From Sphingomonas sp. SORGH_AS_0879 (GTDB lineage: Bacteria; Pseudomonadota; Alphaproteobacteria; Sphingomonadales; Sphingomonadaceae), in contig NZ_JAUTBJ010000002.1 in NCBI RefSeq assembly GCF_030819175.1, positions 1,126,001-1,190,000 of the forward strand: a stretch of 64,000 nt of DNA, in the 5' to 3' direction. The position numbers and the translations under genes are program-made. Each line of letters begins with the position of its first letter. The stretch's first letter is position 1. The notes beneath the pieces are model-generated. The model was not told the DNA's origin and made no database searches. It saw nothing but the letters and a program-made list of their open reading frames with translations. Below, in pieces: positions 1 to 64,000 of the stretch.

Positions 1-1903
1 CCGGCCCTTCCGCCACCCGCTTCAACGCCGCCGCCAGCGCGCGTTCCAGCCCGGCCAGGGTGAACGGCTTGCGCAGAACCTCATGCCCCTCGAACCCCGT
101 CGCCTGCGCATCGCCCGCAAAGCCGGTGACGAACAGAACGGCGATATCGGGATGACGCGGACGCAGGGTCGCGATCATCTCCGGCCCGGTCATGTGCGGC
201 ATCAGCACGTCGGACACGATCAGGCGGATACCGGGGTGCCGCGCAAGCAATCCTTCCGCCTCGCGCGGGTCGCTACAGGCGACCGGGTCGTGGCCGAGTT
301 CCCGCAACGCCCCCATCGTCGCGGCAAGCACGCGGGGATCGTCCTCGACCAGCAGGATGCGGAGCGCCTCCAGCCCCTGCGGTGACGGCGTCGCACTGGC
401 CGCTTCGACGGGCGTAGGGGCCGCCGCCGCGACATGGCGGGGAAAATAGAGGCTGACCGTCGTACCCGCGCCGGGTGCGGTGCGGACCATGACATCGCCG
501 CCCATCTGACCGACCAGCCCGAAAATCTGGCTGAGACCCAGCCCCGTGCCCTTGCCTGCGGGCTTGGTCGTGAAGAAAGGCTCGAACACGCGCTCGGCGA
601 CCTCCGGGGTCATGCCAGCGCCCGTATCGGTGACCGACAGCATGACATAATCGCCCGCCGCAGCGCGGGGCAGGGTGTCGGTATCGACCCGGGTTTCGGC
701 GGTGCGGATCGTCAGTTCGCCGCGCCCGTCCATCGCGTCGCGCGCGTTGACCGCCAGATTCAGTATCGCATTTTCCACCTGGACCCGGTCGCCGAACATC
801 GCCCACTCGCTGGTTGCGTCCTCCACCGTCACCTTCACCCCGTCGCCCAGCGTCCGGTCGAGCAGGTCGCGCATCCCGCTGACCAATTGGCGCGGGGCCA
901 GCGCCTCGGGGGTGAGCGCCTCCTCGCGGCTGAACATCAGGAGGCGGCGGGTCAGCGCGGCGGCGCGGTGCGCGCCTTCGGTCGCGCTGTCGAGGTGGCG
1001 CAGGCTGACCTCACGGTCCTCGGCGCGGCGCGCCAGTTCCAGCCCGCCCAGCACGACCGCCAGCATATTGTTGAAATCATGCGCGATCCCGCCGGTCAAC
1101 TGACCCAGCGCATCCATCTTCTGGATCTGGCGCAGCTTGGCTTCCTGCACCTTCAGTTCTTCGGTCGCAGTCTCGACGGCGGCGGCAAGTTCCTCGGCAC
1201 GGGCGCGTTCGGCCCAGGCCTCGGCGCGCGCCTCCGCCCGCTCGCCCACCGTGCGGAACATCAGCCAGCCGAGCAGGATCGCGCCGAGCGCCAGCGCGAT
1301 GCCGAAGATCACCAATCCCCCGGCGATGCGGTTGGAATGCAGCACCGTCTCCTGCGCCGCCGTGCTGCGCTGGTCGAGCAGGACCCGTTCCCCCTCGATC
1401 AGGGCGGTGAGCAGCCGGTTGATCTGCAACAGCGCCTCGGCCTGTCGCGCCTGGTAATAAAGGCCGTAAGCCTGACGGTTGCGATGATAGGTCGTCGACA
1501 GCGCGATGACCGACAGTTCCTCGCCGCGCGCCTCATAGGCCTTGCGCAATTGCTCGACGCGCCGTTGCTGGTTCGCTTCCTCGATCAGGATATCCAGCCG
1601 TTCGAGTTGCGCGCGCGCCAGATTCCATTCGTCGACGTAAAGCTGGCCCAGCTTGCTGTCGCCCGAGATGACATAGCGGCCCAGCGAGGCCTCCGACCGG
1701 GCGATCGTGCCCGCCAGGGTGCGGGCGAGGATCATCACCTCGTAACTGTGCCGCTGCCGCTCCAGCGCGCGGTCGCGCTCGCGATTGGCGTGGCCCAGCG
1801 TCACGATCAGCATGGCCAGCGTCACCGCACCGGCCAAGGCCATCGCGATCAGGGCAAAGGCCCGCCAGCGGCCGACCTTTCCGAGATTATCCTGCTCGAT
1901 CAC
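1..1903 (-). CDS. CHASE3-domain hybrid sensor histidine kinase with C-terminal receiver domain (3' end outside window)
   Basis: Membrane-bound hybrid kinase that would sense a periplasmic signal and autophosphorylate. The frame is open from a GTG to the window edge (at least 634 residues), so the C-terminus is missing. Visible in order: an N-terminal membrane segment (about residues 13-35), a periplasmic CHASE3-like helical region (about 40-190), a second membrane segment (about 196-216), a dimerisation helix with the H-box HDFNN (phosphoacceptor His275), a HATPase domain ending near GTTVSLYFP, then a receiver domain with RILLVEDD and phosphoacceptor Asp565 in IVSDVLMP. The receiver suggests a phosphorelay or a self-damping hybrid kinase. 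The GTG start lacks a strong ribosome binding site and is provisional. No cognate output gene is visible in the window. Confidence 0.85.
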   Translation of the reverse strand, partial: MIEQDNLGKVGRWRAFALIAMALAGAVTLAMLIVTLGHANRERDRALERQRHSYEVMILARTLAGTIARSEASLGRYVISGDSKLGQLYVDEWNLARAQLERLDILIEEANQQRRVEQLRKAYEARGEELSVIALSTTYHRNRQAYGLYYQARQAEALLQINRLLTALIEGERVLLDQRSTAAQETVLHSNRIAGGLVIFGIALALGAILLGWLMFRTVGERAEARAEAWAERARAEELAAAVETATEELKVQEAKLRQIQKMDALGQLTGGIAHDFNNMLAVVLGGLELARRAEDREVSLRHLDSATEGAHRAAALTRRLLMFSREEALTPEALAPRQLVSGMRDLLDRTLGDGVKVTVEDATSEWAMFGDRVQVENAILNLAVNARDAMDGRGELTIRTAETRVDTDTLPRAAAGDYVMLSVTDTGAGMTPEVAERVFEPFFTTKPAGKGTGLGLSQIFGLVGQMGGDVMVRTAPGAGTTVSLYFPRHVAAAAPTPVEAASATPSPQGLEALRILLVEDDPRVLAATMGALRELGHDPVACSDPREAEGLLARHPGIRLIVSDVLMPHMTGPEMIATLRPRHPDIAVLFVTGFAGDAQATGFEGHEVLRKPFTLAGLERALAAALKRVAEGP

Positions 1904-1958
1904 GGCCGTTACGCTATCCCAGCCACCGGATAATGCAAAGCCGGGCGCGACCGGGCGA

Positions 1959-3221
1959 TCAGGCGATGACGCCGACCGCCCGCCCCGCCGCACCGAACAT
2001 GCCCAACACCGTCTCGATCTGGGCGGGCGTGTGCTCGGCGCAGATGGAGCAGCGCAACAGGAAGGTGCCCGCCGGAGTCGCGGGCGGTCGCGCCATGTTG
2101 ACATAGAGCCCGCCGTCGAGCAGCGCCTGCCACATCATCGCGGCCTGTTCCTGATCCTCCAGGATTACCGCGACGATCGCGCTGTCGCAATTCTCGGTGC
2201 CCAGCTTGAATCCCATCGCCTTCAACCCGCCATGCAGCGCACGGGCGTTGGACCAGAGCCGTTCGCGCTTCTCATGCGCGGTCATCAGCTTGCGAATGGA
2301 GGTCGTCGCGGTCGCCACCACCGAGGGGGGCAGCGAGGCGGTGAAGATGTACGGACGGCACGCCAGGCGCACCGCCTCGAACTTCGGATGGTTGGACACG
2401 ACGAAGCCGCCGACCGTGCCGACCGACTTGGAGAAGGTGCCGACGACGAAATCGACTTGGCCTTCCAGCCCCTGCGCCTCGTACACGCCGCGCCCGTGGG
2501 GGCCGAAAAAGCCCATCGAATGCGCTTCGTCGACCAGCACCATCGCGCCGTGCTTCTTGGCGACCGCGACCATCTCCTTCAACGGGGCGATGTCGCCCAG
2601 CATCGAATAGACGCCCTCCAGCACCACCAGCTTGGCGGGCTCCTTGGGAAGCCGGCCCAGCCGCTTGTCGAGATCCTCGACCGAATTGTGGCGGAAGCGG
2701 ACGATCTCGGCATTGCCCTGCTGGCAGCCGTCATAGATGGACGCATGGCTGTCGGCGTCGAGGATGACATACTCACCCTTGCCCGCCAGCGTCGAGATGA
2801 TGCCGAGATTCGCCATGTACCCGGTCGAAAAGACGATCGCGCCGGTCGTGCCGTAGAAATCGCGCAGCGCCTGTTCGACTTCCATATGGTCATGGAAGGT
2901 GCCGTTGAGCATCCGGCTGCCGTTCGTGCCCGAGCCGAACTTCTCCAGCGCTTCCTTGCCCGCCGCGATGACGTCGGCGTCGAAGGTCATGCCCATATAA
3001 TTATAGGTGCCGAGCAGGATCGTGTCCTTGCCCCGGATCACCGCCTCGGTCGGCGACTTCACCTGTTCCATCACGATCGCGAAGGGATCGGTGACGCCCG
3101 AGTCGAGCAGCTTCTGCCGCTCGGCGATCAGGCCGTCGAACTTGGAGAGCAGGTCGTGCTCGGGGGCAACTTCCTGCGCTTCGGCGGGCAGGGCATGGGG
3201 CTGGGCAGCGGCTTCGGTCAT
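1959..3221 (-). CDS. spt: Serine palmitoyltransferase (sphingolipid synthesis)
   Basis: PLP enzyme of the alpha-oxoamine synthase family. It condenses L-serine with an activated C16 acyl group to 3-ketodihydrosphinganine, the first step of sphingolipid synthesis, and in bacteria it is soluble. The ATG chosen here gives 420 residues, the length of the Sphingomonas paucimobilis enzyme. With this start the key residues fall at the same numbers: His159 (DADSHA), Asp231 and His234 (DEAHSMG), and the PLP lysine Lys265 (GTFSKS). A longer upstream frame exists but runs into the gap after the acyl carrier protein gene and is rejected. It is the last gene of proB-cerR-acp-spt, 22 nt after acp. Glycosphingolipids replace most lipopolysaccharide in sphingomonads, so the gene is probably essential or nearly so (established for the group, not visible here). 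Confidence 0.97.
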   Translation of the reverse strand: MTEAAAQPHALPAEAQEVAPEHDLLSKFDGLIAERQKLLDSGVTDPFAIVMEQVKSPTEAVIRGKDTILLGTYNYMGMTFDADVIAAGKEALEKFGSGTNGSRMLNGTFHDHMEVEQALRDFYGTTGAIVFSTGYMANLGIISTLAGKGEYVILDADSHASIYDGCQQGNAEIVRFRHNSVEDLDKRLGRLPKEPAKLVVLEGVYSMLGDIAPLKEMVAVAKKHGAMVLVDEAHSMGFFGPHGRGVYEAQGLEGQVDFVVGTFSKSVGTVGGFVVSNHPKFEAVRLACRPYIFTASLPPSVVATATTSIRKLMTAHEKRERLWSNARALHGGLKAMGFKLGTENCDSAIVAVILEDQEQAAMMWQALLDGGLYVNMARPPATPAGTFLLRCSICAEHTPAQIETVLGMFGAAGRAVGVIA

Positions 3222-3243
3222 GTCGGTGTCCGTTTGAAGGCGA

Positions 3244-3489
3244 TCAGGCTTGCTTGAGCTTTTCGACCGCGTCGACCAATTGGCCGACATTCTCGATCTC
3301 GGCCTGCATGTTCATCGTGATGATGATCTCGAACTCGTCCTCGATCGCGGCGACGAAGTCCATCACGGTCAGGCTGTCCCACTCCAGGTCGCCCTGGAAG
3401 GTCGTCGCCTCGGTCAGCGTGACGCCCTTCTTGTTGAAGGGCGCGATCTGGGCCGCGACGGTGTCGAAAATGGCTTGGCGGTCGCTCAT
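3244..3489 (-). CDS. Acyl carrier protein of the sphingolipid cluster
   Basis: 81-residue acyl carrier protein. The phosphopantetheine attachment serine is Ser39 in the motif WDSL, and the protein is acidic and helical as expected. A good AAGGA ribosome binding site sits before the ATG, and longer upstream starts would run into the cerR gap. Its position between cerR and spt matches the arrangement in Caulobacter, where a dedicated ACP next to serine palmitoyltransferase is required for ceramide synthesis and is thought to deliver the acyl chain to the synthase. It is likely a specialised ACP rather than the fatty-acid-synthase AcpP, because no fab genes are near. Confidence 0.9.
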   Translation of the reverse strand: MSDRQAIFDTVAAQIAPFNKKGVTLTEATTFQGDLEWDSLTVMDFVAAIEDEFEIIITMNMQAEIENVGQLVDAVEKLKQA

Positions 3490-3556
3490 GATGATCCTTT
3501 CGAAGGGGCCAGTGGCACCCAAATGCGGCGGCTTTTCGACCGCGCCCATGTCGCTG

Positions 3557-4453
3557 CTATAGCAAGCCGTTGGCGCGATACCACCGTGCCGTGTCGGCAA
3601 GCCCCTTGGCGAGCGTTATGGCGGGTTCCCACATCGCCGGATCGGGCCGTTTGGCCGGGTCCGCGGTCCAGTCGGGATGGCAGAGATAGCCGACGCGGTC
3701 GGGCGTCAGCTTGGCCGCATGGCCCCGAAACGTTCGATCGATTTTTGCGCCCAGGCTCAGCAGGCCTTTGGGCAGATGCAGCGTCATCACCCGCCGCCCC
3801 ACCGCCGCGCCCATGGCTTGGGCGAGTTCGGCATGGGTCAGTACCTGACCGTCATCGACCTCCATTACGCTGCGCGGGCCATCAGCGGCGACCAGCGTGG
3901 TCAGCAATCGCGCGAAATCCTCGACCGCGATCAGCGACAACCTGCCCGGCGGCGGCATGAGGGCGAGGCCCAGCTTGGCGGTGCGGAACACGTCCAGCCA
4001 TTCGGTGTCGTGCGGGCCGTAGATTCCGCTGGGCCGCACGATCGTCCAGTCGAGGCCGCTGTCCGTTACGACATCCTCGGCCTGGCGCTTGGACCAGCCA
4101 TAGACCGACAGGTCGGGCTCGCGCGCCGATAGCGAGGAGACATGGACGAAGCGCCGGATGCCCGCGGCCTTCGCCGCCTCGACCATCGCGCGGGTGCCGT
4201 CGATATTGCCCGCGACGAAGCCTTCGCGGTCGGGCGCGTTCACCACGCCCGCGATGTGCAGCACCGCGTCGGCCCCCTCGACCAGCGTGGCGAGGCTTTC
4301 CGGCTTGTCGAGCGCGCCCGCGATCCAGGTGATCCCGGCGCGCGACGGCTGCGCACGGCGGGTCAACGCGCGCAACGACAGCCCCGAACCGGCGGCGCGA
4401 TCCACCACCGCGCGACCGACAAAGCCGGTCGCTCCCGTCACGGCGACGATCAT
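3557..4453 (-). CDS. cerR: NAD(P)-dependent epimerase/dehydratase-like reductase, probable ceramide reductase CerR
   Basis: 298-residue atypical short-chain dehydrogenase of the epimerase/NmrA type. The nucleotide-binding TGATGFVG lies at residues 6-13, and the catalytic pair is Tyr118-x3-Lys122 (VYGWSK) with serines at 106-107. In Caulobacter the homologous gene beside spt and an ACP encodes CerR, which reduces the 3-keto group of the ceramide intermediate. The same neighbourhood here supports that role, while the sequence alone only supports an SDR reductase. Its ATG overlaps the proB stop by ATGA, so translation is probably coupled to proB. The acyl-CoA/ACP synthetase and ceramide synthase found elsewhere in Caulobacter are not in this window. 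Confidence 0.8.
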   Translation of the reverse strand: MIVAVTGATGFVGRAVVDRAAGSGLSLRALTRRAQPSRAGITWIAGALDKPESLATLVEGADAVLHIAGVVNAPDREGFVAGNIDGTRAMVEAAKAAGIRRFVHVSSLSAREPDLSVYGWSKRQAEDVVTDSGLDWTIVRPSGIYGPHDTEWLDVFRTAKLGLALMPPPGRLSLIAVEDFARLLTTLVAADGPRSVMEVDDGQVLTHAELAQAMGAAVGRRVMTLHLPKGLLSLGAKIDRTFRGHAAKLTPDRVGYLCHPDWTADPAKRPDPAMWEPAITLAKGLADTARWYRANGLL

Positions 4454-5550
4454 AGCAGGGCCAGATGATTGCGATGGATCAGCGCGGCGCGGGGCGCATG
4501 GCCCAATATCTCGGCCTGCTGGTCCGAGCGTGTGCCGATCAAGGCGCGCGCCTCGGTCGAATCATATTCGCTGAGGCCGCGTGCGATCGTGCCGTTCGGT
4601 CCCTCGACGGTCACGAGGTCACCGCGCGCGAAATGCCCCTGCACGGCGGTGGCGCCCGCCGCGAGCAGGCTGTTGCCCTCGGCCAGCGCCTTGGCCGCGC
4701 CCGCATCGACGGTGATCGCGCCACGTGCGGTCAGGCCCCCCGCCAGCCACGCCTTGCGGGCGGGGGCGCTCTTTTCGGCGACGAACAGGGTGTGGCGCGC
4801 TGGCGTCGACAGCGGATGGTCAACCCGGCCCGATGCGATGGCGAGATGCGCGCCCGCGCTGACCGCGATGCGCGCGGCGGCGATCTTCGACACCATGCCG
4901 CCCGATCCCATGCCAGAGGCCGAGCCGCCATCCGCCATGCCGCTGACCGCGTCGATCCGCTCGACCCGTTCGATATGGCGCGCGGCCGGGTTGGTGTGCG
5001 GGTTGGCGTCGTACAGCCCGTCCACGTCGGACAGCAGCAGCACGCCGTTCGCCGCCGCCGCCTGGCCCACCCGCGCCGCCAACCGGTCATTGTCGCCGAA
5101 GCGGATTTCTTCCGTGGCGACGCTGTCATTCTCGTTGATGACCGGCACCACGCCCAGGCCGAGCAGCCGTCCCAGCGTCGCGGCGGCGTTCAGATAGCGG
5201 CGGCGATCCTCCAGATCGTCGAGCGTCACCAGCATCTGCGCGGCGGTCAACCCTTGCGCGTGGAGCAGTTCGGCCCAAGCCTGGCTGAGCGCGATCTGTC
5301 CGGTCGCGGCGGCGGCCTGCGCATCCTCCAGGCTGGCCCGCCCGCCTTTGGGCAGGCCCAGCCGCCGCGCGCCCAGGGCGATGGCACCGGAGGAGACGAT
5401 CGCGATCTGCTGGCCCTGCCGCACGCGCGCGGCGATGTCGGCGACCAGCCCGGTCAGCCAGTCGCGACGGACCTCGCCCTCGGGCGTGACGAGGAGCGCG
5501 GAGCCGACCTTGACGATCAGCCGCTGGCAGGAGGTAGGAGGGAAGATCAT
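4450..5550 (-). CDS. proB: Glutamate 5-kinase
   Basis: Phosphorylates L-glutamate on the gamma-carboxyl with ATP, the first committed and proline-inhibited step of proline synthesis, in the cytoplasm. 366 residues: an amino-acid-kinase domain (VKVGSAL near residue 14, NENDSV, FGDNDRLAA, SDVDGLYDANP, GSGGMVSKI), then a PUA domain of about 80 residues (from about 275). The ATG was chosen because the motifs begin directly after it, and upstream lies a palindromic repeat. It follows obgE in the gene order rplU-rpmA-...-obgE-proB seen in many Alphaproteobacteria. Its stop overlaps the cerR start. Confidence 0.96.
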   Translation of the reverse strand: MIFPPTSCQRLIVKVGSALLVTPEGEVRRDWLTGLVADIAARVRQGQQIAIVSSGAIALGARRLGLPKGGRASLEDAQAAAATGQIALSQAWAELLHAQGLTAAQMLVTLDDLEDRRRYLNAAATLGRLLGLGVVPVINENDSVATEEIRFGDNDRLAARVGQAAAANGVLLLSDVDGLYDANPHTNPAARHIERVERIDAVSGMADGGSASGMGSGGMVSKIAAARIAVSAGAHLAIASGRVDHPLSTPARHTLFVAEKSAPARKAWLAGGLTARGAITVDAGAAKALAEGNSLLAAGATAVQGHFARGDLVTVEGPNGTIARGLSEYDSTEARALIGTRSDQQAEILGHAPRAALIHRNHLALL

Positions 5551-5597
5551 TGGGGGGCTTTTAGGATTGATCGGTGGTGAGGGTCTCTGCCAGGCGT

Positions 5598-5702
5598 CTT
5601 TCCCTCCCCCATCCCCTCCCGCTTGCGGGAGGGGCGTGCTTGGGGCGAGCGGTCTGCCAAGAATCGCTCCCCTCCCGCAGGCGGGAGGGGATGGGGGAGG
5701 GC
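5598..5702. repeat. Inverted pair of palindromic repeats (family A)
   Basis: Two opposed copies of an element with the palindromic core cctcccgc..gcgggagg and a flanking gatgggggaggg tail, separated by about 35 nt. Together they can fold into a long hairpin in the obgE-proB gap. The tail continues into gccgggtgtctcaccgag, which recurs at 37.47-37.50 kb. Other copies lie near 14.2, 27.4, 37.5 and 53.1 kb. They could act as an attenuator or 3'-end protector between cotranscribed genes. Confidence 0.85.
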
Positions 5703-5734
5703 CGGGTGTCTCACCGAGCCCGCCGCCCGATATC

Positions 5735-6844
<1,110 letters not shown>

Positions 6845-8459
6845 TCAGGCGACGAGCGTGGCTCCACCGCAACGGACGCCGTTCACCGTCACATCGGCCT
6901 GTCCGACATGCATGCCCAGCAGGTCGGTCAGGCTGTTGATCAGCAGGTCGAGCGCGGGCGCGACCGATGCCAGCGCCGCGCCGACCGTGCCGGTCAGTCC
7001 CGACAGCCCCAGGCTGAACGGCTCCAGGGTCAGGCTGAGCTTGCCGATCAGCGAGCCCGCTATGCCCTGCATCGCCGAGTTGGAGGTGACGGTGCGTGGC
7101 GTGGCGTTGGCGATATCGGCGGCGTTGAACGTCAGGCGCTGCCACGCGCTGTCGCTCGCCAGGTCGATACGGGCATAGGCCATGACCTTGACCAGCGTCA
7201 CCTGGAGCAGCGCCACCGGGCCGGTGATGGGCGACCGGCTCATGTCGCCGAAGCGGCTGCGATCGATCTGGGCGATGGCGACGGTGCCGGGTGAGGGGAG
7301 TGCGTCGATCGTCACCGTCTGCCCCGTGCCCGAGCAGGTGATGCCGTTCAGCCTGGCCTGTGCCGCCGCCGTCTCGACGAAGAGGGGCAACTGGATATTG
7401 GCGAGCAGCGGCAGGCTGATCTGGGTGTCGATCAGCATCCGCTGCTGCGCGGTCCGCACGATGGTCGATCCGTCCTGCGCCACCGCCAGCCAGGGCGAGT
7501 TGGCGGGGCGCTCGCCGATCGCCAGCAGCACCCTGGTCGACAACAAGCCCCGGCACCGATGCCCCCAGGTCGAGCGCGATCTGCCGCTGGCCGTTGGCGA
7601 TCGACAGCGACTCGCGCAGCATCGAATAGGCGTCCATCGCGATCAGGTCGCGCGACGAGGCTCTGGTCAGGTCGCCCAGCGGCCCCAGATCGATCAGGCG
7701 GCTGAGTGGCACCTTCGACCCCGGCACCCGCAGCGACAGGTTGCGGAGCAGCGTCGCCGTACCCGCATTGCCGGTGGCGTCCGCCATGGCACCCAGCAGG
7801 GTCGGCAGGGTCACGTCGGCGGCCAGGATCGTGTCGAAGCTGGCGCCCGTCAGGCCGATCCGCGTCCCCAGCGATCGGGTCATCCGCAACAGGTCGATCC
7901 GCCCGCCGACCAGCGCCTGATAATCCATGAAGGACAGCGACAGGTCGCTGCCCGCCAGCCCGTTGAGCACCGCACCGGGCAGGCCGCCTTGCACGTTGAG
8001 CAGTCGCGTACCCAGCGAGAAACCCGCCAGATCGATCCGCCGCGCCACCGCGTCGGCGGCGACGGGGCTGGTGTTCCTGCCGGTCAGAACCCGACCGAAG
8101 AAGAGGGGCACGGGTTGGCTGAGAACCACGCGGATCGCACCGGCATCGCCGCCGGCGACGAAGCGGCTGGCGGGGGGCACGCCGGGATCGGCGCTATAGC
8201 GGCCCGGCACGATGCTGGTGGAGACATTGGCAAGGCCGGTGGCGGCGACGATACGGGCGATCGCCTCCGCTCGCCGGTCGGGGGCGGAGGCGGCGGCGGC
8301 GAGTGCGGCTTCGTCGGCGACGCCTTGCAACCGGCGCTGCGACAGGGTCAGCATGCCGATATCGATCCCCATCGCGGCGAAGCCGATCATCGCCATCGCC
8401 GCCAGCGCGGTCAGGATGCTGACGCCGCCACGCCGATCCCGCCACAGCGCCGACATCAT
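6845..8459 (-). pseudogene. TadG-like pilus-assembly protein gene with a frameshift
   Basis: The N-terminus has the TadG-like signature: a basic start, one membrane helix (about residues 13-35, ending GIDIGML) and QRRLQGVADEAALAAA. The reading frame continues cleanly to about residue 305 (IALDLGASVPGL), then loses similarity. The natural continuation (LSTRVLLAIGERP ...) lies in another frame that runs 230 more residues to a stop at 6845. Joining them needs removal of one base near 7541-7552, where a CTTG replaces an expected CTG. This is either a real disrupting mutation or a sequence error; intact length would be about 537 residues. The ATG overlaps the tadE stop by ATGA, so the pair is cotranscribed. 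Function (inferred): envelope-anchored component linked to Flp/Tad-type pili. Confidence 0.75.
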
Positions 8460-8917
8460 AGCCCCCCGATCATCGCGACGCCCTTGGCCTTCAGGACCCG
8501 AGCGGGCATGGGCACGAAGGGCAGGTTGAGCAGCGGATCGGCGGAGGCGTCATAGCGGATCGACACGGTGATCAGATTGTCCGCCTCCGACGTGTCGACC
8601 TGGCCCCGGTCCCGGCGCAGTACGCTGGTCGCGTCGAGCACCCGCAATGCGGTGTCGGTCGCGATGCTCTTGCGCTCCGCGGCGTCGATGCCGGCCAGCG
8701 ACGCGCGCGCGGCGTCGTTGGCGGCCTGTTGGACGAGATGCGCGGTCAGGAAATAATCGCCGAAGCCGACGATCCCCATCAACAGCGCCAGCAGGACGGG
8801 CAGGGTCAGCGCCAGTTCCACCACCGCCACGCCGCGATGGTCGGGGGGCAACCCGGCCAGCCGCTTCGGCTGGCGGGACAGGGATAGGATGATGGACTCG
8901 GCAGGGTTACGCGCCAC
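8456..8917 (-). CDS. TadE-family pseudopilin-like membrane protein
   Basis: 153 residues with the TadE-like motif DHRGVAVVELALTLP followed by a single membrane helix (about residues 33-55) and a periplasmic domain. Glu34 is in the position typical of the TadE/prepilin-like family. A GTG start without a clear ribosome binding site was used because no better start precedes the motif. TadE-like proteins are minor pilins or accessory factors of Flp/Tad pili, but none of the ATPase, secretin or prepilin-peptidase genes of a tad locus is in the window. Its stop overlaps the start of the tadG-like gene. Confidence 0.8.
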   Translation of the reverse strand: MARNPAESIILSLSRQPKRLAGLPPDHRGVAVVELALTLPVLLALLMGIVGFGDYFLTAHLVQQAANDAARASLAGIDAAERKSIATDTALRVLDATSVLRRDRGQVDTSEADNLITVSIRYDASADPLLNLPFVPMPARVLKAKGVAMIGGL

Positions 8918-9548
8918 CGGGATAATCCCTCGAAACAGACTGGCTGCTTCACCAAAAAGGCCTGAAATCTTAGCAAGTACCTAAAATCGCGTATGTCGCC
9001 CGCGTAATTTGACGATTGGGCGGAACAGTGATCGATATGGTCTTTTTCGGCTTTCCCTGAGGCTTTCCAACTGATCGAAACGGTTAGATCGATTTTCGGA
9101 TGTTGGTGTTGCCGGGAATGAAAGGCTTCTCGGCTGGTGCGAGTCGCGCGATCGGATATGGCTCCGCCAACCTATCAGCGTTTGCTGCGCGCCCGTTTCG
9201 CGGGCGGGAGGCGCTGGAGGTGCTTCGACCCGCACGGCAAGTTCATGACATGCCATCCCCGGCGAATGCGACATCTCCGCAAAAAATTCGGCACGTGGTC
9301 CCGGTCCGATCGACATTCAGGCCGCACCGCCTTCCACCTCCCCTTACGGGAAGGGATTGGACGAATGTCGATTAGTCCTGGAACCATGCGCAACTCGGCG
9401 GAGGTCGGGTCCGATCAAGCGATGATTTTCATGGCTTCCGAACCGCTCCCAACGGAACCGGCCTTCGCCAGGAGGGGGGCAGGCCGGCGGCCTGAGCCAA
9501 ACCCCCTATCACCACTTCCGCGCCACGAACCGGGCTGGCCTCCTCCGA
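8918..9548. other. Intergenic region without a supported gene
   Basis: About 630 bp between the divergent-looking but co-oriented tadE and GNAT genes. The short frames here have no recognisable motif or ribosome binding site. A small palindrome of the cctccccttacgggaaggg type lies near 9337-9357. The tadE promoter should lie in the left part, but no convincing -35/-10 pair was seen. Confidence 0.5.
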
Positions 9549-10097
9549 TCAGGCGGCGAGCGGCATGGCCGGATTTCGCTCGCCGTCCAGGTCGAGCGCG
9601 TAATGGATGCTGGGCGACAGGCCGCTGCGCCCCGCCGAGGCCCGCGCCATGCGCCGTCCGGTCGGGCGGAAGCCCAGCTTGGTCAGGACATGACCGGAGG
9701 CGGGATTGTCCGCGAAATGCCACGCGCCCAGCCGATCGATGGGCAGCGCATGCCGCGCCATGTCGATCACCGCGCGACCCGCCTCGGTCGCATAGCCCCG
9801 TCCCCAGGCGGACGGCGTCAGCCAATAGCCCAACTCATGCCCCGTATCGCCCGCGATGATCGCGATCCCGCCGATCAGCACCGGCGCGGCGTCGCGATCC
9901 AGCGCGGTGATCAGGAAACGGGGTTCGGTCGCACCACGCGGCTGGGCCAGCCACTGTTCAGCATCGGCGTGGCGATAGGGGTGGGGGACCCGCGCCACCA
10001 TGCGGGCGATCGCCTCATGCCCGATGGCCTCGACCAGGGGGGCGGCATCTTCCGGCCATGCTGGCCGCAATAACAATCTTTCGGTCCGCGCGAACAT
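9549..10097 (-). CDS. GNAT-family N-acetyltransferase (RimJ/RimL-like)
   Basis: 182-residue acetyltransferase that would transfer an acetyl group from acetyl-CoA to an amine; the substrate is unknown. RimJ-like opening ERLLLRPAWPEDAAPL, then the acetyl-CoA binding motif A in ELGYWLTPSAWGRGYATEA (about residues 89-107) and the typical ADNPASGHVLTKLGF. GAGGAG lies 10 nt before the ATG; a GTG three bases upstream is an alternative start. It lies between rpmA and the tad pair. A GNAT gene between rpmA and obgE is common in Alphaproteobacteria, so this is probably the ancestral order. Confidence 0.88.
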   Translation of the reverse strand: MFARTERLLLRPAWPEDAAPLVEAIGHEAIARMVARVPHPYRHADAEQWLAQPRGATEPRFLITALDRDAAPVLIGGIAIIAGDTGHELGYWLTPSAWGRGYATEAGRAVIDMARHALPIDRLGAWHFADNPASGHVLTKLGFRPTGRRMARASAGRSGLSPSIHYALDLDGERNPAMPLAA

Positions 10098-10189
10098 CAC
10101 TCGACAACTCCTCGTCGCGTCGGCCGCGCCTTGCCACGTCCGGATGACGGGACGGAGACAGGCGGACCGAAGCGGTTGGAGGGAGCACG

Positions 10190-10227
10190 AAAAAAAAGGG
10201 AGCCGGGGTGACCCGTCTCCCTTTTTT
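10190..10227. terminator. Rho-independent terminator, bidirectional
   Basis: A-tract, GGGAG, loop containing GGGTGACCC, CTCCC, T-tract: an 11-bp perfect A/T-flanked stem. It ends the rplU-rpmA transcript on the minus strand and would also stop plus-strand transcription. A second small hairpin (ggttccttcgcggaacc) follows directly. Confidence 0.9.
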
Positions 10228-10285
10228 GCTGGTTCCTTCGCGGAACCCGGGTCACCCTGGTGGGCAACCCGGCGCGGTTGCCCGA

Positions 10286-10552
10286 TTATTCGGCCGCTGC
10301 GGCCAGTTCGACCGAGCAGAATTTACGGCCCAGCTTGCCCTCGTGGAACGAGACGCGACCATCGACGAGCGCGAACAGGGTATGGTCCTTGCCCATGCCC
10401 ACGTTGCGACCCGGATAGAACTTCGTCCCGCGCTGACGCACGAGGATGTTGCCGGCGATGGCTTCCTGGCCACCGAACTTCTTCACGCCAAGGCGACGAC
10501 CGGCCGAATCACGACCGTTGCGCGACGAACCGCCTGCTTTCTTATGTGCCAT
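10286..10552 (-). CDS. rpmA: 50S ribosomal protein L27
   Basis: 88-residue large-subunit protein whose N-terminal tail reaches the peptidyl-transferase centre. Starts [16 protein letters not shown] with no extra propeptide, then [17 protein letters not shown] and the typical basic core, ending in an alanine-rich tail. 43 nt after rplU, in the standard L21-L27 operon, followed by a strong terminator. Confidence 0.99.
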
Positions 10553-10595
10553 TGCGAACTACTCCTGGATTTCGTTGGGGTGACGCGGCTGAAAT

Positions 10596-10895
10596 TCAGG
10601 CGCCGACCGACACGATCTTCAGGATCGTGTGCTGCTGACGGTGGCCGTTGCGACGACGATAGTTGTGGCGACGGCGCTTCTTGAAGACGATGACCTTGTC
10701 GGCCTTCGCCTGAGCGATGATCTCGGCGGCGACCGTGATGCCGTCGACCGCCTTCAGCTCCGAGCCTTCGCCCGCCAGCAGAACGTCACCCAGCGTCACC
10801 GACGCGCCGGCTTCGCCCTCGATCTTCTCGACGACGATCTTATCTCCGGCGGCGACGCGATACTGCTTGCCGCCCGTGCGCACGACTGCGAACAT
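10596..10895 (-). CDS. rplU: 50S ribosomal protein L21
   Basis: 99-residue ribosomal protein binding 23S rRNA. Begins [14 protein letters not shown], the conserved L21 opening, and carries the RNA-binding [16 protein letters not shown] near the C-terminus. A start 48 bases further upstream is open but adds residues not found in L21. First gene of the rplU-rpmA operon with a recognisable promoter about 65 bp upstream. Confidence 0.99.
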
Positions 10896-10957
10896 GGCTC
10901 TTATCACTTCCCAAATGCATGGCTCCCGCGCGGGAATGCCCACCGGGAAAGAAAGGC

Positions 10958-10986
10958 CAGCTAGGCAAAGGTGGCCGGATTGTCAA
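10958..10986 (-). promoter_or_regulatory. Probable sigma-70-type promoter of rplU-rpmA
   Basis: Reading the minus strand, TTGACA is followed after exactly 17 nt by TAGCTG, with transcription starting about 55 nt before the rplU ATG. The -35 is a perfect match and the -10 is partial, which is common in Alphaproteobacteria. The -35 is also half of an inverted repeat (TGTCAAC/GTTGACA, 22-nt loop). Confidence 0.55.
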
Positions 10987-11042
10987 CCAAGGATTCGATT
11001 CCCCCTTTAGTTGACAGTCAGGCAGCTATCGCTGCCGAGTAA

Positions 11043-11423
11043 TCAATGCCGGTGTTCGCGCCGCAACAGATAGCGTCCGTCGGCATAGCCGGTGAACAGG
11101 CCGTCGATGGCGGGATGCTCGATCGGCTCGTCGCTGTCGTCGTGCAGCAAATTCTGCTGGCTGACATAGGCGACATAGCTGGATTCGGCATTCTCCGCGA
11201 GCAGGTGGTAGAAGGGCTGGTCCTTGGCCGGACGGATCCGTTCGGGGATCGCGTCATACCATTCGTCGCTATTGGCGAAGACGGGGTCGACGTCGAAGAT
11301 CACGCCGCGAATGTCGAACATGCGGTGGCGCACCACCTCCCCGATCGCGAACCGCGCGGTCGCGACGATCGGCGCTTGCGCTTCCTGGCTCGGGGGCTGG
11401 GGGAGGGTGTCGGTAGGGTCCAT
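11043..11423 (-). CDS. hspQ: Heat shock protein HspQ (hemimethylated-DNA-binding YccV family)
   Basis: 126 residues. The conserved YccV/HspQ domain spans about residues 25-105: ARFAIGEVVRHRMFDIRGV, DEWYDAIPERIRP, QPFYHLL and SYVAYVSQQNLL. The first 20 residues are a proline-rich extension. In E. coli HspQ is a small heat-induced specificity-enhancing factor of Lon and was first described as binding hemimethylated oriC DNA; either role here is inferred from family. It is monocistronic in this window, and no promoter was resolved. Confidence 0.88.
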   Translation of the reverse strand: MDPTDTLPQPPSQEAQAPIVATARFAIGEVVRHRMFDIRGVIFDVDPVFANSDEWYDAIPERIRPAKDQPFYHLLAENAESSYVAYVSQQNLLHDDSDEPIEHPAIDGLFTGYADGRYLLRREHRH

Positions 11424-11552
11424 GGACCTGATTTAATGTCTTTGTCGCGTCGCACAAGTTTAGGCGCTTGCAATGGATAAAAAGCTGATCTAGGAGCGCG
11501 CCTCCAATCGATCAGCCCCATGCGGACCAGCGCCGCTACGGATCGTCCTCGC

Positions 11553-11642
<90 letters not shown>

Positions 11643-11849
11643 CTTACCCGACATGCCTGCACGAACCCATCCCGACGCGGCCCTTCGCCGCCGCCGGCTG
11701 CTTGCTTTTTTGCGAGGCGCAGGGGTAGCGGTACGCGCGGTTCGGACGCGAAATTAAGGGTTTAGCGTCGCGAGGCGATCCATCCTTCCCCTTGGCAAGG
11801 CGGCGCGTATCGGGGAAGGTGCCCCGATCCGGCGGAAAGGGGAGAGTGG

Positions 11850-14150
11850 ATGGCGGTGCGGGGGATGATGTTGGTCCTGGCGATGCTCTCCGCCAGCGCC
11901 TCGGCACAGCGGGCGACGGTCGACGATGTCGATCCGTTCATCGGCACGGGTGGCGAGGGGCACACCTATCCCGGCGCGGTGGCGCCCTTCGGCATGGTCC
12001 AACTGTCGCCCGATACCGATACCCAGTGTGCGCTGCGCGAATGCTACGCCCATGCCGCGGGGTATCGCCATGACGACCCGACGATCCAGGGGTTCAGCCA
12101 CACCCATTTCTCGGGCGCGGGGCATTCGGACCTGGGCGACCTGCTGGTCATGCCGGTGTCGGGCGACAACGTGCCGATGGACCCCGGCACGGTCGACAAG
12201 CCCGGCTATCGCTCCCCCTTCCGGCACGAGACGGAGGAGGCGCGGCCCGGCTATTATGCGGTGACGCTGGACGGGCCGGGTGTCCGTGCGGAGATGACCG
12301 CCGCGACGCGGGCGGGGGTGCATCGCTATCGCTTCCCCACGGGCAAGGCCGCGCATCTCGTCATCGATCTCCGGTCGTCGCTCTATGATTATCCGGGCAA
12401 GATCCTGTGGTCCGGGCTGCGGCTTCGTCCCGACGGCACGTTGACCGGGTTTCGCGAGACCCGGGGTTGGGCGCCGGGGCGCAAATTCTTCTTCGCGATG
12501 CGCTTTTCCGCGCCGCTGACCGGCCATGCGCTGGTCAATCGCGAGGCCGACGTGACCTATAAGGGCTTTCAGGGGCCGGGACGGGGCAGCGATGCGGTGG
12601 CGGAGCGGCTGGGCCGCGCGCTGATGGCGCGGCTCGACTTCGGTACGCTCGACACGCCGCTGGAAGTGAAGGTCGCGATCTCGGGCGTGGACGAGGCGGG
12701 GGCGATCGCCAATCTCGACAGCGAGCCGGGCGGCTTCGATGCGATCCGCGACCGGACCCGCGCCGCCTGGAGCCAGGCGCTGGGCGCGGTCGCGTTGGAG
12801 GGCGCCGCGCCGATGCGCCGCATGGTCGCCACCGCACTCTATCACAGCTTGCTCGCTCCCAGCGTCTGGAGCGACGGCGACGGTCGCTATCGCGGGCCCG
12901 ACGACCAGGTGCACCGGGCGGAGGGTTTCACCTTCCGCTCGACCTTCTCGCTCTGGGATACGTTCCGCGCCCAGCATCCGCTGCTGACCCTGATCCAGCC
13001 GGAACAGGTCAATGCCGAGATCGTCCGCTCGCTGATCGCCAGTCGGGAGGCCAGCCCCGATGGCATATTGCCGGTGTGGCAGTTCCATGGGCGCGAGACC
13101 TGGACGATGATCGGCTATCACGCGGTCCCCGTCATCGCCGATGCCTATATGAAGGGCATTCGTGGGTTCGATGCGAATGCCGCGCTGGACGCGATGGTCG
13201 CGAGCGCGCGCTATGCGCCCTATGGCGGCCTGGGCGAGTATATGAAGCGCGGCTATGTCCCGATCGACCGAGAGCCGGAGGCGGCGTCCAAGACGGTCGA
13301 ATATGCCTATGACGACTGGGCGATCGCGCGCATGGCGGCGGCGATGGGGCGGGGCGATATCGCCGCCGACTTCGCGAAGCGCGCGGGCAACTGGCGCAAC
13401 AGCTTCGATGCGAAGGCGGGTTTCCTGCGCGCGCGCAAGGCCGATGGAAGCTGGCGTGTGCCGTTCGATCCGACCGCGATCAACTATGGCTCCGATTATA
13501 CCGAGGGCAATGCCTGGCAATATAGCTGGTTCGTGCCGCAGGATCAGGCGGGGCTGTTCCGGACGATGGGCAACGACAAGGCGGTGGTCGCCAAGCTCGA
13601 CCGGATGTTCGACTATGACAACAGCAAGCTCGACTATAGCCATGCCGAGGATATCGCCGGGCTGATCGGCCAATATATCCATGGCAACGAACCCAGCCAC
13701 CATGTCGCCTATCTGTACAGCTATGCCGGGCAGCCATGGCGGACGCAGGAACGGCTGAAGCAGATCGTCGACAGCCAGTATAAGCCGACGCCGGACGGGC
13801 TGTCGGGCAATGACGATCTGGGGCAGATGTCGGCCTGGCTGGCATTCACGGCGCTGGGTTTTTATCCGGTCACGCCGGGGACGAACCAATATGTGATCGG
13901 TCGTCCCTTTCTGAACCGCGCCGTGCTGAACCTGCCCAACGGCAAGCGCTTCACGATCACGGCGGAGGGCTTGAGCGATGCCCATCGCTATGTCGGATCG
14001 GTGCGGTTGAACGGAAAGGCGCTGACGCGTGGGTTCATCCGGCATGAGGAGATCATGGCGGGTGGGACACTGGCGTTCGAAATGGCGGCGCGGCCCAATC
14101 GGGCCTGGGCGGTGGCGTCGAAGGATCGGCCTTATTCGATGAGCCGGTGA
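11850..14150 (+). CDS. GH92-family alpha-mannosidase, exported
   Basis: 766-residue glycoside hydrolase, by family a Ca-dependent exo-alpha-mannosidase (often alpha-1,2). Signal peptide at residues 1-20 (MMLVLAMLSASASAQ). The N-terminal beta-sandwich starts with VDPFIGTGGEGHTYPGAVAPFGMVQ, followed by the alpha-barrel with PVWQFHGRETWTMIGYH and VPVIADAY, and the family blocks GNEPSHH (about residue 613, containing the conserved acidic residue) and GNDDLGQMSAW...ALGFYPV (about 653). A GGGGAGAG ribosome binding site precedes the ATG. It stands alone, with no mannan-utilisation genes beside it, so it probably trims exogenous or recycled mannosides in the periplasm. Confidence 0.93.
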   Translation: MAVRGMMLVLAMLSASASAQRATVDDVDPFIGTGGEGHTYPGAVAPFGMVQLSPDTDTQCALRECYAHAAGYRHDDPTIQGFSHTHFSGAGHSDLGDLLVMPVSGDNVPMDPGTVDKPGYRSPFRHETEEARPGYYAVTLDGPGVRAEMTAATRAGVHRYRFPTGKAAHLVIDLRSSLYDYPGKILWSGLRLRPDGTLTGFRETRGWAPGRKFFFAMRFSAPLTGHALVNREADVTYKGFQGPGRGSDAVAERLGRALMARLDFGTLDTPLEVKVAISGVDEAGAIANLDSEPGGFDAIRDRTRAAWSQALGAVALEGAAPMRRMVATALYHSLLAPSVWSDGDGRYRGPDDQVHRAEGFTFRSTFSLWDTFRAQHPLLTLIQPEQVNAEIVRSLIASREASPDGILPVWQFHGRETWTMIGYHAVPVIADAYMKGIRGFDANAALDAMVASARYAPYGGLGEYMKRGYVPIDREPEAASKTVEYAYDDWAIARMAAAMGRGDIAADFAKRAGNWRNSFDAKAGFLRARKADGSWRVPFDPTAINYGSDYTEGNAWQYSWFVPQDQAGLFRTMGNDKAVVAKLDRMFDYDNSKLDYSHAEDIAGLIGQYIHGNEPSHHVAYLYSYAGQPWRTQERLKQIVDSQYKPTPDGLSGNDDLGQMSAWLAFTALGFYPVTPGTNQYVIGRPFLNRAVLNLPNGKRFTITAEGLSDAHRYVGSVRLNGKALTRGFIRHEEIMAGGTLAFEMAARPNRAWAVASKDRPYSMSR

Positions 14151-14230
14151 GGGGGCCTTGCGGGACAGGCCGAGCCCGTTGGTTGGTCTGCTGACCGTTT
14201 GCGAGGAACGGCGAACGCATCCGCCTTTCC

Positions 14231-14342
14231 GCTCCCCTCCCGCAGGCGGGAGGGGGTGGGGGAGGGCCTCTTCACCGGGCCGCGTCGCCCGGGGCTGGGC
14301 CCCCACCCCAAACCCCTCCCTCTGCCGGGAGGAGGGGCTTTT
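14231..14342. repeat. Inverted pair of palindromic repeats (family A)
   Basis: Two opposed copies of the cctcccgcaggcgggagg element with a ggtgggggaggg tail, the right copy diverged (cctccctctgccgggagg). They lie between the GH92 gene and the BCCT remnant and can form a strong hairpin, possibly the 3' end of the GH92 transcript. Confidence 0.8.
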
Positions 14343-14415
14343 CGCGCTGTTCCCCCGCATCGATGCGGCTTTTCGCGCTGATCGGGGTTAAGAACCTATC
14401 ACGTTGGAAACTCGT

Positions 14416-15141
14416 ATGAACGCGCGCGTCTTCTGGGGCGCCAGTGGCGTCGTCGCGGCGATGCTGGTCACGACCTTGCTGATGCCCGGCACCGCCGACC
14501 ACGCTTTCGAGGCGGCGCAGAACTGGACCATCGTCATGTTCGGATGGTTCTACATCGCCTCGGTCGCGATATTCCTGGTCGTGGTGCTGGCGATGCTGTT
14601 CGCGGCGGGCATGGGGATCGGCCTGATGTATGTCGCGGTGGCCGAGCCGATCCAGCATCATGTCGCTCCGCCCGATGTTCAGCCCGACACGATCACGGTC
14701 AGGATCGCGCTCATCGCGCTGGTCATGGTTGCGGCGACCCTGTCGGTGCTGAGCGGCGCGGACCGGGGGATCAGGCGGTTGCCGGAGATGAACCTGATCC
14801 TCGCCATCCTGCTGATGTTCGTCGTGCTGGCGGTGGGGCCGCCCCTGTTTCGACTGCGCGCGCTGGTGCAGAATTTCGGCCTGTACCTCGACCATTTCGT
14901 CAAGCGCACCTTCACCCGCGACGCCTATGAGCCGGGGGCCTGGACGCTTCTATTGGGCGTGATGGCTCAGCGCGCGCGAAGATCGGGGAGATGGGTGAGG
15001 AAATTGGCGATCTCGCGTCGTCGCAGCCCTTCCTCGGCGAACTCGCCATCCACCCCAAGCCGCCAGCGTAGCGCGCGGCTGTCCGGTGCGTCGTGCAGCG
15101 CCTCCAGGTCGGCGGCGCGTGCCTCCACCTCATCCTCATGA
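14416..15141 (+). pseudogene. Internally deleted BCCT (betaine/carnitine/choline) transporter remnant
   Basis: The frame carries BCCT signatures in the right order but with long stretches missing: WTIVMFGWFYIASVAIFLVV, then directly MLFAAGMGIGLMYVAVAEP (the part between, with the SWF segment, is absent), then after HHVAPP a jump over several helices to ITVRIALIALV, LSVLSGADRGIRRLPEMN and LVQNFGLYLDHFVKRTFTRDAY. After about residue 184 similarity ends, and the frame continues only as antisense to the next gene. Four or five membrane helices remain of the usual twelve. All deletions keep frame, so a short membrane protein could still be made, but transport activity is unlikely. A TTG 12 bases upstream is an alternative start. 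Normal BCCT length is about 500-700 residues. Confidence 0.7.
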
Positions 15142-15809
15142 TCGGCCAGACCCGCCTCGACCAGATCGGCGGCCTGCGCGGCGACGGCGACGGCGATTTC
15201 GCGTAGCGCCAGTTCGGGATGATATTGCACGCCCCAGAAGACGCCGCGATCGAACCGGATTTCCGCGGCCTGTACCCGCGTGACGGCGTTGCTGGCCAGC
15301 AGGGTCGCGCCGGGTGGTAGCTCCAGCACTTCGTCGCCATGGATCGCGGGTGCGTCCCAACTGCCCGGTCGCCCTGCCAGCAGGGGATGGGAGCGCCCGT
15401 CCTCCGTCGCGCTGATCCGGCGGGCGATCATCGCTTCCATCCGCTCGGGCATCTTGCGCACCCGCCCGCCGGCGGCGGCGACCGCGATCTGGAGGCCGGC
15501 GCAGGAGCCGAAGGATGGCAACCCCGCCGCGAAGACGCGCCGCATGAAGTCGAGCTGCCGCCGGACCTCGGGCGTGTCGTCATAGACATGCATGGGCGAG
15601 CCGGTCAGGAACACCGCATCATAATGCGCCAGCCGCTCGACCGACATTGCCGTGTCGTCGTCCGCCGGGGAGACGATATCGGTCTCCGCACCCGGCCGCA
15701 TCTGGCCAAGCGTGGCGGCATAGGTTTCGCCGGAGCTTTTGCCCGCACGCCGGCGGCGCGCCTCGCGTTCTTCCGGCAATTCGCTCTGGGCTATCAGATA
15801 ATGGGGCAC
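14967..15809 (-). CDS. Class I glutamine amidotransferase-like protein
   Basis: About 280 residues with a class I GATase fold: FLTGSPMHVYDD, nucleophile elbow SFGSCAGLQIAVA (catalytic Cys), IHGDEVLELPPGATLLASN and the His-Glu pair in GVQYHPEL. Resembles stand-alone GMP-synthase-like amidotransferases that take ammonia from glutamine or hydrolyse gamma-glutamyl bonds; the acceptor is unknown. A GTG start was chosen (GAAAG before it); an ATG 27 bases upstream is possible. The C-terminal region of about 50 residues after the domain is variable. It is divergent from the radical SAM gene across 130 bp, and its 3' end overlaps the dead end of the BCCT frame. Confidence 0.82.
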   Translation of the reverse strand: MPHYLIAQSELPEEREARRRRAGKSSGETYAATLGQMRPGAETDIVSPADDDTAMSVERLAHYDAVFLTGSPMHVYDDTPEVRRQLDFMRRVFAAGLPSFGSCAGLQIAVAAAGGRVRKMPERMEAMIARRISATEDGRSHPLLAGRPGSWDAPAIHGDEVLELPPGATLLASNAVTRVQAAEIRFDRGVFWGVQYHPELALREIAVAVAAQAADLVEAGLADHEDEVEARAADLEALHDAPDSRALRWRLGVDGEFAEEGLRRREIANFLTHLPDLRAR

Positions 15810-15939
15810 GCTCGACTTTCGATGGTGAGGCCGCATAACGCGCCGAAGGTCGTAAGTTTCGAAAAAGGCATCAAAAGTCTTACGTGCGCATCGCCGCCGA
15901 TTTGGCGGACCGACCGGCGGTGCGGATCGTTCAGGCGGA

Positions 15940-17031
15940 ATGGCAAGCGCAGCGAACCCCGTAGGGACGGACGACAGAGCGGCATGGCGCCCGAGGCGGT
16001 TGCTGGTCACGCGGTCGGCGATGACCTTCGCGCATGGCCGCGCCATCGTCCAACGGGCCGAGGCGCGGGGTGTCGAGATCGTGGCGCTGCCCGGCGACCG
16101 GCTGGCGCTCGACCTGCCCGACGATCCGCGCCGCGCCTATGCGGCGGCCAAGTCGACGCTCGCGGTCGTGGTCGCGCCCCCGTCGAAACGCCGGTTGCAG
16201 CCCATCGCCCCCAGCGCCGACTGGCGGGTCGATCTGGCGGAAGGCTGTCCGGCGCATTGCACTTATTGCTATCTGGCCGGGTCGCTGAAGGGCCCGCCGA
16301 TCACGCGGGTCTATGCCAATCTCGACGAGATACTGGACGGGCTTCCCGCCTATCTGGGGCAGGGGACGATCACCTCGCGCAATCGCGACCGGGTGCATGA
16401 GGGGACGACGTTCGAGGCGTCCTGCTACACCGATCCGCTGGCGCTGGAGCCGATCACCGGATCGCTCTCCGCTGCCATCGCCCGGTTCGGTGGCTGGGAG
16501 GCGCCGGTGCAGCTTCGTTTCACCACCAAATTCGCGGATGTCGGCCCCTTGCTGGGGATCGATCACCAGCGGCGGACCCGTATGCGCGCCTCGATCAACC
16601 CGCGCCTGTTCGCACGGTTCGAGGGCGGGACCGCGCCGGTCGCCGAGCGGCTGGCGGCGCTGCGGCGGATGGCGATGGCGGGATATCCCGTCGGCCTGAC
16701 CATCGCGCCGATCATCGCGGCGGAGGGCTGGCGGCAGGCTTATGGCGAGTTGCTCGCCGATGCGGGGGCGGCGCTTCGGGGCGTGCCGGGGCTCGACCTG
16801 ACGATCGAACTCATCACCCATCGCTTCACATCGGGGTCGAAGGCGGTGCTGGACAGCTGGTATCCCGGCTCGTCGCTCGACATGGGGGGCACCAACCGCG
16901 TCACCAAGCGGACCAAGTTCGGCACCGAGAAGCAGGTCTATGACGTGGCGACGATGCGCGACTTGCGCCGCTTTTTCGAGGAGGGGATCGCATCGGCCCT
17001 GCCGTCCGCACGCATCCTGTATTGGACATGA
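15940..17031 (+). CDS. Radical SAM protein of the spore photoproduct lyase (SplB) family
   Basis: 363 residues. The radical SAM cluster motif is Cys103-x3-Cys107-x2-Cys110 (EGCPAHCTYCYL), the spacing of spore photoproduct lyases. The N-terminal PRRLLVTRSA resembles the SplB opening and supports the long start. Cys162 in TTFEASCYTDPLALEPITG lies where SplB has its hydrogen-donor cysteine (Cys141 in Bacillus), inferred from local similarity. SplB repairs the 5-thyminyl-dihydrothymine lesion of spores, and homologues occur in non-sporulating Alphaproteobacteria with unproven function. The downstream phosphoesterase gene overlaps its stop by ATGA, implying joint action. Confidence 0.85.
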   Translation: MASAANPVGTDDRAAWRPRRLLVTRSAMTFAHGRAIVQRAEARGVEIVALPGDRLALDLPDDPRRAYAAAKSTLAVVVAPPSKRRLQPIAPSADWRVDLAEGCPAHCTYCYLAGSLKGPPITRVYANLDEILDGLPAYLGQGTITSRNRDRVHEGTTFEASCYTDPLALEPITGSLSAAIARFGGWEAPVQLRFTTKFADVGPLLGIDHQRRTRMRASINPRLFARFEGGTAPVAERLAALRRMAMAGYPVGLTIAPIIAAEGWRQAYGELLADAGAALRGVPGLDLTIELITHRFTSGSKAVLDSWYPGSSLDMGGTNRVTKRTKFGTEKQVYDVATMRDLRRFFEEGIASALPSARILYWT

Positions 17032-17528
17032 CGATCTTTTTCACCGCCGATACGCATTTCGGCGATCACCGGACCATCAATATCCAGAAGCGCCCCTTCG
17101 CCAGCGTCGCGGAGATGGACGCGCTGTTGATCGCGCGCTGGAACGCGGTCGTTGCGCCGGGGGATGTGGTCTGGCACTTGGGCGATGTCGCGCGCCGTGC
17201 GGAAGACGTGCCCGATCTGCTGGCGCGGCTTCACGGCACCAAGCATCTGTTGCGGGGCAATAACGATCCCGAGGCCACGATCATGGCGGACGGCTGGTCC
17301 AGCACCGGGGATTATGCCGAAATCGAAGTGGATGGACACAGGCTGATCCTGTGTCATTATCCCTTTCGAAGCTGGAACGGGCAGCACAGGCGGGCGATCA
17401 ATCTTCATGGACACAGCCATGGTCGCCTGAAGCCGATGCTCCGCCAATTCGATGTCGGCGTCGATACGCATGATTTTATGCCCGTCACGCTCGAACGACT
17501 TCTGACAACGCCAGGAAATGTGCAATAG
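17028..17528 (+). CDS. Calcineurin-like metallophosphoesterase
   Basis: 166 residues with all metallophosphatase blocks: FTADTHFGDHR (Asp, His), GDVVWHLGDVA (bridging Asp), LLRGNND (Asn), CHYPF (His) and LHGHSHGR (His-x-His). A compact dimetal hydrolase of the short YfcE-like type, with substrate unknown. The ATG overlaps the stop of the radical SAM gene (ATGA), so it is made from the same mRNA; nucleotide or DNA-end processing would fit but is inference. Confidence 0.88.
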   Translation: MTIFFTADTHFGDHRTINIQKRPFASVAEMDALLIARWNAVVAPGDVVWHLGDVARRAEDVPDLLARLHGTKHLLRGNNDPEATIMADGWSSTGDYAEIEVDGHRLILCHYPFRSWNGQHRRAINLHGHSHGRLKPMLRQFDVGVDTHDFMPVTLERLLTTPGNVQ

Positions 17529-17536
17529 ACAGCGCC

Positions 17537-17734
17537 ATGCTCAAGACCCGAATGAAACGCATCGCCGATCGCCAGGCCACGACCGCAAAAACGGTGGCCC
17601 GGATCGAGGCGTCGATCACCGCCTTGAGCAACGAGGATCTGCTCGACCTGGCCGATATCTTCAACCGCGATCCGCGCTCGCCGCTGGGCGACATGGCCTT
17701 TGCCGAGATGGCGAAGCGGGGGATTTCGCTGTGA
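17537..17734 (+). CDS. Small helical hypothetical protein
   Basis: 65 residues, starting 9 nt after the phosphoesterase stop, so likely in the same transcript. Composition is soluble and helical with a basic N-terminus (MLKTRMKRIADRQ) and an acidic middle (NEDLLDLADIFNRDP). No recognised domain. Its coding probability rests on close spacing and on amino acid composition; the ribosome binding site is weak. Confidence 0.55.
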   Translation: MLKTRMKRIADRQATTAKTVARIEASITALSNEDLLDLADIFNRDPRSPLGDMAFAEMAKRGISL

Positions 17735-17758
17735 GGCGGGTCTTGCGGGCTTCGGGCC

Positions 17759-18016
17759 ATGGGATCGGCTGACGCGATGGCCGCTTTCGACGACAGTTTC
17801 GATCCCGCCCTGGGCGCGGCGTGCAACCGCCTGGCGGCCTGGGTCGAAACCTTGCCGCAAGGCGTGACGATCGATCCCGCCTCCGGCCTCAGCGAAGACG
17901 ATCTCGCGTTGATCCTGCGCCACCTCCACGCCACGCGGCATGACGGGGCGGGGCAGCGGGGTGCGGCACCGCCCCCGGCGGCACGGGCTTCGGTACCGGT
18001 GACGGCCAAGGGCTGA
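17759..18016 (+). CDS. Hypothetical protein
   Basis: 85 residues, with an acidic, probably folded first part (FDDSFDPALGAACNRLAAWVETL, then ASGLSEDDLALILRHLHAT) and a low-complexity alanine/proline tail. An internal ATG 18 bases downstream (MAAFDDSF) is an equally good start. No family recognised. It is in line with the small genes around it and could be cotranscribed. Confidence 0.5.
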   Translation: MGSADAMAAFDDSFDPALGAACNRLAAWVETLPQGVTIDPASGLSEDDLALILRHLHATRHDGAGQRGAAPPPAARASVPVTAKG

Positions 18017-18122
18017 CCCGCTCCAAAGACGGACCTGAAATAATATTTCCGTCGCTGGGCACGGCTCCGGCGGCGTTGCGGGACGTTCTGTGCATGGCCG
18101 ACGCCAAGCCAGTGGAGCCCGC

Positions 18123-18287
18123 ATGTCCGATACGTCCAGCCCCGTCCCCCATCCGCCCGCCACCCCGCAGGACGACGAGGCGGAAGCCAAGCCGGACGAG
18201 GCGGCCACGGACCGGGCCCCGCCCGCCGATGCGACCATTGCCAAGCGGGCCGAGGACGAGGCCGCCGATCTGGGCGATTTCGCCTGA
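18123..18287 (+). CDS. Small acidic disordered protein
   Basis: 54 residues rich in Asp, Glu, Ala and Pro (PATPQDDEAEAKPDEAATD), without hydrophobic core or membrane segment. A GGAG ribosome binding site precedes the ATG. No known domain. Similar short acidic proteins follow at 18782 and 47676, and such proteins are typical of sphingomonad stress regulons (inference). Confidence 0.55.
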   Translation: MSDTSSPVPHPPATPQDDEAEAKPDEAATDRAPPADATIAKRAEDEAADLGDFA

Positions 18288-18322
18288 CGCCCAAACCCCA
18301 TTTCACACCGGGAGCAGACAGG

Positions 18323-18691
18323 ATGGAAGACGAACGCCTTTGGAGCTTCGAGGAAAGCCTCTGGACGGAGGGACCCGACAATTACCGGGAAAAGGTCGAT
18401 CCCGAAGTGGTCATGGTGCTGCCGCGCCCGCCCTTCGTCCTGGCCGGTAGCGCCGCGATCGACGCGGTGGCCGATACCCCCGTCTGGGGCCGTGCCGAAT
18501 TGACCGAACGTCAGGTGTCCCGCCCGCAGGAGGGGCTGATCGTCATCGGCTATCATCTCGCAGCCAGCCGCGGCGACGAAGAATATCAGGCGCATTGCAC
18601 CTCCGTCATCCGTCGCCTGGAACATGAGGTGTGGCGCGTCGTCCAGCATCAGCAGACACCGTTGCTGGCCAAGGCGCTGACCAGGGATTGA
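18323..18691 (+). CDS. NTF2-like (DUF4440-type) protein
   Basis: 122 residues of the SnoaL/DUF4440 cone-fold type: MEDERLWSFEESLW opening helix, KVDPEVVMVLPRPPFVLAGSAAIDAV, a strand pair around LIVIGYHLAASRGDEEYQAHCTSV, and the closing strand EVWRVVQHQQTPL. Members bind small ligands or act as subunits, and no catalytic residues are evident. A GGAG(C)AGACAGG stretch gives the ribosome binding site. 35 nt after the preceding small gene. Confidence 0.75.
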   Translation: MEDERLWSFEESLWTEGPDNYREKVDPEVVMVLPRPPFVLAGSAAIDAVADTPVWGRAELTERQVSRPQEGLIVIGYHLAASRGDEEYQAHCTSVIRRLEHEVWRVVQHQQTPLLAKALTRD

Positions 18692-18781
18692 TGCGATGGG
18701 GTCGGGGTCGCCATGCTCCGACCTCATAGGGCGCGGAACGTCCGAGGCGCCGCGCGCATTGGGTCGATCAGGAGAGACGCC

Positions 18782-18943
18782 ATGACCGACCCGATCAAAC
18801 CCACCACCGAAACCCGCGACCCCAATCTGTCGACTGAGCATCAAAAGGATGGCGACGCCCGCCGCCCCAGCGATACGCTCGACCGGGGGCAGGGAAGCAC
18901 CGAAGGGCGGGACGCGCCGAAGCGCAAATCCTCGCTGACATAA
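18782..18943 (+). CDS. Small hydrophilic hypothetical protein
   Basis: 53 residues, all polar (DPIKPTTETRDPNLSTEHQKDGD), predicted disordered, resembling hydrophilin-type stress proteins. A strong AGGAGAG ribosome binding site precedes the ATG. A GGAAC box with CATT 15 nt later lies 43 bp upstream, a partial match to the alphaproteobacterial general stress (EcfG) promoter. Confidence 0.6.
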   Translation: MTDPIKPTTETRDPNLSTEHQKDGDARRPSDTLDRGQGSTEGRDAPKRKSSLT

Positions 18944-19356
18944 CAAAGCCGGTGTCGCTTTCCTCTCCTGGCAGGGAGGAAGGGGGCGGACACATGAGGA
19001 TATGAAGCGGGCAGGGGCATAAGGGACGCCCCGTCCGATCCGTAGTGACACGATGATGGACGGGGCGCCGAGGACGTGCGGAAGCTCGACCTCGCCCCCT
19101 TCTAACGACCTTTCGCTGAAAAAGCTGCCATGGTCGGGACGTAGCAGCGGAAATATTCCTGCGGCCCCGTGCCCGCTGGTGTCGTGTCATCGAAACGACG
19201 CCGATATGTCACAAAAGATTCTTCCAAAATGCATCTTGGCGTCATGAGACGCGCCTAACGCCGGGTCCGGGATCGACAGGGGGACTTGTCTTGAGTCGGT
19301 CATCGGGCGGCGTTCGCCCGGCTTTTGCAACGATAAAGATCGGGAGTTTTTCGGCG
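18944..19356. other. Intergenic region upstream of the lipoprotein gene
   Basis: About 410 bp with no supported gene. A 10-bp inverted repeat (CGCCCCGTCC/GGACGGGGCG, 21-nt loop) at 19027-19067 could end the small-gene transcript or structure the leader. The promoter for the lipoprotein-receptor pair should lie in the right half but was not resolved. Confidence 0.5.
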
Positions 19357-20994
19357 ATGGGCAGCTTCAAGCGCTTCGGCCTCCTTCTCATGACGACCTC
19401 GGCCTGTGCGGCTCTGAGCGCCTGCGGCGGTGCCGACAGCGTCGCGTCGCCCGGTGCGGGCAGCGTCGTGATCGTCCAGCCTCAGCCGACACCGACCCCG
19501 TCGCCCACCCCGACGCCGACCGCCAACATCACCGCCGCACAGTTCGCCGCCGTCACCGCGGTCAACGGCATCTCGATCACCGCCGACGAACAACTGGCGA
19601 TCGTCAATGCGGGCACGAACAACAACGTCAACGGCACCGGCGCGGCGCTGAACGGCATCTATCCGACCAGCGCCACCTCGCTGACCACCGCGTCGGACCC
19701 CTCGACGCTGAACAGCTTCTTCACCTCGACCAACTATGTCGGCGCGCTCAACGGCCCGAACGATACCTCTTTCCAGGGTTGGACCTGCAATGCGCCAGGC
19801 CTGGATTTTGGTGGAGGCGGCACCTCCTGTTCGTCCAACTCCGCGCTCGCCGCTTATATTGGCACCAGCGACCAAGCGTCTGCCGCGACCTGCCCGGCGG
19901 GGACGACCGACGATGGCTTGGTCCAGGGTCGCAAGGCTTGCCGCCTCCCCCAGAACATCACGACGAACCTGACCCTGCCTCGCGTGGCGGGTGTCTTCTA
20001 CCGCTTGCGCGGCCAGACCGAGGTGGGCACCGATCAGGGCTCTTCCGGCGGCTCGGGCGTGACGCTGACCATCGAGCCGGGCGTCGTGATCCTGAACGAC
20101 GCCAGCGAGGCGACCAACGACCTGTTGCTGGTCAATCGCGGATCGAAGATCCAGGCGGTCGGTACGCGCGCGTTGCCGATCATCTTCTCGGGTCAGTTTA
20201 ACCTGGGCGGCAGCAACAACTTCGGCGACAACGCGCAGGGCCTATGGGGTGGTATCATCCTGCTCGGCCGCGCGCCGACCGCCGTCTGTGCTACCGGCAC
20301 CGGCCCGAACAATGCGGGCGGCACCTCGACCACCTGCCAACTGGCGATCGAAGGCGTGACCGGCCGCTTCTATGGTGGTGCGAACCAGACGGATTCGTCC
20401 GGTCAGATGTCCTATGTCCAGATCCGCTATTCGGGCATCGCCCTGGCGGAAGGCAATGAGTTGCAAGGGCTGACGCTGGGTGGCACCGGTTCCGGCACGG
20501 TGATCGATCATATTCAAAGCCACAATTCGGCCGATGACGGCATCGAAATCTTCGGCGGCACGACCAACCTCAAATATATTGCGATCACAGGCGCGGACGA
20601 TGACGGGTTCGATATCGACAATGGCTATCGCGGCTTCATGCAGTTCATGATTGCAGCGCAACGGCCCTCGGGCGCGACGGTGGACAGCTTCTCGACCGAG
20701 ATCGACTCGAACAATGCCGAAGACCTGCTGCCGCGCACCTTCGGCCGCTACGCCAACTTCACCTTCGTCCAGACGGCCAATGCTCCGGCCGCGATCCGCC
20801 TGCGCGGTGGTGCCGACATGACCTTCATCAACGGCATCGTGAAGTCGACGCAGAGCGGCGTGGCCTGCGTCAACCTGATCGCCGGCGAAGGATCGGGGGC
20901 GAGCCGCACCACGATCCGCGCCGCCGACGGCACGCTCCAGGATCAGGGGCCGCCGGTCTTCACCTCGGTCTATTTCAGCTGCAACGGCCGCTAA
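19357..20994 (+). CDS. Large lipoprotein, probable surface partner of the TonB-dependent receptor
   Basis: 545 residues. Lipoprotein signal peptide with lipobox LSAC at about residue 20-23, then a Pro/Thr linker (QPTPTPSPTPTPT), then a glycine/asparagine-rich repetitive domain suggestive of a right-handed beta-helix (VIDHIQSHNSADDGIEIFGGTTN, ITGADDDGFDIDNGYRG). Eight cysteines follow the lipid-anchor cysteine (for example WTC, TSC, KAC, TTC, FSC), enough for four disulfides in an exported protein. A start 66 bases upstream is open, but its extra residues are not signal-like. It precedes a TonB-dependent receptor by 112 nt and lies near a complete T2SS operon. Function unknown; a ligand-capture or T2SS-exported surface lipoprotein is inferred. 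Confidence 0.75.
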   Translation: MGSFKRFGLLLMTTSACAALSACGGADSVASPGAGSVVIVQPQPTPTPSPTPTPTANITAAQFAAVTAVNGISITADEQLAIVNAGTNNNVNGTGAALNGIYPTSATSLTTASDPSTLNSFFTSTNYVGALNGPNDTSFQGWTCNAPGLDFGGGGTSCSSNSALAAYIGTSDQASAATCPAGTTDDGLVQGRKACRLPQNITTNLTLPRVAGVFYRLRGQTEVGTDQGSSGGSGVTLTIEPGVVILNDASEATNDLLLVNRGSKIQAVGTRALPIIFSGQFNLGGSNNFGDNAQGLWGGIILLGRAPTAVCATGTGPNNAGGTSTTCQLAIEGVTGRFYGGANQTDSSGQMSYVQIRYSGIALAEGNELQGLTLGGTGSGTVIDHIQSHNSADDGIEIFGGTTNLKYIAITGADDDGFDIDNGYRGFMQFMIAAQRPSGATVDSFSTEIDSNNAEDLLPRTFGRYANFTFVQTANAPAAIRLRGGADMTFINGIVKSTQSGVACVNLIAGEGSGASRTTIRAADGTLQDQGPPVFTSVYFSCNGR

Positions 20995-21106
20995 GGCCCC
21001 GCTGACCATGCGCCCGGACCTGATCGGGCGCTCTCGGCAGGCCGGGGTGGCGATCATCGCCGCCCCGGCTTTCCTCCATAAGACATTCATACGGGAAGAC
21101 CCGGCC

Positions 21107-23935
21107 ATGCAGCGACGCCTCGCTTATGCCTCCCTCCTTCTGCTGACCTCGCAACTCGTCGCGCCTGCCTTGCTCGCGCAGACGGCGGGTGCCCCGGCAC
21201 AGACCAGCACCACCGCGACCAGCCCCGACGGGCAGGCCACTCCGCAGAGCCAGACCCCGACCGGCCAGGACGGCCAGTCGGCGGACGAGCCGGTCGAAAT
21301 CTCCGCCCCCGGCGTCGACGCCTCGGCCAGCAACGAGATCGTGGTGGTCGGCCGCAATATCCCCAACACGATCCGCGCCACGCCGCAGATCGTCTCGGTC
21401 CTGTCCGCCGCCGATATCGCGCGCACGGGCGAGGGCGATATCGCGGGCGCGCTGACCCGAGTCACCGGCCTGTCGGTCGTGGGCGGCGGCTTCGTCTATG
21501 TCCGGGGCCTGGGCGACCGCTACTCCTCGTCGCTGCTCAACGGCTCGCCCTTGCCCAGTCCCGAGCCGCTGCGCCGCTCGGTCCCGCTCGACATCTTCCC
21601 GACCACCATCGTCGGCTCGGCGCTGGTGCAGAAGACCTATTCGGTCAATTATCCGGGCGAGTTCGGCGGCGGCGTCATCAACCTGACGACCAAGGCGATC
21701 CCGGCGAAGAACTTCATCTCGGGCGGCGTGACCCTGGCGGCGGACGATGCGACGACCAGCGAATTGGGCTATACCTATCGCGGCGGCGGTGCCGACTGGA
21801 TCGGTTTCGACGACGGCACGCGCGGCGTGCCGCAGTTCGTGCGCGACGTGCAGGCGGGCAAGGGGTCGGGCATCGTTCCGGCGGCGCAGGTGGCGCAGTT
21901 GTCCAATGCCTCGACCACCTTGCTCCAGCGCAACAACCAGCTTCCCGCCAACTGGTCGGGCGAGCTATCCGCAGGCTCGGTGTTCGACATCGGCAGCGAC
22001 CGTCTGGGCGTGATCTCGTCGCTCAGCCTGTCCAACACCTTCCGGACCCGCTCGGCGATCCAGCAGGATTCGGTGTCGCCCGACGGCACGATCCGCAACG
22101 ATTTCCGCACGCTGCTGACCGACAACCGCATCGTCGCCAATGCGCTGGTGGGTTTGGGCTATGAGTTCGGCGACAACACGGTGCGCTGGACCAATGTCTA
22201 TATTCACGACACGCTGAAGCAGGGGCGCGGATCGGCGGCGGAGGTCTATAACAACGCCAGCGGGCTTCGTTTCCAGCAGAACACCAACTGGTTCGAGCGC
22301 CAGCTGATCGAAAGCCAGTTGGTCGGTGAGTTCAAGCTGACCGACGCGTTGAAGTTCGACGCGCGCGGCGCCTTCGCCAATTCGAAGCGTAATGCGCCCT
22401 ATGAACGCCAGTTCGACTATCTCTGCTCCGCGCGCACGACGACGGGCCTGCCGATCAGCTATGACGGCGCGAACGGTGCGGGTGGGTTCCAGTGCAACGG
22501 CGCGTATCAGGTGACGCAGCGCTTCACCCCCTTCGCCTCGATCATCTTCTCGGAGTTGAACGAGAATCTGTGGACCGGCCAGGCCGATCTTTCCTACAAG
22601 ATCGACAGCGATCGTCCGATCACGCTGAGCACGGGCTATTTCTACCAAGGCACGGACCGCTATTCGAGCCGTATCCAGTTCAATTACCAGACCAGCGACG
22701 GTGCGGGCACCGCGCCGGGCTTCCCGTACAATCTCTATCGCCCCGACTATCTGCTCAGCCCGGACGTCATCAACAATGCCTGCCCCTTGCGCGGGCAGGG
22801 GGCGTGTACGCTCCAGCTGCAATTCTCGACCCAGGCGGGCGCCTATGCGTACGACGCCAAGCTGAACGTCCATGCCGGTTATGCCCAGGCCGAGGCAGAG
22901 GTGATGGACGGGCTGCGTGCGGTGGCGGGTGTCCGCTACGAAACCGCGGTCGAGACGGTGACCCCGGTGCAGAGCGCCACGACGCGGTTGAAGAATGATT
23001 ATTTCCTCCCCGCCGGTACGTTGACCTGGAACTTCGCCGCCGACATGCAATTGCGCGCGAGCGGGGCCAAGACCATCTCGCGCCCGCAATTCCGCGAACT
23101 CGCGCCGCAGCAGTTCCGCGATCCCGACTCGGACCGCCTGTTCTTCGGCAACCCCAATCTGCGCGACAGCGAGTTGTGGAATCTCGAGGCGCGCTACGAA
23201 TGGTTCTACGCGCGCGACCAGCGCTTCACGCTGGCGGGCTTCTACAAGCGTATCAAGAACCCGATCGAGCAGGTCGGCTTCTACACCGGCGCGGATGACC
23301 GGTTGCAGACGGGCTTCACCTATCTGCCCTCCGCCAAGCTGTACGGCGCGGAAGTCGAGTTGCAGAAGTACGCGCCGCTGGCGGGCCTGGGCGGGGACTT
23401 CTTCGCCACGCGCCGCCTGGTCGCGATCGCGAACTACACCTATACCAAGTCGCAGATCAACGCGGACGCGACCTGCGTGCCCAATCCGGCGGCGGCGGCG
23501 GGTTCGCCCGGGCTGGCGGGCTGTGCTTCGGGCTTCGGCCCGGCGCGGCTGCTGTTCCGCGACGGCGCGTCGCTGACCGGCCAGTCGGACCATCTGGTCA
23601 ACCTGCAACTGGGTGTCGAGGATACCGCAGCCCTGTCGCAGGTCACCCTGCTGTTCAACTATGCCAGCAACCGCGTGACCAATCGCGGGCCGTCCAACCT
23701 GTCGGGCACCGGCTTCCAGCCGGACATCGTCGAGGTTCCGGGCATCCGCCTAGACCTCGTGGCGCGTCAGGGTTTCGAGTTGATGGGCGGCAAGTTCGAG
23801 CTGAAGGCCGAGGCCCGCAACCTGACCCGCACGCGCTACAACGAGCGGCAGGATTTCGGGAATGGGCGGTTCGTCTATCTGAACCGCTATAATCTGGGCC
23901 GGGTGTTCTCGCTGGGGATCAGCACGACCTTCTGA
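21107..23935 (+). CDS. TonB-dependent outer-membrane receptor
   Basis: 942 residues. Signal peptide to about residue 25 (LLLLTSQLVAPALLAQ), a low-complexity Thr/Gln/Pro linker, a TonB-box-like EIVVVGR, then the plug domain (TPQIVSVLSAADIARTGEGDI, YVRGLGDRYSSSLLNG) and a 22-strand-type barrel ending in aromatic FSLGISTTF. The plug motif RGLGDRYSSSLLNGSPLP marks a subclass common in sphingomonads and Caulobacter. The ATG was chosen because it opens the signal peptide; upstream in-frame residues are not signal-like. Substrate unknown: no siderophore, sugar or cobalamin genes adjoin. Pairs with the preceding lipoprotein. Confidence 0.92.
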   Translation: MQRRLAYASLLLLTSQLVAPALLAQTAGAPAQTSTTATSPDGQATPQSQTPTGQDGQSADEPVEISAPGVDASASNEIVVVGRNIPNTIRATPQIVSVLSAADIARTGEGDIAGALTRVTGLSVVGGGFVYVRGLGDRYSSSLLNGSPLPSPEPLRRSVPLDIFPTTIVGSALVQKTYSVNYPGEFGGGVINLTTKAIPAKNFISGGVTLAADDATTSELGYTYRGGGADWIGFDDGTRGVPQFVRDVQAGKGSGIVPAAQVAQLSNASTTLLQRNNQLPANWSGELSAGSVFDIGSDRLGVISSLSLSNTFRTRSAIQQDSVSPDGTIRNDFRTLLTDNRIVANALVGLGYEFGDNTVRWTNVYIHDTLKQGRGSAAEVYNNASGLRFQQNTNWFERQLIESQLVGEFKLTDALKFDARGAFANSKRNAPYERQFDYLCSARTTTGLPISYDGANGAGGFQCNGAYQVTQRFTPFASIIFSELNENLWTGQADLSYKIDSDRPITLSTGYFYQGTDRYSSRIQFNYQTSDGAGTAPGFPYNLYRPDYLLSPDVINNACPLRGQGACTLQLQFSTQAGAYAYDAKLNVHAGYAQAEAEVMDGLRAVAGVRYETAVETVTPVQSATTRLKNDYFLPAGTLTWNFAADMQLRASGAKTISRPQFRELAPQQFRDPDSDRLFFGNPNLRDSELWNLEARYEWFYARDQRFTLAGFYKRIKNPIEQVGFYTGADDRLQTGFTYLPSAKLYGAEVELQKYAPLAGLGGDFFATRRLVAIANYTYTKSQINADATCVPNPAAAAGSPGLAGCASGFGPARLLFRDGASLTGQSDHLVNLQLGVEDTAALSQVTLLFNYASNRVTNRGPSNLSGTGFQPDIVEVPGIRLDLVARQGFELMGGKFELKAEARNLTRTRYNERQDFGNGRFVYLNRYNLGRVFSLGISTTF

Positions 23936-24007
23936 TCCGACGAGGGGCCGTCGTTCGGGATGATCCGGGCGGCGGCCCTTTAGCTTGTGGTTGCTATGGG
24001 GCATGGG

Positions 24008-24103
24008 CTTCGACTTCGCTCAGCCTGAACGGAGTTGGGGATTCGTTTCGTCATGGCGAAAGGTTGGGCCCTACACCCCGTTCAGGCTGAGCGAGGTCGA
24101 AGC
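24008..24103. repeat. Inverted repeat (family B) after the receptor gene
   Basis: Arms cttcgacttcgctcagcctg and caggctgagcgaggtcgaag, with near-perfect complementarity over 27 bp, separated by about 45 nt. Part of the 23936-24252 gap, which otherwise holds only the presumed gspC promoter region (TTGACG near 24192). Could terminate the receptor transcript. Same family at 31.0, 43.9 and 57.5 kb. Confidence 0.8.
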
Positions 24104-24252
24104 CTAAGGGAAAGCGAATGTCCGCCCATCGCGGAATCGTACGCTCATCCGTCATCCGATAAAACCAATATGACGAACATGTTTCGGGGCTTTGACGCAG
24201 GGCTGTAACATGCCATGCCTAGACCCCGAAAATGCGGATGGGGTCTGGTTTC

Positions 24253-25089
24253 ATGCGGTTGAGGCTCGACACGCGCGGACGCCGATTGTTGCGGCGTCTG
24301 CCGGTCGTGAATGTCTATTCGGTCGCCGAACTGGCGATGATGGCGGTGCTCGCCGTGCAGGGGGCGCGGCTGCTCTGGGTGATCGTCACGCCGATCTCGC
24401 CCCTGGGCGAGTGGCGTCCCGTCGCGTCCGTCGTCGCCGGATCGCCGGGTGCGATCCTCGACGGCTTCGACCCCTTTTTCCGCTTGCAGGGACAGCAGGC
24501 GTCGTCCTCCGCGGTCACGACGCTGCAACTCACCCTGTTCGGGACGCGGATCGATGAGGCATCGGGGCGCGGTTCGGCGATCGTCGCGGGGCCGGACGGC
24601 GTCCAGCGCTCGGTATCGGTCGGCGAGGAGATCCAGCCGGGCGTCACGCTGAAGGCCGTGGCGTTCGACCATGTCACCATCGATCGCGGCGGTCGCGCTG
24701 AGGACCTGTATCTCGACCAGTCGGACGCGCCGCCCGCTGGTGCTTCGGCGGCGGAGGCGCCTTCCGTGCAACTGCCCGGATCGGTCCCCCCGGCGGGCGG
24801 CGTCGCGATGGCGCAGTTGCGCAGCGATATCGGTTTCATTCCCCGGCTCGACGGCGGGCGCGTCTCGGGACTGGTCGTCCGGCCGATGGGGTCGGGCGCG
24901 GCGTTCCGGGCGGCGGGCTTGCGCGAGGGCGATATCGTCACCGCGCTGGCTGGCCGTCCCGTCACGGGGCCCGGCGATCTCGACCGTCTGGCGGCGGATT
25001 TCGCCCAGGGCGGTTCTCTCTCCATCACGGTCGAGCGGGGCGATCAGACGCTGCCGCTCTCCCTCCAGATTGCGGCACCACGGCCATGA
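24253..25089 (+). CDS. gspC: Type II secretion inner-membrane protein GspC
   Basis: 278 residues. Links the secretin to the inner-membrane platform and helps recruit substrate. N-terminal cytoplasmic basic stretch, one membrane helix (about residues 22-45, AELAMMAVLAVQGARLLWVIV), a periplasmic HR domain (about 70-145, LTLFGTRIDEASGRGSAIV) and a C-terminal PDZ domain (about 195-278, with FRAAGLREGDIVTALAGRPV). An ATG 21 bases upstream is in frame, but the chosen one has GGATGGGG at useful distance. First gene of the operon, overlapping gspD by ATGA. Confidence 0.92.
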   Translation: MRLRLDTRGRRLLRRLPVVNVYSVAELAMMAVLAVQGARLLWVIVTPISPLGEWRPVASVVAGSPGAILDGFDPFFRLQGQQASSSAVTTLQLTLFGTRIDEASGRGSAIVAGPDGVQRSVSVGEEIQPGVTLKAVAFDHVTIDRGGRAEDLYLDQSDAPPAGASAAEAPSVQLPGSVPPAGGVAMAQLRSDIGFIPRLDGGRVSGLVVRPMGSGAAFRAAGLREGDIVTALAGRPVTGPGDLDRLAADFAQGGSLSITVERGDQTLPLSLQIAAPRP

Positions 25090-27305
25090 AGAAGCTTGTC
25101 CTCGGTTCGGTTCTGGCGCTGGCATTGACCGCAGGGGCGCATGGACAGACCACGCTCAATGTGCGTGATGCCGATATCCGCGCCTTCATCGCCGATGCCG
25201 CCAAGGTCACGGGGCGGACCTTCATCATCGACAGCCGGGTCAACGGCAAGGTGACGGTCGTGACCGACCGGCCGCTGTCCAGGTCCGAATATTTCGAGAT
25301 TTTCCTGTCGACCCTGCGCTCCAACGGGCTGGTCGCGGTGCCGACTTCGGGTGGGGCGTTCCGGGTGCAGCCGGTGGATAACGCCGCGTCGCAGCCCAGC
25401 CGGATCGGGTCGGCGGGCGCGAACCGCAACGCCTATGTCACCGAGATCATCCGCCTGCGCGCGATCGACGCCAACAGCGCGCTGGAGACGGTGCGCCCGC
25501 TGGTCAGCGCGCAAGGATCGGTGACGGCCAATCGCGCGGGCAACAGCCTGGTCGTGGTGGACTTCGCCGACAATATCCGCCGCATCCGCGAGGTCGTCCG
25601 GCGGATCGACGCCGACAATGCCTCGACCCGCGTCATCGCGCTGAGGAATGCGGGCGCGCGCGAGATCGCGACCGCGCTCCAGACGCTGGCGGGCGGCGGT
25701 GGCGGTGCACAGGGCGGCCCGGCGCAAGGGGCGACCGGCGTGTCGGTGGTCGCGATCGACAGCTCCAACTCGGTCGCGTTGCGCGGCGATCCGTCGAGCG
25801 TGGCGCGCTTCGCCCAGATCGCGCTCGACCTGGACAACAAGGCCAAGAGCGGCACCGAAATCCGCGTCGTCTTCCTGCAAAATGCCGATGCGGAGCAGCT
25901 TCTGCCGGTGCTCCAGCAACTGGTCGGCCAGACACCCGATCCGGTGCAGGAAACCACCCTGTCGCGCGGCAGCTTCACCCAGACCAATAGCCAGGCGGGG
26001 TCGGCGGCGGGCACCTCGATCGCGCAGCGTATCCAGCCGGTGGCGCAACCCCAGGCCGCGAGCGCCCCCGGTGCGGGTGGCCAGAACGGCCAGCAACCCG
26101 CGATCAGCACGCAAGGGGGACGCACGGCGGCGGTCGTCACCCGCTTCACCGGCGCGAACGCCATCGTCATTGCGGGGCCCGCCGATATCCAGCGCCAGAT
26201 CGGCGAGGTGATCCGCCAACTCGACGTGCGCCGCGAACAGGTGCTGATCGAGGCGATCGTCGCCGAGGTTTCGGACCAGACCGCGCGGCGGCTGGGCGCG
26301 CAGTTCCTGCTCGGCAGCCTTTCGGGCGGGGCGTTCGCGGCCTCGACCTATGGCAATACCGCGCCGAACATCCTCCAGATCGCGGGGGCGGTGGGGGCGC
26401 AGACCCTCGGCGGCACCAAGACGATCGTCACCGCCCCCGACGGCACGCGGACCGAAACCAATGTCCCCAACCCGGCCTTCAGCCAACTGACCCAGTCGGC
26501 GGTCCAGTCGATCCTGGGGACGACCGGCGGCTTTGCAGGCTGGGGCGGGCAGGTCGGCGACACGGTGTTCGGCGCGATCATCAACGCGGTGAAGAGCGAC
26601 ACCACATCGAACCTGCTGCAAGTCCCGCACATCATCACGCTGGACAATCAACAGGCGCACAGCCTGGTGGGTCAGGAAATTCCGGTGACGACCGGACAGG
26701 CGCTGTCGAACAATTTCGACAATGCCTTCCGCACCGTGCAGCGCCAGAATGTCGGCATTCAGTTGGACGTGAAGCCGCAGGTCAATGCGGGCGGTTCGCT
26801 GAAACTCTATGTCCGGCTGGAGGTGAGTTCGATCGCCGGGCCGGTGTCGAGCAACAACAGCGAGTTGATCCTGAACAAGCGCGCGTTCGAGAATGTCTTC
26901 ACCCCCGATGACGGCCAGATCACGGTCATCGGCGGCCTGCTGGACGACAACGAACGCCGCACCATCGAGAAGATTCCGCTGCTCGGCGATATTCCCGGCC
27001 TGGGCGCGCTGTTCCGGTCCAAGGCGCGCAGCCGGTCGAAGACCAACCTGATGGTCTTCATCCGCCCGACCATCTTGCGCACGCCCGAGGACAGCCGCCG
27101 CGTCACCGAACAGCGTTACGGCTATCTCCGCCAGCTTCAAGGCTATGCCCAGCCGGGCGTCGAGCCCTCGATCGACGAACTGGTCCGCGATTACATGAAC
27201 GCCGCGCCGCCCATCCCGCACGCGCCCATGCCCGGCAATATCGAGGACCCGCGCATCGCGGTCCCCGTCGCCAAGCCGGTCGAGCCGATCAAGCGCCGTG
27301 ACTGA
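25086..27305 (+). CDS. gspD: Type II secretion secretin GspD
   Basis: 739 residues forming the outer-membrane gate. Signal peptide (KKLVLGSVLALALTAGAHGQ), N0 domain (LNVRDADIRAFIADAAKVTGRTFIID), three N/KH-type repeats (EIIRLRAIDANSALETVRP, RVIALRNAGAREIATALQT, RVVFLQNADAEQLLPVLQQL) with Gly/Ala/Gln-rich linkers, then the secretin core (VPHIITLDNQQAHSLVGQEIPV, FENVFTPDDGQITVIGGLL, PLLGDIPGLGALFRSK) and a C-terminal S-domain-like tail (YGYLRQLQGYAQP). No lipobox, so pilotin dependence is uncertain. It starts inside the gspC stop and ends 8 nt into gspE. Confidence 0.96.
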   Translation: MKKLVLGSVLALALTAGAHGQTTLNVRDADIRAFIADAAKVTGRTFIIDSRVNGKVTVVTDRPLSRSEYFEIFLSTLRSNGLVAVPTSGGAFRVQPVDNAASQPSRIGSAGANRNAYVTEIIRLRAIDANSALETVRPLVSAQGSVTANRAGNSLVVVDFADNIRRIREVVRRIDADNASTRVIALRNAGAREIATALQTLAGGGGGAQGGPAQGATGVSVVAIDSSNSVALRGDPSSVARFAQIALDLDNKAKSGTEIRVVFLQNADAEQLLPVLQQLVGQTPDPVQETTLSRGSFTQTNSQAGSAAGTSIAQRIQPVAQPQAASAPGAGGQNGQQPAISTQGGRTAAVVTRFTGANAIVIAGPADIQRQIGEVIRQLDVRREQVLIEAIVAEVSDQTARRLGAQFLLGSLSGGAFAASTYGNTAPNILQIAGAVGAQTLGGTKTIVTAPDGTRTETNVPNPAFSQLTQSAVQSILGTTGGFAGWGGQVGDTVFGAIINAVKSDTTSNLLQVPHIITLDNQQAHSLVGQEIPVTTGQALSNNFDNAFRTVQRQNVGIQLDVKPQVNAGGSLKLYVRLEVSSIAGPVSSNNSELILNKRAFENVFTPDDGQITVIGGLLDDNERRTIEKIPLLGDIPGLGALFRSKARSRSKTNLMVFIRPTILRTPEDSRRVTEQRYGYLRQLQGYAQPGVEPSIDELVRDYMNAAPPIPHAPMPGNIEDPRIAVPVAKPVEPIKRRD

Positions 27306-28902
27306 CGACCCGCAACCCATTCCTACCGGCGATACCGTCCCCTTGCCGCTGGGCACGCCCGTCCCGCAGGCGGGAGGGGATGGGGGAGGGCCACCCGCTC
27401 TCCCGCTCCCCACGCCCGACGAAGCGCTGGAACTGGTCGCCCCGCTGACCATCCCCTACGCCTTCGCCCGCAAGTTCGGCACGGTCGTCCACACCGCCGA
27501 TCCGCTGACCATCGCCCTGCGCGAAGGCGCGGACCCGCGCGCGCTGATCGAGCTGCGCCGCCATATCGGCCGCCCCTTCGCCATCGCCCTTGTCGAGGCG
27601 CCCGCTTTCGACCGGTTGCTCTCCGACGCCTATGCGATGGACGGACAGGCGACTGCGATCGCGGCGGTGGGCATGGGCGACGAGTTGGACATGCTCGCCG
27701 ACGGCATCCCGACCGCCGAGGACCTGCTCGACACCGCCGATGATGCGCCCGCCATTCGCCTGATCAACGGCATCATCGCCGACGCCGCGCGCAACGGCGT
27801 GTCGGACATCCATATCGAGCCTTATGAGACGGGCCTCGTCGTCAGGATGCGCATCGACGGCGTGCTGCGCGAGACCTTGCGCATGCCGCCGCATGTCGCG
27901 CCGGTGGTGGTCAGCCGTATCAAGGTCATGGCGCGGCTCGACATCGCCGAGCGGCGCGTGCCGCAGGACGGGCGCATGGCGCTGACGCTGGGCGGCAAGC
28001 TGCTCGACGTGCGTGTCTCGACCCTGCCCAGCCGCGCGGGGGAACGCGTGGTGCTGCGTATCCTCGATAAGGAGAATGCGGGCATCGACCTCGACGCGCT
28101 GGGCATGAACCCGGCGATGTACGCGCTGCTGCGCGAGGCGCTGAGCGAGCCCAATGGCATCATCCTGGTCACCGGGCCGACCGGCTCGGGCAAGACGACC
28201 AGCCTGTACGCCGCGCTGCGCCTGCTGAACGATGGCAGCCGCAATATCCTGACCGTCGAGGACCCGGTCGAATATGCGGTCGAGGGGGTGGGGCAGACCC
28301 AGGTGAATGCGAAGGTCGACCTGACCTTCGCGGCGGGCTTGCGCGCGATCCTGCGCCAGGACCCGGACGTGGTGATGGTCGGCGAAATCCGCGACCGCGA
28401 AACCGCCGAGATCGCGGTCCAGGCCTCGCTGACCGGGCACCTCGTGCTGTCGACGGTCCACACCAACGATGCGGTCGGCGCGATCACCCGGATGCGCGAC
28501 ATGAAGGTCGAGCCCTTCCTGCTCGCCTCGACGCTCCGCGCCGTGATCGCGCAGCGGCTGGTGCGGCGGCTGTGCCCGGCGTGCAAGCGGCCGGTAAAGG
28601 CGAAGCACACTGTCGCGCCGCTGCTCGGCATCGAGAACAAGGCGACGGTGTACGAAGCGGTCGGCTGTCCGCAGTGCAACGGCAGCGGCTATAAGGGGCG
28701 CACCGGGGTCTATGAGGCGGTCCGGGTCGACGACACGATCCGGCGGCTGATCAACGAAGGCGGTGACGAACAGGCGATTGCCGCGCACGCCTTTGCCCGG
28801 CAGCAGCCATTGGCGGCGGCGGCGCGGACGCTGGTGCTGGACGGCGTGACCACGGCGGAGGAAGCCATCCGCGTGTCCCGCCGCGATTCCGAGGCGGGGT
28901 GA
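27298..28902 (+). CDS. gspE: Type II secretion ATPase GspE
   Basis: 534-residue cytoplasmic hexameric ATPase that powers pseudopilus assembly. N-domain (LTIPYAFARKFGTVV), Walker A GPTGSGKTTSLYAAL (about 290), Asp box, Walker B and His box (ILRQDPDVVMVGEIRDRETAEIA ... STVHTNDA), and a zinc-binding tetracysteine (CPACKRP ... CPQCNGSG). The GTG start overlaps the gspD stop by 8 nt. Codons about 20-31 (PVPQAGGDGGGPP) are encoded by a palindromic family A repeat inserted in frame near the N-terminus; the residues lie before the folded domain. Confidence 0.96.
   Translation: MTDDPQPIPTGDTVPLPLGTPVPQAGGDGGGPPALPLPTPDEALELVAPLTIPYAFARKFGTVVHTADPLTIALREGADPRALIELRRHIGRPFAIALVEAPAFDRLLSDAYAMDGQATAIAAVGMGDELDMLADGIPTAEDLLDTADDAPAIRLINGIIADAARNGVSDIHIEPYETGLVVRMRIDGVLRETLRMPPHVAPVVVSRIKVMARLDIAERRVPQDGRMALTLGGKLLDVRVSTLPSRAGERVVLRILDKENAGIDLDALGMNPAMYALLREALSEPNGIILVTGPTGSGKTTSLYAALRLLNDGSRNILTVEDPVEYAVEGVGQTQVNAKVDLTFAAGLRAILRQDPDVVMVGEIRDRETAEIAVQASLTGHLVLSTVHTNDAVGAITRMRDMKVEPFLLASTLRAVIAQRLVRRLCPACKRPVKAKHTVAPLLGIENKATVYEAVGCPQCNGSGYKGRTGVYEAVRVDDTIRRLINEGGDEQAIAAHAFARQQPLAAAARTLVLDGVTTAEEAIRVSRRDSEAG
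27357..27392. repeat. Family A repeat inside the gspE reading frame
   Basis: cgtcccgcaggcgggagg plus the gatgggggaggg tail, matching the intergenic copies at 5.7 and 37.5 kb apart from one base in the left arm. It lies wholly within the coding sequence of gspE and keeps frame. Confidence 0.85.
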
Positions 28903-28932
28903 ACGTGGTCGCCGTCCTCCCTCTCTTCCGTA

Positions 28933-29247
28933 CCACCCCGGCGAAGGCCGGGGTCCCGTTGCGTTCACGCGAAGCCGCGAAGGCGCGAAGAGAAGATGTT
29001 TTTTTCGCGCGGAGGCGCGGAGAACGCGGAGGTGTCTGGCCCGCGGCAGCGAACAGCTTTTCCCATCAGCCGATGCATGAGCGCCGCTGGCGCGGCAGGC
29101 ACGCCCTCTCTGCGTCCTCCGCGCCTCCGCGCGAACATCATTCCATTCTTCTTCGCGTCTTCGCGTCTTCGCGTGAGATAAAATTTCAATCCCGCACTCC
29201 GCTTCTGCACCGCCACCGCAACTGGACCCCGGCCTTCGCCGGGGTGG
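28933..29247. repeat. Triple nested inverted repeat in the gspE-gspF gap
   Basis: Three concentric inverted pairs. The outer pair is a perfect 24-bp match containing ccccggcgaaggccgggg (family C) at 28933-28956 and 29224-29247. The middle pair is cacgcgaagccgcgaaggcg type (28964-28995) against its near complement (29147-29178). The inner pair is gcgcggaggcgcggag type (29004-29032) against 29104-29132. About 70 nt remain as loop. The whole 375-bp gap between gspE and gspF is filled by this structure, and no gene was found in it. Confidence 0.85.
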
Positions 29248-29277
29248 GCCCCTATTATGGGAAGGGGGGGCACTGAC

Positions 29278-30501
29278 ATGGCCGGGTTCGACTATGTCGC
29301 CATCGACACCAGGGGCGCGGAGAAGCGCGGCTTCATCCCCGCCGAGACCAGCGATGCCGCCCGCGCCGCGCTGGAGAAGCAGCGGCTCTATGTCGTCTCG
29401 GTCAAGCCGGGCAGCGGCGATACCGCCGAGCGGCGGCCGCTGTTCGGGCTCAAGCTCGGCCGCGCGCGCATGTCGGTCAAGCAGCTGACCCTGTTCACCC
29501 GCCAGCTCGCCACGCTCAACCGCGTCTCGCCGCTGGAGGAGTCCTTGCGCACCATCACCCGCCAGACCGAGCAGGAGCGGGTGCGCGCCATCGTCGCGAC
29601 GGTGCATCAGGGCGTGACCGAGGGCCGCCGTCTGGCCGACGCCATGGCGCGCGAGCCCAAGAGCTTCCCCCCTCTCTACCGCGCGATGGTCGCGGCGGGG
29701 GAGAGTTCGGGGACGCTGCCCACGATCCTCGAACGGCTGGCCGCGCTGCTAGAGCGGCAGGCGGAGATACGCGGCAAGCTGATCACCGCGCTGGCCTATC
29801 CGACGATCCTGGCGGTCGTCGCGCTGGGCGTCGTCACCGCGCTGATGATGTTCGTCGTGCCGCAGGTGGTCGAACAATTCGATACGGTGGGGCAGGAGCT
29901 GCCCTTCCTGACGCGGATGGTGATCGGGGTGTCGGACCTGCTGGTCGGCTGGTGGTGGCTGATGGCGGTCGTGGCGGTCGTGGCAGGCGTCGGCTTCTGG
30001 CGCGCGTTGAAAGTGCCGTCGATCCGGCTGTCCTTCGACACGTGGCTGCTCAAGCTGCCCTTGCTCGGGCGATTGTTGCGCGACCTGCATGCCGCGCGGA
30101 TGGCGCGGACGCTGGGGACGATGGTGGCCAGCCGGTTGCCGCTGCTCGAAGGGCTGACGCTGACGGCGGGCACGATCCACAACCGTCGCCTGCGCGTCGC
30201 CTCCGACGCGATCGTCGATTCGATCCGGGGCGGCGGCAGCCTGTCGGCGGCGATGCGGCGGGCGGGGGTGTTCCCGCCTTTGCTCACCTATCTGGTGGCC
30301 AGCGGCGAGGCGGCGGGGCGGCTCGACGAGATGCTGGAGCGCGCCGCCGACTATCTGGAGCGCGAGTTCGACCGCTTCACCGCCACCGCGCTCTCGCTGC
30401 TCGAACCGGCGATCATCGTCGTGATGGGCGGCGTGGTCGCCACCATCGTGCTATCCATCCTGCTGCCGATCCTCCAGCTCAACACGCTGGCCGGTCAATA
30501 A
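29278..30501 (+). CDS. gspF: Type II secretion inner-membrane platform protein GspF
   Basis: 407 residues. Cytoplasmic N-domain (FDYVAIDTRGAEKRGFIPAE), then two homologous GspF domains: LTLFTRQLATLNRVSPLEESL with AMVAAGESSGTLP, and ARMARTLGTMVASRLPLLEGL with YLVASGEAAGRLDEML. Three membrane helices (about 172-195, 220-242, 375-398). The ATG follows a GGGGGG ribosome binding site just beyond the nested repeat. The only gsp gene here whose start does not overlap or closely abut its predecessor. Confidence 0.95.
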   Translation: MAGFDYVAIDTRGAEKRGFIPAETSDAARAALEKQRLYVVSVKPGSGDTAERRPLFGLKLGRARMSVKQLTLFTRQLATLNRVSPLEESLRTITRQTEQERVRAIVATVHQGVTEGRRLADAMAREPKSFPPLYRAMVAAGESSGTLPTILERLAALLERQAEIRGKLITALAYPTILAVVALGVVTALMMFVVPQVVEQFDTVGQELPFLTRMVIGVSDLLVGWWWLMAVVAVVAGVGFWRALKVPSIRLSFDTWLLKLPLLGRLLRDLHAARMARTLGTMVASRLPLLEGLTLTAGTIHNRRLRVASDAIVDSIRGGGSLSAAMRRAGVFPPLLTYLVASGEAAGRLDEMLERAADYLEREFDRFTATALSLLEPAIIVVMGGVVATIVLSILLPILQLNTLAGQ

Positions 30502-30507
30502 GAGGAC

Positions 30508-30969
30508 ATGTTCATGCGTACCCAAAATCGCCGTCCGATCCGCCGCAAGCGCCCCGCCAACGGCTTTACGCTGGTCGAGTTGATGGTCGTGATCGTCATC
30601 ATCGGCCTGCTCGCCACCATCGTCGCGCTGAACGTGCTGCCCTCGGGCGACACCGCGCGGGTGCAGAAGGCCAAGGCCGATATTGCGCAGATCGAGGGCG
30701 GGCTGGAGATGTTCAAGCTCCAGAACCTGACCTTCCCGACGACGTCGCAGGGGCTTCAGGCGCTGGTGTCGATGCCCGCAGGGCTCGCCGATCCGTCGCG
30801 TTACCAGAAGGGCGGCTATCTGAAGAAGCTGCCCGACGATCCCTGGGGCCGTCCGTATCTTTATGCCTCGCCCGGCCAGCATGGCGAGGCGGATGTCTGG
30901 ACCTATGGCGCCGACGGCAAGGAAGGTGGCGAGGGGATCAACGCCGATATCGGCAACTGGGATAAGTGA
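30508..30969 (+). CDS. gspG: Major pseudopilin GspG
   Basis: 153 residues. Prepilin leader of 19 residues, cleavage before Phe20 in NG-FTLVELMVVIVIIGLLA, and Glu at mature position 5. The C-terminal domain has GLQALVSMP, GGYLKKLPDDPWGRPYLYASPG and the calcium-site-like ADVWTYGADGKEGGEG. Main subunit of the periplasmic pseudopilus. AGAGGAC ribosome binding site 6 nt after gspF. Needs a prepilin peptidase (GspO/PilD), which is not in this window. Confidence 0.97.
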   Translation: MFMRTQNRRPIRRKRPANGFTLVELMVVIVIIGLLATIVALNVLPSGDTARVQKAKADIAQIEGGLEMFKLQNLTFPTTSQGLQALVSMPAGLADPSRYQKGGYLKKLPDDPWGRPYLYASPGQHGEADVWTYGADGKEGGEGINADIGNWDK

Positions 30970-31592
30970 GCGCGCGGCTTCGCCTGGATGCCGGGGACGG
31001 CGGCGGGCGGGGCTCGTGTGGGGTATTCTCCCCACCCTCCGTTCGCACTGAGCGAAGTCGAAGTGCACGGGGTGACGTTTCCACGTGGCCTTCGACTTCG
31101 CTCAGGCTGAACGGAGGGTGGGAAAAGCGATTAGCCCGCCGTTCGCGGTCCGCCGAATACGGCTTTACCCTGGTCGAGCTGATGGTCGTCATCACCGTGA
31201 TCGGCCTGGCTTCCGCCATCGCGGTCTGGTCGCTGCCCGACCGGCGGGGCCGCGTGGCCGACGAAGCCCTGCGCTTCGCCGCCCGCGTCCGCGCCGCGCA
31301 TGACGTGGCGGTGGTGGGGGCGTCGCCGGTCAGCATCTGGGTGACGCGCGGTGGCTATGGCTTCGACCGGCGCTCGGACGGCGCGTGGAGTCCGATGACC
31401 GCGAAACCCTTGCGCGTCGCCCAATGGGAGGACGGCACCCAGGCGATGATCCCCGATGCCAGCGGGCGGGTGCGGATCACTTTCGACGTGACCGGGCTCG
31501 CCGACCGCCCGGTCGAACTCCGCCTGACCCGCGAGCGCGCCAGCAGCATCGTGCGGATCGGCGCGGACGGTACGGTGCGGGTCGATGGTTGA
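30966..31592 (+). CDS. gspH: Minor pseudopilin GspH with a repeat-encoded leader extension
   Basis: 208 residues. The pilin motif EYG-FTLVELMVVITVIGLASA begins only at residue 66, so the leader is about ten times longer than the usual 6-8 residues. GTG start overlaps the gspG stop (GTGA). Between it and the cleavage site there is no other in-frame ATG, GTG or TTG, so translation must pass through an inserted family B repeat (codons about 22-53). The mature domain has GspH features (AHDVAVVGASPVSIWVTRGGYGF). Whether such a long, basic leader is still processed is open. Confidence 0.85.
   Translation: MSARLRLDAGDGGGRGSCGVFSPPSVRTERSRSARGDVSTWPSTSLRLNGGWEKRLARRSRSAEYGFTLVELMVVITVIGLASAIAVWSLPDRRGRVADEALRFAARVRAAHDVAVVGASPVSIWVTRGGYGFDRRSDGAWSPMTAKPLRVAQWEDGTQAMIPDASGRVRITFDVTGLADRPVELRLTRERASSIVRIGADGTVRVDG
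31031..31122. repeat. Family B inverted repeat inside the gspH leader
   Basis: Arms cccaccctccgttcgcactg.. and ..caggctgaacggagggtggg with gcgaagtcgaag cores, about 21 nt apart. Same element as at 24.0, 43.9 and 57.5 kb, but here inside the translated gspH leader and in frame. Confidence 0.9.
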
Positions 31593-32106
31593 GGGAACCA
31601 GAATTCCTCCCCTGCAAGGGGAGGTGGCGCGGCGGAGCCGTGACGGAGGGGGCGTGCCTCATAGGGCGACCCTTGCGGGGATCCCCCTCCACCATCCTTC
31701 GGATGGTCCCCCTCCCCGTGCCGGGGAGGATGGCTTCACCCTGATCGAGATCATGGTGGCGCTGGCGGTGTTCAGCCTGGCGGCGATGGCCTTGGTCCGA
31801 CTGGAGAGCGCGACGATCCGGGGAGCGGCGATCCTGGACGAAACGGTGGTCGCGCAGATGGTCGCGCGCAATGTCGCCATCGCCGCCGTCACCGATCCGC
31901 AGGCTCCCGCGCTGGGGCGTATGTCCGGCACCGAGGTAAATGGCGGACGAAGCTGGAAATGGACCCGGATCGTCAGCGGCACGGGCGACGTGCGCGTCGT
32001 GCGGATCGACGTGGCCGTGGCGAATGCGGGGGGCCGCATCGCGGGCCGGATGACGATGGTCCGCCCGCCCATGCCCGCGCCGCCGGTCGGGGTTTCGGCG
32101 TCGTGA
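31585..32106 (+). CDS. gspI: Minor pseudopilin GspI with a repeat-encoded leader extension
   Basis: 173 residues. Cleavage site at residue 50 (EDG-FTLIEIMVALAVFSLAAMALV), with Glu5 conserved; mature part about 123 residues with the usual GspI NVAIAAVTDP and GRSWKWTRIVSGT. The ATG overlaps the gspH stop by 8 nt. Codons 7-48 are encoded by a repeat of the cctcccctgcaaggggagg type, normally intergenic. In-frame GTG codons inside the repeat, preceded by GGAG runs, could serve as secondary starts giving shorter leaders. Confidence 0.86.
   Translation: MVEGTRIPPLQGEVARRSRDGGGVPHRATLAGIPLHHPSDGPPPRAGEDGFTLIEIMVALAVFSLAAMALVRLESATIRGAAILDETVVAQMVARNVAIAAVTDPQAPALGRMSGTEVNGGRSWKWTRIVSGTGDVRVVRIDVAVANAGGRIAGRMTMVRPPMPAPPVGVSAS
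31603..31734. repeat. Composite repeat inside the gspI leader
   Basis: Begins cctcccctgcaaggggagg, contains ggatccccctccaccatcc and ends with the hairpin cctccccgtgccggggagg. Same architecture as the elements at 39.6, 40.5 and 41.7 kb, which are intergenic. Confidence 0.85.
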
Positions 32107-32870
32107 GATTGCGCGCGCTTACCTTTCTGTTCCCCGGCGAAGGCCGGGGTCCCGTTGCTGCCCGGCTAAAGGCGCGGGGCGGCGTTGGCCCCGATTTTCC
32201 GGGTTCGCCGCAACTGGGCCCCGGCCTCCGCCGGGGAACAGGGCAGAACGGCTTCACCCTGGTCGAGGTCATGGTGGCGCTGCTCATCTTTTCGATGCTC
32301 GCCGCCGCCGCCGTGGCGATCCTGTCGCTGAGCGTCCGGGCGCAGGCGGTGACGGGGCAGAAGCTGGACGCGATGGCGGCGGTCAGCCGGACGACCGCGA
32401 TCCTCTCCGCCGATCTGGCGCAGGCGGTCGATCGTCCGACCCGTGACGAAGGCCTCGTGCAGACCCCCGCCATGGTCGCAGGGGCCGACGCGATGCGCTT
32501 CGTCCGGGCGGGCTGGAGCAATCTCGACGGGGCGCAGCGGCCATCGTTGCAGAAGCTCGCCTATCGCCTGAACGGCGACGTGCTGGAGCGGGTGGCATGG
32601 CCGCTGCTCGACGGGGCGGCCCCGATGGAGCCCGCCGCGCTGATGGACCATGTCCGCGAACTGCACCTGCGCTATCGCTTCAACGGCGCGTGGCTCGACC
32701 AGTGGCAGGGGGAGCCGGGCGTCGCGCTGCCCCAGGCCGCCGAGGTGACGATCGTGCGCGATGACGGCATGATCTTTCGCCAGTTATTTCTGGTCGGCAC
32801 CGGTTATGTCGCCGTGCCGCAAATCGGTCCGACGCCGACCCCTACGCCCACGCCGGCCCCCGGTGGCTAG
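32103..32870 (+). CDS. gspJ: Minor pseudopilin GspJ with a repeat-encoded leader extension
   Basis: 255 residues. Cleavage site at residue 50 (QNG-FTLVEVMVALLIFSMLAAAA). Mature part shows GspJ features (MRFVRAGWSN, LQKLAYRL, RYRFNGAWLDQW). GTG start overlaps the gspI stop (GTGA). The leader contains two facing copies of the ccccggcgaaggccgggg repeat, and there is no ATG or GTG between the start and the pilin motif (only a TTG at codon 3), so the repeat must be translated. A Pro/Thr tail ends the protein. Confidence 0.86.
   Translation: MRLRALTFLFPGEGRGPVAARLKARGGVGPDFPGSPQLGPGLRRGTGQNGFTLVEVMVALLIFSMLAAAAVAILSLSVRAQAVTGQKLDAMAAVSRTTAILSADLAQAVDRPTRDEGLVQTPAMVAGADAMRFVRAGWSNLDGAQRPSLQKLAYRLNGDVLERVAWPLLDGAAPMEPAALMDHVRELHLRYRFNGAWLDQWQGEPGVALPQAAEVTIVRDDGMIFRQLFLVGTGYVAVPQIGPTPTPTPTPAPGG
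32129..32242. repeat. Family C inverted repeats inside the gspJ leader
   Basis: ttccccggcgaaggccgggg at the left and ccccggcctccgccggggaa at the right, about 68 nt apart, in opposite orientation. Same element as the outer arms of the gspE-gspF structure. Confidence 0.85.
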
Positions 32871-33852
32871 GCCCCGATCCCGTCCCGGCGAGCGGGGCGC
32901 CGCGCTGCTCACCGTGCTGATCCTCGTCGCGGTGATCGCCGTGCTGGCGGCGACCGCGCTGGAAAAGCTGCGCCTGTCGACCCGGCTGGGCGGCAATGCG
33001 GTGGCGATCGAGCAGGCACGCGGCTTCGCTTATGCGGCGGAGGCACTGGCGATCATCCGTATCGGCGACCTGCTGGAACGGTCGCAGGGCAAGGTCTCGC
33101 TGCTCGGCGGGTGGAGCGATCGGCCCTTCGCGCTGCCGCTCGGCGATATGGCGGGGGGCGGGACGGCGGTGGCGCGCGTCACCGATGGCGGCAATTGCTT
33201 CAACCTCAACGGCCTGGCCCAGCCGATACTCGGCCAGCCCGGCGTCTATGCCGCGAACGGGGTGGAAATCGCGCATTTCGCCAAGCTGATGCGGCTGATC
33301 GGCATTCCGGGTCAGGTGGCGGAGCAGGTGGCGACGGGCACCGCCGACTGGATCGACAGCGATCCCAATCCGCAAGGCGGCGGTGCGGAGGATGCGCTCT
33401 ATCTCGCCCGCGATCCGCCCTATCGGACCGGCGGCACGATGATGGCGGATGTCAGCGAGATGCGGATGGTGAACGGCGTCACCCCGGATATCTATGCGAC
33501 CCTGCGCCCCTGGATCTGCACGCTGCCCGAAGCGAAGCCGACCAGTGTCAACATCAACACCCTGGCCCCCGAACAGGCGCCCCTGGTCGCGATGGCGCAG
33601 GTCGATATGATTTCGCCCTCGGCCATCACCCAGGCCCTTTTGCGCCGCCCGCCGCAGGGCTATGCCGACGCCGGTGGCTTTTGGGCGCAGATTCCGGGGG
33701 CGAGCGGGGCGGGGGGCGTGGCGACGACCAGTCGCTGGTTCAACCTGCGCATCGCGGTGACCTTGGGCAGTGTGCGGGTGGACGAGCGCGCGCTGGTCGA
33801 TGCGTCGCGTCAGCCGCCGCGACTGGTGGCGCGGATTTGGGGGGAAGAGTGA
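32863..33852 (+). CDS. gspK: Minor pseudopilin GspK
   Basis: 329 residues, the largest pseudopilin, thought to cap the pseudopilus tip. Short normal leader: cleavage after ERG, mature AALLTVLILVAVIAVLAAT, lacking Glu5 as typical of GspK. Family blocks NLNGLAQP, DWIDSDPNPQGGGAED, SVNINTLAPE and GFWAQI. GTG start overlaps the gspJ stop by 8 nt; longer frames upstream are antisense-like. Unlike gspH, gspI and gspJ it has no repeat in its leader. Confidence 0.93.
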   Translation: MARPRSRPGERGAALLTVLILVAVIAVLAATALEKLRLSTRLGGNAVAIEQARGFAYAAEALAIIRIGDLLERSQGKVSLLGGWSDRPFALPLGDMAGGGTAVARVTDGGNCFNLNGLAQPILGQPGVYAANGVEIAHFAKLMRLIGIPGQVAEQVATGTADWIDSDPNPQGGGAEDALYLARDPPYRTGGTMMADVSEMRMVNGVTPDIYATLRPWICTLPEAKPTSVNINTLAPEQAPLVAMAQVDMISPSAITQALLRRPPQGYADAGGFWAQIPGASGAGGVATTSRWFNLRIAVTLGSVRVDERALVDASRQPPRLVARIWGEE

Positions 33853-34934
33853 TGAGTGCGACCAACCTCCTGTTCCTGCCGCCGGGCGAGGGCGGCGATT
33901 ATCGCTGGATGCGGATCGAGGATGCGCGCGTCGCGGCTGCGGGCGAGGGGCTGCCGCAAGGGGACGGCGACGTCATCGCGGTCGCGCCCGCCGATGCGGT
34001 GTCGCTGCATTGGGCCGAAATCCCCGCCCGCTCGACCGCGCAGGCCGCCGCCGCCGCGCGGCTGCTCGCCGCCGAGGTGAGTGCCGCCCCGATGGACGAA
34101 CTCCATGTCGCGGTCGGTGCGGAGGAAGCGGGCGCACGCGCGATCGGGATCGTCAATCGCGGCGCGATGGCGGGATGGCTCAGCCTGTTGGCGGGCAAGG
34201 GGATCGATCCGGTGGCGGTCGTCCCCGCCCCGCTGCTGCTGCCGCGCCCGGACGCAGGCTATGTGCGCGGCGATCTGGCCGGGCAGGGCGTGGTGCGCGG
34301 GCGCAGTTCGGGTTTTGCCGACGAACCCGGCCTGATCGAGATCGTGATCGGCGAGGAAGCGCTCGCCGATCTGGATGCCGACGGCATCGAAACCGCACTC
34401 GGCGCGGCGGTGGCGGCTCCGGCGCTCGACCTGCGGCAGGGGCTGTTCGCGCGGCGGCGCAGCTTCGCGATCGACTGGCGGCTGGTGCGGCGGCTCGGCT
34501 GGCTGGGTGTGGCGATCGTCGCGGTGACGCTGGCGATCGATCTGGTGCGCTGGACCAGATACAGCTTTGCCGCCGACGCGACCGAGGCGAAGATCGAGCA
34601 GGTCGCGCGCACCGCCCTGCCGCGTGGCGAGACCCTGGTCGATGCGGACCGGCAGCTTACCGAGCGGCTGGCGGCGATACGCGGGCCGGGTCAGGGGTTC
34701 AGCCGGACGGCGGCGGCGGTGTTCTCGGCGGTGCGCAGCGTGCCGGGCTCGGAGTTGACCGCGATGGATTTCCAGCCGAACGGCGACATCCGCCTGGGCG
34801 TGGCGGTGGATCGCGAGGCGCTCGCCACCGATCTGAAGCGGGCGATCGAAACCCAAGGCTTCACCGTCCAGCCCAGCACCTTCGTCGCGGCGAATGGCCG
34901 GATCACGGGAGAATTCATGGTGCGCGCACGATGA
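33852..34934 (+). CDS. gspL: Type II secretion protein GspL
   Basis: 360 residues. Cytoplasmic actin-like domain that binds GspE (SLHWAEIPARSTAQAAAAARLLAAEV), one membrane helix (about residues 213-233, LGWLGVAIVAVTLAIDLVRW) and a periplasmic ferredoxin-like domain (GSELTAMDFQPNGDIRLGVAV). The ATG shares one base with the gspK stop (TGATG). The cytoplasmic domain is shorter than in enterobacteria, as usual for Alphaproteobacteria. Confidence 0.9.
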   Translation: MSATNLLFLPPGEGGDYRWMRIEDARVAAAGEGLPQGDGDVIAVAPADAVSLHWAEIPARSTAQAAAAARLLAAEVSAAPMDELHVAVGAEEAGARAIGIVNRGAMAGWLSLLAGKGIDPVAVVPAPLLLPRPDAGYVRGDLAGQGVVRGRSSGFADEPGLIEIVIGEEALADLDADGIETALGAAVAAPALDLRQGLFARRRSFAIDWRLVRRLGWLGVAIVAVTLAIDLVRWTRYSFAADATEAKIEQVARTALPRGETLVDADRQLTERLAAIRGPGQGFSRTAAAVFSAVRSVPGSELTAMDFQPNGDIRLGVAVDREALATDLKRAIETQGFTVQPSTFVAANGRITGEFMVRAR

Positions 34935-35404
34935 AGGCGCTGAAACTCTGGTTCGACGGGCGCTCGACGCGGGAGAAGCGGCTGCTGCTGGTCATGGGCG
35001 CGCTGCTGATCGTGACGATCGTCTGGGGCGGCATCCTGCGGCCCATGGGTGACGGCCTGTCGAGCGCGCGGGAACGCCATGCCGATGCGGTGATCAGGCT
35101 GGGCGAGGCGCAGGCCATCGCCGACGAACTGCGTAACCGGCGGCGGCGTCCGCCCGCGCTGGCGGGGACGCTGGCCGATACGGTGCGACTGTCGGCGGAG
35201 CAGGCGGGCTTCACCTTGTCCGCGCTGACCGAGGACGGCCCCGGCCGTGTGCGTGCGCAGATCGCCTCGGCGCGGGCGGGGGCGCTGACCCCCTGGCTCG
35301 CCCGGCTGGAACGGGGCGGGGTGCTGGTCGAGCAGGCGACGCTGACCGACAATGGCGACCGGACCGTCGGCGTGGCGCTGATCCTGCGGACGCGGGTGTC
35401 GTGA
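34931..35404 (+). CDS. gspM: Type II secretion protein GspM
   Basis: 157 residues: short basic cytoplasmic N-terminus, a membrane helix (about 20-38, LLLVMGALLIVTIVWGGIL), a coiled segment and a small ferredoxin-like domain (TPWLARLERGGVLVEQATLTD). Stabilises GspL in the platform. Overlaps gspL by ATGA. Confidence 0.9.
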   Translation: MKALKLWFDGRSTREKRLLLVMGALLIVTIVWGGILRPMGDGLSSARERHADAVIRLGEAQAIADELRNRRRRPPALAGTLADTVRLSAEQAGFTLSALTEDGPGRVRAQIASARAGALTPWLARLERGGVLVEQATLTDNGDRTVGVALILRTRVS

Positions 35405-36126
35405 TGCGGTTGCGGATGACCACGCGGCCTTCGGTGCTGTTCGCAGCCATGCTGGCCGTGGCGCTGATCGTCTTTCTGCCGATGCGCCTCGCGCTGGGCG
35501 CGACCGGACTGGCCGACGAAGGGCTGAGCGCCAGGCGGGTCGGCGGCACCATATGGGGGGGCAGCCTGTTGGAGGCGCGGTTCGGCGACGTCGCGCTGGG
35601 CGACCTGCGCGTGTCGCTCTCGCCCTTCGCGCTGCTGGTCGGCCGCGCCCGGCTGGCGTTCGAGGGGGCGGGCGCGGATGGCCGTCCGATCATGGGCGCG
35701 GCGACGATCGGCCGTCATGCGATGGGGATCGATGGCGTTACCGCCAGCCTGCCCGCCGCCGCGCTGTTCGCTCCCCTGCCGGTCACCACGCTGGCGCTGG
35801 AGGATGTGACGGTCCGCTTCCGCGACGGCGTGTGCGAGGAAGCGGGCGGGCGCGTCCGTGCGAGCGTGACGGGCGATGCGGGCGGCCTGCCGCTGCCGCC
35901 GACGATGATGGGCAATGCGCGGTGCGAGGCGGGGGCGCTGCTGCTGCCGATGACGGGGCAGGGGGGCACCGAGTCGGTCAATCTGCGCATCCGGCCCGAT
36001 GGTCGCTACACCGCCGACCTGGTCCTGACGCCCGGCGATCCGGCGGCGGCGGCGAAGCTGGAGCAACTGGGCTTCGTGGCGGGGTCGGGTGGCGGATACC
36101 GACTTTCGGCGGAAGGGCGCTTTTGA
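35404..36126 (+). CDS. gspN: Type II secretion protein GspN
   Basis: 240 residues: one N-terminal membrane helix (about 12-33) and a periplasmic domain with the GspN-type start (LPMRLALGATGLADEGLSARRVGGTIWGGSL). Role in the T2SS is not settled and the gene is absent from many systems. Two start codons are adjacent (GTG then ATG); the ATG overlaps the gspM stop by one base. Last gene of the operon. Confidence 0.87.
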   Translation: MRLRMTTRPSVLFAAMLAVALIVFLPMRLALGATGLADEGLSARRVGGTIWGGSLLEARFGDVALGDLRVSLSPFALLVGRARLAFEGAGADGRPIMGAATIGRHAMGIDGVTASLPAAALFAPLPVTTLALEDVTVRFRDGVCEEAGGRVRASVTGDAGGLPLPPTMMGNARCEAGALLLPMTGQGGTESVNLRIRPDGRYTADLVLTPGDPAAAAKLEQLGFVAGSGGGYRLSAEGRF

Positions 36127-36173
36127 CCGCTTGACGAAGGGGCTGCAACCCGTTTAGGGGCGCAAGCCTTCGC

Positions 36174-36251
36174 GGCGACCGTAGTTCAATTGGTTAGAGC
36201 GCCGGCTTGTGATGCCGGAAGTTGCGGGTTCAAGTCCCGTCGGTCGCCCCA
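36174..36251 (+). tRNA. tRNA-His(GTG)
   Basis: Cloverleaf with acceptor GCGACCG/CGGTCGC, an extra 5' G at position -1 opposite C73 (diagnostic of tRNA-His), anticodon loop CTTGTGA and an encoded CCA. 48 nt after gspN. No integration signs around it. Confidence 0.97.
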
Positions 36252-36383
36252 TTCTTTTCCGGCCATTTGCTGGCCACGGCACCGGCCCCCTTCAGAGCCG
36301 TGTCCTCCCAGAATCCTCACCGATCGGGTGGCCGGGTCGGAAGACTCGGTCCGGTTCCGCATTTGTCGGACCGAAGGACGAGC

Positions 36384-37430
36384 ATGACCAACTGGGGCTT
36401 TCCCGATTTCGACGCGCATGAAGGCGTGCACCTGTTCACCGATCCCGCATCGGGATTGCAGGCGGTGATCGCGGTGCACTCGACGCATCTCGGCCCGGCG
36501 GCGGGGGGCGCGCGCTTCTGGAATTACGGCACCCCCGCGCTCGCCATCACCGACGCGCTGCGCCTGTCGCGCGGCATGAGCTACAAGAACGCGATGGCGG
36601 GTCTGGCGCTGGGCGGCGGCAAGGGCGTGGTACTCGCGGCCAAGCAGGGTGACACGATCACCACGGCGCAGTTGGAAGCCTTTGGGCGCGCGGTCGAATC
36701 GCTGGGCGGCCGCTATGTCACCGCCGAGGACGTGGGCATGTCCGAGGAGCGGATGAAGATCATCGCGACCCAGACCCGCTATGTCTCCGGCCTGCCGGTG
36801 GCGAGCGGCGCGGCGGGCGGCGATCCCGGCCCGTACACCGCGCATGGCGTCTATCTGGGCGTCAAGGCGGCGGCGAAGCGCGGGCTGGGCGCGACCGACA
36901 TGAAGGGCGTGCGCGTCGCGATCCAGGGCGTCGGCTCGGTCGGCGGCGGGCTTGCCAAGCTGCTGGCCAAGGACGGCGCGGTGCTGACCATCGCCGACGT
37001 CAATCAGGCGCGAGCCGAACAGATGGCGGCGGAACTGGGCGCGAGCGTCGCCTCCGCGGATGAGATCCTGTTCGCGGATGTCGACCTGGTCAGCCCCAAT
37101 GCGCTGGGCGCGGTGCTGAACGCCGATTCGATCCAGCGGCTGAAGGCCAAGGTCGTCGCGGGCGGCGCGAACAACCAGCTTGCCACCCGTGAAGACGGTG
37201 CGCGCGTGGCGGAGGCGGGCATCCTCTATGCGCCCGACTACGTCATCAACGCGGGCGGCATCATCAATGTCGGCCTGGAATATCTGGGCCAGGGCGACGA
37301 GGCCGAGGTCATGGCGCGCATCGCCAAGATCCCCGAGCGTCTGGAGCAGGTGTGGCAGCGGTCGGAGGAGACGGGCCATCCGGCCTCGGACGTCGCGGAC
37401 GAAATCGCGCAAGACCTGATCGGGCGCTGA
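36384..37430 (+). CDS. Glu/Leu/Phe/Val dehydrogenase family protein, leucine dehydrogenase type
   Basis: 348 residues. NAD-dependent oxidative deamination of a branched-chain or aromatic amino acid is expected. Lys68 (GMSYKNA) and Lys80 (ALGGGKGVV) match the substrate and catalytic lysines of leucine dehydrogenase in position. Rossmann fold IQGVGSVGGGLA follows. The motif YVTAEDVG and ANNQLAT are typical of the Leu/Phe branch, shorter than glutamate dehydrogenases. GAAGGACGAG ribosome binding site. In-frame codons upstream lie in the tRNA region and are rejected. Leu versus Phe preference cannot be decided from what is visible. Confidence 0.9.
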   Translation: MTNWGFPDFDAHEGVHLFTDPASGLQAVIAVHSTHLGPAAGGARFWNYGTPALAITDALRLSRGMSYKNAMAGLALGGGKGVVLAAKQGDTITTAQLEAFGRAVESLGGRYVTAEDVGMSEERMKIIATQTRYVSGLPVASGAAGGDPGPYTAHGVYLGVKAAAKRGLGATDMKGVRVAIQGVGSVGGGLAKLLAKDGAVLTIADVNQARAEQMAAELGASVASADEILFADVDLVSPNALGAVLNADSIQRLKAKVVAGGANNQLATREDGARVAEAGILYAPDYVINAGGIINVGLEYLGQGDEAEVMARIAKIPERLEQVWQRSEETGHPASDVADEIAQDLIGR

Positions 37431-37442
37431 CTGAGTCTCACG

Positions 37443-37547
37443 CCCCTCCCGTAAACGGGAGGGGATGGGGGAGGGCCGGGAGTCTCACCGAGACCATCGC
37501 CTGTGGCCTTGCCCTCCCCAAACCCCTCCCGCCTGCGGGAGGGGCTT
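37443..37547. repeat. Inverted pair of palindromic repeats (family A)
   Basis: Left copy cccctcccgtaaacgggagg with gatgggggagggccggg tail, right copy cccctcccgcctgcgggagg, facing each other. The element separates the dehydrogenase gene from the suf operon and may end the former transcript. Confidence 0.85.
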
Positions 37548-37637
37548 AAGAAAGAAGATGAGCGGCACTGCCACTCACACCCATCGAAATTCCCGCATCG
37601 AAACCCGGTTGACGAACCGGCCCCTCACGCCCATTTG

Positions 37638-37664
37638 CCAATCGGATCAAATTCATCCGATTGG
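37638..37664. promoter_or_regulatory. Perfect palindromic operator candidate at the suf promoter
   Basis: CCAATCGGAT, 7-nt spacer, ATCCGATTGG: two perfect 10-bp half-sites ending 6 nt before the start codon of the Rrf2 regulator. A TTGACG 23 bp upstream followed after 17 nt by CATTTG could be the promoter, which would place the palindrome across the transcription start. Position and symmetry fit autorepression by the dimeric Rrf2 protein. It also covers the ribosome binding site, so an mRNA hairpin is a second possibility. Confidence 0.7.
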
Positions 37665-37670
37665 GAGAAT

Positions 37671-38126
37671 ATGCGCCTTTCCAGCCTGGCCGATTATGCG
37701 GTCGTCATGATGACCGCCGCCGCGCGCGAAGGTGCGGGCGGGCGCAGCAATGCGACCTTGCTGGCCGGGCAGACGGGCGTGCCCTTGCCCACCGCGCAGA
37801 AGCTGGTCAGCCGTCTGGCGAGCGCGGGCCTGATCGAGAGCACGCGCGGCACCGGCGGTGGAATCCGTCTGGCGCGCGAGGCGGACACGATCAGCCTGGC
37901 CGACATTGTCGAGGCGGTGGACGGCCCGATCGCGCTGACCGCCTGTGTCGAGGGGGCCGCGCATGAATGCGGCCTTGAAATGCAATGCCGCGTTCGTCCG
38001 CATTGGCATGTCGTCAATCAGGCGGTACGCGCCGCTTTTTCCGGGGTGACGCTCGCGACGCTCGCCGCCGATCCTGTTGAATCGCAAGTGATGGACGCCG
38101 GTTTGCGTCCGGGGGTATTCGCCTGA
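37671..38126 (+). CDS. Rrf2-family Fe-S-sensing regulator of the suf operon (IscR/SufR-like)
   Basis: 151 residues. Winged-helix DNA-binding domain ([49 protein letters not shown]), then a loop with Cys92, Cys100 and Cys106 that can bind a cluster; IscR has Cys at 92, 98 and 104. Such proteins repress suf when their cluster is occupied. The ATG was chosen at the Rrf2 opening; earlier in-frame codons run through a repeat. Shares one base with sufB (TGATG), so it heads the operon and probably regulates itself through the palindrome. Confidence 0.92.
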
Positions 38127-39589
38127 TGGCCACGAAGAATGCAGAGGCGCTCGCCGCCGCCAACAAGAAGTACGAGTGGGGCTTCGCCACCGAGATCGAG
38201 CAGGACTTCGCGCCCAAGGGGCTGAGTGAGGATACGGTCCGCTATATCTCGGCCAAGAAGGGCGAGCCGGAATGGATGCTCGACTGGCGGTTGAAGGCGT
38301 TTCGCCTGTGGCAGACGCTGGAGACGCCGGACTGGGCGAAGCTGAACATCCCGCCGATCGACTATCAGGACGCGTATTATTACGCCGAGCCGAAGCAGAA
38401 GAAGACGATCGCTTCGCTCGACGAACTCGATCCCGAGATTCGGCGGACTTACGAAAAGCTGGGCATCCCGATCGCCGAGCAGGAAGTGCTGGCGGGCGTC
38501 GAGGGCGCACGCAAGGTCGCGGTCGACGCGGTGTTCGACAGCGTCTCGGTCGCGACCACCTTCCGCAAGGAACTGGAAGCGGCGGGGGTCATCTTCCGCT
38601 CCATCTCCGAGGCGATCAAGGAATATCCCGATCTGGTCCGCAAGTGGCTGGGCAAGGTCGTGCCGCAGCGTGACAATTATTTCGCGACACTCAACTCGGC
38701 GGTCTTTTCCGACGGCACCTTCGTCTACATCCCCGAGGGCGTTCGCTGCCCGATGGAACTGTCCACCTATTTCCGCATCAACGCGGAGAATACCGGCCAG
38801 TTCGAGCGCACGCTGATCGTCGCGGACAAGGGGGCCTATGTCTCCTATCTCGAAGGCTGCACCGCGCCGATGCGCGACGAGAACCAGTTGCACGCGGCGG
38901 TCGTCGAACTGGTCGCGCTGGACGATGCCGAGATCAAATATTCGACCGTGCAGAACTGGTATCCGGGCGACGAGAATGGCGTCGGCGGCATCTACAACTT
39001 CGTCACCAAGCGCGCGCTGTGCCAGGGCAAGAACAGCAAAGTGTCGTGGACGCAGGTCGAAACCGGCTCGGCGGTGACGTGGAAATACCCAAGCTGCGTG
39101 CTGGCGGGCGATGGCTCGGTGGGCGAGTTCTACTCGGTGGCGGTCACCAACAACCGCCAGCAGGCCGATACCGGCACCAAGATGATCCATCTCGGCAAGA
39201 ACACCCGCTCCACCATCGTGTCGAAGGGGATTTCGGCCGGGCGCTCGGACAATACCTATCGCGGGTTGGTCCGTGTGGCGGCGACCGCCGAGAATGTCCG
39301 CAACTTCACCCAGTGCGACAGCCTGCTGCTGGGCGACCAGTGCGGTGCGCACACCGTGCCCTATATCGAGGTCAAGAACCCCAGCGCGCAGATCGAGCAT
39401 GAAGCGACGACCAGCAAGATCAGCGAAGACCAGCTCTTCTACGCGATGAGCCGGGGGCTTGATCAGGAAGCGGCGGTCGCGCTGATCGTCAACGGTTTCG
39501 CGCGCGAAGTCTTGCAGCAACTCCCGATGGAGTTCGCGGTCGAGGCGCAGAAACTGCTGGGGATTTCGTTGGAGGGGAGCGTGGGGTGA
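38126..39589 (+). CDS. sufB: Fe-S cluster scaffold subunit SufB
   Basis: 487 residues. Scaffold of SufBC2D where clusters are built from persulfide sulfur. Conserved blocks [73 protein letters not shown], and [22 protein letters not shown] near the C-terminus, including the cysteines proposed for sulfur acceptance. Starts within the stop codon of the regulator. Confidence 0.98.
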
Positions 39590-39596
39590 TGACTTT

Positions 39597-39722
39597 CCTC
39601 CCCTGCAAGGGGAGGGGGACCGCGCCCGTCAGGGCGGGGTGGAGGGGTGTCCCCCTATCGTGAGCGCGACACCCCTCCGTCAGCGCTTCGCGCTGCCACC
39701 TCCCCTTTAAGGGGAGGAAAGA
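39597..39722. repeat. Composite repeat in the sufB-sufC gap
   Basis: Starts ctcccctgcaaggggaggg and ends cctcccctttaaggggagg, with gtcagggcggggtggagg and acccctccgtcag inside. Forms a long inverted structure between the cotranscribed genes. Here the terminal ggggagg is about 50 nt from the sufC ATG and so is not its ribosome binding site. Confidence 0.85.
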
Positions 39723-39770
39723 AATTAACGCCGACACGGTCGGTCACGTCATGGTCGAGCTGAGAAACTG

Positions 39771-40514
39771 ATGCTGAAAATTGAAAACCTCCACGCCGAG
39801 ATTGACGGCAAGCCGATCCTCAAGGGCCTGTCGCTTGAGGTGAATGCGGGCGAAGTCCATGCGATCATGGGCCCCAATGGTGCGGGCAAGTCGACGCTCG
39901 GCTATGTGCTGGGCGGCCGTCCGGGGTATGAAGTGACCGAGGGTTCGGTGACGTTCGACGGCGTCGACCTGCTCGAACTGGAGCCGAACGAGCGGGCCGC
40001 CGCCGGGCTGTTCCTGGGCTTCCAGTATCCGGTCGAAATTCCCGGCGTGTCCAATGTCCAGTTCCTGCGCGAGAGCCTGAACGCACAGCGTGGCCAGCGC
40101 GATGAAAAGCCGCTGTCGGGGGCTGAGTTCCTGAAGCTCGCCCGCGCGCAGGCCGATGGGCTGGGGCTAAACCAGGACATGCTCAAGCGTCCGGTCAATG
40201 TCGGCTTCTCGGGTGGCGAGAAGAAGCGCAACGAGATGGTTCAGATGGGCATCCTGAATCCCAAGTTCGCGATCCTCGATGAGACCGACTCGGGCCTCGA
40301 CATCGACGCGCTGCGCATCGTCGGCGACGGCATCAACCGGATCATGCGGGCGCCCGACAAGGCGGTGCTGCTGATCACCCATTATCAGCGGCTGCTCGAC
40401 TATGTGCAGCCCGACCGGGTGCATGTGCTGGCCGATGGCCGCATCGTGCGTTCGGGCGGTCCCGAACTCGCGCTTGAACTGGAACGTGAAGGCTATGCCG
40501 GGGTGGAGGCATGA
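39771..40514 (+). CDS. sufC: Fe-S assembly ATPase SufC
   Basis: 247-residue ABC-type ATPase of the SufBC2D scaffold. Walker A GPNGAGKST (Lys40), signature FSGGEKKRNEMVQM, Walker B FAILDETDSGLDIDAL, His switch LLITHYQRLL. Drives conformational change in SufB-SufD. Its start codon is 48 bp past the repeat. Confidence 0.98.
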   Translation: MLKIENLHAEIDGKPILKGLSLEVNAGEVHAIMGPNGAGKSTLGYVLGGRPGYEVTEGSVTFDGVDLLELEPNERAAAGLFLGFQYPVEIPGVSNVQFLRESLNAQRGQRDEKPLSGAEFLKLARAQADGLGLNQDMLKRPVNVGFSGGEKKRNEMVQMGILNPKFAILDETDSGLDIDALRIVGDGINRIMRAPDKAVLLITHYQRLLDYVQPDRVHVLADGRIVRSGGPELALELEREGYAGVEA

Positions 40515-40529
40515 GCGTGACCGCACCAT

Positions 40530-40655
40530 TCCTCCCTGCGCAAAGCGCGGGGAGGGGGGGCGCTCGCGAAGCGAGGGGTGGAGGGGCCGGAGGGGCTTGC
40601 CCCTCCACCATGCTGCGCATGGTCCCCCTCCCCAAGCATGGCTTGGGGAGGAATT
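40530..40655. repeat. Composite repeat carrying the sufD ribosome binding site in a hairpin
   Basis: About 125 bp, closely similar to the element before sufS (shared gctcgcgaagcgaggggtgg and aggggccggaggggcttgcc). It ends in a perfect 11-bp hairpin, CCTCCCCAAGC-atg-GCTTGGGGAGG (40627-40651). The 3' arm supplies GGGGAGG, five bases before the sufD ATG, so the Shine-Dalgarno is paired when the hairpin forms. Confidence 0.85.
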
Positions 40656-40656
40656 G

Positions 40657-41736
40657 ATGGTGGACGTGTTGGACCTTCCTTCCAAGCGGGAAGAGGCCTG
40701 GCGCTGGGCGGATCTCGACGCGCTTCGGCGGGCGGCGGAGAGTGAGCGGGCTGGCCCGGTTGCGGGGGCGGATCGTTTCCTCGATCTCCCCGGCGCGCGG
40801 TTGCTGTTCGTGGACGGCGTGCTGGATGAAAGCGCCAGCCATCTCGGCCCGGTGCAACTGACCCAGATCGACGCCAGCGATCATCCGCTCGGGCGGCAGG
40901 CTTTGGGGCGTGGCTGGTCGCTGCGGCTGGAGCGCGATGCGGTCGCGGAGCCCGTGCAGATCGTCCATGTCGCCAGCGGCGCGGCCAATCACCTGCCCGC
41001 CGAGATCATACTGGCCGAGGATGCGGCGGCGCAGGTCTATGAGACCTATGTCGGGCGCGGCTGGACCAACCGGCTGACGCGGGTGACGCTGGCGGCGTCG
41101 GCGCGGTTGATGCGTGGCGTTCGGCTGTTGCAGGACGACGGCTTCGTGTCGCTGCGCGAGGAAGCCGAACTGGGCGAGGGCGCGAGCCTGACCGCGACTT
41201 TCCTGGCGGCGGGCAATATGGGCGCGCGGATCGATGGCGGGATCACCCAGACCGGCGACGGGGCCTATGCCGAGTTCGGCGGCGCGCTGCTGACCAAGGG
41301 GGAGTTGAAGCAGGAATGTGCGGTGGGCCTGCGTCACGCCGCGCTGAACGGGCAGAGCCACCAGCTATGGCGTGCGGTCGCCGCCGATCGCAGCCAGGCG
41401 AGCCTTGCCGCCCGCGTCGAAGTGGCACGTCATGCACAGAAGACCGATGGCGAACAGTCGCTTCGTGGCCTGCTGCTCCAGCGGACGGCAACGGTGAATT
41501 TGAAGCCCGAACTGGAAATCTTCGCCGATGATGTGAAGTGCGCGCATGGCGCGACCGTGGGCGAACTCGACGCCCGCGCGCTGTTCTATATGCAGAGCCG
41601 TGGCATTCCGAAGCCCCGCGCGCAGGCGTTGCTGACCCGCGCCTTCGTGGCGGATGCCATCGACCGCATCGGCAACGAGGTGGTGCGCGAAGCCTTCGCG
41701 GCGGATGCCGATGCCTGGCTGGAGGCGGCGCTTTGA
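40657..41736 (+). CDS. sufD: Fe-S cluster assembly protein SufD
   Basis: 359 residues; partner of SufB and SufC. Begins VDVLDLPSKREEAWRWADLDALR and has the SufD core (GANLT-type turns, QLWRAVAADRSQASLAARVEV, QKTDGEQSLRGLLL, ADDVKCAHGATVGELD, GIPKPRAQALL) with the conserved Cys-x-His of VKCAHG. The ATG was chosen because it opens the family N-terminus behind GGGGAGG; an ATG overlapping the sufC stop leads into a 48-codon frame that dies inside the repeat and may be the ancestral start. Confidence 0.94.
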   Translation: MVDVLDLPSKREEAWRWADLDALRRAAESERAGPVAGADRFLDLPGARLLFVDGVLDESASHLGPVQLTQIDASDHPLGRQALGRGWSLRLERDAVAEPVQIVHVASGAANHLPAEIILAEDAAAQVYETYVGRGWTNRLTRVTLAASARLMRGVRLLQDDGFVSLREEAELGEGASLTATFLAAGNMGARIDGGITQTGDGAYAEFGGALLTKGELKQECAVGLRHAALNGQSHQLWRAVAADRSQASLAARVEVARHAQKTDGEQSLRGLLLQRTATVNLKPELEIFADDVKCAHGATVGELDARALFYMQSRGIPKPRAQALLTRAFVADAIDRIGNEVVREAFAADADAWLEAAL

Positions 41737-41748
41737 ACGTGACCACCC

Positions 41749-41876
41749 AAATCCTCCCTGCGCTTTGCGCGGGGAGGGGGACCGCTCGCGAAGCGAGGGG
41801 TGGAGGGGCCGGAGGGGCTTGCCCCTCCACCACCGCTTCGCGGCGGTCCCCCTCCCCATCGGAGATGGGGAGGAAT
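41749..41876. repeat. Composite repeat carrying the sufS ribosome binding site in a hairpin
   Basis: Sister copy of the element before sufD. It ends in a perfect 10-bp hairpin, CCTCCCCATC-gga-GATGGGGAGG (41851-41873), whose 3' arm is the GGGGAGG eight bases before the sufS ATG. Confidence 0.85.
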
Positions 41877-41881
41877 GGGTG

Positions 41882-43087
41882 ATGGCGACGGCTTGTCCTC
41901 TTGACCGGGTGGCGGATTTTCCGGCCATCCCGGACGGTTGGGCCTATCTCGACACGGCCGCGACCGCGCAGAAGCCGCAAGTGGTGATCGACGCGATCAC
42001 CCGCGCCTACGACACCAGCTATGCGACCGTGCATCGCGGGGTGTATCAGCGTTCGGCGGACATGACGCTGGCCTATGAGGCCGCGCGCGAGGCGACCGCG
42101 CGATTCATCGGTGCGGGTTCGGCCAACGAGATCGTCTTCACGCGCGGCGCGACCGAAGGGATCAACCTCGTCGCGCAATGCTGGGCCGCGACCCACCTCA
42201 AGGCGGGCGACCGCATCCTGTTGTCGATGCTGGAGCATCACTCCAACATCGTGCCGTGGCAGATGGTCGCCGAGCGGCTGGGCGTCGCGATCGATGTGTT
42301 GCCGCTGACGGCGGATCACCGCATCGACCTGGATGCAATGGCGCGCATGCTGACCCCGGCGCACAAGCTGGTGTCGCTGGGCCATGTGTCGAACGTGTTG
42401 GGCTCGGTCCTCGACGGACGGCGCGCGGCCGATCTGGCGCATGGCGTGGGTGCGAAGATCCTGCTCGACGGGTGTCAGGCGGTGCCGCGCATCGCGGTCG
42501 ATGTGAAGGCGCTGGATTGCGACTTCTATGTCTTCTCCGGCCACAAGCTTTATGGCCCGACCGGGATCGGCGTGCTCTGGGCGCGGCCCGAATTGCTGGA
42601 CGCGATGCCGCCCTATCAGGGTGGCGGGTCGATGATCGATCGGGTCAGCTTCGCGAAGACGACCTACGCCCCCCCGCCCGGCCGGTTCGAGGCGGGGACG
42701 CCGCATATCGTCGGCGCATTGGGGCTTCATGCCGCGATCGACTATGTTTCGGCCATCGGGCTGGACGCGATCCATGCGCATGAGGCGGCTTTGGTCGCGC
42801 AGGCGCGCGAAGGTCTGTCGGCGATCAACTCGGTGCGGCTGCTGGGCCCTGAGGACTCGGCGGGAATCGTCAGTTTCGCGGTCGAGGGGGTGCATCCCCA
42901 TGATATCGGCACCATATTGGACGAGAGCCGGGTGGCGATCCGCGCGGGCCATCACTGCGCGCAGCCGCTGATGGAGGCGCTCGGCCTGCCCGCCACCGCG
43001 CGGGCGAGCTTCGGCGTGTATAACGGACCCGATGACGTCGCGGCGCTGGTGGATGGCGTCCGGCGGGTCACGAGGATTTTCGGATGA
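41882..43087 (+). CDS. sufS: Cysteine desulfurase SufS
   Basis: 401 residues, PLP enzyme that removes sulfur from cysteine and passes it as persulfide into the SUF scaffold. PLP lysine Lys222 (FYVFSGHKLYGPTGIGVLW), active-site Cys359 (RAGHHCAQPLM) on a short loop typical of group II desulfurases, and SMLEHHSNIVPWQ. No sufE or sufU gene was seen, so the sulfur acceptor is unknown. Overlaps the next gene by ATGA. Confidence 0.96.
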   Translation: MATACPLDRVADFPAIPDGWAYLDTAATAQKPQVVIDAITRAYDTSYATVHRGVYQRSADMTLAYEAAREATARFIGAGSANEIVFTRGATEGINLVAQCWAATHLKAGDRILLSMLEHHSNIVPWQMVAERLGVAIDVLPLTADHRIDLDAMARMLTPAHKLVSLGHVSNVLGSVLDGRRAADLAHGVGAKILLDGCQAVPRIAVDVKALDCDFYVFSGHKLYGPTGIGVLWARPELLDAMPPYQGGGSMIDRVSFAKTTYAPPPGRFEAGTPHIVGALGLHAAIDYVSAIGLDAIHAHEAALVAQAREGLSAINSVRLLGPEDSAGIVSFAVEGVHPHDIGTILDESRVAIRAGHHCAQPLMEALGLPATARASFGVYNGPDDVAALVDGVRRVTRIFG

Positions 43088-43542
43088 GCGACTACAAGAT
43101 CGAAGAAGTGGACAGCGTCGCGCAGCCGCCCAAGGCGCGGGTGCAGGATGTCGTCGAGTCCCCGGCAGAACGCCAGCGCGACTATCTGTCGGGCTTCCTG
43201 TCGCAAAAGCCGGCCAGTGACGATCCGACGCAGCCGGGCGGGGCGCTGTATGATGGCATCATCGACGCGCTGAAGGATATTTTCGATCCTGAAATCCCGG
43301 TCAATATCTATGATCTGGGGCTGATCTACGGGGTCGAGGTGACCGAGGGCGGCCATGCGGTCGTTACCATGACGCTGACCACCCCGCATTGCCCGGTCGC
43401 CGAATCGATGCCGGGTGAGGTCGAACTGCGCGTCTCGGCGGTGCCGGGGATCGCGACGGCGGACGTCAACCTGGTCTGGGACCCGCCCTGGGATCCGCAG
43501 AAGATGTCGGACGACGCCAAGCTCGAACTGGGGATGCTCTGA
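43084..43542 (+). CDS. sufT: SUF-associated DUF59/MIP18 protein (SufT)
   Basis: 152 residues: a 45-residue polar N-terminal extension, then a DUF59 domain with DIFDPEIPVNIYDLGLIYGV and the conserved cysteine in TTPHCPVAESMP, ending DPPWDPQKMSDDAKLELG. SufT-type proteins support Fe-S maturation under high demand. The gene starts inside the sufS stop, and sufA follows after 2 nt. Confidence 0.92.
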   Translation: MSDYKIEEVDSVAQPPKARVQDVVESPAERQRDYLSGFLSQKPASDDPTQPGGALYDGIIDALKDIFDPEIPVNIYDLGLIYGVEVTEGGHAVVTMTLTTPHCPVAESMPGEVELRVSAVPGIATADVNLVWDPPWDPQKMSDDAKLELGML

Positions 43543-43544
43543 CC

Positions 43545-43898
43545 ATGGCGACCACCTTGCGCCCGCGTCCCGCCGCGCTCAACCTGACGCCCTCCGCCGA
43601 GGCGCGGATTGCCGACCTGATGGCCCGCGCGCCCGAGGGGGCGATCGGGGTCAAGCTGTCCACCCCGCGCCGGGGGTGTTCCGGCCTCGCCTATTCGGTG
43701 GATTACGTGACCGAGGCCAAGGCGTTCGACGAGAGGATCGACACGCCGGGCGGCACGCTGTTCGTCGATGGCGGGTCGATCCTGTACCTGATCGGCTCGA
43801 CCATGGATTGGGTGGAGGACGACTTCACCGCCGGTTTCGTGTTCCAGAATCCGAACGCCAAGGGCGCGTGCGGGTGCGGGGAAAGCTTCACGGTTTGA
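43545..43898 (+). CDS. sufA: A-type Fe-S carrier SufA
   Basis: 117 residues. Three conserved cluster ligands: Cys45 (PRRGCSG), Cys109 and Cys111 (GACGCGESF). Receives clusters from SufBCD and hands them to apoproteins. Last gene of the operon; a family B inverted repeat follows and may act as terminator. Confidence 0.96.
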   Translation: MATTLRPRPAALNLTPSAEARIADLMARAPEGAIGVKLSTPRRGCSGLAYSVDYVTEAKAFDERIDTPGGTLFVDGGSILYLIGSTMDWVEDDFTAGFVFQNPNAKGACGCGESFTV

Positions 43899-43924
43899 GG
43901 GGAGGGGGTATCCCTTCCTGATCC

Positions 43925-44018
43925 CGTTCGCACTGAGCGAAGTCGAAGTGCACGTCCCGACCTCTCGCCCGGAATCCCCTGGCCTTCGACTTCGCTCAGG
44001 CTGAACGGAGGCTGGGGA
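43925..44018. repeat. Family B inverted repeat between convergent genes
   Basis: Arms ccgttcgcactgagcgaagt and acttcgctcaggctgaacgg, about 45 nt apart, at the end of the suf operon and facing the HAD gene. A plausible bidirectional transcription end. Confidence 0.85.
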
Positions 44019-44028
44019 ACCGCACAGC

Positions 44029-44691
44029 CTAAACCCGGTGCTCCAGCCTCAAACTCGCGCCATCCCACTCCACCGACAAATCACGATAGTCCGTCACCAT
44101 CGCATGGTGCGTATCCATCCTATCCCGATGCGTCTCGGCGATCACCACCACCGTCATTCCCGCCGCTTCGGCCGCCGTGATTCCGGCGGGGGCGTCTTCG
44201 AACGCCAGGCAATCCTCCGGTGCGACACCCAGACGCTCGGCCCCCAGCAGGAAGCCATCCGGCGCGGGCTTGCTCCGTTCCGCATCCTCCGCCGTCACGA
44301 ATACGCCCGGTAGCGGCAACCCGGCGGCCTTCAGCCGCACCTCGGCCAGCCGCTTGGGCGCGGAGGTCACGATCGCCCAGCGATCCGCCGGCAGCGCCGC
44401 CAGGAATTCGGCCGCGCCGCCGATCGGCGCCACATCGTCCACGTCCAGCATCTCCGCCTCGGTCAGCGCATGCGCTTCGGCCACCGGATCGACTCCGGGC
44501 AGGTTCAGTCGCCGGATCGTCTCGACCGACTGGACGCCGTGGATGGTTGGGAGGAACGCGGCCACGTTCAATCCATGCCGCTCCGCCCAGATGGTCCAGG
44601 CGCGTTCGGCCGAAGCGATGGAACTCAGGATCGTTCCGTCCATGTCGAACAGGAAGCCGCCAAATGCGCGAGTGGGCAGGGCTTTGGTCAT
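44029..44691 (-). CDS. HAD-superfamily phosphatase (HAD-IA, phosphoglucomutase-like)
   Basis: 220 residues. Motif I FLFDMDGTILSS, a helical cap, motif II IVTSAPKR, motif III region SKPAPDGFLLG, and motif IV CLAFEDAPAGITAAEAAG. Resembles sugar-phosphate phosphatases of the YniC/YfbT group; substrate not readable. Convergent with sufA. Confidence 0.88.
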   Translation of the reverse strand: MTKALPTRAFGGFLFDMDGTILSSIASAERAWTIWAERHGLNVAAFLPTIHGVQSVETIRRLNLPGVDPVAEAHALTEAEMLDVDDVAPIGGAAEFLAALPADRWAIVTSAPKRLAEVRLKAAGLPLPGVFVTAEDAERSKPAPDGFLLGAERLGVAPEDCLAFEDAPAGITAAEAAGMTVVVIAETHRDRMDTHHAMVTDYRDLSVEWDGASLRLEHRV

Positions 44692-44749
44692 CGGCGCTCC
44701 GGGTAGGGATCAGCGCCCCGCCACCCGATCGGCGGCGGGGCGAAGGGGC

Positions 44750-45286
44750 TTAATTGGCCTGGAAAACGCCACAGGCGATGCGGCCGCCGCTATTGCCGCT
44801 GGGGTCGGTCTTGAGATCGTCGGCGGCGGCATGGATTACGATCGCCGAGCCGTCCGCATCGAGCAGCCCCGCCATGGTCGCGCCCGGCAGCACCACGCCC
44901 AGCGTCCCGCGCCCGTCGCTGCCGACCGTCATGTTGGGCATGTCGCCCTCATGCGGCCCTTGCGGGTTCATGCTGCCATGCTGGCGCTGCGTCGGGTTCC
45001 AGTGGCCGCCAGCGGTCGTGAAGTCCGGTGCGTCGCAGCGACCGACTGTGTGGATATGGACGCCGTGCATCCCCGCCGGAACGTTCATCGCGTCCAGCGT
45101 GATGCGAAGCCCGCCCGCCACCTCGGTCGCGGTGGCGCGGCCCGCCTCGACGCCGGTGCCGGTACGCAGGCTCGCGGTCGCACTCGGTCCGCCGGGGACG
45201 GGGGAGCCCGTTTCCATCCTGGTCTGGTCGCAGGCCGACAGGCCCAGCGCGACGATCGCGGCAGTCGTGAGTGCGAGATATTTCAT
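44750..45286 (-). CDS. sodC: Cu/Zn superoxide dismutase-like lipoprotein
   Basis: 178 residues. Lipoprotein signal peptide with lipobox GLSAC (Cys19). SOD core: GMHGVHIHTVGRCDAPDFTTAGGHWNP (copper and zinc ligands), HEGDMPNM, IVIHAAADDLKTDPSGNSGGRIACGVF, with the disulfide cysteines present. Dismutates periplasmic superoxide. AGGGAG ribosome binding site; an upstream in-frame start adds a non-signal stretch and is rejected. 58 nt upstream of the HAD gene in the direction of transcription. Confidence 0.93.
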   Translation of the reverse strand: MKYLALTTAAIVALGLSACDQTRMETGSPVPGGPSATASLRTGTGVEAGRATATEVAGGLRITLDAMNVPAGMHGVHIHTVGRCDAPDFTTAGGHWNPTQRQHGSMNPQGPHEGDMPNMTVGSDGRGTLGVVLPGATMAGLLDADGSAIVIHAAADDLKTDPSGNSGGRIACGVFQAN

Positions 45287-45330
45287 GTCGGAAGCTCCCT
45301 GATCGAACGAAACGAAGAAGGCCCGGCTTG

Positions 45331-45883
45331 TCACCCGCCGGTATCCAGCGGCCAACGCATCAACGGTTCATAGGATGCGCCGCCATGGCCGAGGTGGCTT
45401 TGATAGAGCAGGATATGCTCCATGGCGAAAGGGGCGCTGGACAGACCGGCATGGACGGCGCGCCACCCCTCGATCTCGGGCGCGGTCCCGGCGGATCGGG
45501 GCAGGCGGGCCAGCGTGATATGCGGGCGATAGGCGCGCGCTTCGGCGCGGCAGGCCGACACGCACACAGGCCTGGTCCACCTTGCGATGCAGATGGGCGA
45601 GCGCGTCGTGCGGGCCGACCCCGGCCCATAGGGTGTCGACCCGCCCGCGGTGATCGAACGCGCCGACCCCGGCGATTCGGACGACCGGCGCGGGGGCGTG
45701 GACCTGTCCCAGCACGGCGACGATATCCTCCGCCACCGGGCGATCCACCTCGCCGATGAAGCGCAGGGTCAGGTGAAGCTGGTCGTCATCCTGCCACCGG
45801 GCATGGGGAACGCCGTCCATGACATCGGCCAGCCTGTCGCGAATGGCGGGGGGCGGGCGAAGGGCGACGAACAGGCGGACCAT
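45331..45883 (-). pseudogene. thpR: RNA 2',3'-cyclic phosphodiesterase (ThpR) with a frameshift
   Basis: The two HxTx motifs of the 2H phosphoesterase family are in different frames: HLTLRFIGEV in the first, after MVRLFVALRPPPAIRDRL, and HITLARLPRS in the second. The first frame loses similarity after about residue 112 (VRVGLP); the expected continuation (EARAYRPHITL ... YEPLMRWPL) is recovered by removing one base near 45541-45556. Intact length would be about 183 residues, normal for ThpR. Either a recent mutation or a sequence error. Known family activity: RNA 2',3'-cyclic phosphate hydrolysis. Divergent from the Bax inhibitor-1 gene. Confidence 0.8.
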
Positions 45884-46006
45884 GACAAAACATGTCTATC
45901 GCATTCTGTTGCCGTCACGGGAACCTCTCCCGCTTGAAATGAGTCACCAACGGAGCGATATTTCCCATAACCGGCATATGGCCGGGCAAAGGAGCAATGT
46001 TTCACC

Positions 46007-46753
46007 ATGGCAAACTGGTCTGATCCACGGCCGAGCGCCGCGCCGTTCGGTACCACCGCCACCACGGGCTCGACCGCCTATGATGCGGGTCTGCGTTCGT
46101 ACATGCTGTCCGTCTATAATTACATGACGTCGGGCGTGCTGCTGACGGGTATCGTCGCGCTGCTCTTCGCATGGGGCGGGCGGGGCAGCATGGCCGCGAA
46201 CGTCTTCCTGAACGGCGGTCCGCTGAAATATGTCATCATGTTCGCGCCGCTCGGCTTCGTGTTCGCCCTGAGCATGGGCGTCAACCGCATGAAGACCTCG
46301 ACGATGCAGATGCTCTTCTGGGCGTTCGCGGTCGTCATGGGCCTGTCGCTGTCGACCATCTTCCTGGTCTATAGCGGTTCGTCGATCGCGGGCGCGTTCT
46401 TCGCCACCGCGGCGGGCTTCGCGGCGCTGAGCCTCTATGGCTACACCACCAAGCGCGACCTGTCGGCGTTCGGCACCTTCCTGATCGTCGGTCTGGTCGG
46501 CCTGATCGTCGCCAGCGTGATCAACATCTTCCTCCAGTCGGGCACGATGGCGCTGGTCATCAGCTTCGTCGGCGTGCTGCTGTTCGCTGGGCTGACCGCC
46601 TATGACACGCAGCGGACCAAGGAGATGTATTATCAGGTGCGCGGTACGTCGATGCAGGACCGGGTGGTCATCATGTCGGCGCTCAGCCTGTATCTCGATT
46701 TCATCAACATGTTCCTGTTCATCCTGCGTCTGTTCGGCTCCAGCCGCGACTAA
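46007..46753 (+). CDS. Bax inhibitor-1/YccA family membrane protein
   Basis: 248 residues with seven membrane helices; family motifs YNYMTSGVLLTGIVALLF, APLGFVFALSMGVNRM, TAYDTQRTKEMYYQ and a C-terminal ALSLYLDFINMFLFILRLFG. In E. coli YccA interacts with FtsH, and other members are pH-gated Ca leak channels; neither role can be assigned here. A strong terminator follows. Confidence 0.93.
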   Translation: MANWSDPRPSAAPFGTTATTGSTAYDAGLRSYMLSVYNYMTSGVLLTGIVALLFAWGGRGSMAANVFLNGGPLKYVIMFAPLGFVFALSMGVNRMKTSTMQMLFWAFAVVMGLSLSTIFLVYSGSSIAGAFFATAAGFAALSLYGYTTKRDLSAFGTFLIVGLVGLIVASVINIFLQSGTMALVISFVGVLLFAGLTAYDTQRTKEMYYQVRGTSMQDRVVIMSALSLYLDFINMFLFILRLFGSSRD

Positions 46754-46778
46754 TCGTCGGATAACGGGTTTAGACATG

Positions 46779-46811
46779 GGGCCCGGCGGAGTGTCCGCCG
46801 GGCCCTTTTTT
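46779..46811 (+). terminator. Rho-independent terminator after the Bax inhibitor-1 gene
   Basis: Perfect 12-bp GC-rich stem GGGCCCGGCGGA/TCCGCCGGGCCC with a 3-nt loop, followed by six T. Confidence 0.95.
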
Positions 46812-46830
46812 CGTGGAAGGAACACGGCCC

Positions 46831-47610
46831 ATGCGCCTGTCGATCGAAGTGACGCTGGACTATGGCCTTCGCGAACCGGCGGATATCCTGTTGCAGGTCG
46901 AGGTGGCGGCGATGGCCGACCAGCGGCTGGAGCATCAGGCGCTGACCATCTGGTCCGACCACGGCGTGACGGCGGTGCCGGGCGAGGACGGGATCGGACA
47001 GCGATGCTGGGTGCGCGCGGACCATGCCCTGGTCGCGCGGTACGAGGCGGTGGTGGCGATCGACCGCCCCGTGCTGCGGCTGGAGGGGATGCAGGCGACC
47101 CCGGCGCGCGCGCTGACCGGCGACCTCATCCCCTATCTGCTACCCAGCCGTTATTGCGAGTCCGACCGGCTGGAGGGGTTCGTGCGACGGCGTTTTGCCG
47201 GTCTTTCGGGCGGTGTGATGGCGACGGCGCTGATCGACTGGGTGTCGACCCGCCTCGACTATCGGTCGGGCAGTTCGACCGGCGGGACCAGCGCGCTCGA
47301 TACCTTCGGAATGCGCATCGGGGTGTGTCGCGACTATGCCCATCTGCTGGTCGCCCTGGCGCGGGCGGCGGAGATCCCGGCGCGCTGCGTCTCGGCCTAT
47401 GCGCCCGGCGTCGACCCGCCCGACTTCCATGCCGTCGCCGAGTTGTGGCTGGAGGGAAGCTGGCACCTGGTCGATGCGACCGGCATGGCGCGTGCCGACG
47501 AGATCGCGCGGGTGTGCGTCGGGCGCGATGCCACCGACATCGCCTTCATGACCGTCTTCGGCGAGGCGCAGCTTTGCGATCAACGGGTCAGCGTTCGCCG
47601 TCTCGACTGA
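46831..47610 (+). CDS. Transglutaminase-like cysteine peptidase family protein
   Basis: 259 residues. N-terminal beta domain (RLSIEVTLDYGLREPADILLQVEV), then a transglutaminase-like core with catalytic triad candidates Cys in MRIGVCRDYAHLLVALARA, His in PPDFHAVAELWLEG and Asp in HLVDATG. In bacteria such proteins act as peptidases or amidases. GGAAGGAACA ribosome binding region; a GTG 18 bases upstream is possible. It starts 20 nt after the preceding terminator, so it needs its own promoter or readthrough. Confidence 0.88.
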   Translation: MRLSIEVTLDYGLREPADILLQVEVAAMADQRLEHQALTIWSDHGVTAVPGEDGIGQRCWVRADHALVARYEAVVAIDRPVLRLEGMQATPARALTGDLIPYLLPSRYCESDRLEGFVRRRFAGLSGGVMATALIDWVSTRLDYRSGSSTGGTSALDTFGMRIGVCRDYAHLLVALARAAEIPARCVSAYAPGVDPPDFHAVAELWLEGSWHLVDATGMARADEIARVCVGRDATDIAFMTVFGEAQLCDQRVSVRRLD

Positions 47611-47619
47611 GGCGGGGCA

Positions 47620-47645
47620 GGAACGCTTGCGCGGGCTGGCTCGTT
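47620..47645 (+). promoter_or_regulatory. EcfG-type general stress promoter
   Basis: GGAAC, 17 nt, CGTT: exact agreement with the alphaproteobacterial EcfG (SigT) consensus. The -10 ends 30 nt before the start codon of the small acidic protein gene. Predicts induction under PhyR/EcfG general stress. Confidence 0.75.
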
Positions 47646-47675
47646 GATCCTGTCCACTCGTGATGGGGAAGTGAC

Positions 47676-47942
47676 ATGAACGACAGCATCGACGACCGCG
47701 CGCTGGACAGCGTGTCGGTGGCGCCGGGCGGCGAACAGGCCGAGCAGGGCAACCGTCCGCGTCCGCCCGAACAGGACGCCGGACAGGACCCGGAGATCAC
47801 CGGCGACCTGAAGAAGAACCCCGAGGATGTCGAAGCACAGCTCGACGAAAGCCTCGACGAATCGATGGACGCCAGCGATCCGCCCTCGATCACCCAGCCC
47901 GGCCGCGACGGCCCGGCAGAGTCGTCGGGTTACAAGGAATAA
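47676..47942 (+). CDS. Small acidic, probably disordered stress protein
   Basis: 88 residues, strongly acidic and hydrophilic (GDLKKNPEDVEAQLDESLDESMDASD), with no membrane segment or cysteine and no known domain. A GGGGAAG ribosome binding site precedes the ATG. The EcfG-type promoter directly upstream suggests a general stress protein, perhaps hydrophilin-like. Confidence 0.75.
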   Translation: MNDSIDDRALDSVSVAPGGEQAEQGNRPRPPEQDAGQDPEITGDLKKNPEDVEAQLDESLDESMDASDPPSITQPGRDGPAESSGYKE

Positions 47943-48207
47943 TCGCCGATCCGGGTGGGGAGGCGCAACCGCGCCGCCTCGCCCGATGGGTTCGTCGCGA
48001 CGCATCCGGGCCGCGTGGTCGATGCGGAACCGGGATGTCGCCAAACGACCCTTTCTGTCCCGTCTGCGGACAATATCCGGAAAATGATGGCCCCGAGCAC
48101 CGTTCGTCGCAATCAATGTTGCGGCGCGGCGGATTTCATGGTCGTCTGTCTTCGGCCCGTTCAGCATTGCGTTAACGAGATCGGCGCATGATGATCGGGC
48201 AGTCTCG

Positions 48208-48783
48208 ATGGGCGGGGTAAAGGATATGGGATCGAGGAACAGACCGGCCGAAGGCACGATGACATTGGCCGAGATGAAGGAATTTGCGGGCTTCGCGGCG
48301 GCGACCCAGCGTTACATCCGCCGGTCGCTCGACATCGGGCTGGACCGTGAGGATGCGATGGCCCGCTGGTCGCGCGACGTGGTCGAGGCGGCAAGCATCC
48401 GCGCCCAAGCCCGGCTGTACCGCAACCTGCCCGAAATTCGGCACCTGATCCCGGTCGACAGCGGCCTGGAATCGCTGGAGCCGTTCATGGCCCCCTTCGT
48501 GACGATCGCGGCGTTCGATCTGGGGCAGGGGCGGCTGACCAGCTTTTCGGCCTTCCGCTTCCTTTATGAGCGGCTGATCGGGGCCGAGGTGCGGCCCTGG
48601 CTGCCGGCGGTCTTCTGTTCGGCGGCGGCGCTGCCGCATCTGCATCCCGAATTGCGGCGCAAGCTGCTCCAGTCGATCAGCGAGGCGGCGGCGACCGCGG
48701 CAGGCTGGTCGAGCCGCCAGCCCGCCTTCTTCCCGCATTGGGTGGAGAAGGTGGACACCAACGGCACCTCGCTGGCCAATTGA
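48208..48783 (+). CDS. Hypothetical soluble helical protein
   Basis: 191 residues from the first ATG; internal ATGs at codons 7 and 18 (MTLAEMKEF) are possible, the last with GAAGG before it. Sequence is mostly helical with a run of Arg/Glu (FAAATQRYIRRSLDIGLDREDAMARW) and Leu-rich helices. No family recognised. Convergent with the extensin-like gene, 19 nt between stops. The 265 bp upstream hold no gene. Confidence 0.65.
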   Translation: MGGVKDMGSRNRPAEGTMTLAEMKEFAGFAAATQRYIRRSLDIGLDREDAMARWSRDVVEAASIRAQARLYRNLPEIRHLIPVDSGLESLEPFMAPFVTIAAFDLGQGRLTSFSAFRFLYERLIGAEVRPWLPAVFCSAAALPHLHPELRRKLLQSISEAAATAAGWSSRQPAFFPHWVEKVDTNGTSLAN

Positions 48784-48802
48784 TCGCCGAAGAGCGCGCC
48801 GG

Positions 48803-49534
48803 TCAGCGACAGGCGCGCCAGCCCATCGGCCCGCGATAGGCCTGGTCGAGATGGAAATGATCGGCATGGGCGGCGTTATAGTCGGGCGACAAGGTGGTCG
48901 CGAACAGATCGCATGCCTCGTCGCGGACCCGGCGCAGGAATTGCCCGGTCTTTCCCTGATTGCGCCAGTCGCGCAACACGCTGATCCGGCGACCGTCGCT
49001 CAGGCGAAACCCCGCGATATCGACCGCATTGGCGCGCGCATGTTCGCTCCAGTCGCTGGAACTGCGACCGTTGATCCGGCGGCAATTATAGCTGCCCAGA
49101 TGATCGATCGCGACGACCTCCGCCCCCAATAGCGCGCGGGCGGCGGGCTGGACGCTGTTCCATTCCCATAAGGCGAGCGAGGCGGCGACCGGGCAGGAGA
49201 CGCCGAGCGAGGCGGGCCGATAGCCGACCGACCGCGCGCCGCCGGTTGCGAAGCGCACCGCATCGTCATAGCCGCACTGTCCGCCCGTCGAGCGTGGCGG
49301 CAAGGCGGTATAGGCGATCCCCGCCTTGTCGAGCAGCGCCAGGCACGCCGCCCGGTCCCGGGTCAGTGCGGTCAGCTTGCGCCCGGTGAACAGCCCGACC
49401 GGCTGGCCGAGATCGAGCGGCGCCCAGGGCACGTCCTGTGGCCGCTGCCGCACCAGAGTCCAGATCAGCAGCGCCAGCATCGCCGATCCGGCGATCAGGA
49501 CCATGACGGTCGTCCATCGCCGGAGCGCGCGCAT
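48803..49534 (-). CDS. Extensin-like C-terminal domain protein
   Basis: 243 residues. One N-terminal membrane helix (about 10-28), then an extensin-like domain found in bacteria: GGQCGYDDAVRF, LGVSCPVAASLALWEW, HLGSYNCRRINGRSSSDWSEHARANAVDIAGFRL, and HADHFHLD. The His/Asp pattern (SEHARANAVDIAGF, DHFHLD) resembles LAS-type zinc peptidases of the cell wall, so a peptidoglycan role is possible. A GTG one codon earlier overlaps the NUDIX stop (GTGA); translational coupling either way. Confidence 0.85.
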   Translation of the reverse strand: MRALRRWTTVMVLIAGSAMLALLIWTLVRQRPQDVPWAPLDLGQPVGLFTGRKLTALTRDRAACLALLDKAGIAYTALPPRSTGGQCGYDDAVRFATGGARSVGYRPASLGVSCPVAASLALWEWNSVQPAARALLGAEVVAIDHLGSYNCRRINGRSSSDWSEHARANAVDIAGFRLSDGRRISVLRDWRNQGKTGQFLRRVRDEACDLFATTLSPDYNAAHADHFHLDQAYRGPMGWRACR

Positions 49535-50292
49535 CACCCGCGTCTGGCGGCGGTGACGGGCTCCGAGGTGATCGGATAGCCCATATCGTCGGGGATGCAG
49601 ATCGATGGCACGCCGTTACGCTCCGCCTGGAAAGGAACGATCCGCCGGACCGGCCAGGCGCGGGCATCGGCCATGGCAGAGGGGAAATCCCGATACTGGG
49701 CCAATCGTTCCAGCGTCCGACGGGTCGGGAAGATGATATGGATATCCCCCCGGTCCGCCGCCGACAGGGCGGCCTGCGCCGTCATCCACCGCGCGGCGGC
49801 GGTTTCGCCCCCGTCGATGATCGGGGTGGAGGCGTGGCGCGGTATCTCCGCCAGATAGAAGCGCGCATCGAACCGACGCACGGGGACATGTTCGGGACAC
49901 CATCGGGCAAACGGTGTCAGCGCGGCCTCCTCGATCCGCAGGTGCCGTTGGGACAGCGCCGCCGCGAAGGACTGGCCGCGAGCCATGTCGGCGCGCAGGT
50001 CCGCGATGGTGATTTCATCGGGATTCGGCATCAGGCCGGCCGCCAGCCCGACTTCCTCGATCGTCTCGCGAATGGCGGCGATGCGCGCGGCGCTGTCGTC
50101 CGGATCTGCGGCATCGGCGGGCACCATGGCATGGTCGCCGGGATCTACCCGACCACCGGGAAAGACCATTGCCCCGCCCAGAAAGGCCAGCGCCGCGCCG
50201 CGTTCGACCATCAGGATTTCGGGAAGGGCGTCGCGCTCCGCCCCTTCGCGCATCAGGATCAGGGTGGCGGCGGGAATGGGATCGGGGATCAT
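49534..50292 (-). CDS. NUDIX hydrolase
   Basis: About 252 residues. NUDIX box spread over VFPGGRVDPGDH ... RIAAIRETIEEVGLAAG (the REtxEEvG core is intact, with an insert between the Gly-Gly part and the Glu part as in the NUDT19/CoA-hydrolase-like group). Substrate unknown; coenzyme A or nucleotide diphosphates would fit. A start 21 bases upstream is also open. Shares its stop with the start of the extensin-like gene. Confidence 0.85.
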   Translation of the reverse strand: MIPDPIPAATLILMREGAERDALPEILMVERGAALAFLGGAMVFPGGRVDPGDHAMVPADAADPDDSAARIAAIRETIEEVGLAAGLMPNPDEITIADLRADMARGQSFAAALSQRHLRIEEAALTPFARWCPEHVPVRRFDARFYLAEIPRHASTPIIDGGETAAARWMTAQAALSAADRGDIHIIFPTRRTLERLAQYRDFPSAMADARAWPVRRIVPFQAERNGVPSICIPDDMGYPITSEPVTAARRG

Positions 50293-50387
50293 CGCGGCGT
50301 CAACGCATGGCATGCGGGATCGGGCAAGAGCCGGACGGCGTCAGCGATGGGGGAGAAAAGCACCGGCATATCGTCCGGTAAAAGGGG

Positions 50388-50463
50388 TGGTGGAGCTGAG
50401 GGGAATCGAACCCCTGACCTCTGCAGTGCGATTGCAGCGCTCTCCCATCTGAGCTACAGCCCC
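50388..50463 (-). tRNA. tRNA-Ala(CGC)
   Basis: Cloverleaf with acceptor GGGGCTG/CAGCTCC, D-arm AGCTCAGATGGGAGAGC, anticodon stem CTGCA/TGCAG with loop ATCGCAC (CGC), GGTTCGATTCC T-arm and encoded CCA. No duplication or integrase nearby. Confidence 0.97.
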
Positions 50464-50611
50464 GCCCCATATCCCGACCGTGGTCGGGAGCGACGCCATT
50501 AGCCGGTGATCCGGGGCGACGCAACACTCCAAAGCGGCGGGCTGCGAAAATTTTTCCGCCGCTTTCGGCCTTTCGCATCGGGCATTCCGTCGTGCGGAGC
50601 ACCCCGGCCAC

Positions 50612-50637
50612 GGAACAATGTCTTGATCTTCCTCATT
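50612..50637 (+). promoter_or_regulatory. Candidate EcfG-type promoter of the DUF2171 gene
   Basis: GGAAC, 17 nt, CATT: one mismatch to the GGAAC-N16/17-CGTT consensus, 75 bp before the start codon. The rest of the 249-bp gap after the tRNA shows no gene. Confidence 0.45.
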
Positions 50638-50712
50638 GAAACCGTCGGAAGGTACGGCCCGCCGGACGAGCGGCGTCGGCCCCCGCAGGACCGATTTTCA
50701 GGAGGGTTTAGG

Positions 50713-51966
50713 ATGGCTTACGATCGCTATTCCCGCGACGCCAATCGTGGCGGTCGCGACTTCGACTATGGCCGGGATTACGGCTCGGGGCGGGACTACA
50801 CCTATTCCAGCGCGCGCGATTACGAAGCGGCGGGCGCGTTCGACGACGATCGCGATGACAGCCGCAACGACAGCCGTCGCGGTTACGGCGCGCGCGACTA
50901 TGGCCATCAGGGCTATGGCCGCCAGGGCTATGACCGGGACGACAGCTATCGCGGCTCACGCCAGGATTTCGGCGGTCGCCAGAACGAAGGCCGCTATGGC
51001 GAAGGGCGTTCGGGTTCGGGCGATTATGGCTCCTATGGGCGCGACAGCTATCGCGGTGGCCAGCGCGACTATGGCCGCGAAGGCTATCGACCCTCGGGCT
51101 ATAGCGACACGACGCGCGGTTACGGCGATTCCGCGCGAGGCTATGGCTATACCGGCGATCGCTATGGCCGGGACGACCGCCAGGGTCGCGGCGATCAGGG
51201 CCGCCAGCAGTCGGGCCGCGACTATGGTCGCCAGCCGCAGGGCTATGACTATGACGATCGCGGCTTCTTCGCCCGCGCAGGGGACGAGGTCCGTTCGTGG
51301 TTCGGCGACGAGGAGGCGGAGCGCCGCCGCGAGGCCGATGCCCGCTTCGACGAGCGTTACTATGCCGCGCAGGACCACGACTATAATAGCTGGCGCTCGG
51401 GCCAGATCGCCGCGCTCGACCGCGATTATGACGAATATCGCAGCGAGAACCGCACCAAGTTCGAGAACGAGTTCAGCAGCTGGCGCACCGAGCGCGAGGG
51501 GCAGCGCGGCCTGTTGTCCAAGGTGACCGAACATCAGGAAGTGCTGGGGTCGGACGGCGCGCATGTCGGCACCGTCGACAAGGTGCGCGGCGATCGCATC
51601 CTGCTGACCAAGAACGACCGCGATGCGGACGGCCAGCACCACTCGATCCCGTCGCGCTGGTTGAAGTCGGTCGAGGACAAGGTCACGCTGACCAAGACCG
51701 CCGAAGAGGCCAAGAGTCACTGGCGCGAAGAGGAAAACGCCCGCGCCATGTTCGGCGATCGCACCAGCGAGACCGGATCGAACCGCTACGGCCAGTCGAA
51801 CGCCTATGGTCAGTCGAGCAGCTACGGCCAGACCGGCCAGGGCACGACCGGCACCACCGGTCAGAGCGCTACGGGGGCGACCTCGACCACCGGCGGTTCG
51901 ACGGCGTCGACCAGCACGAGCGGCACGACCACGGGCAGCACCTCGGACACCAACCGGGGTTACTGA
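50713..51966 (+). CDS. DUF2171 protein with Tyr/Arg/Gly/Asp-rich low-complexity N-terminal half
   Basis: 417 residues in four parts. Residues 1 to about 185 are low complexity, built from repeated RDYG, GYG, DRYG and RQGY units. About 186-265 is charged and helical, with SWFGDEEAERRREADARFDERYY and EFSSWRTEREGQ. About 266-330 is a DUF2171 (PRC-barrel-like) domain, SKVTEHQEVLGSDGAHVGTVDKVRGDRILL and HHSIPSRWLKSVEDKV. The tail is Ser/Thr/Gly-rich. AGGAGG ribosome binding site. Stress-induced DUF2171 proteins are common in sphingomonads and Deinococcus-like bacteria. The N-terminal half resembles eukaryotic RG/YG condensate-forming segments, which is an analogy and not proof. Confidence 0.85.
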   Translation: MAYDRYSRDANRGGRDFDYGRDYGSGRDYTYSSARDYEAAGAFDDDRDDSRNDSRRGYGARDYGHQGYGRQGYDRDDSYRGSRQDFGGRQNEGRYGEGRSGSGDYGSYGRDSYRGGQRDYGREGYRPSGYSDTTRGYGDSARGYGYTGDRYGRDDRQGRGDQGRQQSGRDYGRQPQGYDYDDRGFFARAGDEVRSWFGDEEAERRREADARFDERYYAAQDHDYNSWRSGQIAALDRDYDEYRSENRTKFENEFSSWRTEREGQRGLLSKVTEHQEVLGSDGAHVGTVDKVRGDRILLTKNDRDADGQHHSIPSRWLKSVEDKVTLTKTAEEAKSHWREEENARAMFGDRTSETGSNRYGQSNAYGQSSSYGQTGQGTTGTTGQSATGATSTTGGSTASTSTSGTTTGSTSDTNRGY

Positions 51967-51977
51967 TAGAAAAAAAC

Positions 51978-52032
51978 GTCACTAACTGGTGACTTTTCTT
52001 GGAGGGCTCGGGTGGACTTCACCCGGGCCCTC
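51978..52032 (+). terminator. Probable terminator after the DUF2171 gene
   Basis: GTCAC-N6-GTGAC followed by TTTTCTT, then a stronger hairpin GAGGGCTCGGGTG/CACCCGGGCCCTC with one mismatch and no T-run. Together they separate the stress gene from the downstream oxidoreductase. Confidence 0.65.
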
Positions 52033-52069
52033 TCCCATGTCCGCCGCAGACGATGAAAAGGATATGAGC

Positions 52070-53053
52070 ATGAAAGCTTGGACGCTGGCAAACCGCCCGC
52101 AGGGGATGCCGAAGCCACAGGATTTCGCGTTGATCGAGCAGGCGCTGCCCGAACTCGCCGAGGGGCAGGTGCGGGTGGCGAACCGCTGGTTGTCGGTCGA
52201 CCCCTATATGCGCGGGCGGATGAACGACGTGAAAAGCTATGTCCCGCCCTTCCAACTGGGCGAGCCGATGCAGGGCGGCGCGATCGGCGAGGTGGTGGAA
52301 AGCCGCGCGGACGGCCTCGCGGTCGGCACGCTGGTCAGCCATATGGCGGGCTGGCGCGACGAGGCGGTGATCCCGGCGTCGCAGGTCCAGCCGCTGCCCG
52401 ATCTGTCGGTCGATCCCCAGGCCTTTCTGGGCCAGTTCGGCATGCCGGGCATGACCGCCTATTACGGCCTGCTCCGCATCGCCGAGGCCAAGCCGGGCGA
52501 CACGGTGTTCGTGTCGGCGGCCGCGGGCGCGGTCGGATCGACGGTGGTTCAGATCGCCAAGGCCAAGGGGATGACGGTCATCGGATCGGCGGGCGGCGCG
52601 GACAAGGGCGAATGGGTACGCTCGCTGGGGGCCGATAAAGTCATCGATTACAAGGCGGGCAAGCCGGTGGTCGAGGCGCTGGGCGAAGCGGCACCGGACG
52701 GGATCGACGTCTATTTCGACAATGTCGGCGGCGACCATCTCGACGCCGCGCTGGCCCATGCGCGGCCGGGTGCGCGCTTCGCCATTTGCGGGATGATCGA
52801 CGTCTATAACGACGCCAAGCCGACCAGCCTGAAATATTTCGCCCGCCTGATCGGCAATCGCGTGCGGATCCAGGGGTTCATCGTCTCCGACTTCAAGGAT
52901 CAGGAAGGCTTCTACCGCGACATGGCCGCGATGCTGGGCGAGGGGAAGTTGCAGCGGGAGGAGACGGTCTTCGAAGGGCTGGACCGGATGCCCGAGGCGT
53001 TTCTGGCGCTGTTCTCGGGCGGTAATAAGGGCAAGATGCTGGTGAAGCTGTAA
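52070..53053 (+). CDS. NADP-dependent MDR oxidoreductase (PTGR/CurA-like 2-alkenal reductase)
   Basis: 327 residues, zinc-independent medium-chain reductase. SVDPYMRGRM and YYGLLRIAEAKPGDTVFVSAAAGAVGS (nucleotide fold), then GADKVIDYK, VYFDNVGGDHLDAAL, GMIDVYN and RIQGFIVSDF are typical of the leukotriene-B4 dehydrogenase/CurA group that reduces alpha,beta-unsaturated carbonyls. AAGGA is 7 nt before the chosen ATG; an ATG two codons earlier is too close to it. Confidence 0.92.
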   Translation: MKAWTLANRPQGMPKPQDFALIEQALPELAEGQVRVANRWLSVDPYMRGRMNDVKSYVPPFQLGEPMQGGAIGEVVESRADGLAVGTLVSHMAGWRDEAVIPASQVQPLPDLSVDPQAFLGQFGMPGMTAYYGLLRIAEAKPGDTVFVSAAAGAVGSTVVQIAKAKGMTVIGSAGGADKGEWVRSLGADKVIDYKAGKPVVEALGEAAPDGIDVYFDNVGGDHLDAALAHARPGARFAICGMIDVYNDAKPTSLKYFARLIGNRVRIQGFIVSDFKDQEGFYRDMAAMLGEGKLQREETVFEGLDRMPEAFLALFSGGNKGKMLVKL

Positions 53054-53069
53054 GGGCTATTAAAGCCCC

Positions 53070-53337
53070 CCTCCCGCAGGCGGGAGGGGTTGGGGGAGGG
53101 GAGTGCCACGAGCGTCGTCCTGTGGGGCGTTCCCTCCCCCCGACCCCCTCCCGCTTGCGGGAGGGGGAGTGTGCTGGGCGGGCGCTGGCCCTTCAATAAC
53201 TCCCCTCCCGCAGGCGGGAGGGGCTGGGGGAGGGGAGTGCCGCGAGCGTCGTCCTGTGGGGCGTTCCCTCCCCCCGCCCCCCTCCCGCTTGCGGGAGGGG
53301 GAGTGTGCTGGGCGGGCGGCGGGCCTTTGATAATTCC
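53070..53337. repeat. Two direct 134-bp copies of a paired palindromic element
   Basis: Each unit starts with cctcccgcaggcgggagggg plus a tgggggagggga tail, runs through gagcgtcgtcctgtggggcg and ends with cctcccgcttgcgggagg and gagtgtgctgggcggg. The units differ at only a few positions, so the duplication is recent. It fills the whole gap (53054-53369) between convergent genes; no gene is inside. Confidence 0.9.
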
Positions 53338-53369
53338 CTTCGGCAGACAGCCGGGCTATCCCTGCCGCC

Positions 53370-54266
53370 TCAAATTGCGCCCGAGAACGTATCGCACTGG
53401 GCGGGATCGCCGGTTTCCATGCCGCGACGAAGCCAGCGCATCCGCTGTTCCGACGAGCCATGGGTGAAGCTGTCGGGCACGACCCGCCCGGTCGCTTCGC
53501 GCTGGAGCGTGTCGTCGCCGATGGCGCGAGCGGCGGTCATGCCTTCCTCGACATCGCCGGGCTCCAGCCGGTCGCGGTTCTTCGCCGCCCAGACACCCGC
53601 ATAGCAATCCGCCTGCAACTCCAGCCGGACCGACAGGGCGTTGCCCTCCGCCTCGCCCGCCGCCTGTTGCGCCTGGCGGACCTTGTCCGACGTGCCGAGC
53701 AGCGTCTGGATATGATGGCCGAACTCATGCGCGACGACGTAATTGCGGGCGAAGTCGCCCTTGGCACCGAAGCGGTTGGCCAGCTCGTCGAAGAAGCGTG
53801 TGTCGAGATAGATGGTGCGGTCGGGCGGGCAGTAGAAGGGGCCGACCGCCGACTGCGCCACGCCGCAGCCCGACTGGGCCGAGTTGCCGACGAAGAAGCG
53901 CAGGCCCGGCGCCTCGAAGCGCTGGCCGCTGTCGGCGAAGATCTTCTCCCAGGTGTTGTCGGCGTTGCTGAACGCCTGGCAGGCCTCACGCCGCTCGGGC
54001 GAGGCTTCGCAGATCTGGCGTGCGCTCTGCTGGCCGCTGTCGGCGGACCGGGTCACGGGCGCATTGCCCCCGCCGGTCAGCAGGCCGAGCGGGTTCATAC
54101 CCAGCACGGCCAGGATGATGAGCACCACGACGATCCCGCCGCATCCGAAGCGGCTGCCGATCAGCGGGAGCAGGCCGAACAGCAGCCCGCCGCCGCCACC
54201 GCCGAAACCGCCGCCGGGTTGCGCCTCTCCGACATTGATGTCGTTGTCATAATCGTCGAGCCGCAT
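53370..54266 (-). CDS. Neutral zinc metallopeptidase, YpfJ family
   Basis: 298 residues. Short glycine-rich cytoplasmic N-terminus, one membrane helix (about 43-60), then a peptidase domain with the zinc motif His180-Glu181-x2-His184 (VVAHEFGHHIQ), downstream LELQADCYAGVWA (third ligand Glu/Asp region) and DTLQREATGRVVPDSFTHGSSEQR. Substrates unknown. Divergent from the 3-hydroxybutyrate dehydrogenase gene. Confidence 0.92.
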   Translation of the reverse strand: MRLDDYDNDINVGEAQPGGGFGGGGGGLLFGLLPLIGSRFGCGGIVVVLIILAVLGMNPLGLLTGGGNAPVTRSADSGQQSARQICEASPERREACQAFSNADNTWEKIFADSGQRFEAPGLRFFVGNSAQSGCGVAQSAVGPFYCPPDRTIYLDTRFFDELANRFGAKGDFARNYVVAHEFGHHIQTLLGTSDKVRQAQQAAGEAEGNALSVRLELQADCYAGVWAAKNRDRLEPGDVEEGMTAARAIGDDTLQREATGRVVPDSFTHGSSEQRMRWLRRGMETGDPAQCDTFSGAI

Positions 54267-54394
54267 GGCACCGTCACCCCTTTGTCGTTTCGCCCGCCTT
54301 TCGGGTCTTGCCGCTTTGAACCCGCAAGGCCTTGCGGCGGTTGCACGACCGGTAATCTGGCCGCATGGTGCGCGCCATACCAGGGGAGAATGGC

Positions 54395-55180
54395 ATGTTC
54401 CTGAAGGGCAAGACGGCGGTGATCTCGGGCTCCACCTCGGGGATCGGGCTGGCTTATGCCAAGGCGCTGGCGGCGGAGGGCGCGAGCGTCGTGCTGAACG
54501 GTTTCGGCGATGCCGACGCGATCGAGACGGAGCGTGCCGCGCTGGAGACGCTGAGCGGTGCGACGGCGCTCTACGACCCCGCCGACATGACCCGGCCCGA
54601 ACAGATCGCCACGATGATCGAGCGCGCGGTGGCGGAAACCGGATCGGTCGATATCGTCATCAACAATGCCGGTATCCAGCATGTCGCCCCCATCGCCGAA
54701 TTTCCGGTCGAGAAATGGGACGCGATCATCGCGATCAACCTGTCTTCCGCCTGGCATATGATGCGCGCGGCGATCCCGCATATGCGTGCGACGGGCTGGG
54801 GACGGATCATCACCACCGCCTCGGCGCACAGCCTGGTCGCCAGCCCCAACAAGTCGGCCTATGTCGCCGCCAAGCACGGCGTGGTCGGCATCACCAAGAC
54901 GGTGGCGCTGGAAGTGGCGACGGACGGCATCACCGCCAACTGCATCTCGCCGGGCTATGTCTGGACGCCGTTGGTCGAGAACCAGATTCCCGACACGATG
55001 AAGGCGCGGGGGATGAGCCGCGAGCAGGTGATCGACGAGGTTCTGTTGAAGGCGCAGCCGACCAAGGAGTTCGTGACCATCGAACAGGTCGCGGCACTGG
55101 CGCTGTTCCTGTGCCGGGACGAGGCGAAGTCGATCACCGGCGCGAACCTGTCGGTCGATGGCGGCTGGACCGCGCAATGA
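54395..55180 (+). CDS. bdhA: 3-hydroxybutyrate dehydrogenase
   Basis: 261 residues, normal for the family. NAD-dependent interconversion of D-3-hydroxybutyrate and acetoacetate, used in polyhydroxybutyrate turnover. Short-chain dehydrogenase motifs: SGSTSGIGLAYA cofactor site, INNAGIQH, catalytic Ser and Tyr-x3-Lys in TASAHSLVASPNKSAYVAAKHG; SPGYVWTPLVENQIPD matches bacterial BDH substrate loops. GGGGAGA ribosome binding site; an upstream ATG adds ten non-conserved residues. Overlaps the next gene by ATGA. Confidence 0.92.
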   Translation: MFLKGKTAVISGSTSGIGLAYAKALAAEGASVVLNGFGDADAIETERAALETLSGATALYDPADMTRPEQIATMIERAVAETGSVDIVINNAGIQHVAPIAEFPVEKWDAIIAINLSSAWHMMRAAIPHMRATGWGRIITTASAHSLVASPNKSAYVAAKHGVVGITKTVALEVATDGITANCISPGYVWTPLVENQIPDTMKARGMSREQVIDEVLLKAQPTKEFVTIEQVAALALFLCRDEAKSITGANLSVDGGWTAQ

Positions 55181-55791
55181 GGGCGGCGGCGGCCCTGCTG
55201 GGTGCGGCGATGGCGTTGGGCGCGGTCGGTACGGCGGTCGCGCAACGGGTCGAGCAGGCGGCGGACTGGCGGCTGGCGGCGACCGAGGATGACCGCGTTC
55301 GCCTGCGCGGCTGGCGCACCGCCTGGGTGAAGGGCATCGCGCAGGCTCGGGCGGGCGGATCGGCGGCGGCGGTCGCGGCGCTCGGCTCGCTGGCGGACCC
55401 GGATCATTCGATCGCGGAGCCGGGCCTGCCCGATGGCGATTATCGCTGTCGCACGATCAAGCTGGGGTCGCAGGGCCGCGCGCTGCTGACCTATGTCGCC
55501 TATCCCTATTTCCGGTGCCGCGTGTCGGACGACGGTACTCAGTTGACCAAGCTCGACGGGTCGCAGCGGCTGAGCGGGCGCATCTTTCCCGATACCGATG
55601 CGCGCAGCATCTTCCTGGGCACGTTGATCCTGGGGGATGAGGAGCGCTCCTATGCCTATGGGCGCGACCGGGCGCGCGACATGGCGGGGGTGCTGGAGCG
55701 GATCGACGCCCAGCACTGGCGGATCGCCTTTCCCTATCCGGCTTATGAATCGGTGGTCGACATACTCGAACTGGTGCCCGCCGGCGGCTGA
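55177..55791 (+). CDS. Exported DUF4893-like protein
   Basis: 204 residues. Signal peptide (AAAALLGAAMALGAVGTAVAQ), then a beta-rich domain: ATEDDRVRLRGWRTAWVKGIAQAR opening, GDYRCRTIKLG, YPYFRCRVS and a closing FPYPAYESVVDILELV. Resembles the DUF4893 family of sphingomonads; function unknown. The start is inside the bdhA stop, so the pair is cotranscribed despite no obvious link. Its 3' end overlaps the convergent neighbour by 49 bp. Confidence 0.75.
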   Translation: MRAAAALLGAAMALGAVGTAVAQRVEQAADWRLAATEDDRVRLRGWRTAWVKGIAQARAGGSAAAVAALGSLADPDHSIAEPGLPDGDYRCRTIKLGSQGRALLTYVAYPYFRCRVSDDGTQLTKLDGSQRLSGRIFPDTDARSIFLGTLILGDEERSYAYGRDRARDMAGVLERIDAQHWRIAFPYPAYESVVDILELVPAGG

Positions 55792-56396
55792 GGCGCGGGG
55801 GCTGGGGCTGCGATGGTCGCGGGCGTTGCGGTCGGCAGCGGTGGGAGCGAGGCGAGATAGGTCTTGCCGTTCTGGCCAATGATCGTGACCCGGTCGGCAT
55901 TGGCCTGCGCCACGGCCTTCAGATAGGAGCGCGGCTTCTTCATCAATTCGGGATGATCCAGCCCGACCAGCCCCAGCCGCCGCGCCGCCTCCTGCACGAA
56001 ATGGACGCAGTTGCGATTGTTGAGATTGTAGCGCGCGTCCCCGGTCTTCTCGTCCCAGGCGGCGACGAGCGCCAGGATATCGGCATATTGCGCGTCGCTC
56101 ATGACATAGGAGAATTGCGCGTCGCTGGTCGAGATGTAGAAGGGCTTGGAGATGTCCAGCCGCCCCTTGACCGTGCCCATCAGCAGCGCGGGCGAGACCG
56201 ATTTGGCGGTGAAGCCGTAATTGGCGTCGACCGGCGCGCCATTGGCATCGATCGTTCCGCGCAGGGAAAAGAAGCTGTGCGGGAAGCTGTTCCCCAGCTC
56301 ATGGCTCCAGAAGGTGATCGTGACCGCCGCCTGTGCGGGCAACGCACAGCCGAGCCAGAGCGTCAGGGCAATGGCGATTCGCATCAGCTTCGTCAT
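55743..56396 (-). CDS. Exported protein with a possible permuted papain-like (LRAT/PPPDE-type) fold
   Basis: 217 residues. Signal peptide to about residue 23 (IAIALTLWLGCALPAQA). A His-containing strand ITFWSHELGNSFPHSFFSLRG (His32, His40), a central GFTAKSVSPALLMGTVKGRL, then NLNNRNCVHFVQEAARRLGL with Cys130 at the start of a helix. The order His before Cys and the NC-x-HF context are those of permuted papain-fold hydrolases; this is an inference from motif order. The C-terminal 30 residues are a Pro/Ala/Ser tail. Confidence 0.6.
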   Translation of the reverse strand: MTKLMRIAIALTLWLGCALPAQAAVTITFWSHELGNSFPHSFFSLRGTIDANGAPVDANYGFTAKSVSPALLMGTVKGRLDISKPFYISTSDAQFSYVMSDAQYADILALVAAWDEKTGDARYNLNNRNCVHFVQEAARRLGLVGLDHPELMKKPRSYLKAVAQANADRVTIIGQNGKTYLASLPPLPTATPATIAAPAPAPQPPAGTSSSMSTTDS

Positions 56397-56404
56397 GGCG
56401 ATCC

Positions 56405-57364
56405 TTATAGCGCGGCGGGCGACACGGGCGGAGCGGCATTTTCATGCTTCTCCGGCCGGATATAGATGGAGGACAGGCTGGGGACCGCACGGCGCAGATC
56501 GTCCTCCAGCACCTCGATCATCGTCTCGGCGACGCCCATGGGCAGGCTGTCGTCGAAGTCCGCGCTGATCGCGGCGAAGATGCTGTCGGGCGCGGTATGG
56601 ATGGTGCGGACATGGTTGACCCGCGTGATCCAGGGGCGCGACGCGACGATGGTGCGGATGGTCTCCACCACCTTGGGGTCGGCCCGCTCGCCGATCAGCA
56701 ACCCCTTGGCCTCGCGCGCCAGCAGGATCGCGACCAGCCCCAGCACCATCCCGATCAGGATCGAGGCGACGCCGTCGATCCGCGGGTCGTCCAGTGCGTG
56801 CGACAGCCACACGCCCAGCCCCGCGATGACCAGACCCGCCAGCGCCGCCGAATCCTCGAACAGCACGATGAAGCCCGCCGGGTCCTTCGACTCATGGATC
56901 GCCTGCCACCAGCCGCTATCGCCCTTGGCGCGCGAGAATTCCCGCACCGCGATCGTCCAGGACGCTCCTTCCAGGGCGAAGGCGATGGCGAGCACGATGT
57001 AATTGACCGTCGGGTCGCGCAGCGGCTCGGGCGTCTGGACATGCAGCCAGCCCTCATAGATCGAAATGCCCGCGCCCAGCGCGAAGATCAGGATCGCGAC
57101 GACGAACGCCCAGAAATACAGCTCGCGCCCATAGCCGAAGGGGTGGATCGCATCGGGCAGGCGCTTGGCGCGCTTCTGGCCATAGAGCAGCAGAATCTGG
57201 TTGCCGCTGTCCACCACCGAATGGACGCCCTCGGTCAGCATCGAGGAGGACCCGGTGATCCCCGCCGCGACGAACTTGGCCACGGCGATGCCCAGATTGG
57301 CGGCGAGCGCGCCATAGAGGACGAGGTTCTCGCGAATACGCGCGGTCAGGCCGGTGTCGGGCAT
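56405..57364 (-). CDS. Cation diffusion facilitator family transporter
   Basis: 319 residues, six membrane helices plus a short cytoplasmic domain. Divalent metal:proton antiporter that exports Zn or similar ions. First metal motif HSVVDSGNQ; second motif FEDSAALAGL, a variant of the SLC30A9-like branch where Glu-Asp replaces the usual His-x3-Asp. The C-terminal domain has WITRVNHVRTIHTAPDSI. Starts ATG next to GTG-free leader; 8 nt upstream of the exported protein gene, so the two are probably cotranscribed. Confidence 0.9.
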   Translation of the reverse strand: MPDTGLTARIRENLVLYGALAANLGIAVAKFVAAGITGSSSMLTEGVHSVVDSGNQILLLYGQKRAKRLPDAIHPFGYGRELYFWAFVVAILIFALGAGISIYEGWLHVQTPEPLRDPTVNYIVLAIAFALEGASWTIAVREFSRAKGDSGWWQAIHESKDPAGFIVLFEDSAALAGLVIAGLGVWLSHALDDPRIDGVASILIGMVLGLVAILLAREAKGLLIGERADPKVVETIRTIVASRPWITRVNHVRTIHTAPDSIFAAISADFDDSLPMGVAETMIEVLEDDLRRAVPSLSSIYIRPEKHENAAPPVSPAAL

Positions 57365-57412
57365 GGGCGGATAAGCGTGCGACCGGGATGCTTGTTCCGC
57401 TGCCCGAACAAA

Positions 57413-57436
57413 CCCCGCCGATGGGCATCGGCGGGG
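57413..57436 (-). terminator. Terminator of the aceA transcript
   Basis: Perfect 10-bp stem CCCCGCCGAT/ATCGGCGGGG with a 4-nt loop; on the minus strand it is followed by TTTGTT. It lies between the 52-residue gene and the CDF gene start. Confidence 0.75.
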
Positions 57437-57465
57437 TCGCTTCCTTCCCCAAGGAAGAAGGGGGC

Positions 57466-57542
57466 ACTTCGATGTCGCTCCGTGCGAACGGAGGGGAACT
57501 CGGCACCAACCTCCGTTCAGCCTGAGCGAAGTCGAAGGCCAA
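57466..57542. repeat. Family B repeat pair after the aceA operon
   Basis: A degenerate left arm (cacttcgatgtcgctccgtgcgaacggagg, not contiguous with consensus) and a clear right arm (cctccgttcagcctgagcgaagtcgaagg). Same family as at 24.0, 31.0 and 43.9 kb. Confidence 0.7.
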
Positions 57543-57551
57543 GGGACGACC

Positions 57552-57710
57552 TCAGGACGCGATCCGGCCCAGTCGGTGATAGAGATGCGCGAACTTGATC
57601 GAGCGGGGATCGTCGGCGACGCGCTTGACGTGTTCGGCGATGGCTTCCTTCATCAGGGCGAAGTCTTCGGTCGAGAAGACGGCGCGGCTGCGTTGCGGTT
57701 CGGTGGGCAT
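57552..57710 (-). CDS. Small protein downstream of isocitrate lyase
   Basis: 52 residues, starting MPTEPQRSRAVFSTEDFA and ending HLYHRLGRIAS. Charged and helical, without membrane segment. It follows aceA by 25 nt in the same direction, has a GAAAGAATGTC leader and is followed by a terminator, so it is the second gene of the aceA transcript. No family known to me. Composition and position support coding. Confidence 0.65.
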   Translation of the reverse strand: MPTEPQRSRAVFSTEDFALMKEAIAEHVKRVADDPRSIKFAHLYHRLGRIAS

Positions 57711-57735
57711 GACATTCTTTCCTTGGCTGGTCGGG

Positions 57736-59013
57736 TCAGGCGGCGCGGACGAACTGCGCCGCCTCGGTGGATTCGGCGAGGGCGGTGGTCGAGCTGTCGC
57801 CGCCCGCCACCATTTGCGCGATCAGGTCGAAATAGCCGGTCCCCACCTCGCGCTGGTGGCGGGTCGCGGTATAGCCATGGCGCTCGGCGGCGAATTCGGC
57901 CTGTTGCAGCTCGGAATAGGCCGCCATGCCCCGGTCGCGATAGCCGCGCGCCAGCTCGAACATGCCGAAATTGAGCTGGTGGAAGCCGGCGAGCGTGACG
58001 AACTGGAACTTATACCCCATCGCGCCGATCTCACGCTGGAAGCGGGCGATATCGTCGCGGTCGAGATTGGCCTCCCAATTGAAGCTGGGCGAGCAGTTAT
58101 AGGCCAGCATCTTGTCCGGATGCTCGCGGCGGATCGCCTCGGCGAAGCGGCGGGCATCGGCCAGGTTGGGCTTGGACGTCTCCCACCACAACAGGTCGGC
58201 ATAGGGGGCGAAGGCCAGGCCGCGCCGGATGCAATGGTCGACGCCGGTCCCGTCCTTCAGTCGGAAAAAGCCCTCCGCCGTCCGCTCGCCGGTCAGGAAT
58301 TCGCGGTCGCGTTCGTCCACGTCCGAGGTGATCAGCCGCGCGCTTTCCGCATCCGTCCGCGCGCAGATGACGGTCGGCACCCCCGCCACATCCGCCGCCA
58401 GCCGCGCCGCGGTCAGGTTGCGGATTTGTGCCGCGGTCGGGATCAGCACCTTGCCGCCCAGATGGCCGCACTTCTTCTCGGAGGCGAGTTGATCCTCGAA
58501 ATGCACGCCCGCCGCGCCCGCCGCGATATAGGCCTTCATGATCTCATGGCAGTTGAGCGGCCCGCCGAACCCGGCCTCGGCATCGGCGACGATCGGCGCG
58601 AACCAGTCGCGCGTCGCACCACCCTCTGCATGTTCGATCTGGTCGGCACGGGCGAGCGTCGCGTTGATCCGCCGGGCCAGATCGGGCCCGGCATTGGCGG
58701 GGTAGAGCGACTGGTCGGGATACATCTGTCCGGCGGTGTTGGCGTCCGCCGCGACCTGCCAGCCCGACAGATAGATCGCCTTCAACCCGGCGCGCACCAT
58801 CTGCATCGCCTGATTGCCCGACAACGCGCCCAGCGCATGGACATAATCCTCGGTCTTCAGCAACTCCCACAGCTTCAGCGCGCCGCGCCGGGCCAGCGTA
58901 TGCTCGACGGTGATCGATCCGCGCAGCCGGGCGACATCGTCCGGGCTATAGGGGCGGGCGATACCGTCGAACCGACCGGCGGGGGCGGGCACGAGGTCTT
59001 GGAAGCCGGTCAT
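57736..59013 (-). CDS. aceA: Isocitrate lyase
   Basis: 425 residues. Cleaves isocitrate to glyoxylate and succinate, the entry to the glyoxylate shunt needed on acetate, fatty acids or hydroxybutyrate. Signature KKCGH with catalytic Cys182 ([12 protein letters not shown]), [30 protein letters not shown] and YNCSPSFNW. The ATG is placed at the family N-terminus; a 69-codon in-frame extension reaches the divergent regulator and is rejected. Malate synthase is not in the window. Confidence 0.97.
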
Positions 59014-59023
59014 CGCGATGTCC

Positions 59024-59157
59024 TTTACAAAATGGCTGTTCTTGACGACCCTTTGTGGGCGGTTCGATCGCTCCTGAGAATGAGGCTCGTAGGTTTCTCG
59101 GCGTCGTCGCGTCGGTGGCGATCCGGTCCTTCGATGTCCTGTTGTAAAGAATTGACA
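59024..59157. promoter_or_regulatory. Candidate operator half-sites between aceA and its regulator
   Basis: TTTACAAAA lies 11 nt before the aceA start and TTGTAAAG (its inverse) lies 58 nt before the regulator start, followed by AATTGACAA. AT-rich and symmetric in an otherwise GC-rich gap, and similar in type to the TTTGCAAA sites of RamB, an aceA regulator of the same family. Binding is inferred. Confidence 0.45.
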
Positions 59158-59206
59158 AGGCCCGACACGGCGAGGCAGCCTGACTTTCAACGACAGGAGA
59201 GCGGCG

Positions 59207-60601
59207 ATGGCCGGGGCCAAGTTGATCGCGGGTCATGCGGTGCGGCGGGTGCGGCGTCAGCATGGACTGTCGCAGGCGGCGATGGCGGAGATGCTGGATA
59301 TCTCGCCCAGCTATCTCAACCTGATCGAGCGCAACCAGCGCCCCGTCACCTCGACATTGCTGGTGCGGCTGGTCGAGGCGTTCGACTTCGACCCGCGCAG
59401 CCTGACGGCGGATGCGCCGGGGGGCGGGGCGGCGGCGATGCGGCGGCGGCTGGCCGATCCGATGTTCGCCGATCTGGAGATCGACCGCACCGACCTGGAA
59501 GAATGGCTGGCCGCCGCGCCCGCCGGGGCCGAGGCCTTCGCCCGCGCCTTCGACCGGCTGGGTGGTGGCGCGGGGGATGGAGTGGCGCAGTCCGCCACAC
59601 CGGACCCGACGATGCTCGTCCGGCGTGAGATCGAGCGGTGGCGCAACCACTTCTCCGATCTGGATGCAATGGCGGAGGAACGGGCCGACGAATTGCGGAT
59701 GACGGCGGGCGACCTGTACGGCGCACTGGCGGAGCGGTTGCGGGTTCGCCATGCGCTGACCATCCGCATACTCCCGGTCGATATCCTGCCCGACCGGCTG
59801 GTGCGGCTGGACCTGCATGCGCGTCAGTTGCAACTGTCGGAATTGCTCGAAGGCCCCGCGCGCGTCTTCGCGCTGGCGGTGCAACTGGGGCAATGGGAGG
59901 CGCGCGCGGAGATCGAGGCGCTGGCCCGGGGCGCGGCCTTTGGCGATCGGATCGCCGAACGGCTGTTCCGCCGCTACCTGGCGCAATATTTCGCCGCCGC
60001 GCTGGTCATGCCCTATGCCCGCTTCCTGCGCGCCTGTGAGGCGACCGGTTATGACACCGCCATCCTCCAACGGCGGTTCGGCGTCTCGTTCGAGCAACTG
60101 GCGCATCGGCTGACCACGCTCAACCGGGTGGGCGCACGGGGGCTGCCCTTCTTCCTCATGCGGCTCGACCGGGCGGGGCAGGTGTCCAAGCGGTTCGCCG
60201 GAGCCGCCGATGCCGCGCTGGTCGAGGCGAAGGGCGTGTGTCCGCTATGGAATGTCTTCGATGCCTTTGGTCGGCAGGGGGAGCCGCTCTATCAGGCGGT
60301 GGCGATGCCCGACGGCGCGCATTTCGTCACCCTGGTCCAGGCGGGCGCGCGCGCAGGCCGATCGCTGGCGGGCGTCACCGCCAGCTTCGCGGTGGTCATC
60401 GGACTGGAAGCCGGGCTCGCCGGTCATCTCGCCATGGCGCGCGGACGCGATCCGGTCGGCGAAGCATCGCCGATCGGGCCGGGATGCCGCCGCTGCCTGC
60501 GGATCGACTGCCCACAGCGTGCCCATCCCCCGATCGGTCGCGCTTTGTCGGTCCAGGAGCGCGAGCGTCCGCTCAACGCCCTCCATTTCGCCGGCGACTA
60601 A
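59207..60601 (+). CDS. XRE-family regulator with ImmA/IrrE-like and C-terminal ScfR/RamB domain
   Basis: 464 residues. Helix-turn-helix ([37 protein letters not shown] is the classic XRE block, about residues 13-47), a central ImmA/IrrE-type domain (about 150-290, [25 protein letters not shown]; the zinc motif His-Glu-x2-His is not seen) and a C-terminal domain with [19 protein letters not shown] and a cysteine set [14 protein letters not shown]. This architecture is that of short-chain-fatty-acid/acyl-CoA-responsive regulators (ScfR, RamB, MccR-type). Divergent from aceA, so it is the likely regulator of the glyoxylate shunt. Confidence 0.88.
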
Positions 60602-60653
60602 AAGCATCCGCCCTTCACCAAAAATAAGGGCCTGACATATTATATACCGGTGG

Positions 60654-62699
60654 ATGAGTTGGTTAGCCCGTCGGTTCCGTTCGCTTGAATTTCGTTTCGC
60701 AGCGATGCTGACGGCCGTCTTCTGCATCTTCATGGCGCTGAGCGCGGCCAGTTGGCTGCTCAACCGGCAATTGCTGGCGACGATCGAATCGAGCCGCCGG
60801 ATCACCACGGTGCTCGAAGCCTATGGCGCTCAAGAGGCCAGCTTGCGCCAGTTGCACAAGTCGGTCTTGAACCTGCCCCGTTACCCGCAGGAACCTGGGG
60901 CGGATGCGCGGTGGAACCGGATGCGGCAGACGATCTTCGCCCAGCTTGGGGATTCGAACGCTGTCGCCGAAAAAATGCCCTCCGGCCTTCGCAAGTCGGA
61001 GGAGGACGTGCGCCGGGCCGAGCGTGACCTGGCGCGCGCGACGGTCGCTCTGGTGCGGCGGGCGCAGGATCGTCCTGAAACCATCGCCGTCACCCTGCCG
61101 GGCTTCGAGGGCGCGCTGCGGCGACTGGAATATCGCCGGGACATCTTCCGCCAGCGGCTGAGGCAGGAATTGAACGCGCGTACCATGCTGGTCGAGGCAT
61201 TGACGCGTCGGGCGCTCGTCCAGATGGCGCTGGCCGCCACCTTCATGCTGATATTGGTGAGCGGGCTGTTCCTGTGGCTGCGTCGCCGGATCATCAGGCC
61301 GTTGATGGCGATCGTCTCGGCGGTGCGCGCGATGAGCGCGGGGCGCGCGCTGCCGCCCCTGTCATCGATCCGGCGGGCCGACGAGCTGGGCGAACTGGCG
61401 CGCGGGCTGCAGGCGCTATCCGCCGCCGCCGAGGAGCGCGAACGTATCCAGCGGCAGGTCGAATATCTGGCGCATCATGACAGCCTGACGGGGCTCGCCA
61501 ATCGCGTCGTTTTCGGCAAGCGGCTGACCGAGGCGTTGCGGACGGGAAGGCGCATCGCGCTGCTCGCCATCGATCTGGACGGGTTCAAGGGGGTGAACGA
61601 CACGCTGGGCCATGCGCAGGGCGACGTCATGCTCCGACGCGCGGGGGCGGTCCTGACCGAGGCCGCGCGTGAGGGCGACGTCGTCGCGCGGATCGGCGGC
61701 GACGAATTTGCCATCGTCCATCATCTCCGACCCGATGAGCGGGACGCCTCGGCACTGGTCGAGCGGATCTATGCCGTCATCGACGCCGATCCGGGCAGCC
61801 CGGCCATCCGCCTGAGCATCGGTATCGCCCTGTCCCAGCGTCATGGGCAGGAGGGCGACGAACTCCATGCCTGTGCCGACATCGCGCTCTACCGGGCCAA
61901 GGCCGATGGCCGCCACCGCGCCAGCCATTACGACGCCGGGATGGACGAGGAACGCCGCCAGCGGAACTGGCTGGCGCATGAATTGCGCGATGCGGGCCTG
62001 CGCGGCGATATCCGGCTGGCGTTCCAGCCGATCGCCGATTGCGCCACCCGCACTGTCATCGGGCAGGAGGCGCTGGCGCGCTGGACGCACCCGGTGCTGG
62101 GGCCGATCAGCCCCGATGTCTTCATCGCCATCGCCGAGGAAAACGGCCTGATCGTCGAGATCGGCCAGCGGCTGTTCCTGCAGGCCTTGGCCATCTTGCG
62201 CCAATGGCCCGCGCACTGGATGATGGCGGTCAACCTGTCCCCGGTGCAGTTGCGCGATCCGGAACTCGCCACGCGGATGCTCGCCACGATCGTCGGGCAG
62301 GGCGTCGACCCGCATCGGATCGAGGTGGAGGTGACCGAGGGCGTCCTGATCGACCACCGCGAAACCGCGACCGCCAATCTCAGCATGCTCAGGAGTGCGG
62401 GCATGCGGATCGTCATGGACGATTTCGGTACCGGCTATTCCTCGCTCAGCAGCCTTCAGCAATTCCCCTTCGACAAGATCAAGATCGATCGCAGCTTCAT
62501 CCGCGCAATGGGCGAGCATGGCCCGGCGCTGTCGATCGTCCGCGCCTCGATCGGACTGGGGCGAAGCCTGAACATCCCGATCGTCGCCGAAGGGGTGGAG
62601 ACGGAGGCGCAACATGCGATGTTGTGCCAGTTGGGATGCGATCAGATTCAGGGATATCTGATCGGCCGCCCCATGGCTTTCCGATCCGAAGCGGCGTGA
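60654..62699 (+). CDS. Membrane-bound GGDEF-EAL cyclic-di-GMP protein
   Basis: 681 residues. Membrane helix (about 13-36), periplasmic four-helix-like sensor (about 40-185), second helix (187-209), HAMP linker, GGDEF domain with an intact RIGGDEFAIV (about 346) and DLDGFKGVNDTLGHAQGD, then an EAL domain with GQEALARW (about 471), DDFGTGYSSLSSL (about 588) and KIDRSFI. No RxxD I-site is evident five residues before GGDEF. Both sites look active, so it could make or degrade c-di-GMP depending on signal. The 3' end overlaps the convergent response-regulator gene. Confidence 0.93.
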   Translation: MSWLARRFRSLEFRFAAMLTAVFCIFMALSAASWLLNRQLLATIESSRRITTVLEAYGAQEASLRQLHKSVLNLPRYPQEPGADARWNRMRQTIFAQLGDSNAVAEKMPSGLRKSEEDVRRAERDLARATVALVRRAQDRPETIAVTLPGFEGALRRLEYRRDIFRQRLRQELNARTMLVEALTRRALVQMALAATFMLILVSGLFLWLRRRIIRPLMAIVSAVRAMSAGRALPPLSSIRRADELGELARGLQALSAAAEERERIQRQVEYLAHHDSLTGLANRVVFGKRLTEALRTGRRIALLAIDLDGFKGVNDTLGHAQGDVMLRRAGAVLTEAAREGDVVARIGGDEFAIVHHLRPDERDASALVERIYAVIDADPGSPAIRLSIGIALSQRHGQEGDELHACADIALYRAKADGRHRASHYDAGMDEERRQRNWLAHELRDAGLRGDIRLAFQPIADCATRTVIGQEALARWTHPVLGPISPDVFIAIAEENGLIVEIGQRLFLQALAILRQWPAHWMMAVNLSPVQLRDPELATRMLATIVGQGVDPHRIEVEVTEGVLIDHRETATANLSMLRSAGMRIVMDDFGTGYSSLSSLQQFPFDKIKIDRSFIRAMGEHGPALSIVRASIGLGRSLNIPIVAEGVETEAQHAMLCQLGCDQIQGYLIGRPMAFRSEAA

Positions 62700-63070
62700 T
62701 GACTCCAGGCGAGTTGCTGGGTCAGTAGCCGTATCACGTCATGCCCGGCATAGGGCTTGGGGACGAAGCGCACGCCTTCGGGCAGATCGTCGGGCAGGTA
62801 GCTCTGCTCGCCGGATGTGACGAGGACGGCGACATGCGGATGCGTCCGGTGGATCCGTGCCGCCAGCGCCGCTCCGTCGAGGGAGCCGGGCATCGCCACA
62901 TCGGTGAAGACCGCCTGTATCTCCGGATGCCGTTGCAGAGCGATCAACGCCTCGTCGGCGCTGGCCGCCTGGATCACGACATAGCCCGCATCCTCCAGCG
63001 CGAATTGCACATGGAGCAAGAGCAGCGGCTGGTCCTCGACGATCAGGATGGTGGGGGCGGCGGGCATCAT
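62648..63070 (-). CDS. Single-domain response regulator
   Basis: 140 residues, a receiver with no output domain. ILIVEDQPLLLLH (acidic pocket), phosphoacceptor Asp57 (AVFTDVAMPG), VLVTSGEQSYL and the Lys of FVPKPY. The C-terminal 20 residues are encoded within the antisense of the GGDEF-EAL gene. Two adjacent ATGs; the first was used. No histidine kinase adjoins it. The FATGUY-like or CheY-like class cannot be separated with certainty from what is visible. Confidence 0.87.
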   Translation of the reverse strand: MMPAAPTILIVEDQPLLLLHVQFALEDAGYVVIQAASADEALIALQRHPEIQAVFTDVAMPGSLDGAALAARIHRTHPHVAVLVTSGEQSYLPDDLPEGVRFVPKPYAGHDVIRLLTQQLAWSHHAASDRKAMGRPIRYP

Positions 63071-63140
63071 AAGTGGGGTATAAATCTCCGCCGGGATGCC
63101 CGTTCCAGAACTTAATTTGAGATAATGCTTGGCGGCGGGG

Positions 63141-64000
63141 TCAAGCGCCGCTTTCGTCGAGTCGCCCAATCTGTTCCTTGGTTAGCGTCAGGGTCATGGC
63201 GGGCATCAGTTCGGACAATTGTTCGACACCGGTCGCACTGGCGATCGGTGCCGTCACACCGTCCTGCGCCATCAGCCAGGCTAGGGCCACCTGCGCCTGC
63301 GTCGCGCCGGTTTCCTCCGCCACCTGGTCCAGCGCGGCGAGGACCTCCGCGCCCTTGCCACGCAGCAACTCGCCCATCCTGCCGCCGCGCACGCTTTGCG
63401 ACAGGTCGGCCTCGTTGCGATATTTGCCGGTCAGGAAGCCGGCGGCGAGGCCATAATAGGGCACGACGCCGATATTCTCGGTGATGCAGTAATCCTGAAG
63501 CTCGCCTTCGAACTTGTGACGGCTGACCAGATTATATTCGGGTTGCAGGACGTGGAAGCGCGGCAGTCCGGCGTCGCGCGCGGCCTCGTTGGCGGATTTC
63601 AGCCGTGCGGCATGGAAGTTGGACGCACCGATGACGCGGACCTTGCCCGCCTCGACCAGTTTGGCGAAGGCTTCCATCACCGCCTCCTGCGGCTGATCCT
63701 CGTCATCCTGATGCGCGAAATACAGGTCGATCCGGTCGGTGCCGAGCCGCCGGAGCGACGCCTCCGCCGCCGCCGCGATCCGGGCGGGGGCCAGCTTCTC
63801 GCCGCCTTCGCCCGGCAGCATCCCGACCTTGGTGGCGATCAGCACCTGCTCGCGCTTGCCGCTGGTCTTCAACCATTCGCCGATCATCGTCTCGGACTCG
63901 CCGCCCTGATGGCCGTCCACCCAGGCGGAATAGACGTCCGCCGTGTCGATCATCGTGCCGCCCTGGTCGACGAACGCGTCGAGCACCGCGAAGCTGGCCG
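63141..64000 (-). CDS. Aldo/keto reductase (5' end outside window)
   Basis: At least 286 residues, open to the right edge, so the N-terminus is missing. NADPH-dependent carbonyl reductase of the YajO/Tas-like group: MIDTADVYSAW contains the catalytic Tyr, ATKVGM the catalytic Lys, YFAHQDDEDQP follows strand 4, GASNFHAARL and the cofactor region LAAGFLTGKYR and APIASATGVEQL are present. 70 nt downstream lies the response-regulator start, in the same direction. Confidence 0.92.
   Translation of the reverse strand, partial: ASFAVLDAFVDQGGTMIDTADVYSAWVDGHQGGESETMIGEWLKTSGKREQVLIATKVGMLPGEGGEKLAPARIAAAAEASLRRLGTDRIDLYFAHQDDEDQPQEAVMEAFAKLVEAGKVRVIGASNFHAARLKSANEAARDAGLPRFHVLQPEYNLVSRHKFEGELQDYCITENIGVVPYYGLAAGFLTGKYRNEADLSQSVRGGRMGELLRGKGAEVLAALDQVAEETGATQAQVALAWLMAQDGVTAPIASATGVEQLSELMPAMTLTLTKEQIGRLDESGA

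Follow-up and report, generated by a model that had tools for sequence, protein, structure and literature searches.

Dispersed palindromic repeats carried in frame by the leaders of three adjacent minor pseudopilins in a Sphingomonas type II secretion operon, and their probable retention through continuous translation

In the relevant passages of the literature, the class III leader is described as hydrophilic, cytoplasmic, cut by the prepilin peptidase and variable in length (PMC10191384, PMC4471445), with a range of 6-26 residues given for prepilins (PMC4471445) and a leader of 18 residues already termed much longer than canonical (PMC4832360). The long prepilin leaders discussed in those passages, namely those of the type IVb pilins and of PilE1/E2 from Streptococcus sanguinis, are comparable with the ones presented here in that their length varies and the leader stays cytoplasmic (PMC4471445, PMC10191384, PMC4832360). 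The leaders of the present locus are nonetheless of another size, reaching 66 residues in the window (the whole stretch of 64,000 nucleotides analysed from Sphingomonas sp. SORGH_AS_0879) and up to 180 residues in the congener L056, where no possible start leaves fewer than 70.

Regarding repeats found within genes, the Rickettsia palindromic elements are, in the part of the source dealing with them, dispersed palindromes of about 150 bp inserted in frame in genes, as here, but their host genes are unrelated to one another and the encoded peptide is conserved (PMC10969869). Compared with that description, the repeats of the window appear to differ in their site, i.e. the leaders of three adjacent prepilins, and they belong to several families; besides, a single conserved peptide was not found, as the arms of the B repeat in gspH occur in two frames and two orders. 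By analogy, the window repeats can be said to work like Rickettsia palindromic elements without having all their defining features. The ERIC/RU elements are likewise intergenic repeats that carry ORFs and are able to fuse to genes, and the portion of the report concerned describes scattered fusions rather than a recurrent target with the phase kept over many lineages (Delihas, 2007; PMC2759123). In an alphaproteobacterium, the Caulobacter CIR are presented in the corresponding passage as strictly intergenic repeats associated with CcrM (PMC10969869). No earlier report of long repeat-bearing prepilin leaders in Sphingomonas was found among the open-licence papers listed by the literature searches.

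In the window, Pfam recognises each of gspC-D-E-F-G-H-I-J-K-L-M-N in the usual order of a type II secretion system (T2SS) operon (Table 1). The products of gspH, gspI and gspJ match N_methyl together with GspH, T2SSI and T2SSJ, respectively, and thus carry both the family domain and the class III signal of type II secretion minor pseudopilins; two matches to Peptidase_A24, of the prepilin-peptidase type, stand above cut-off in the genome. Counting confirmed what the initial annotation had described, namely that each of the three genes starts over the stop of the preceding one, by 4, 8 and 4 nt, and that the leaders measure 66, 50 and 50 residues from the overlapping start to the cleavage glycine, all of them beyond the published range of 6-26 residues (PMC4471445). 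Its reading of the start codons also holds, since no in-frame ATG, GTG or TTG is present between start and motif in gspH and the sole in-frame alternative in gspJ is a TTG at codon 3; in the gspI leader, further in-frame GTGs would give lengths of 37 and 27 residues. As had equally been noted, gspG and gspK are unaffected, neither of them holding a repeat.

Table 1. Genes of the gsp operon and repeat-bearing features discussed in the text (positions in the window)
Feature	Position	Strand	Details
gspE	27298..28902	+	Pfam T2SSE
Repeat-filled spacer ORF, 125 codons	28899..29276	+	GTGA start over gspE stop; TGA 1 nt before gspF ATG (29278)
gspF	29278..30501	+	Pfam T2SSF
gspG, major pseudopilin	30508..30969	+	Pfam T2SSG, N_methyl; ordinary leader of 19 residues
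gspH	30966..31592	+	start GTG 30966 over gspG stop 30967-30969; leader 30966-31163; cleavage motif G-FTLVE 31161-31178
Family-B palindromic repeat, in frame in gspH leader	31031..31122	+	42-nt arms, 86% complementary; dispersed; RNA fold
gspI	31585..32106	+	start ATG 31585 over gspH stop (end 31592); leader 31585-31734; motif G 31732
Family-A composite (A-like) repeat, in frame in gspI leader	31605..31731	+	dispersed; RNA fold
gspJ	32103..32870	+	start GTG 32103 over gspI stop (end 32106); leader 32103-32252; motif G 32250
Family-C palindromic repeat, in frame in gspJ leader	32127..32241	+	35-nt arms, 89% complementary; dispersed; RNA fold
gspK, repeat-free	32863..33852	+	Pfam
gspL, repeat-free	33852..34934	+	Pfam; 1-nt overlap with gspK

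The three leaders carry repeats of three different families, in agreement with the first reading of the sequence, and the B, A-like and C repeats all have many further matches in their own genome. The search returned 513 candidates for the whole region (the matches listed being mostly of family A), 165 for B and 101 for C, and the dispersal figures are based on the best 40 candidates scored for each of these queries. As RNA, the B, A-like and C blocks fold better than 200 of 200 shuffles, with z-scores of -10.6, -5.3 and -7.1, respectively. An identity as REP/REPIN mobilised by a RAYT was rejected, for the genome has no match to the RAYT Y1 transposase (PF01797) in a search whose control was positive in 5 of 14 genomes. 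CcrM recognises GANTC, and the window's four repeat blocks contain no such site; lying inside genes and devoid of GANTC, the present repeats are set apart from the Caulobacter CIR as these are described.

For comparison, gspG was matched in 180 of 295 congeneric genomes and 106 operons of the genus were read, i.e. the window's own, 25 from a first list of relatives and a further 80 that mostly ranked highest in a similarity list, some near-duplicates and contig ends being skipped, so that the sample is not random; the genomes entering the counts are not independent of each other. On a tree of the operon's mature proteins, 15 species including that of the window form a clade, and the closest named gspJ records belong to S. 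paucimobilis, S. sanguinis, S. yabuuchiae, S. parapaucimobilis and S. zeae. In all 15 members, gspH starts with GTG, gspI with ATG and gspJ with GTG over the preceding stop, and at 45 of the 45 H, I and J junctions no stop interrupts the frame between this start and the motif; the stop-to-motif distances take 10 (H), 4 (I) and 10 (J) different values. In gspH, one B arm or more is present in 14 of the 15 members (all but L104); long leaders are likewise found in 14 members for gspI, L101 being the exception, and in 14 for gspJ, where the exception is L108. As the inserts are common to the clade, they do not amount to the "three independent hits" in this genome that had been proposed; judging from the sequences compared, their recurrence is real, but between lineages and not within this genome.

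The B repeat itself is not constant in the clade. Among the 11 members in which both arms were found in gspH, their order is F-R in four (L074, L099, L103 and L039) and R-F in seven (L100, L102, L105, L107, L108, L109 and L110), and the B arms share one codon phase in 12 of 14 members, L101 and L108 having another. With the gene frame kept throughout, these two orders and two phases indicate that the B repeat has been replaced or rearranged while the frame of the gene was held. In L112, whose gspG is 92.5% identical in local alignment (89% in the genome search), distances are short at all three junctions (25, 7 and 29 nt).

The distance of the gspJ motif from the preceding stop ranges over 8-533 nt in the 106 operons of the genus, with 46 distinct lengths, and the motif is in one and the same phase in 106 of 106. 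Counted as minima on a quick FastTree phylogeny built from the mature proteins of this very operon, gspJ underwent at least 69 length changes with no change of phase, gspI at least 64 with 3 and gspH at least 79 with 17, for at least 53 length changes and 24 phase changes in the F-G gap taken as comparison; the E-F gap was dropped as an untranslated control since it holds an open bridging ORF, and F-G is the better comparison. Of the 106 operons, those with a stop-to-motif distance of at least 60 nt number 58 for H, 29 for I and 42 for J; the frame of these long junctions can be followed back, without interruption, to a start codon close to the preceding stop in 50/58, 29/29 and 42/42 cases, gspH being looser than the other two with 8 of its 58 not open in this way. 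Taken by themselves, the stretches of at least 60 nt are open in the gene frame in 54/58 (H), 29/29 (I) and 42/42 (J), when 33.6, 16.9 and 25.0 would be expected from same-frame shuffles. Regarding the alternative frames of inserts of at least 80 nt, those of gspJ (n=40) are open 40 times in frame +0, 20 in +1 and 15 in +2, and those of gspH (n=47) 11 times in +1 and 15 in +2. At gspI (n=27), the figures are 27, 24 and 12; the +1 frame being open there nearly as often as the coding one, openness alone says little and it is the phase that carries the argument.

The initial annotation held that the repeats must be translated. Because all 45 clade junctions are open and the phase of gspJ is constant in 106 genomes, the repeats in the window's gspH, gspI and gspJ leaders very probably are, a conclusion drawn from the conservation of frame. 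Even with the nearest ATG, GTG or TTG taken as the start, the leader keeps at least 27 residues in 23 of the 106 operons for H, 16 for I and 19 for J, and many long leaders do hold nearer in-frame start codons; in L056, the gspJ motif is 533 nt away, and a leader of 70 out of up to 180 residues is the shortest that any possible start would give. Further downstream, a J-K gap of at least 100 nt was met in 1 of 105 operons and a K-L gap of at least 60 nt in none of 103, gspK and gspL overlapping with no leader to spare.

Inserts of other species are of more than one kind. For those of at least 80 nt, the best inverted repeat exceeds the best of ten shuffles in 29/47 (H), 18/27 (I) and 27/40 (J), so that not every insert is palindromic, and in three other species (G061, G089 and G017, with two families) the insert contains a dispersed repeat of its own genome. 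A second mode of growth consists of tandem 11-residue units of the type RRSAEHGFTPV, each of which repeats the cleavage motif; leaders with two or more such units number 29, from 23 genomes, and 41 of the 46 extra copies lack an acidic residue at +5. Among the best 40 of 97 candidates, the tandem part in G169 matched, besides itself, only gspI and gspJ leaders. Outside the genus, 49 genomes of the family matched, of which 40 were fetched and 31 had all three genes by motif scan; distances of at least 60 nt were found in 12 (H), 8 (I) and 9 (J) of these 31 genomes, with peptides that by eye resemble both kinds of insert, and J was in its usual phase in 29 of 31. In public databases, GspJ proteins have been deposited with leaders of at least 27 residues in 37 instances among the 120 listed of 674 above cut-off. 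None of the 114 long leaders contains a 19-residue window with a mean hydropathy of at least 1.2, and the other frames of the same leader DNA also rarely reach this value, which makes the result consistent with the model developed below and no test of it. Selection for positive charge was rejected as a firm rule, 12 of the 114 long leaders having a net charge of zero or below.

Altogether, frame, start and openness are conserved while length and repeat content vary. The gspH, gspI and gspJ products would be ordinary T2SS minor pseudopilins whose cleaved cytoplasmic leaders have been lengthened by dispersed palindromes and, in other species, by tandem 11-residue units as well. Since the genes are chained by overlapping stops and starts, a repeat arriving at a junction falls within the downstream gene and would be kept only if the overlapping start remains joined to the class III signal by a stop-free frame. 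The leader being hydrophilic, cytoplasmic and removed by the prepilin peptidase, almost any non-hydrophobic stop-free peptide should be tolerated in it, which would explain inserts in leaders and none at K-L. For gspF, which has no such leader, the repeat block would mostly be kept as a separate ORF running from the gspE stop to the gspF start. Translational coupling between overlapping genes is familiar from bacterial operons, as is Rho-dependent polarity, and what is selected would be continuous translation as such, by way of coupling and avoidance of polarity, the long leaders being presumably cut normally. That the repeats persist at the junctions through continuous translation combined with leader tolerance is the reading we hold to be likely.

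The contribution of continuity is best appreciated at the gspE-gspF junction, whose open repeat-filled gap the initial annotation had overlooked. Its suggestion that leaders might be the only tolerated target is not supported, as the E-F junction takes inserts too, the gap being at least 80 nt long in 65 of 104 operons of the genus. In the window, the gap (28903-29277) is repeat-filled and open, the spacer ORF containing C arms at 28933-28963 and 29217-29247 with inner inverted repeats and having no Pfam match. In the 14 clade members measured (L111 excluded), the E-F gap is always a single open frame with a TGA 1 nt before the gspF ATG, starting with an overlapping GTGA or ATGA in 13 and with a GTG 5 nt past the stop in L105; the spacers span 324-411 nt (108-137 codons), their 11 different lengths are all divisible by 3, and frame +0 is open in 14/14 as against 0/14 for both +1 and +2. 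Counting as bridging any ORF whose start overlaps the gspE stop and whose end lies no more than 12 nt from the gspF start, 50 of the 65 long gaps in the genus are bridged, 8 continue in frame into gspF and 7 do neither, for 20.0, 7.7 and 37.3 expected from shuffled gaps. The excess is pronounced in the clade (13/14 bridged vs. 1.2 expected) and moderate outside it (37/51 vs. 17.8), where the 8 in-frame gspF extensions equal the 8.0 given by shuffles.

These data bear on the rival that survives best, in which leaders accept any in-frame insert by protein tolerance, continuity is irrelevant and the E-F ORF either arose by coincidence or encodes a small protein under selection. Such tolerance would by itself be sufficient for gspH, gspI and gspJ, and the chance-level frequency of in-frame gspF extensions agrees with it. 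It leaves unexplained, however, why the clade E-F gap is open in 14 of 14 cases in one forward frame with the others closed, up to a stop 1 nt before gspF and through 11 lengths divisible by 3; the window copy has no Pfam match, although a conserved small protein may still be selected there. Continuous translation does account for this one-frame openness, hence the preference for continuity plus tolerance, tolerance alone being rather unlikely.

It had also been suggested that the extension is useful, and a selected function could be conceived as slower processing, as a regulatory leader or as mRNA hairpins tuning the GspH/I/J stoichiometry. Long leaders do occur in many lineages and all three window repeats are predicted to form very stable hairpins, but with short taken as less than 80 nt beyond the preceding stop, 59 (H), 79 (I) and 66 (J) of the 106 genomes have short leaders, i.e. 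over half of the congeners at each gene, with at least 23, 13 and 24 switches between long and short on the tree, respectively. Neither length nor repeat content is conserved, and the two frames and two arrangements of the gspH B repeat mean that no one peptide is kept, so that this proposal finds no support in the comparison and a selected function appears improbable.

Away from the leaders, a sample of 40 further A/B copies from this genome contains 38 in which no frame scores as coding on both sides, and the remaining two, candidates for a through-frame, both turn out by inspection to be intergenic. These 38 copies, together with the frequent openness of random sequence (same-frame shuffles leave about 25 of the 42 gspJ inserts open), are what speaks for the repeats being plain intergenic DNA, with starts at non-canonical codons near the motif and a frame left open by accident of stop-poor GC-rich repeats, but stop-poverty is unable to keep phase as gspJ does through at least 69 length changes without one phase change, all 45 clade junctions are open, other frames are often closed, and the overlapping start codons are kept in 15 of 15 clade members, which makes this reading very improbable. 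Chance openness of stop-poor repeats was rejected on phase and on the alternative frames, though for gspI alone the +1 frame is open almost as often as the coding one.

Beyond the gsp operon, 41 distinct A/B copies fall, by a simple codon model, into 21 distinct co-directional junctions, with a bridging ORF at 12 of them under a lenient start and at 4 under strict overlap, these counts being given without a shuffle control. One may tentatively extend continuous translation with leader tolerance to a general rule of sphingomonad operons, somewhat less probable than its opposite, whereby a dispersed palindrome would settle between co-transcribed genes only as an open frame bridging stop and start. 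Repeats would then turn into leaders or bridging spacer proteins, "intergenic" repeats would be a steady source of new translated peptides, and prepilin leaders would be their main safe harbour.

In practical terms, automatic gene starts are unreliable for these proteins. The locus offers a natural experiment on insertions at overlapping genes, with many lineages and several repeat families in one operon under a conserved frame. It implies that prepilin leaders several-fold beyond the published range may remain functional, a point of relevance to models of the prepilin peptidase and of signal recognition. Besides, it suggests that translation continuity, in addition to protein function, filters where repeats persist.

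Besides dispersed repeats, prepilin leaders, i.e. the cytoplasmic and cleaved N-terminal stretches of GspH, GspI and GspJ, are lengthened in 23 of the 106 Sphingomonas genomes compared by tandem 11-residue units of the RRSAEHGFTPV type (e.g. at the gsp loci L162, L136, L055 and L171), each of which repeats the cleavage motif, in most cases lacking the acid at position +5. In genome G169, the leader units of gspH and gspJ share 90% identity, which suggests that units have been exchanged between these two genes. The gap between gspG and gspH in the same genome contains another dispersed repeat of more than 130 nt, which the candidates that were scored place at 39 further sites; here it interrupts the gspH frame with a stop.

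Gap carrying a further dispersed repeat in the gsp operon of G169
Feature	Coordinates	Length
gspG-gspH gap of G169	L162:2954-3545	592 nt

Outside gsp, the family-A repeat lies at most 15 nt from the end of the upstream stop codon in the 14 distinct co-directional junctions (L245-L259 and L002), as though stop codons served as a favoured boundary. Regarding gspF, apparent in-frame N-terminal extensions of ~50-114 residues from an overlapping GTGA were observed at eight loci (L051, L148, L149, L151, L152, L154, L132 and L168), a number not above the 8.0 expected by chance.

As for deposited proteins, the start of the public GspJ P0005 (236 aa) is an internal ATG, 20 codons into the conserved overlapping frame (compare L102, from the window's 15-species clade), and the automatic annotation of start codons in these genes seems inconsistent. 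Another public GspJ, P0039, exhibits VPPNTAS repeats in its leader; judging from the peptide alone, the tandem units seem to be read there in another frame before the leader comes back into frame, which, if true, would mean that there is no constraint at the peptide level.
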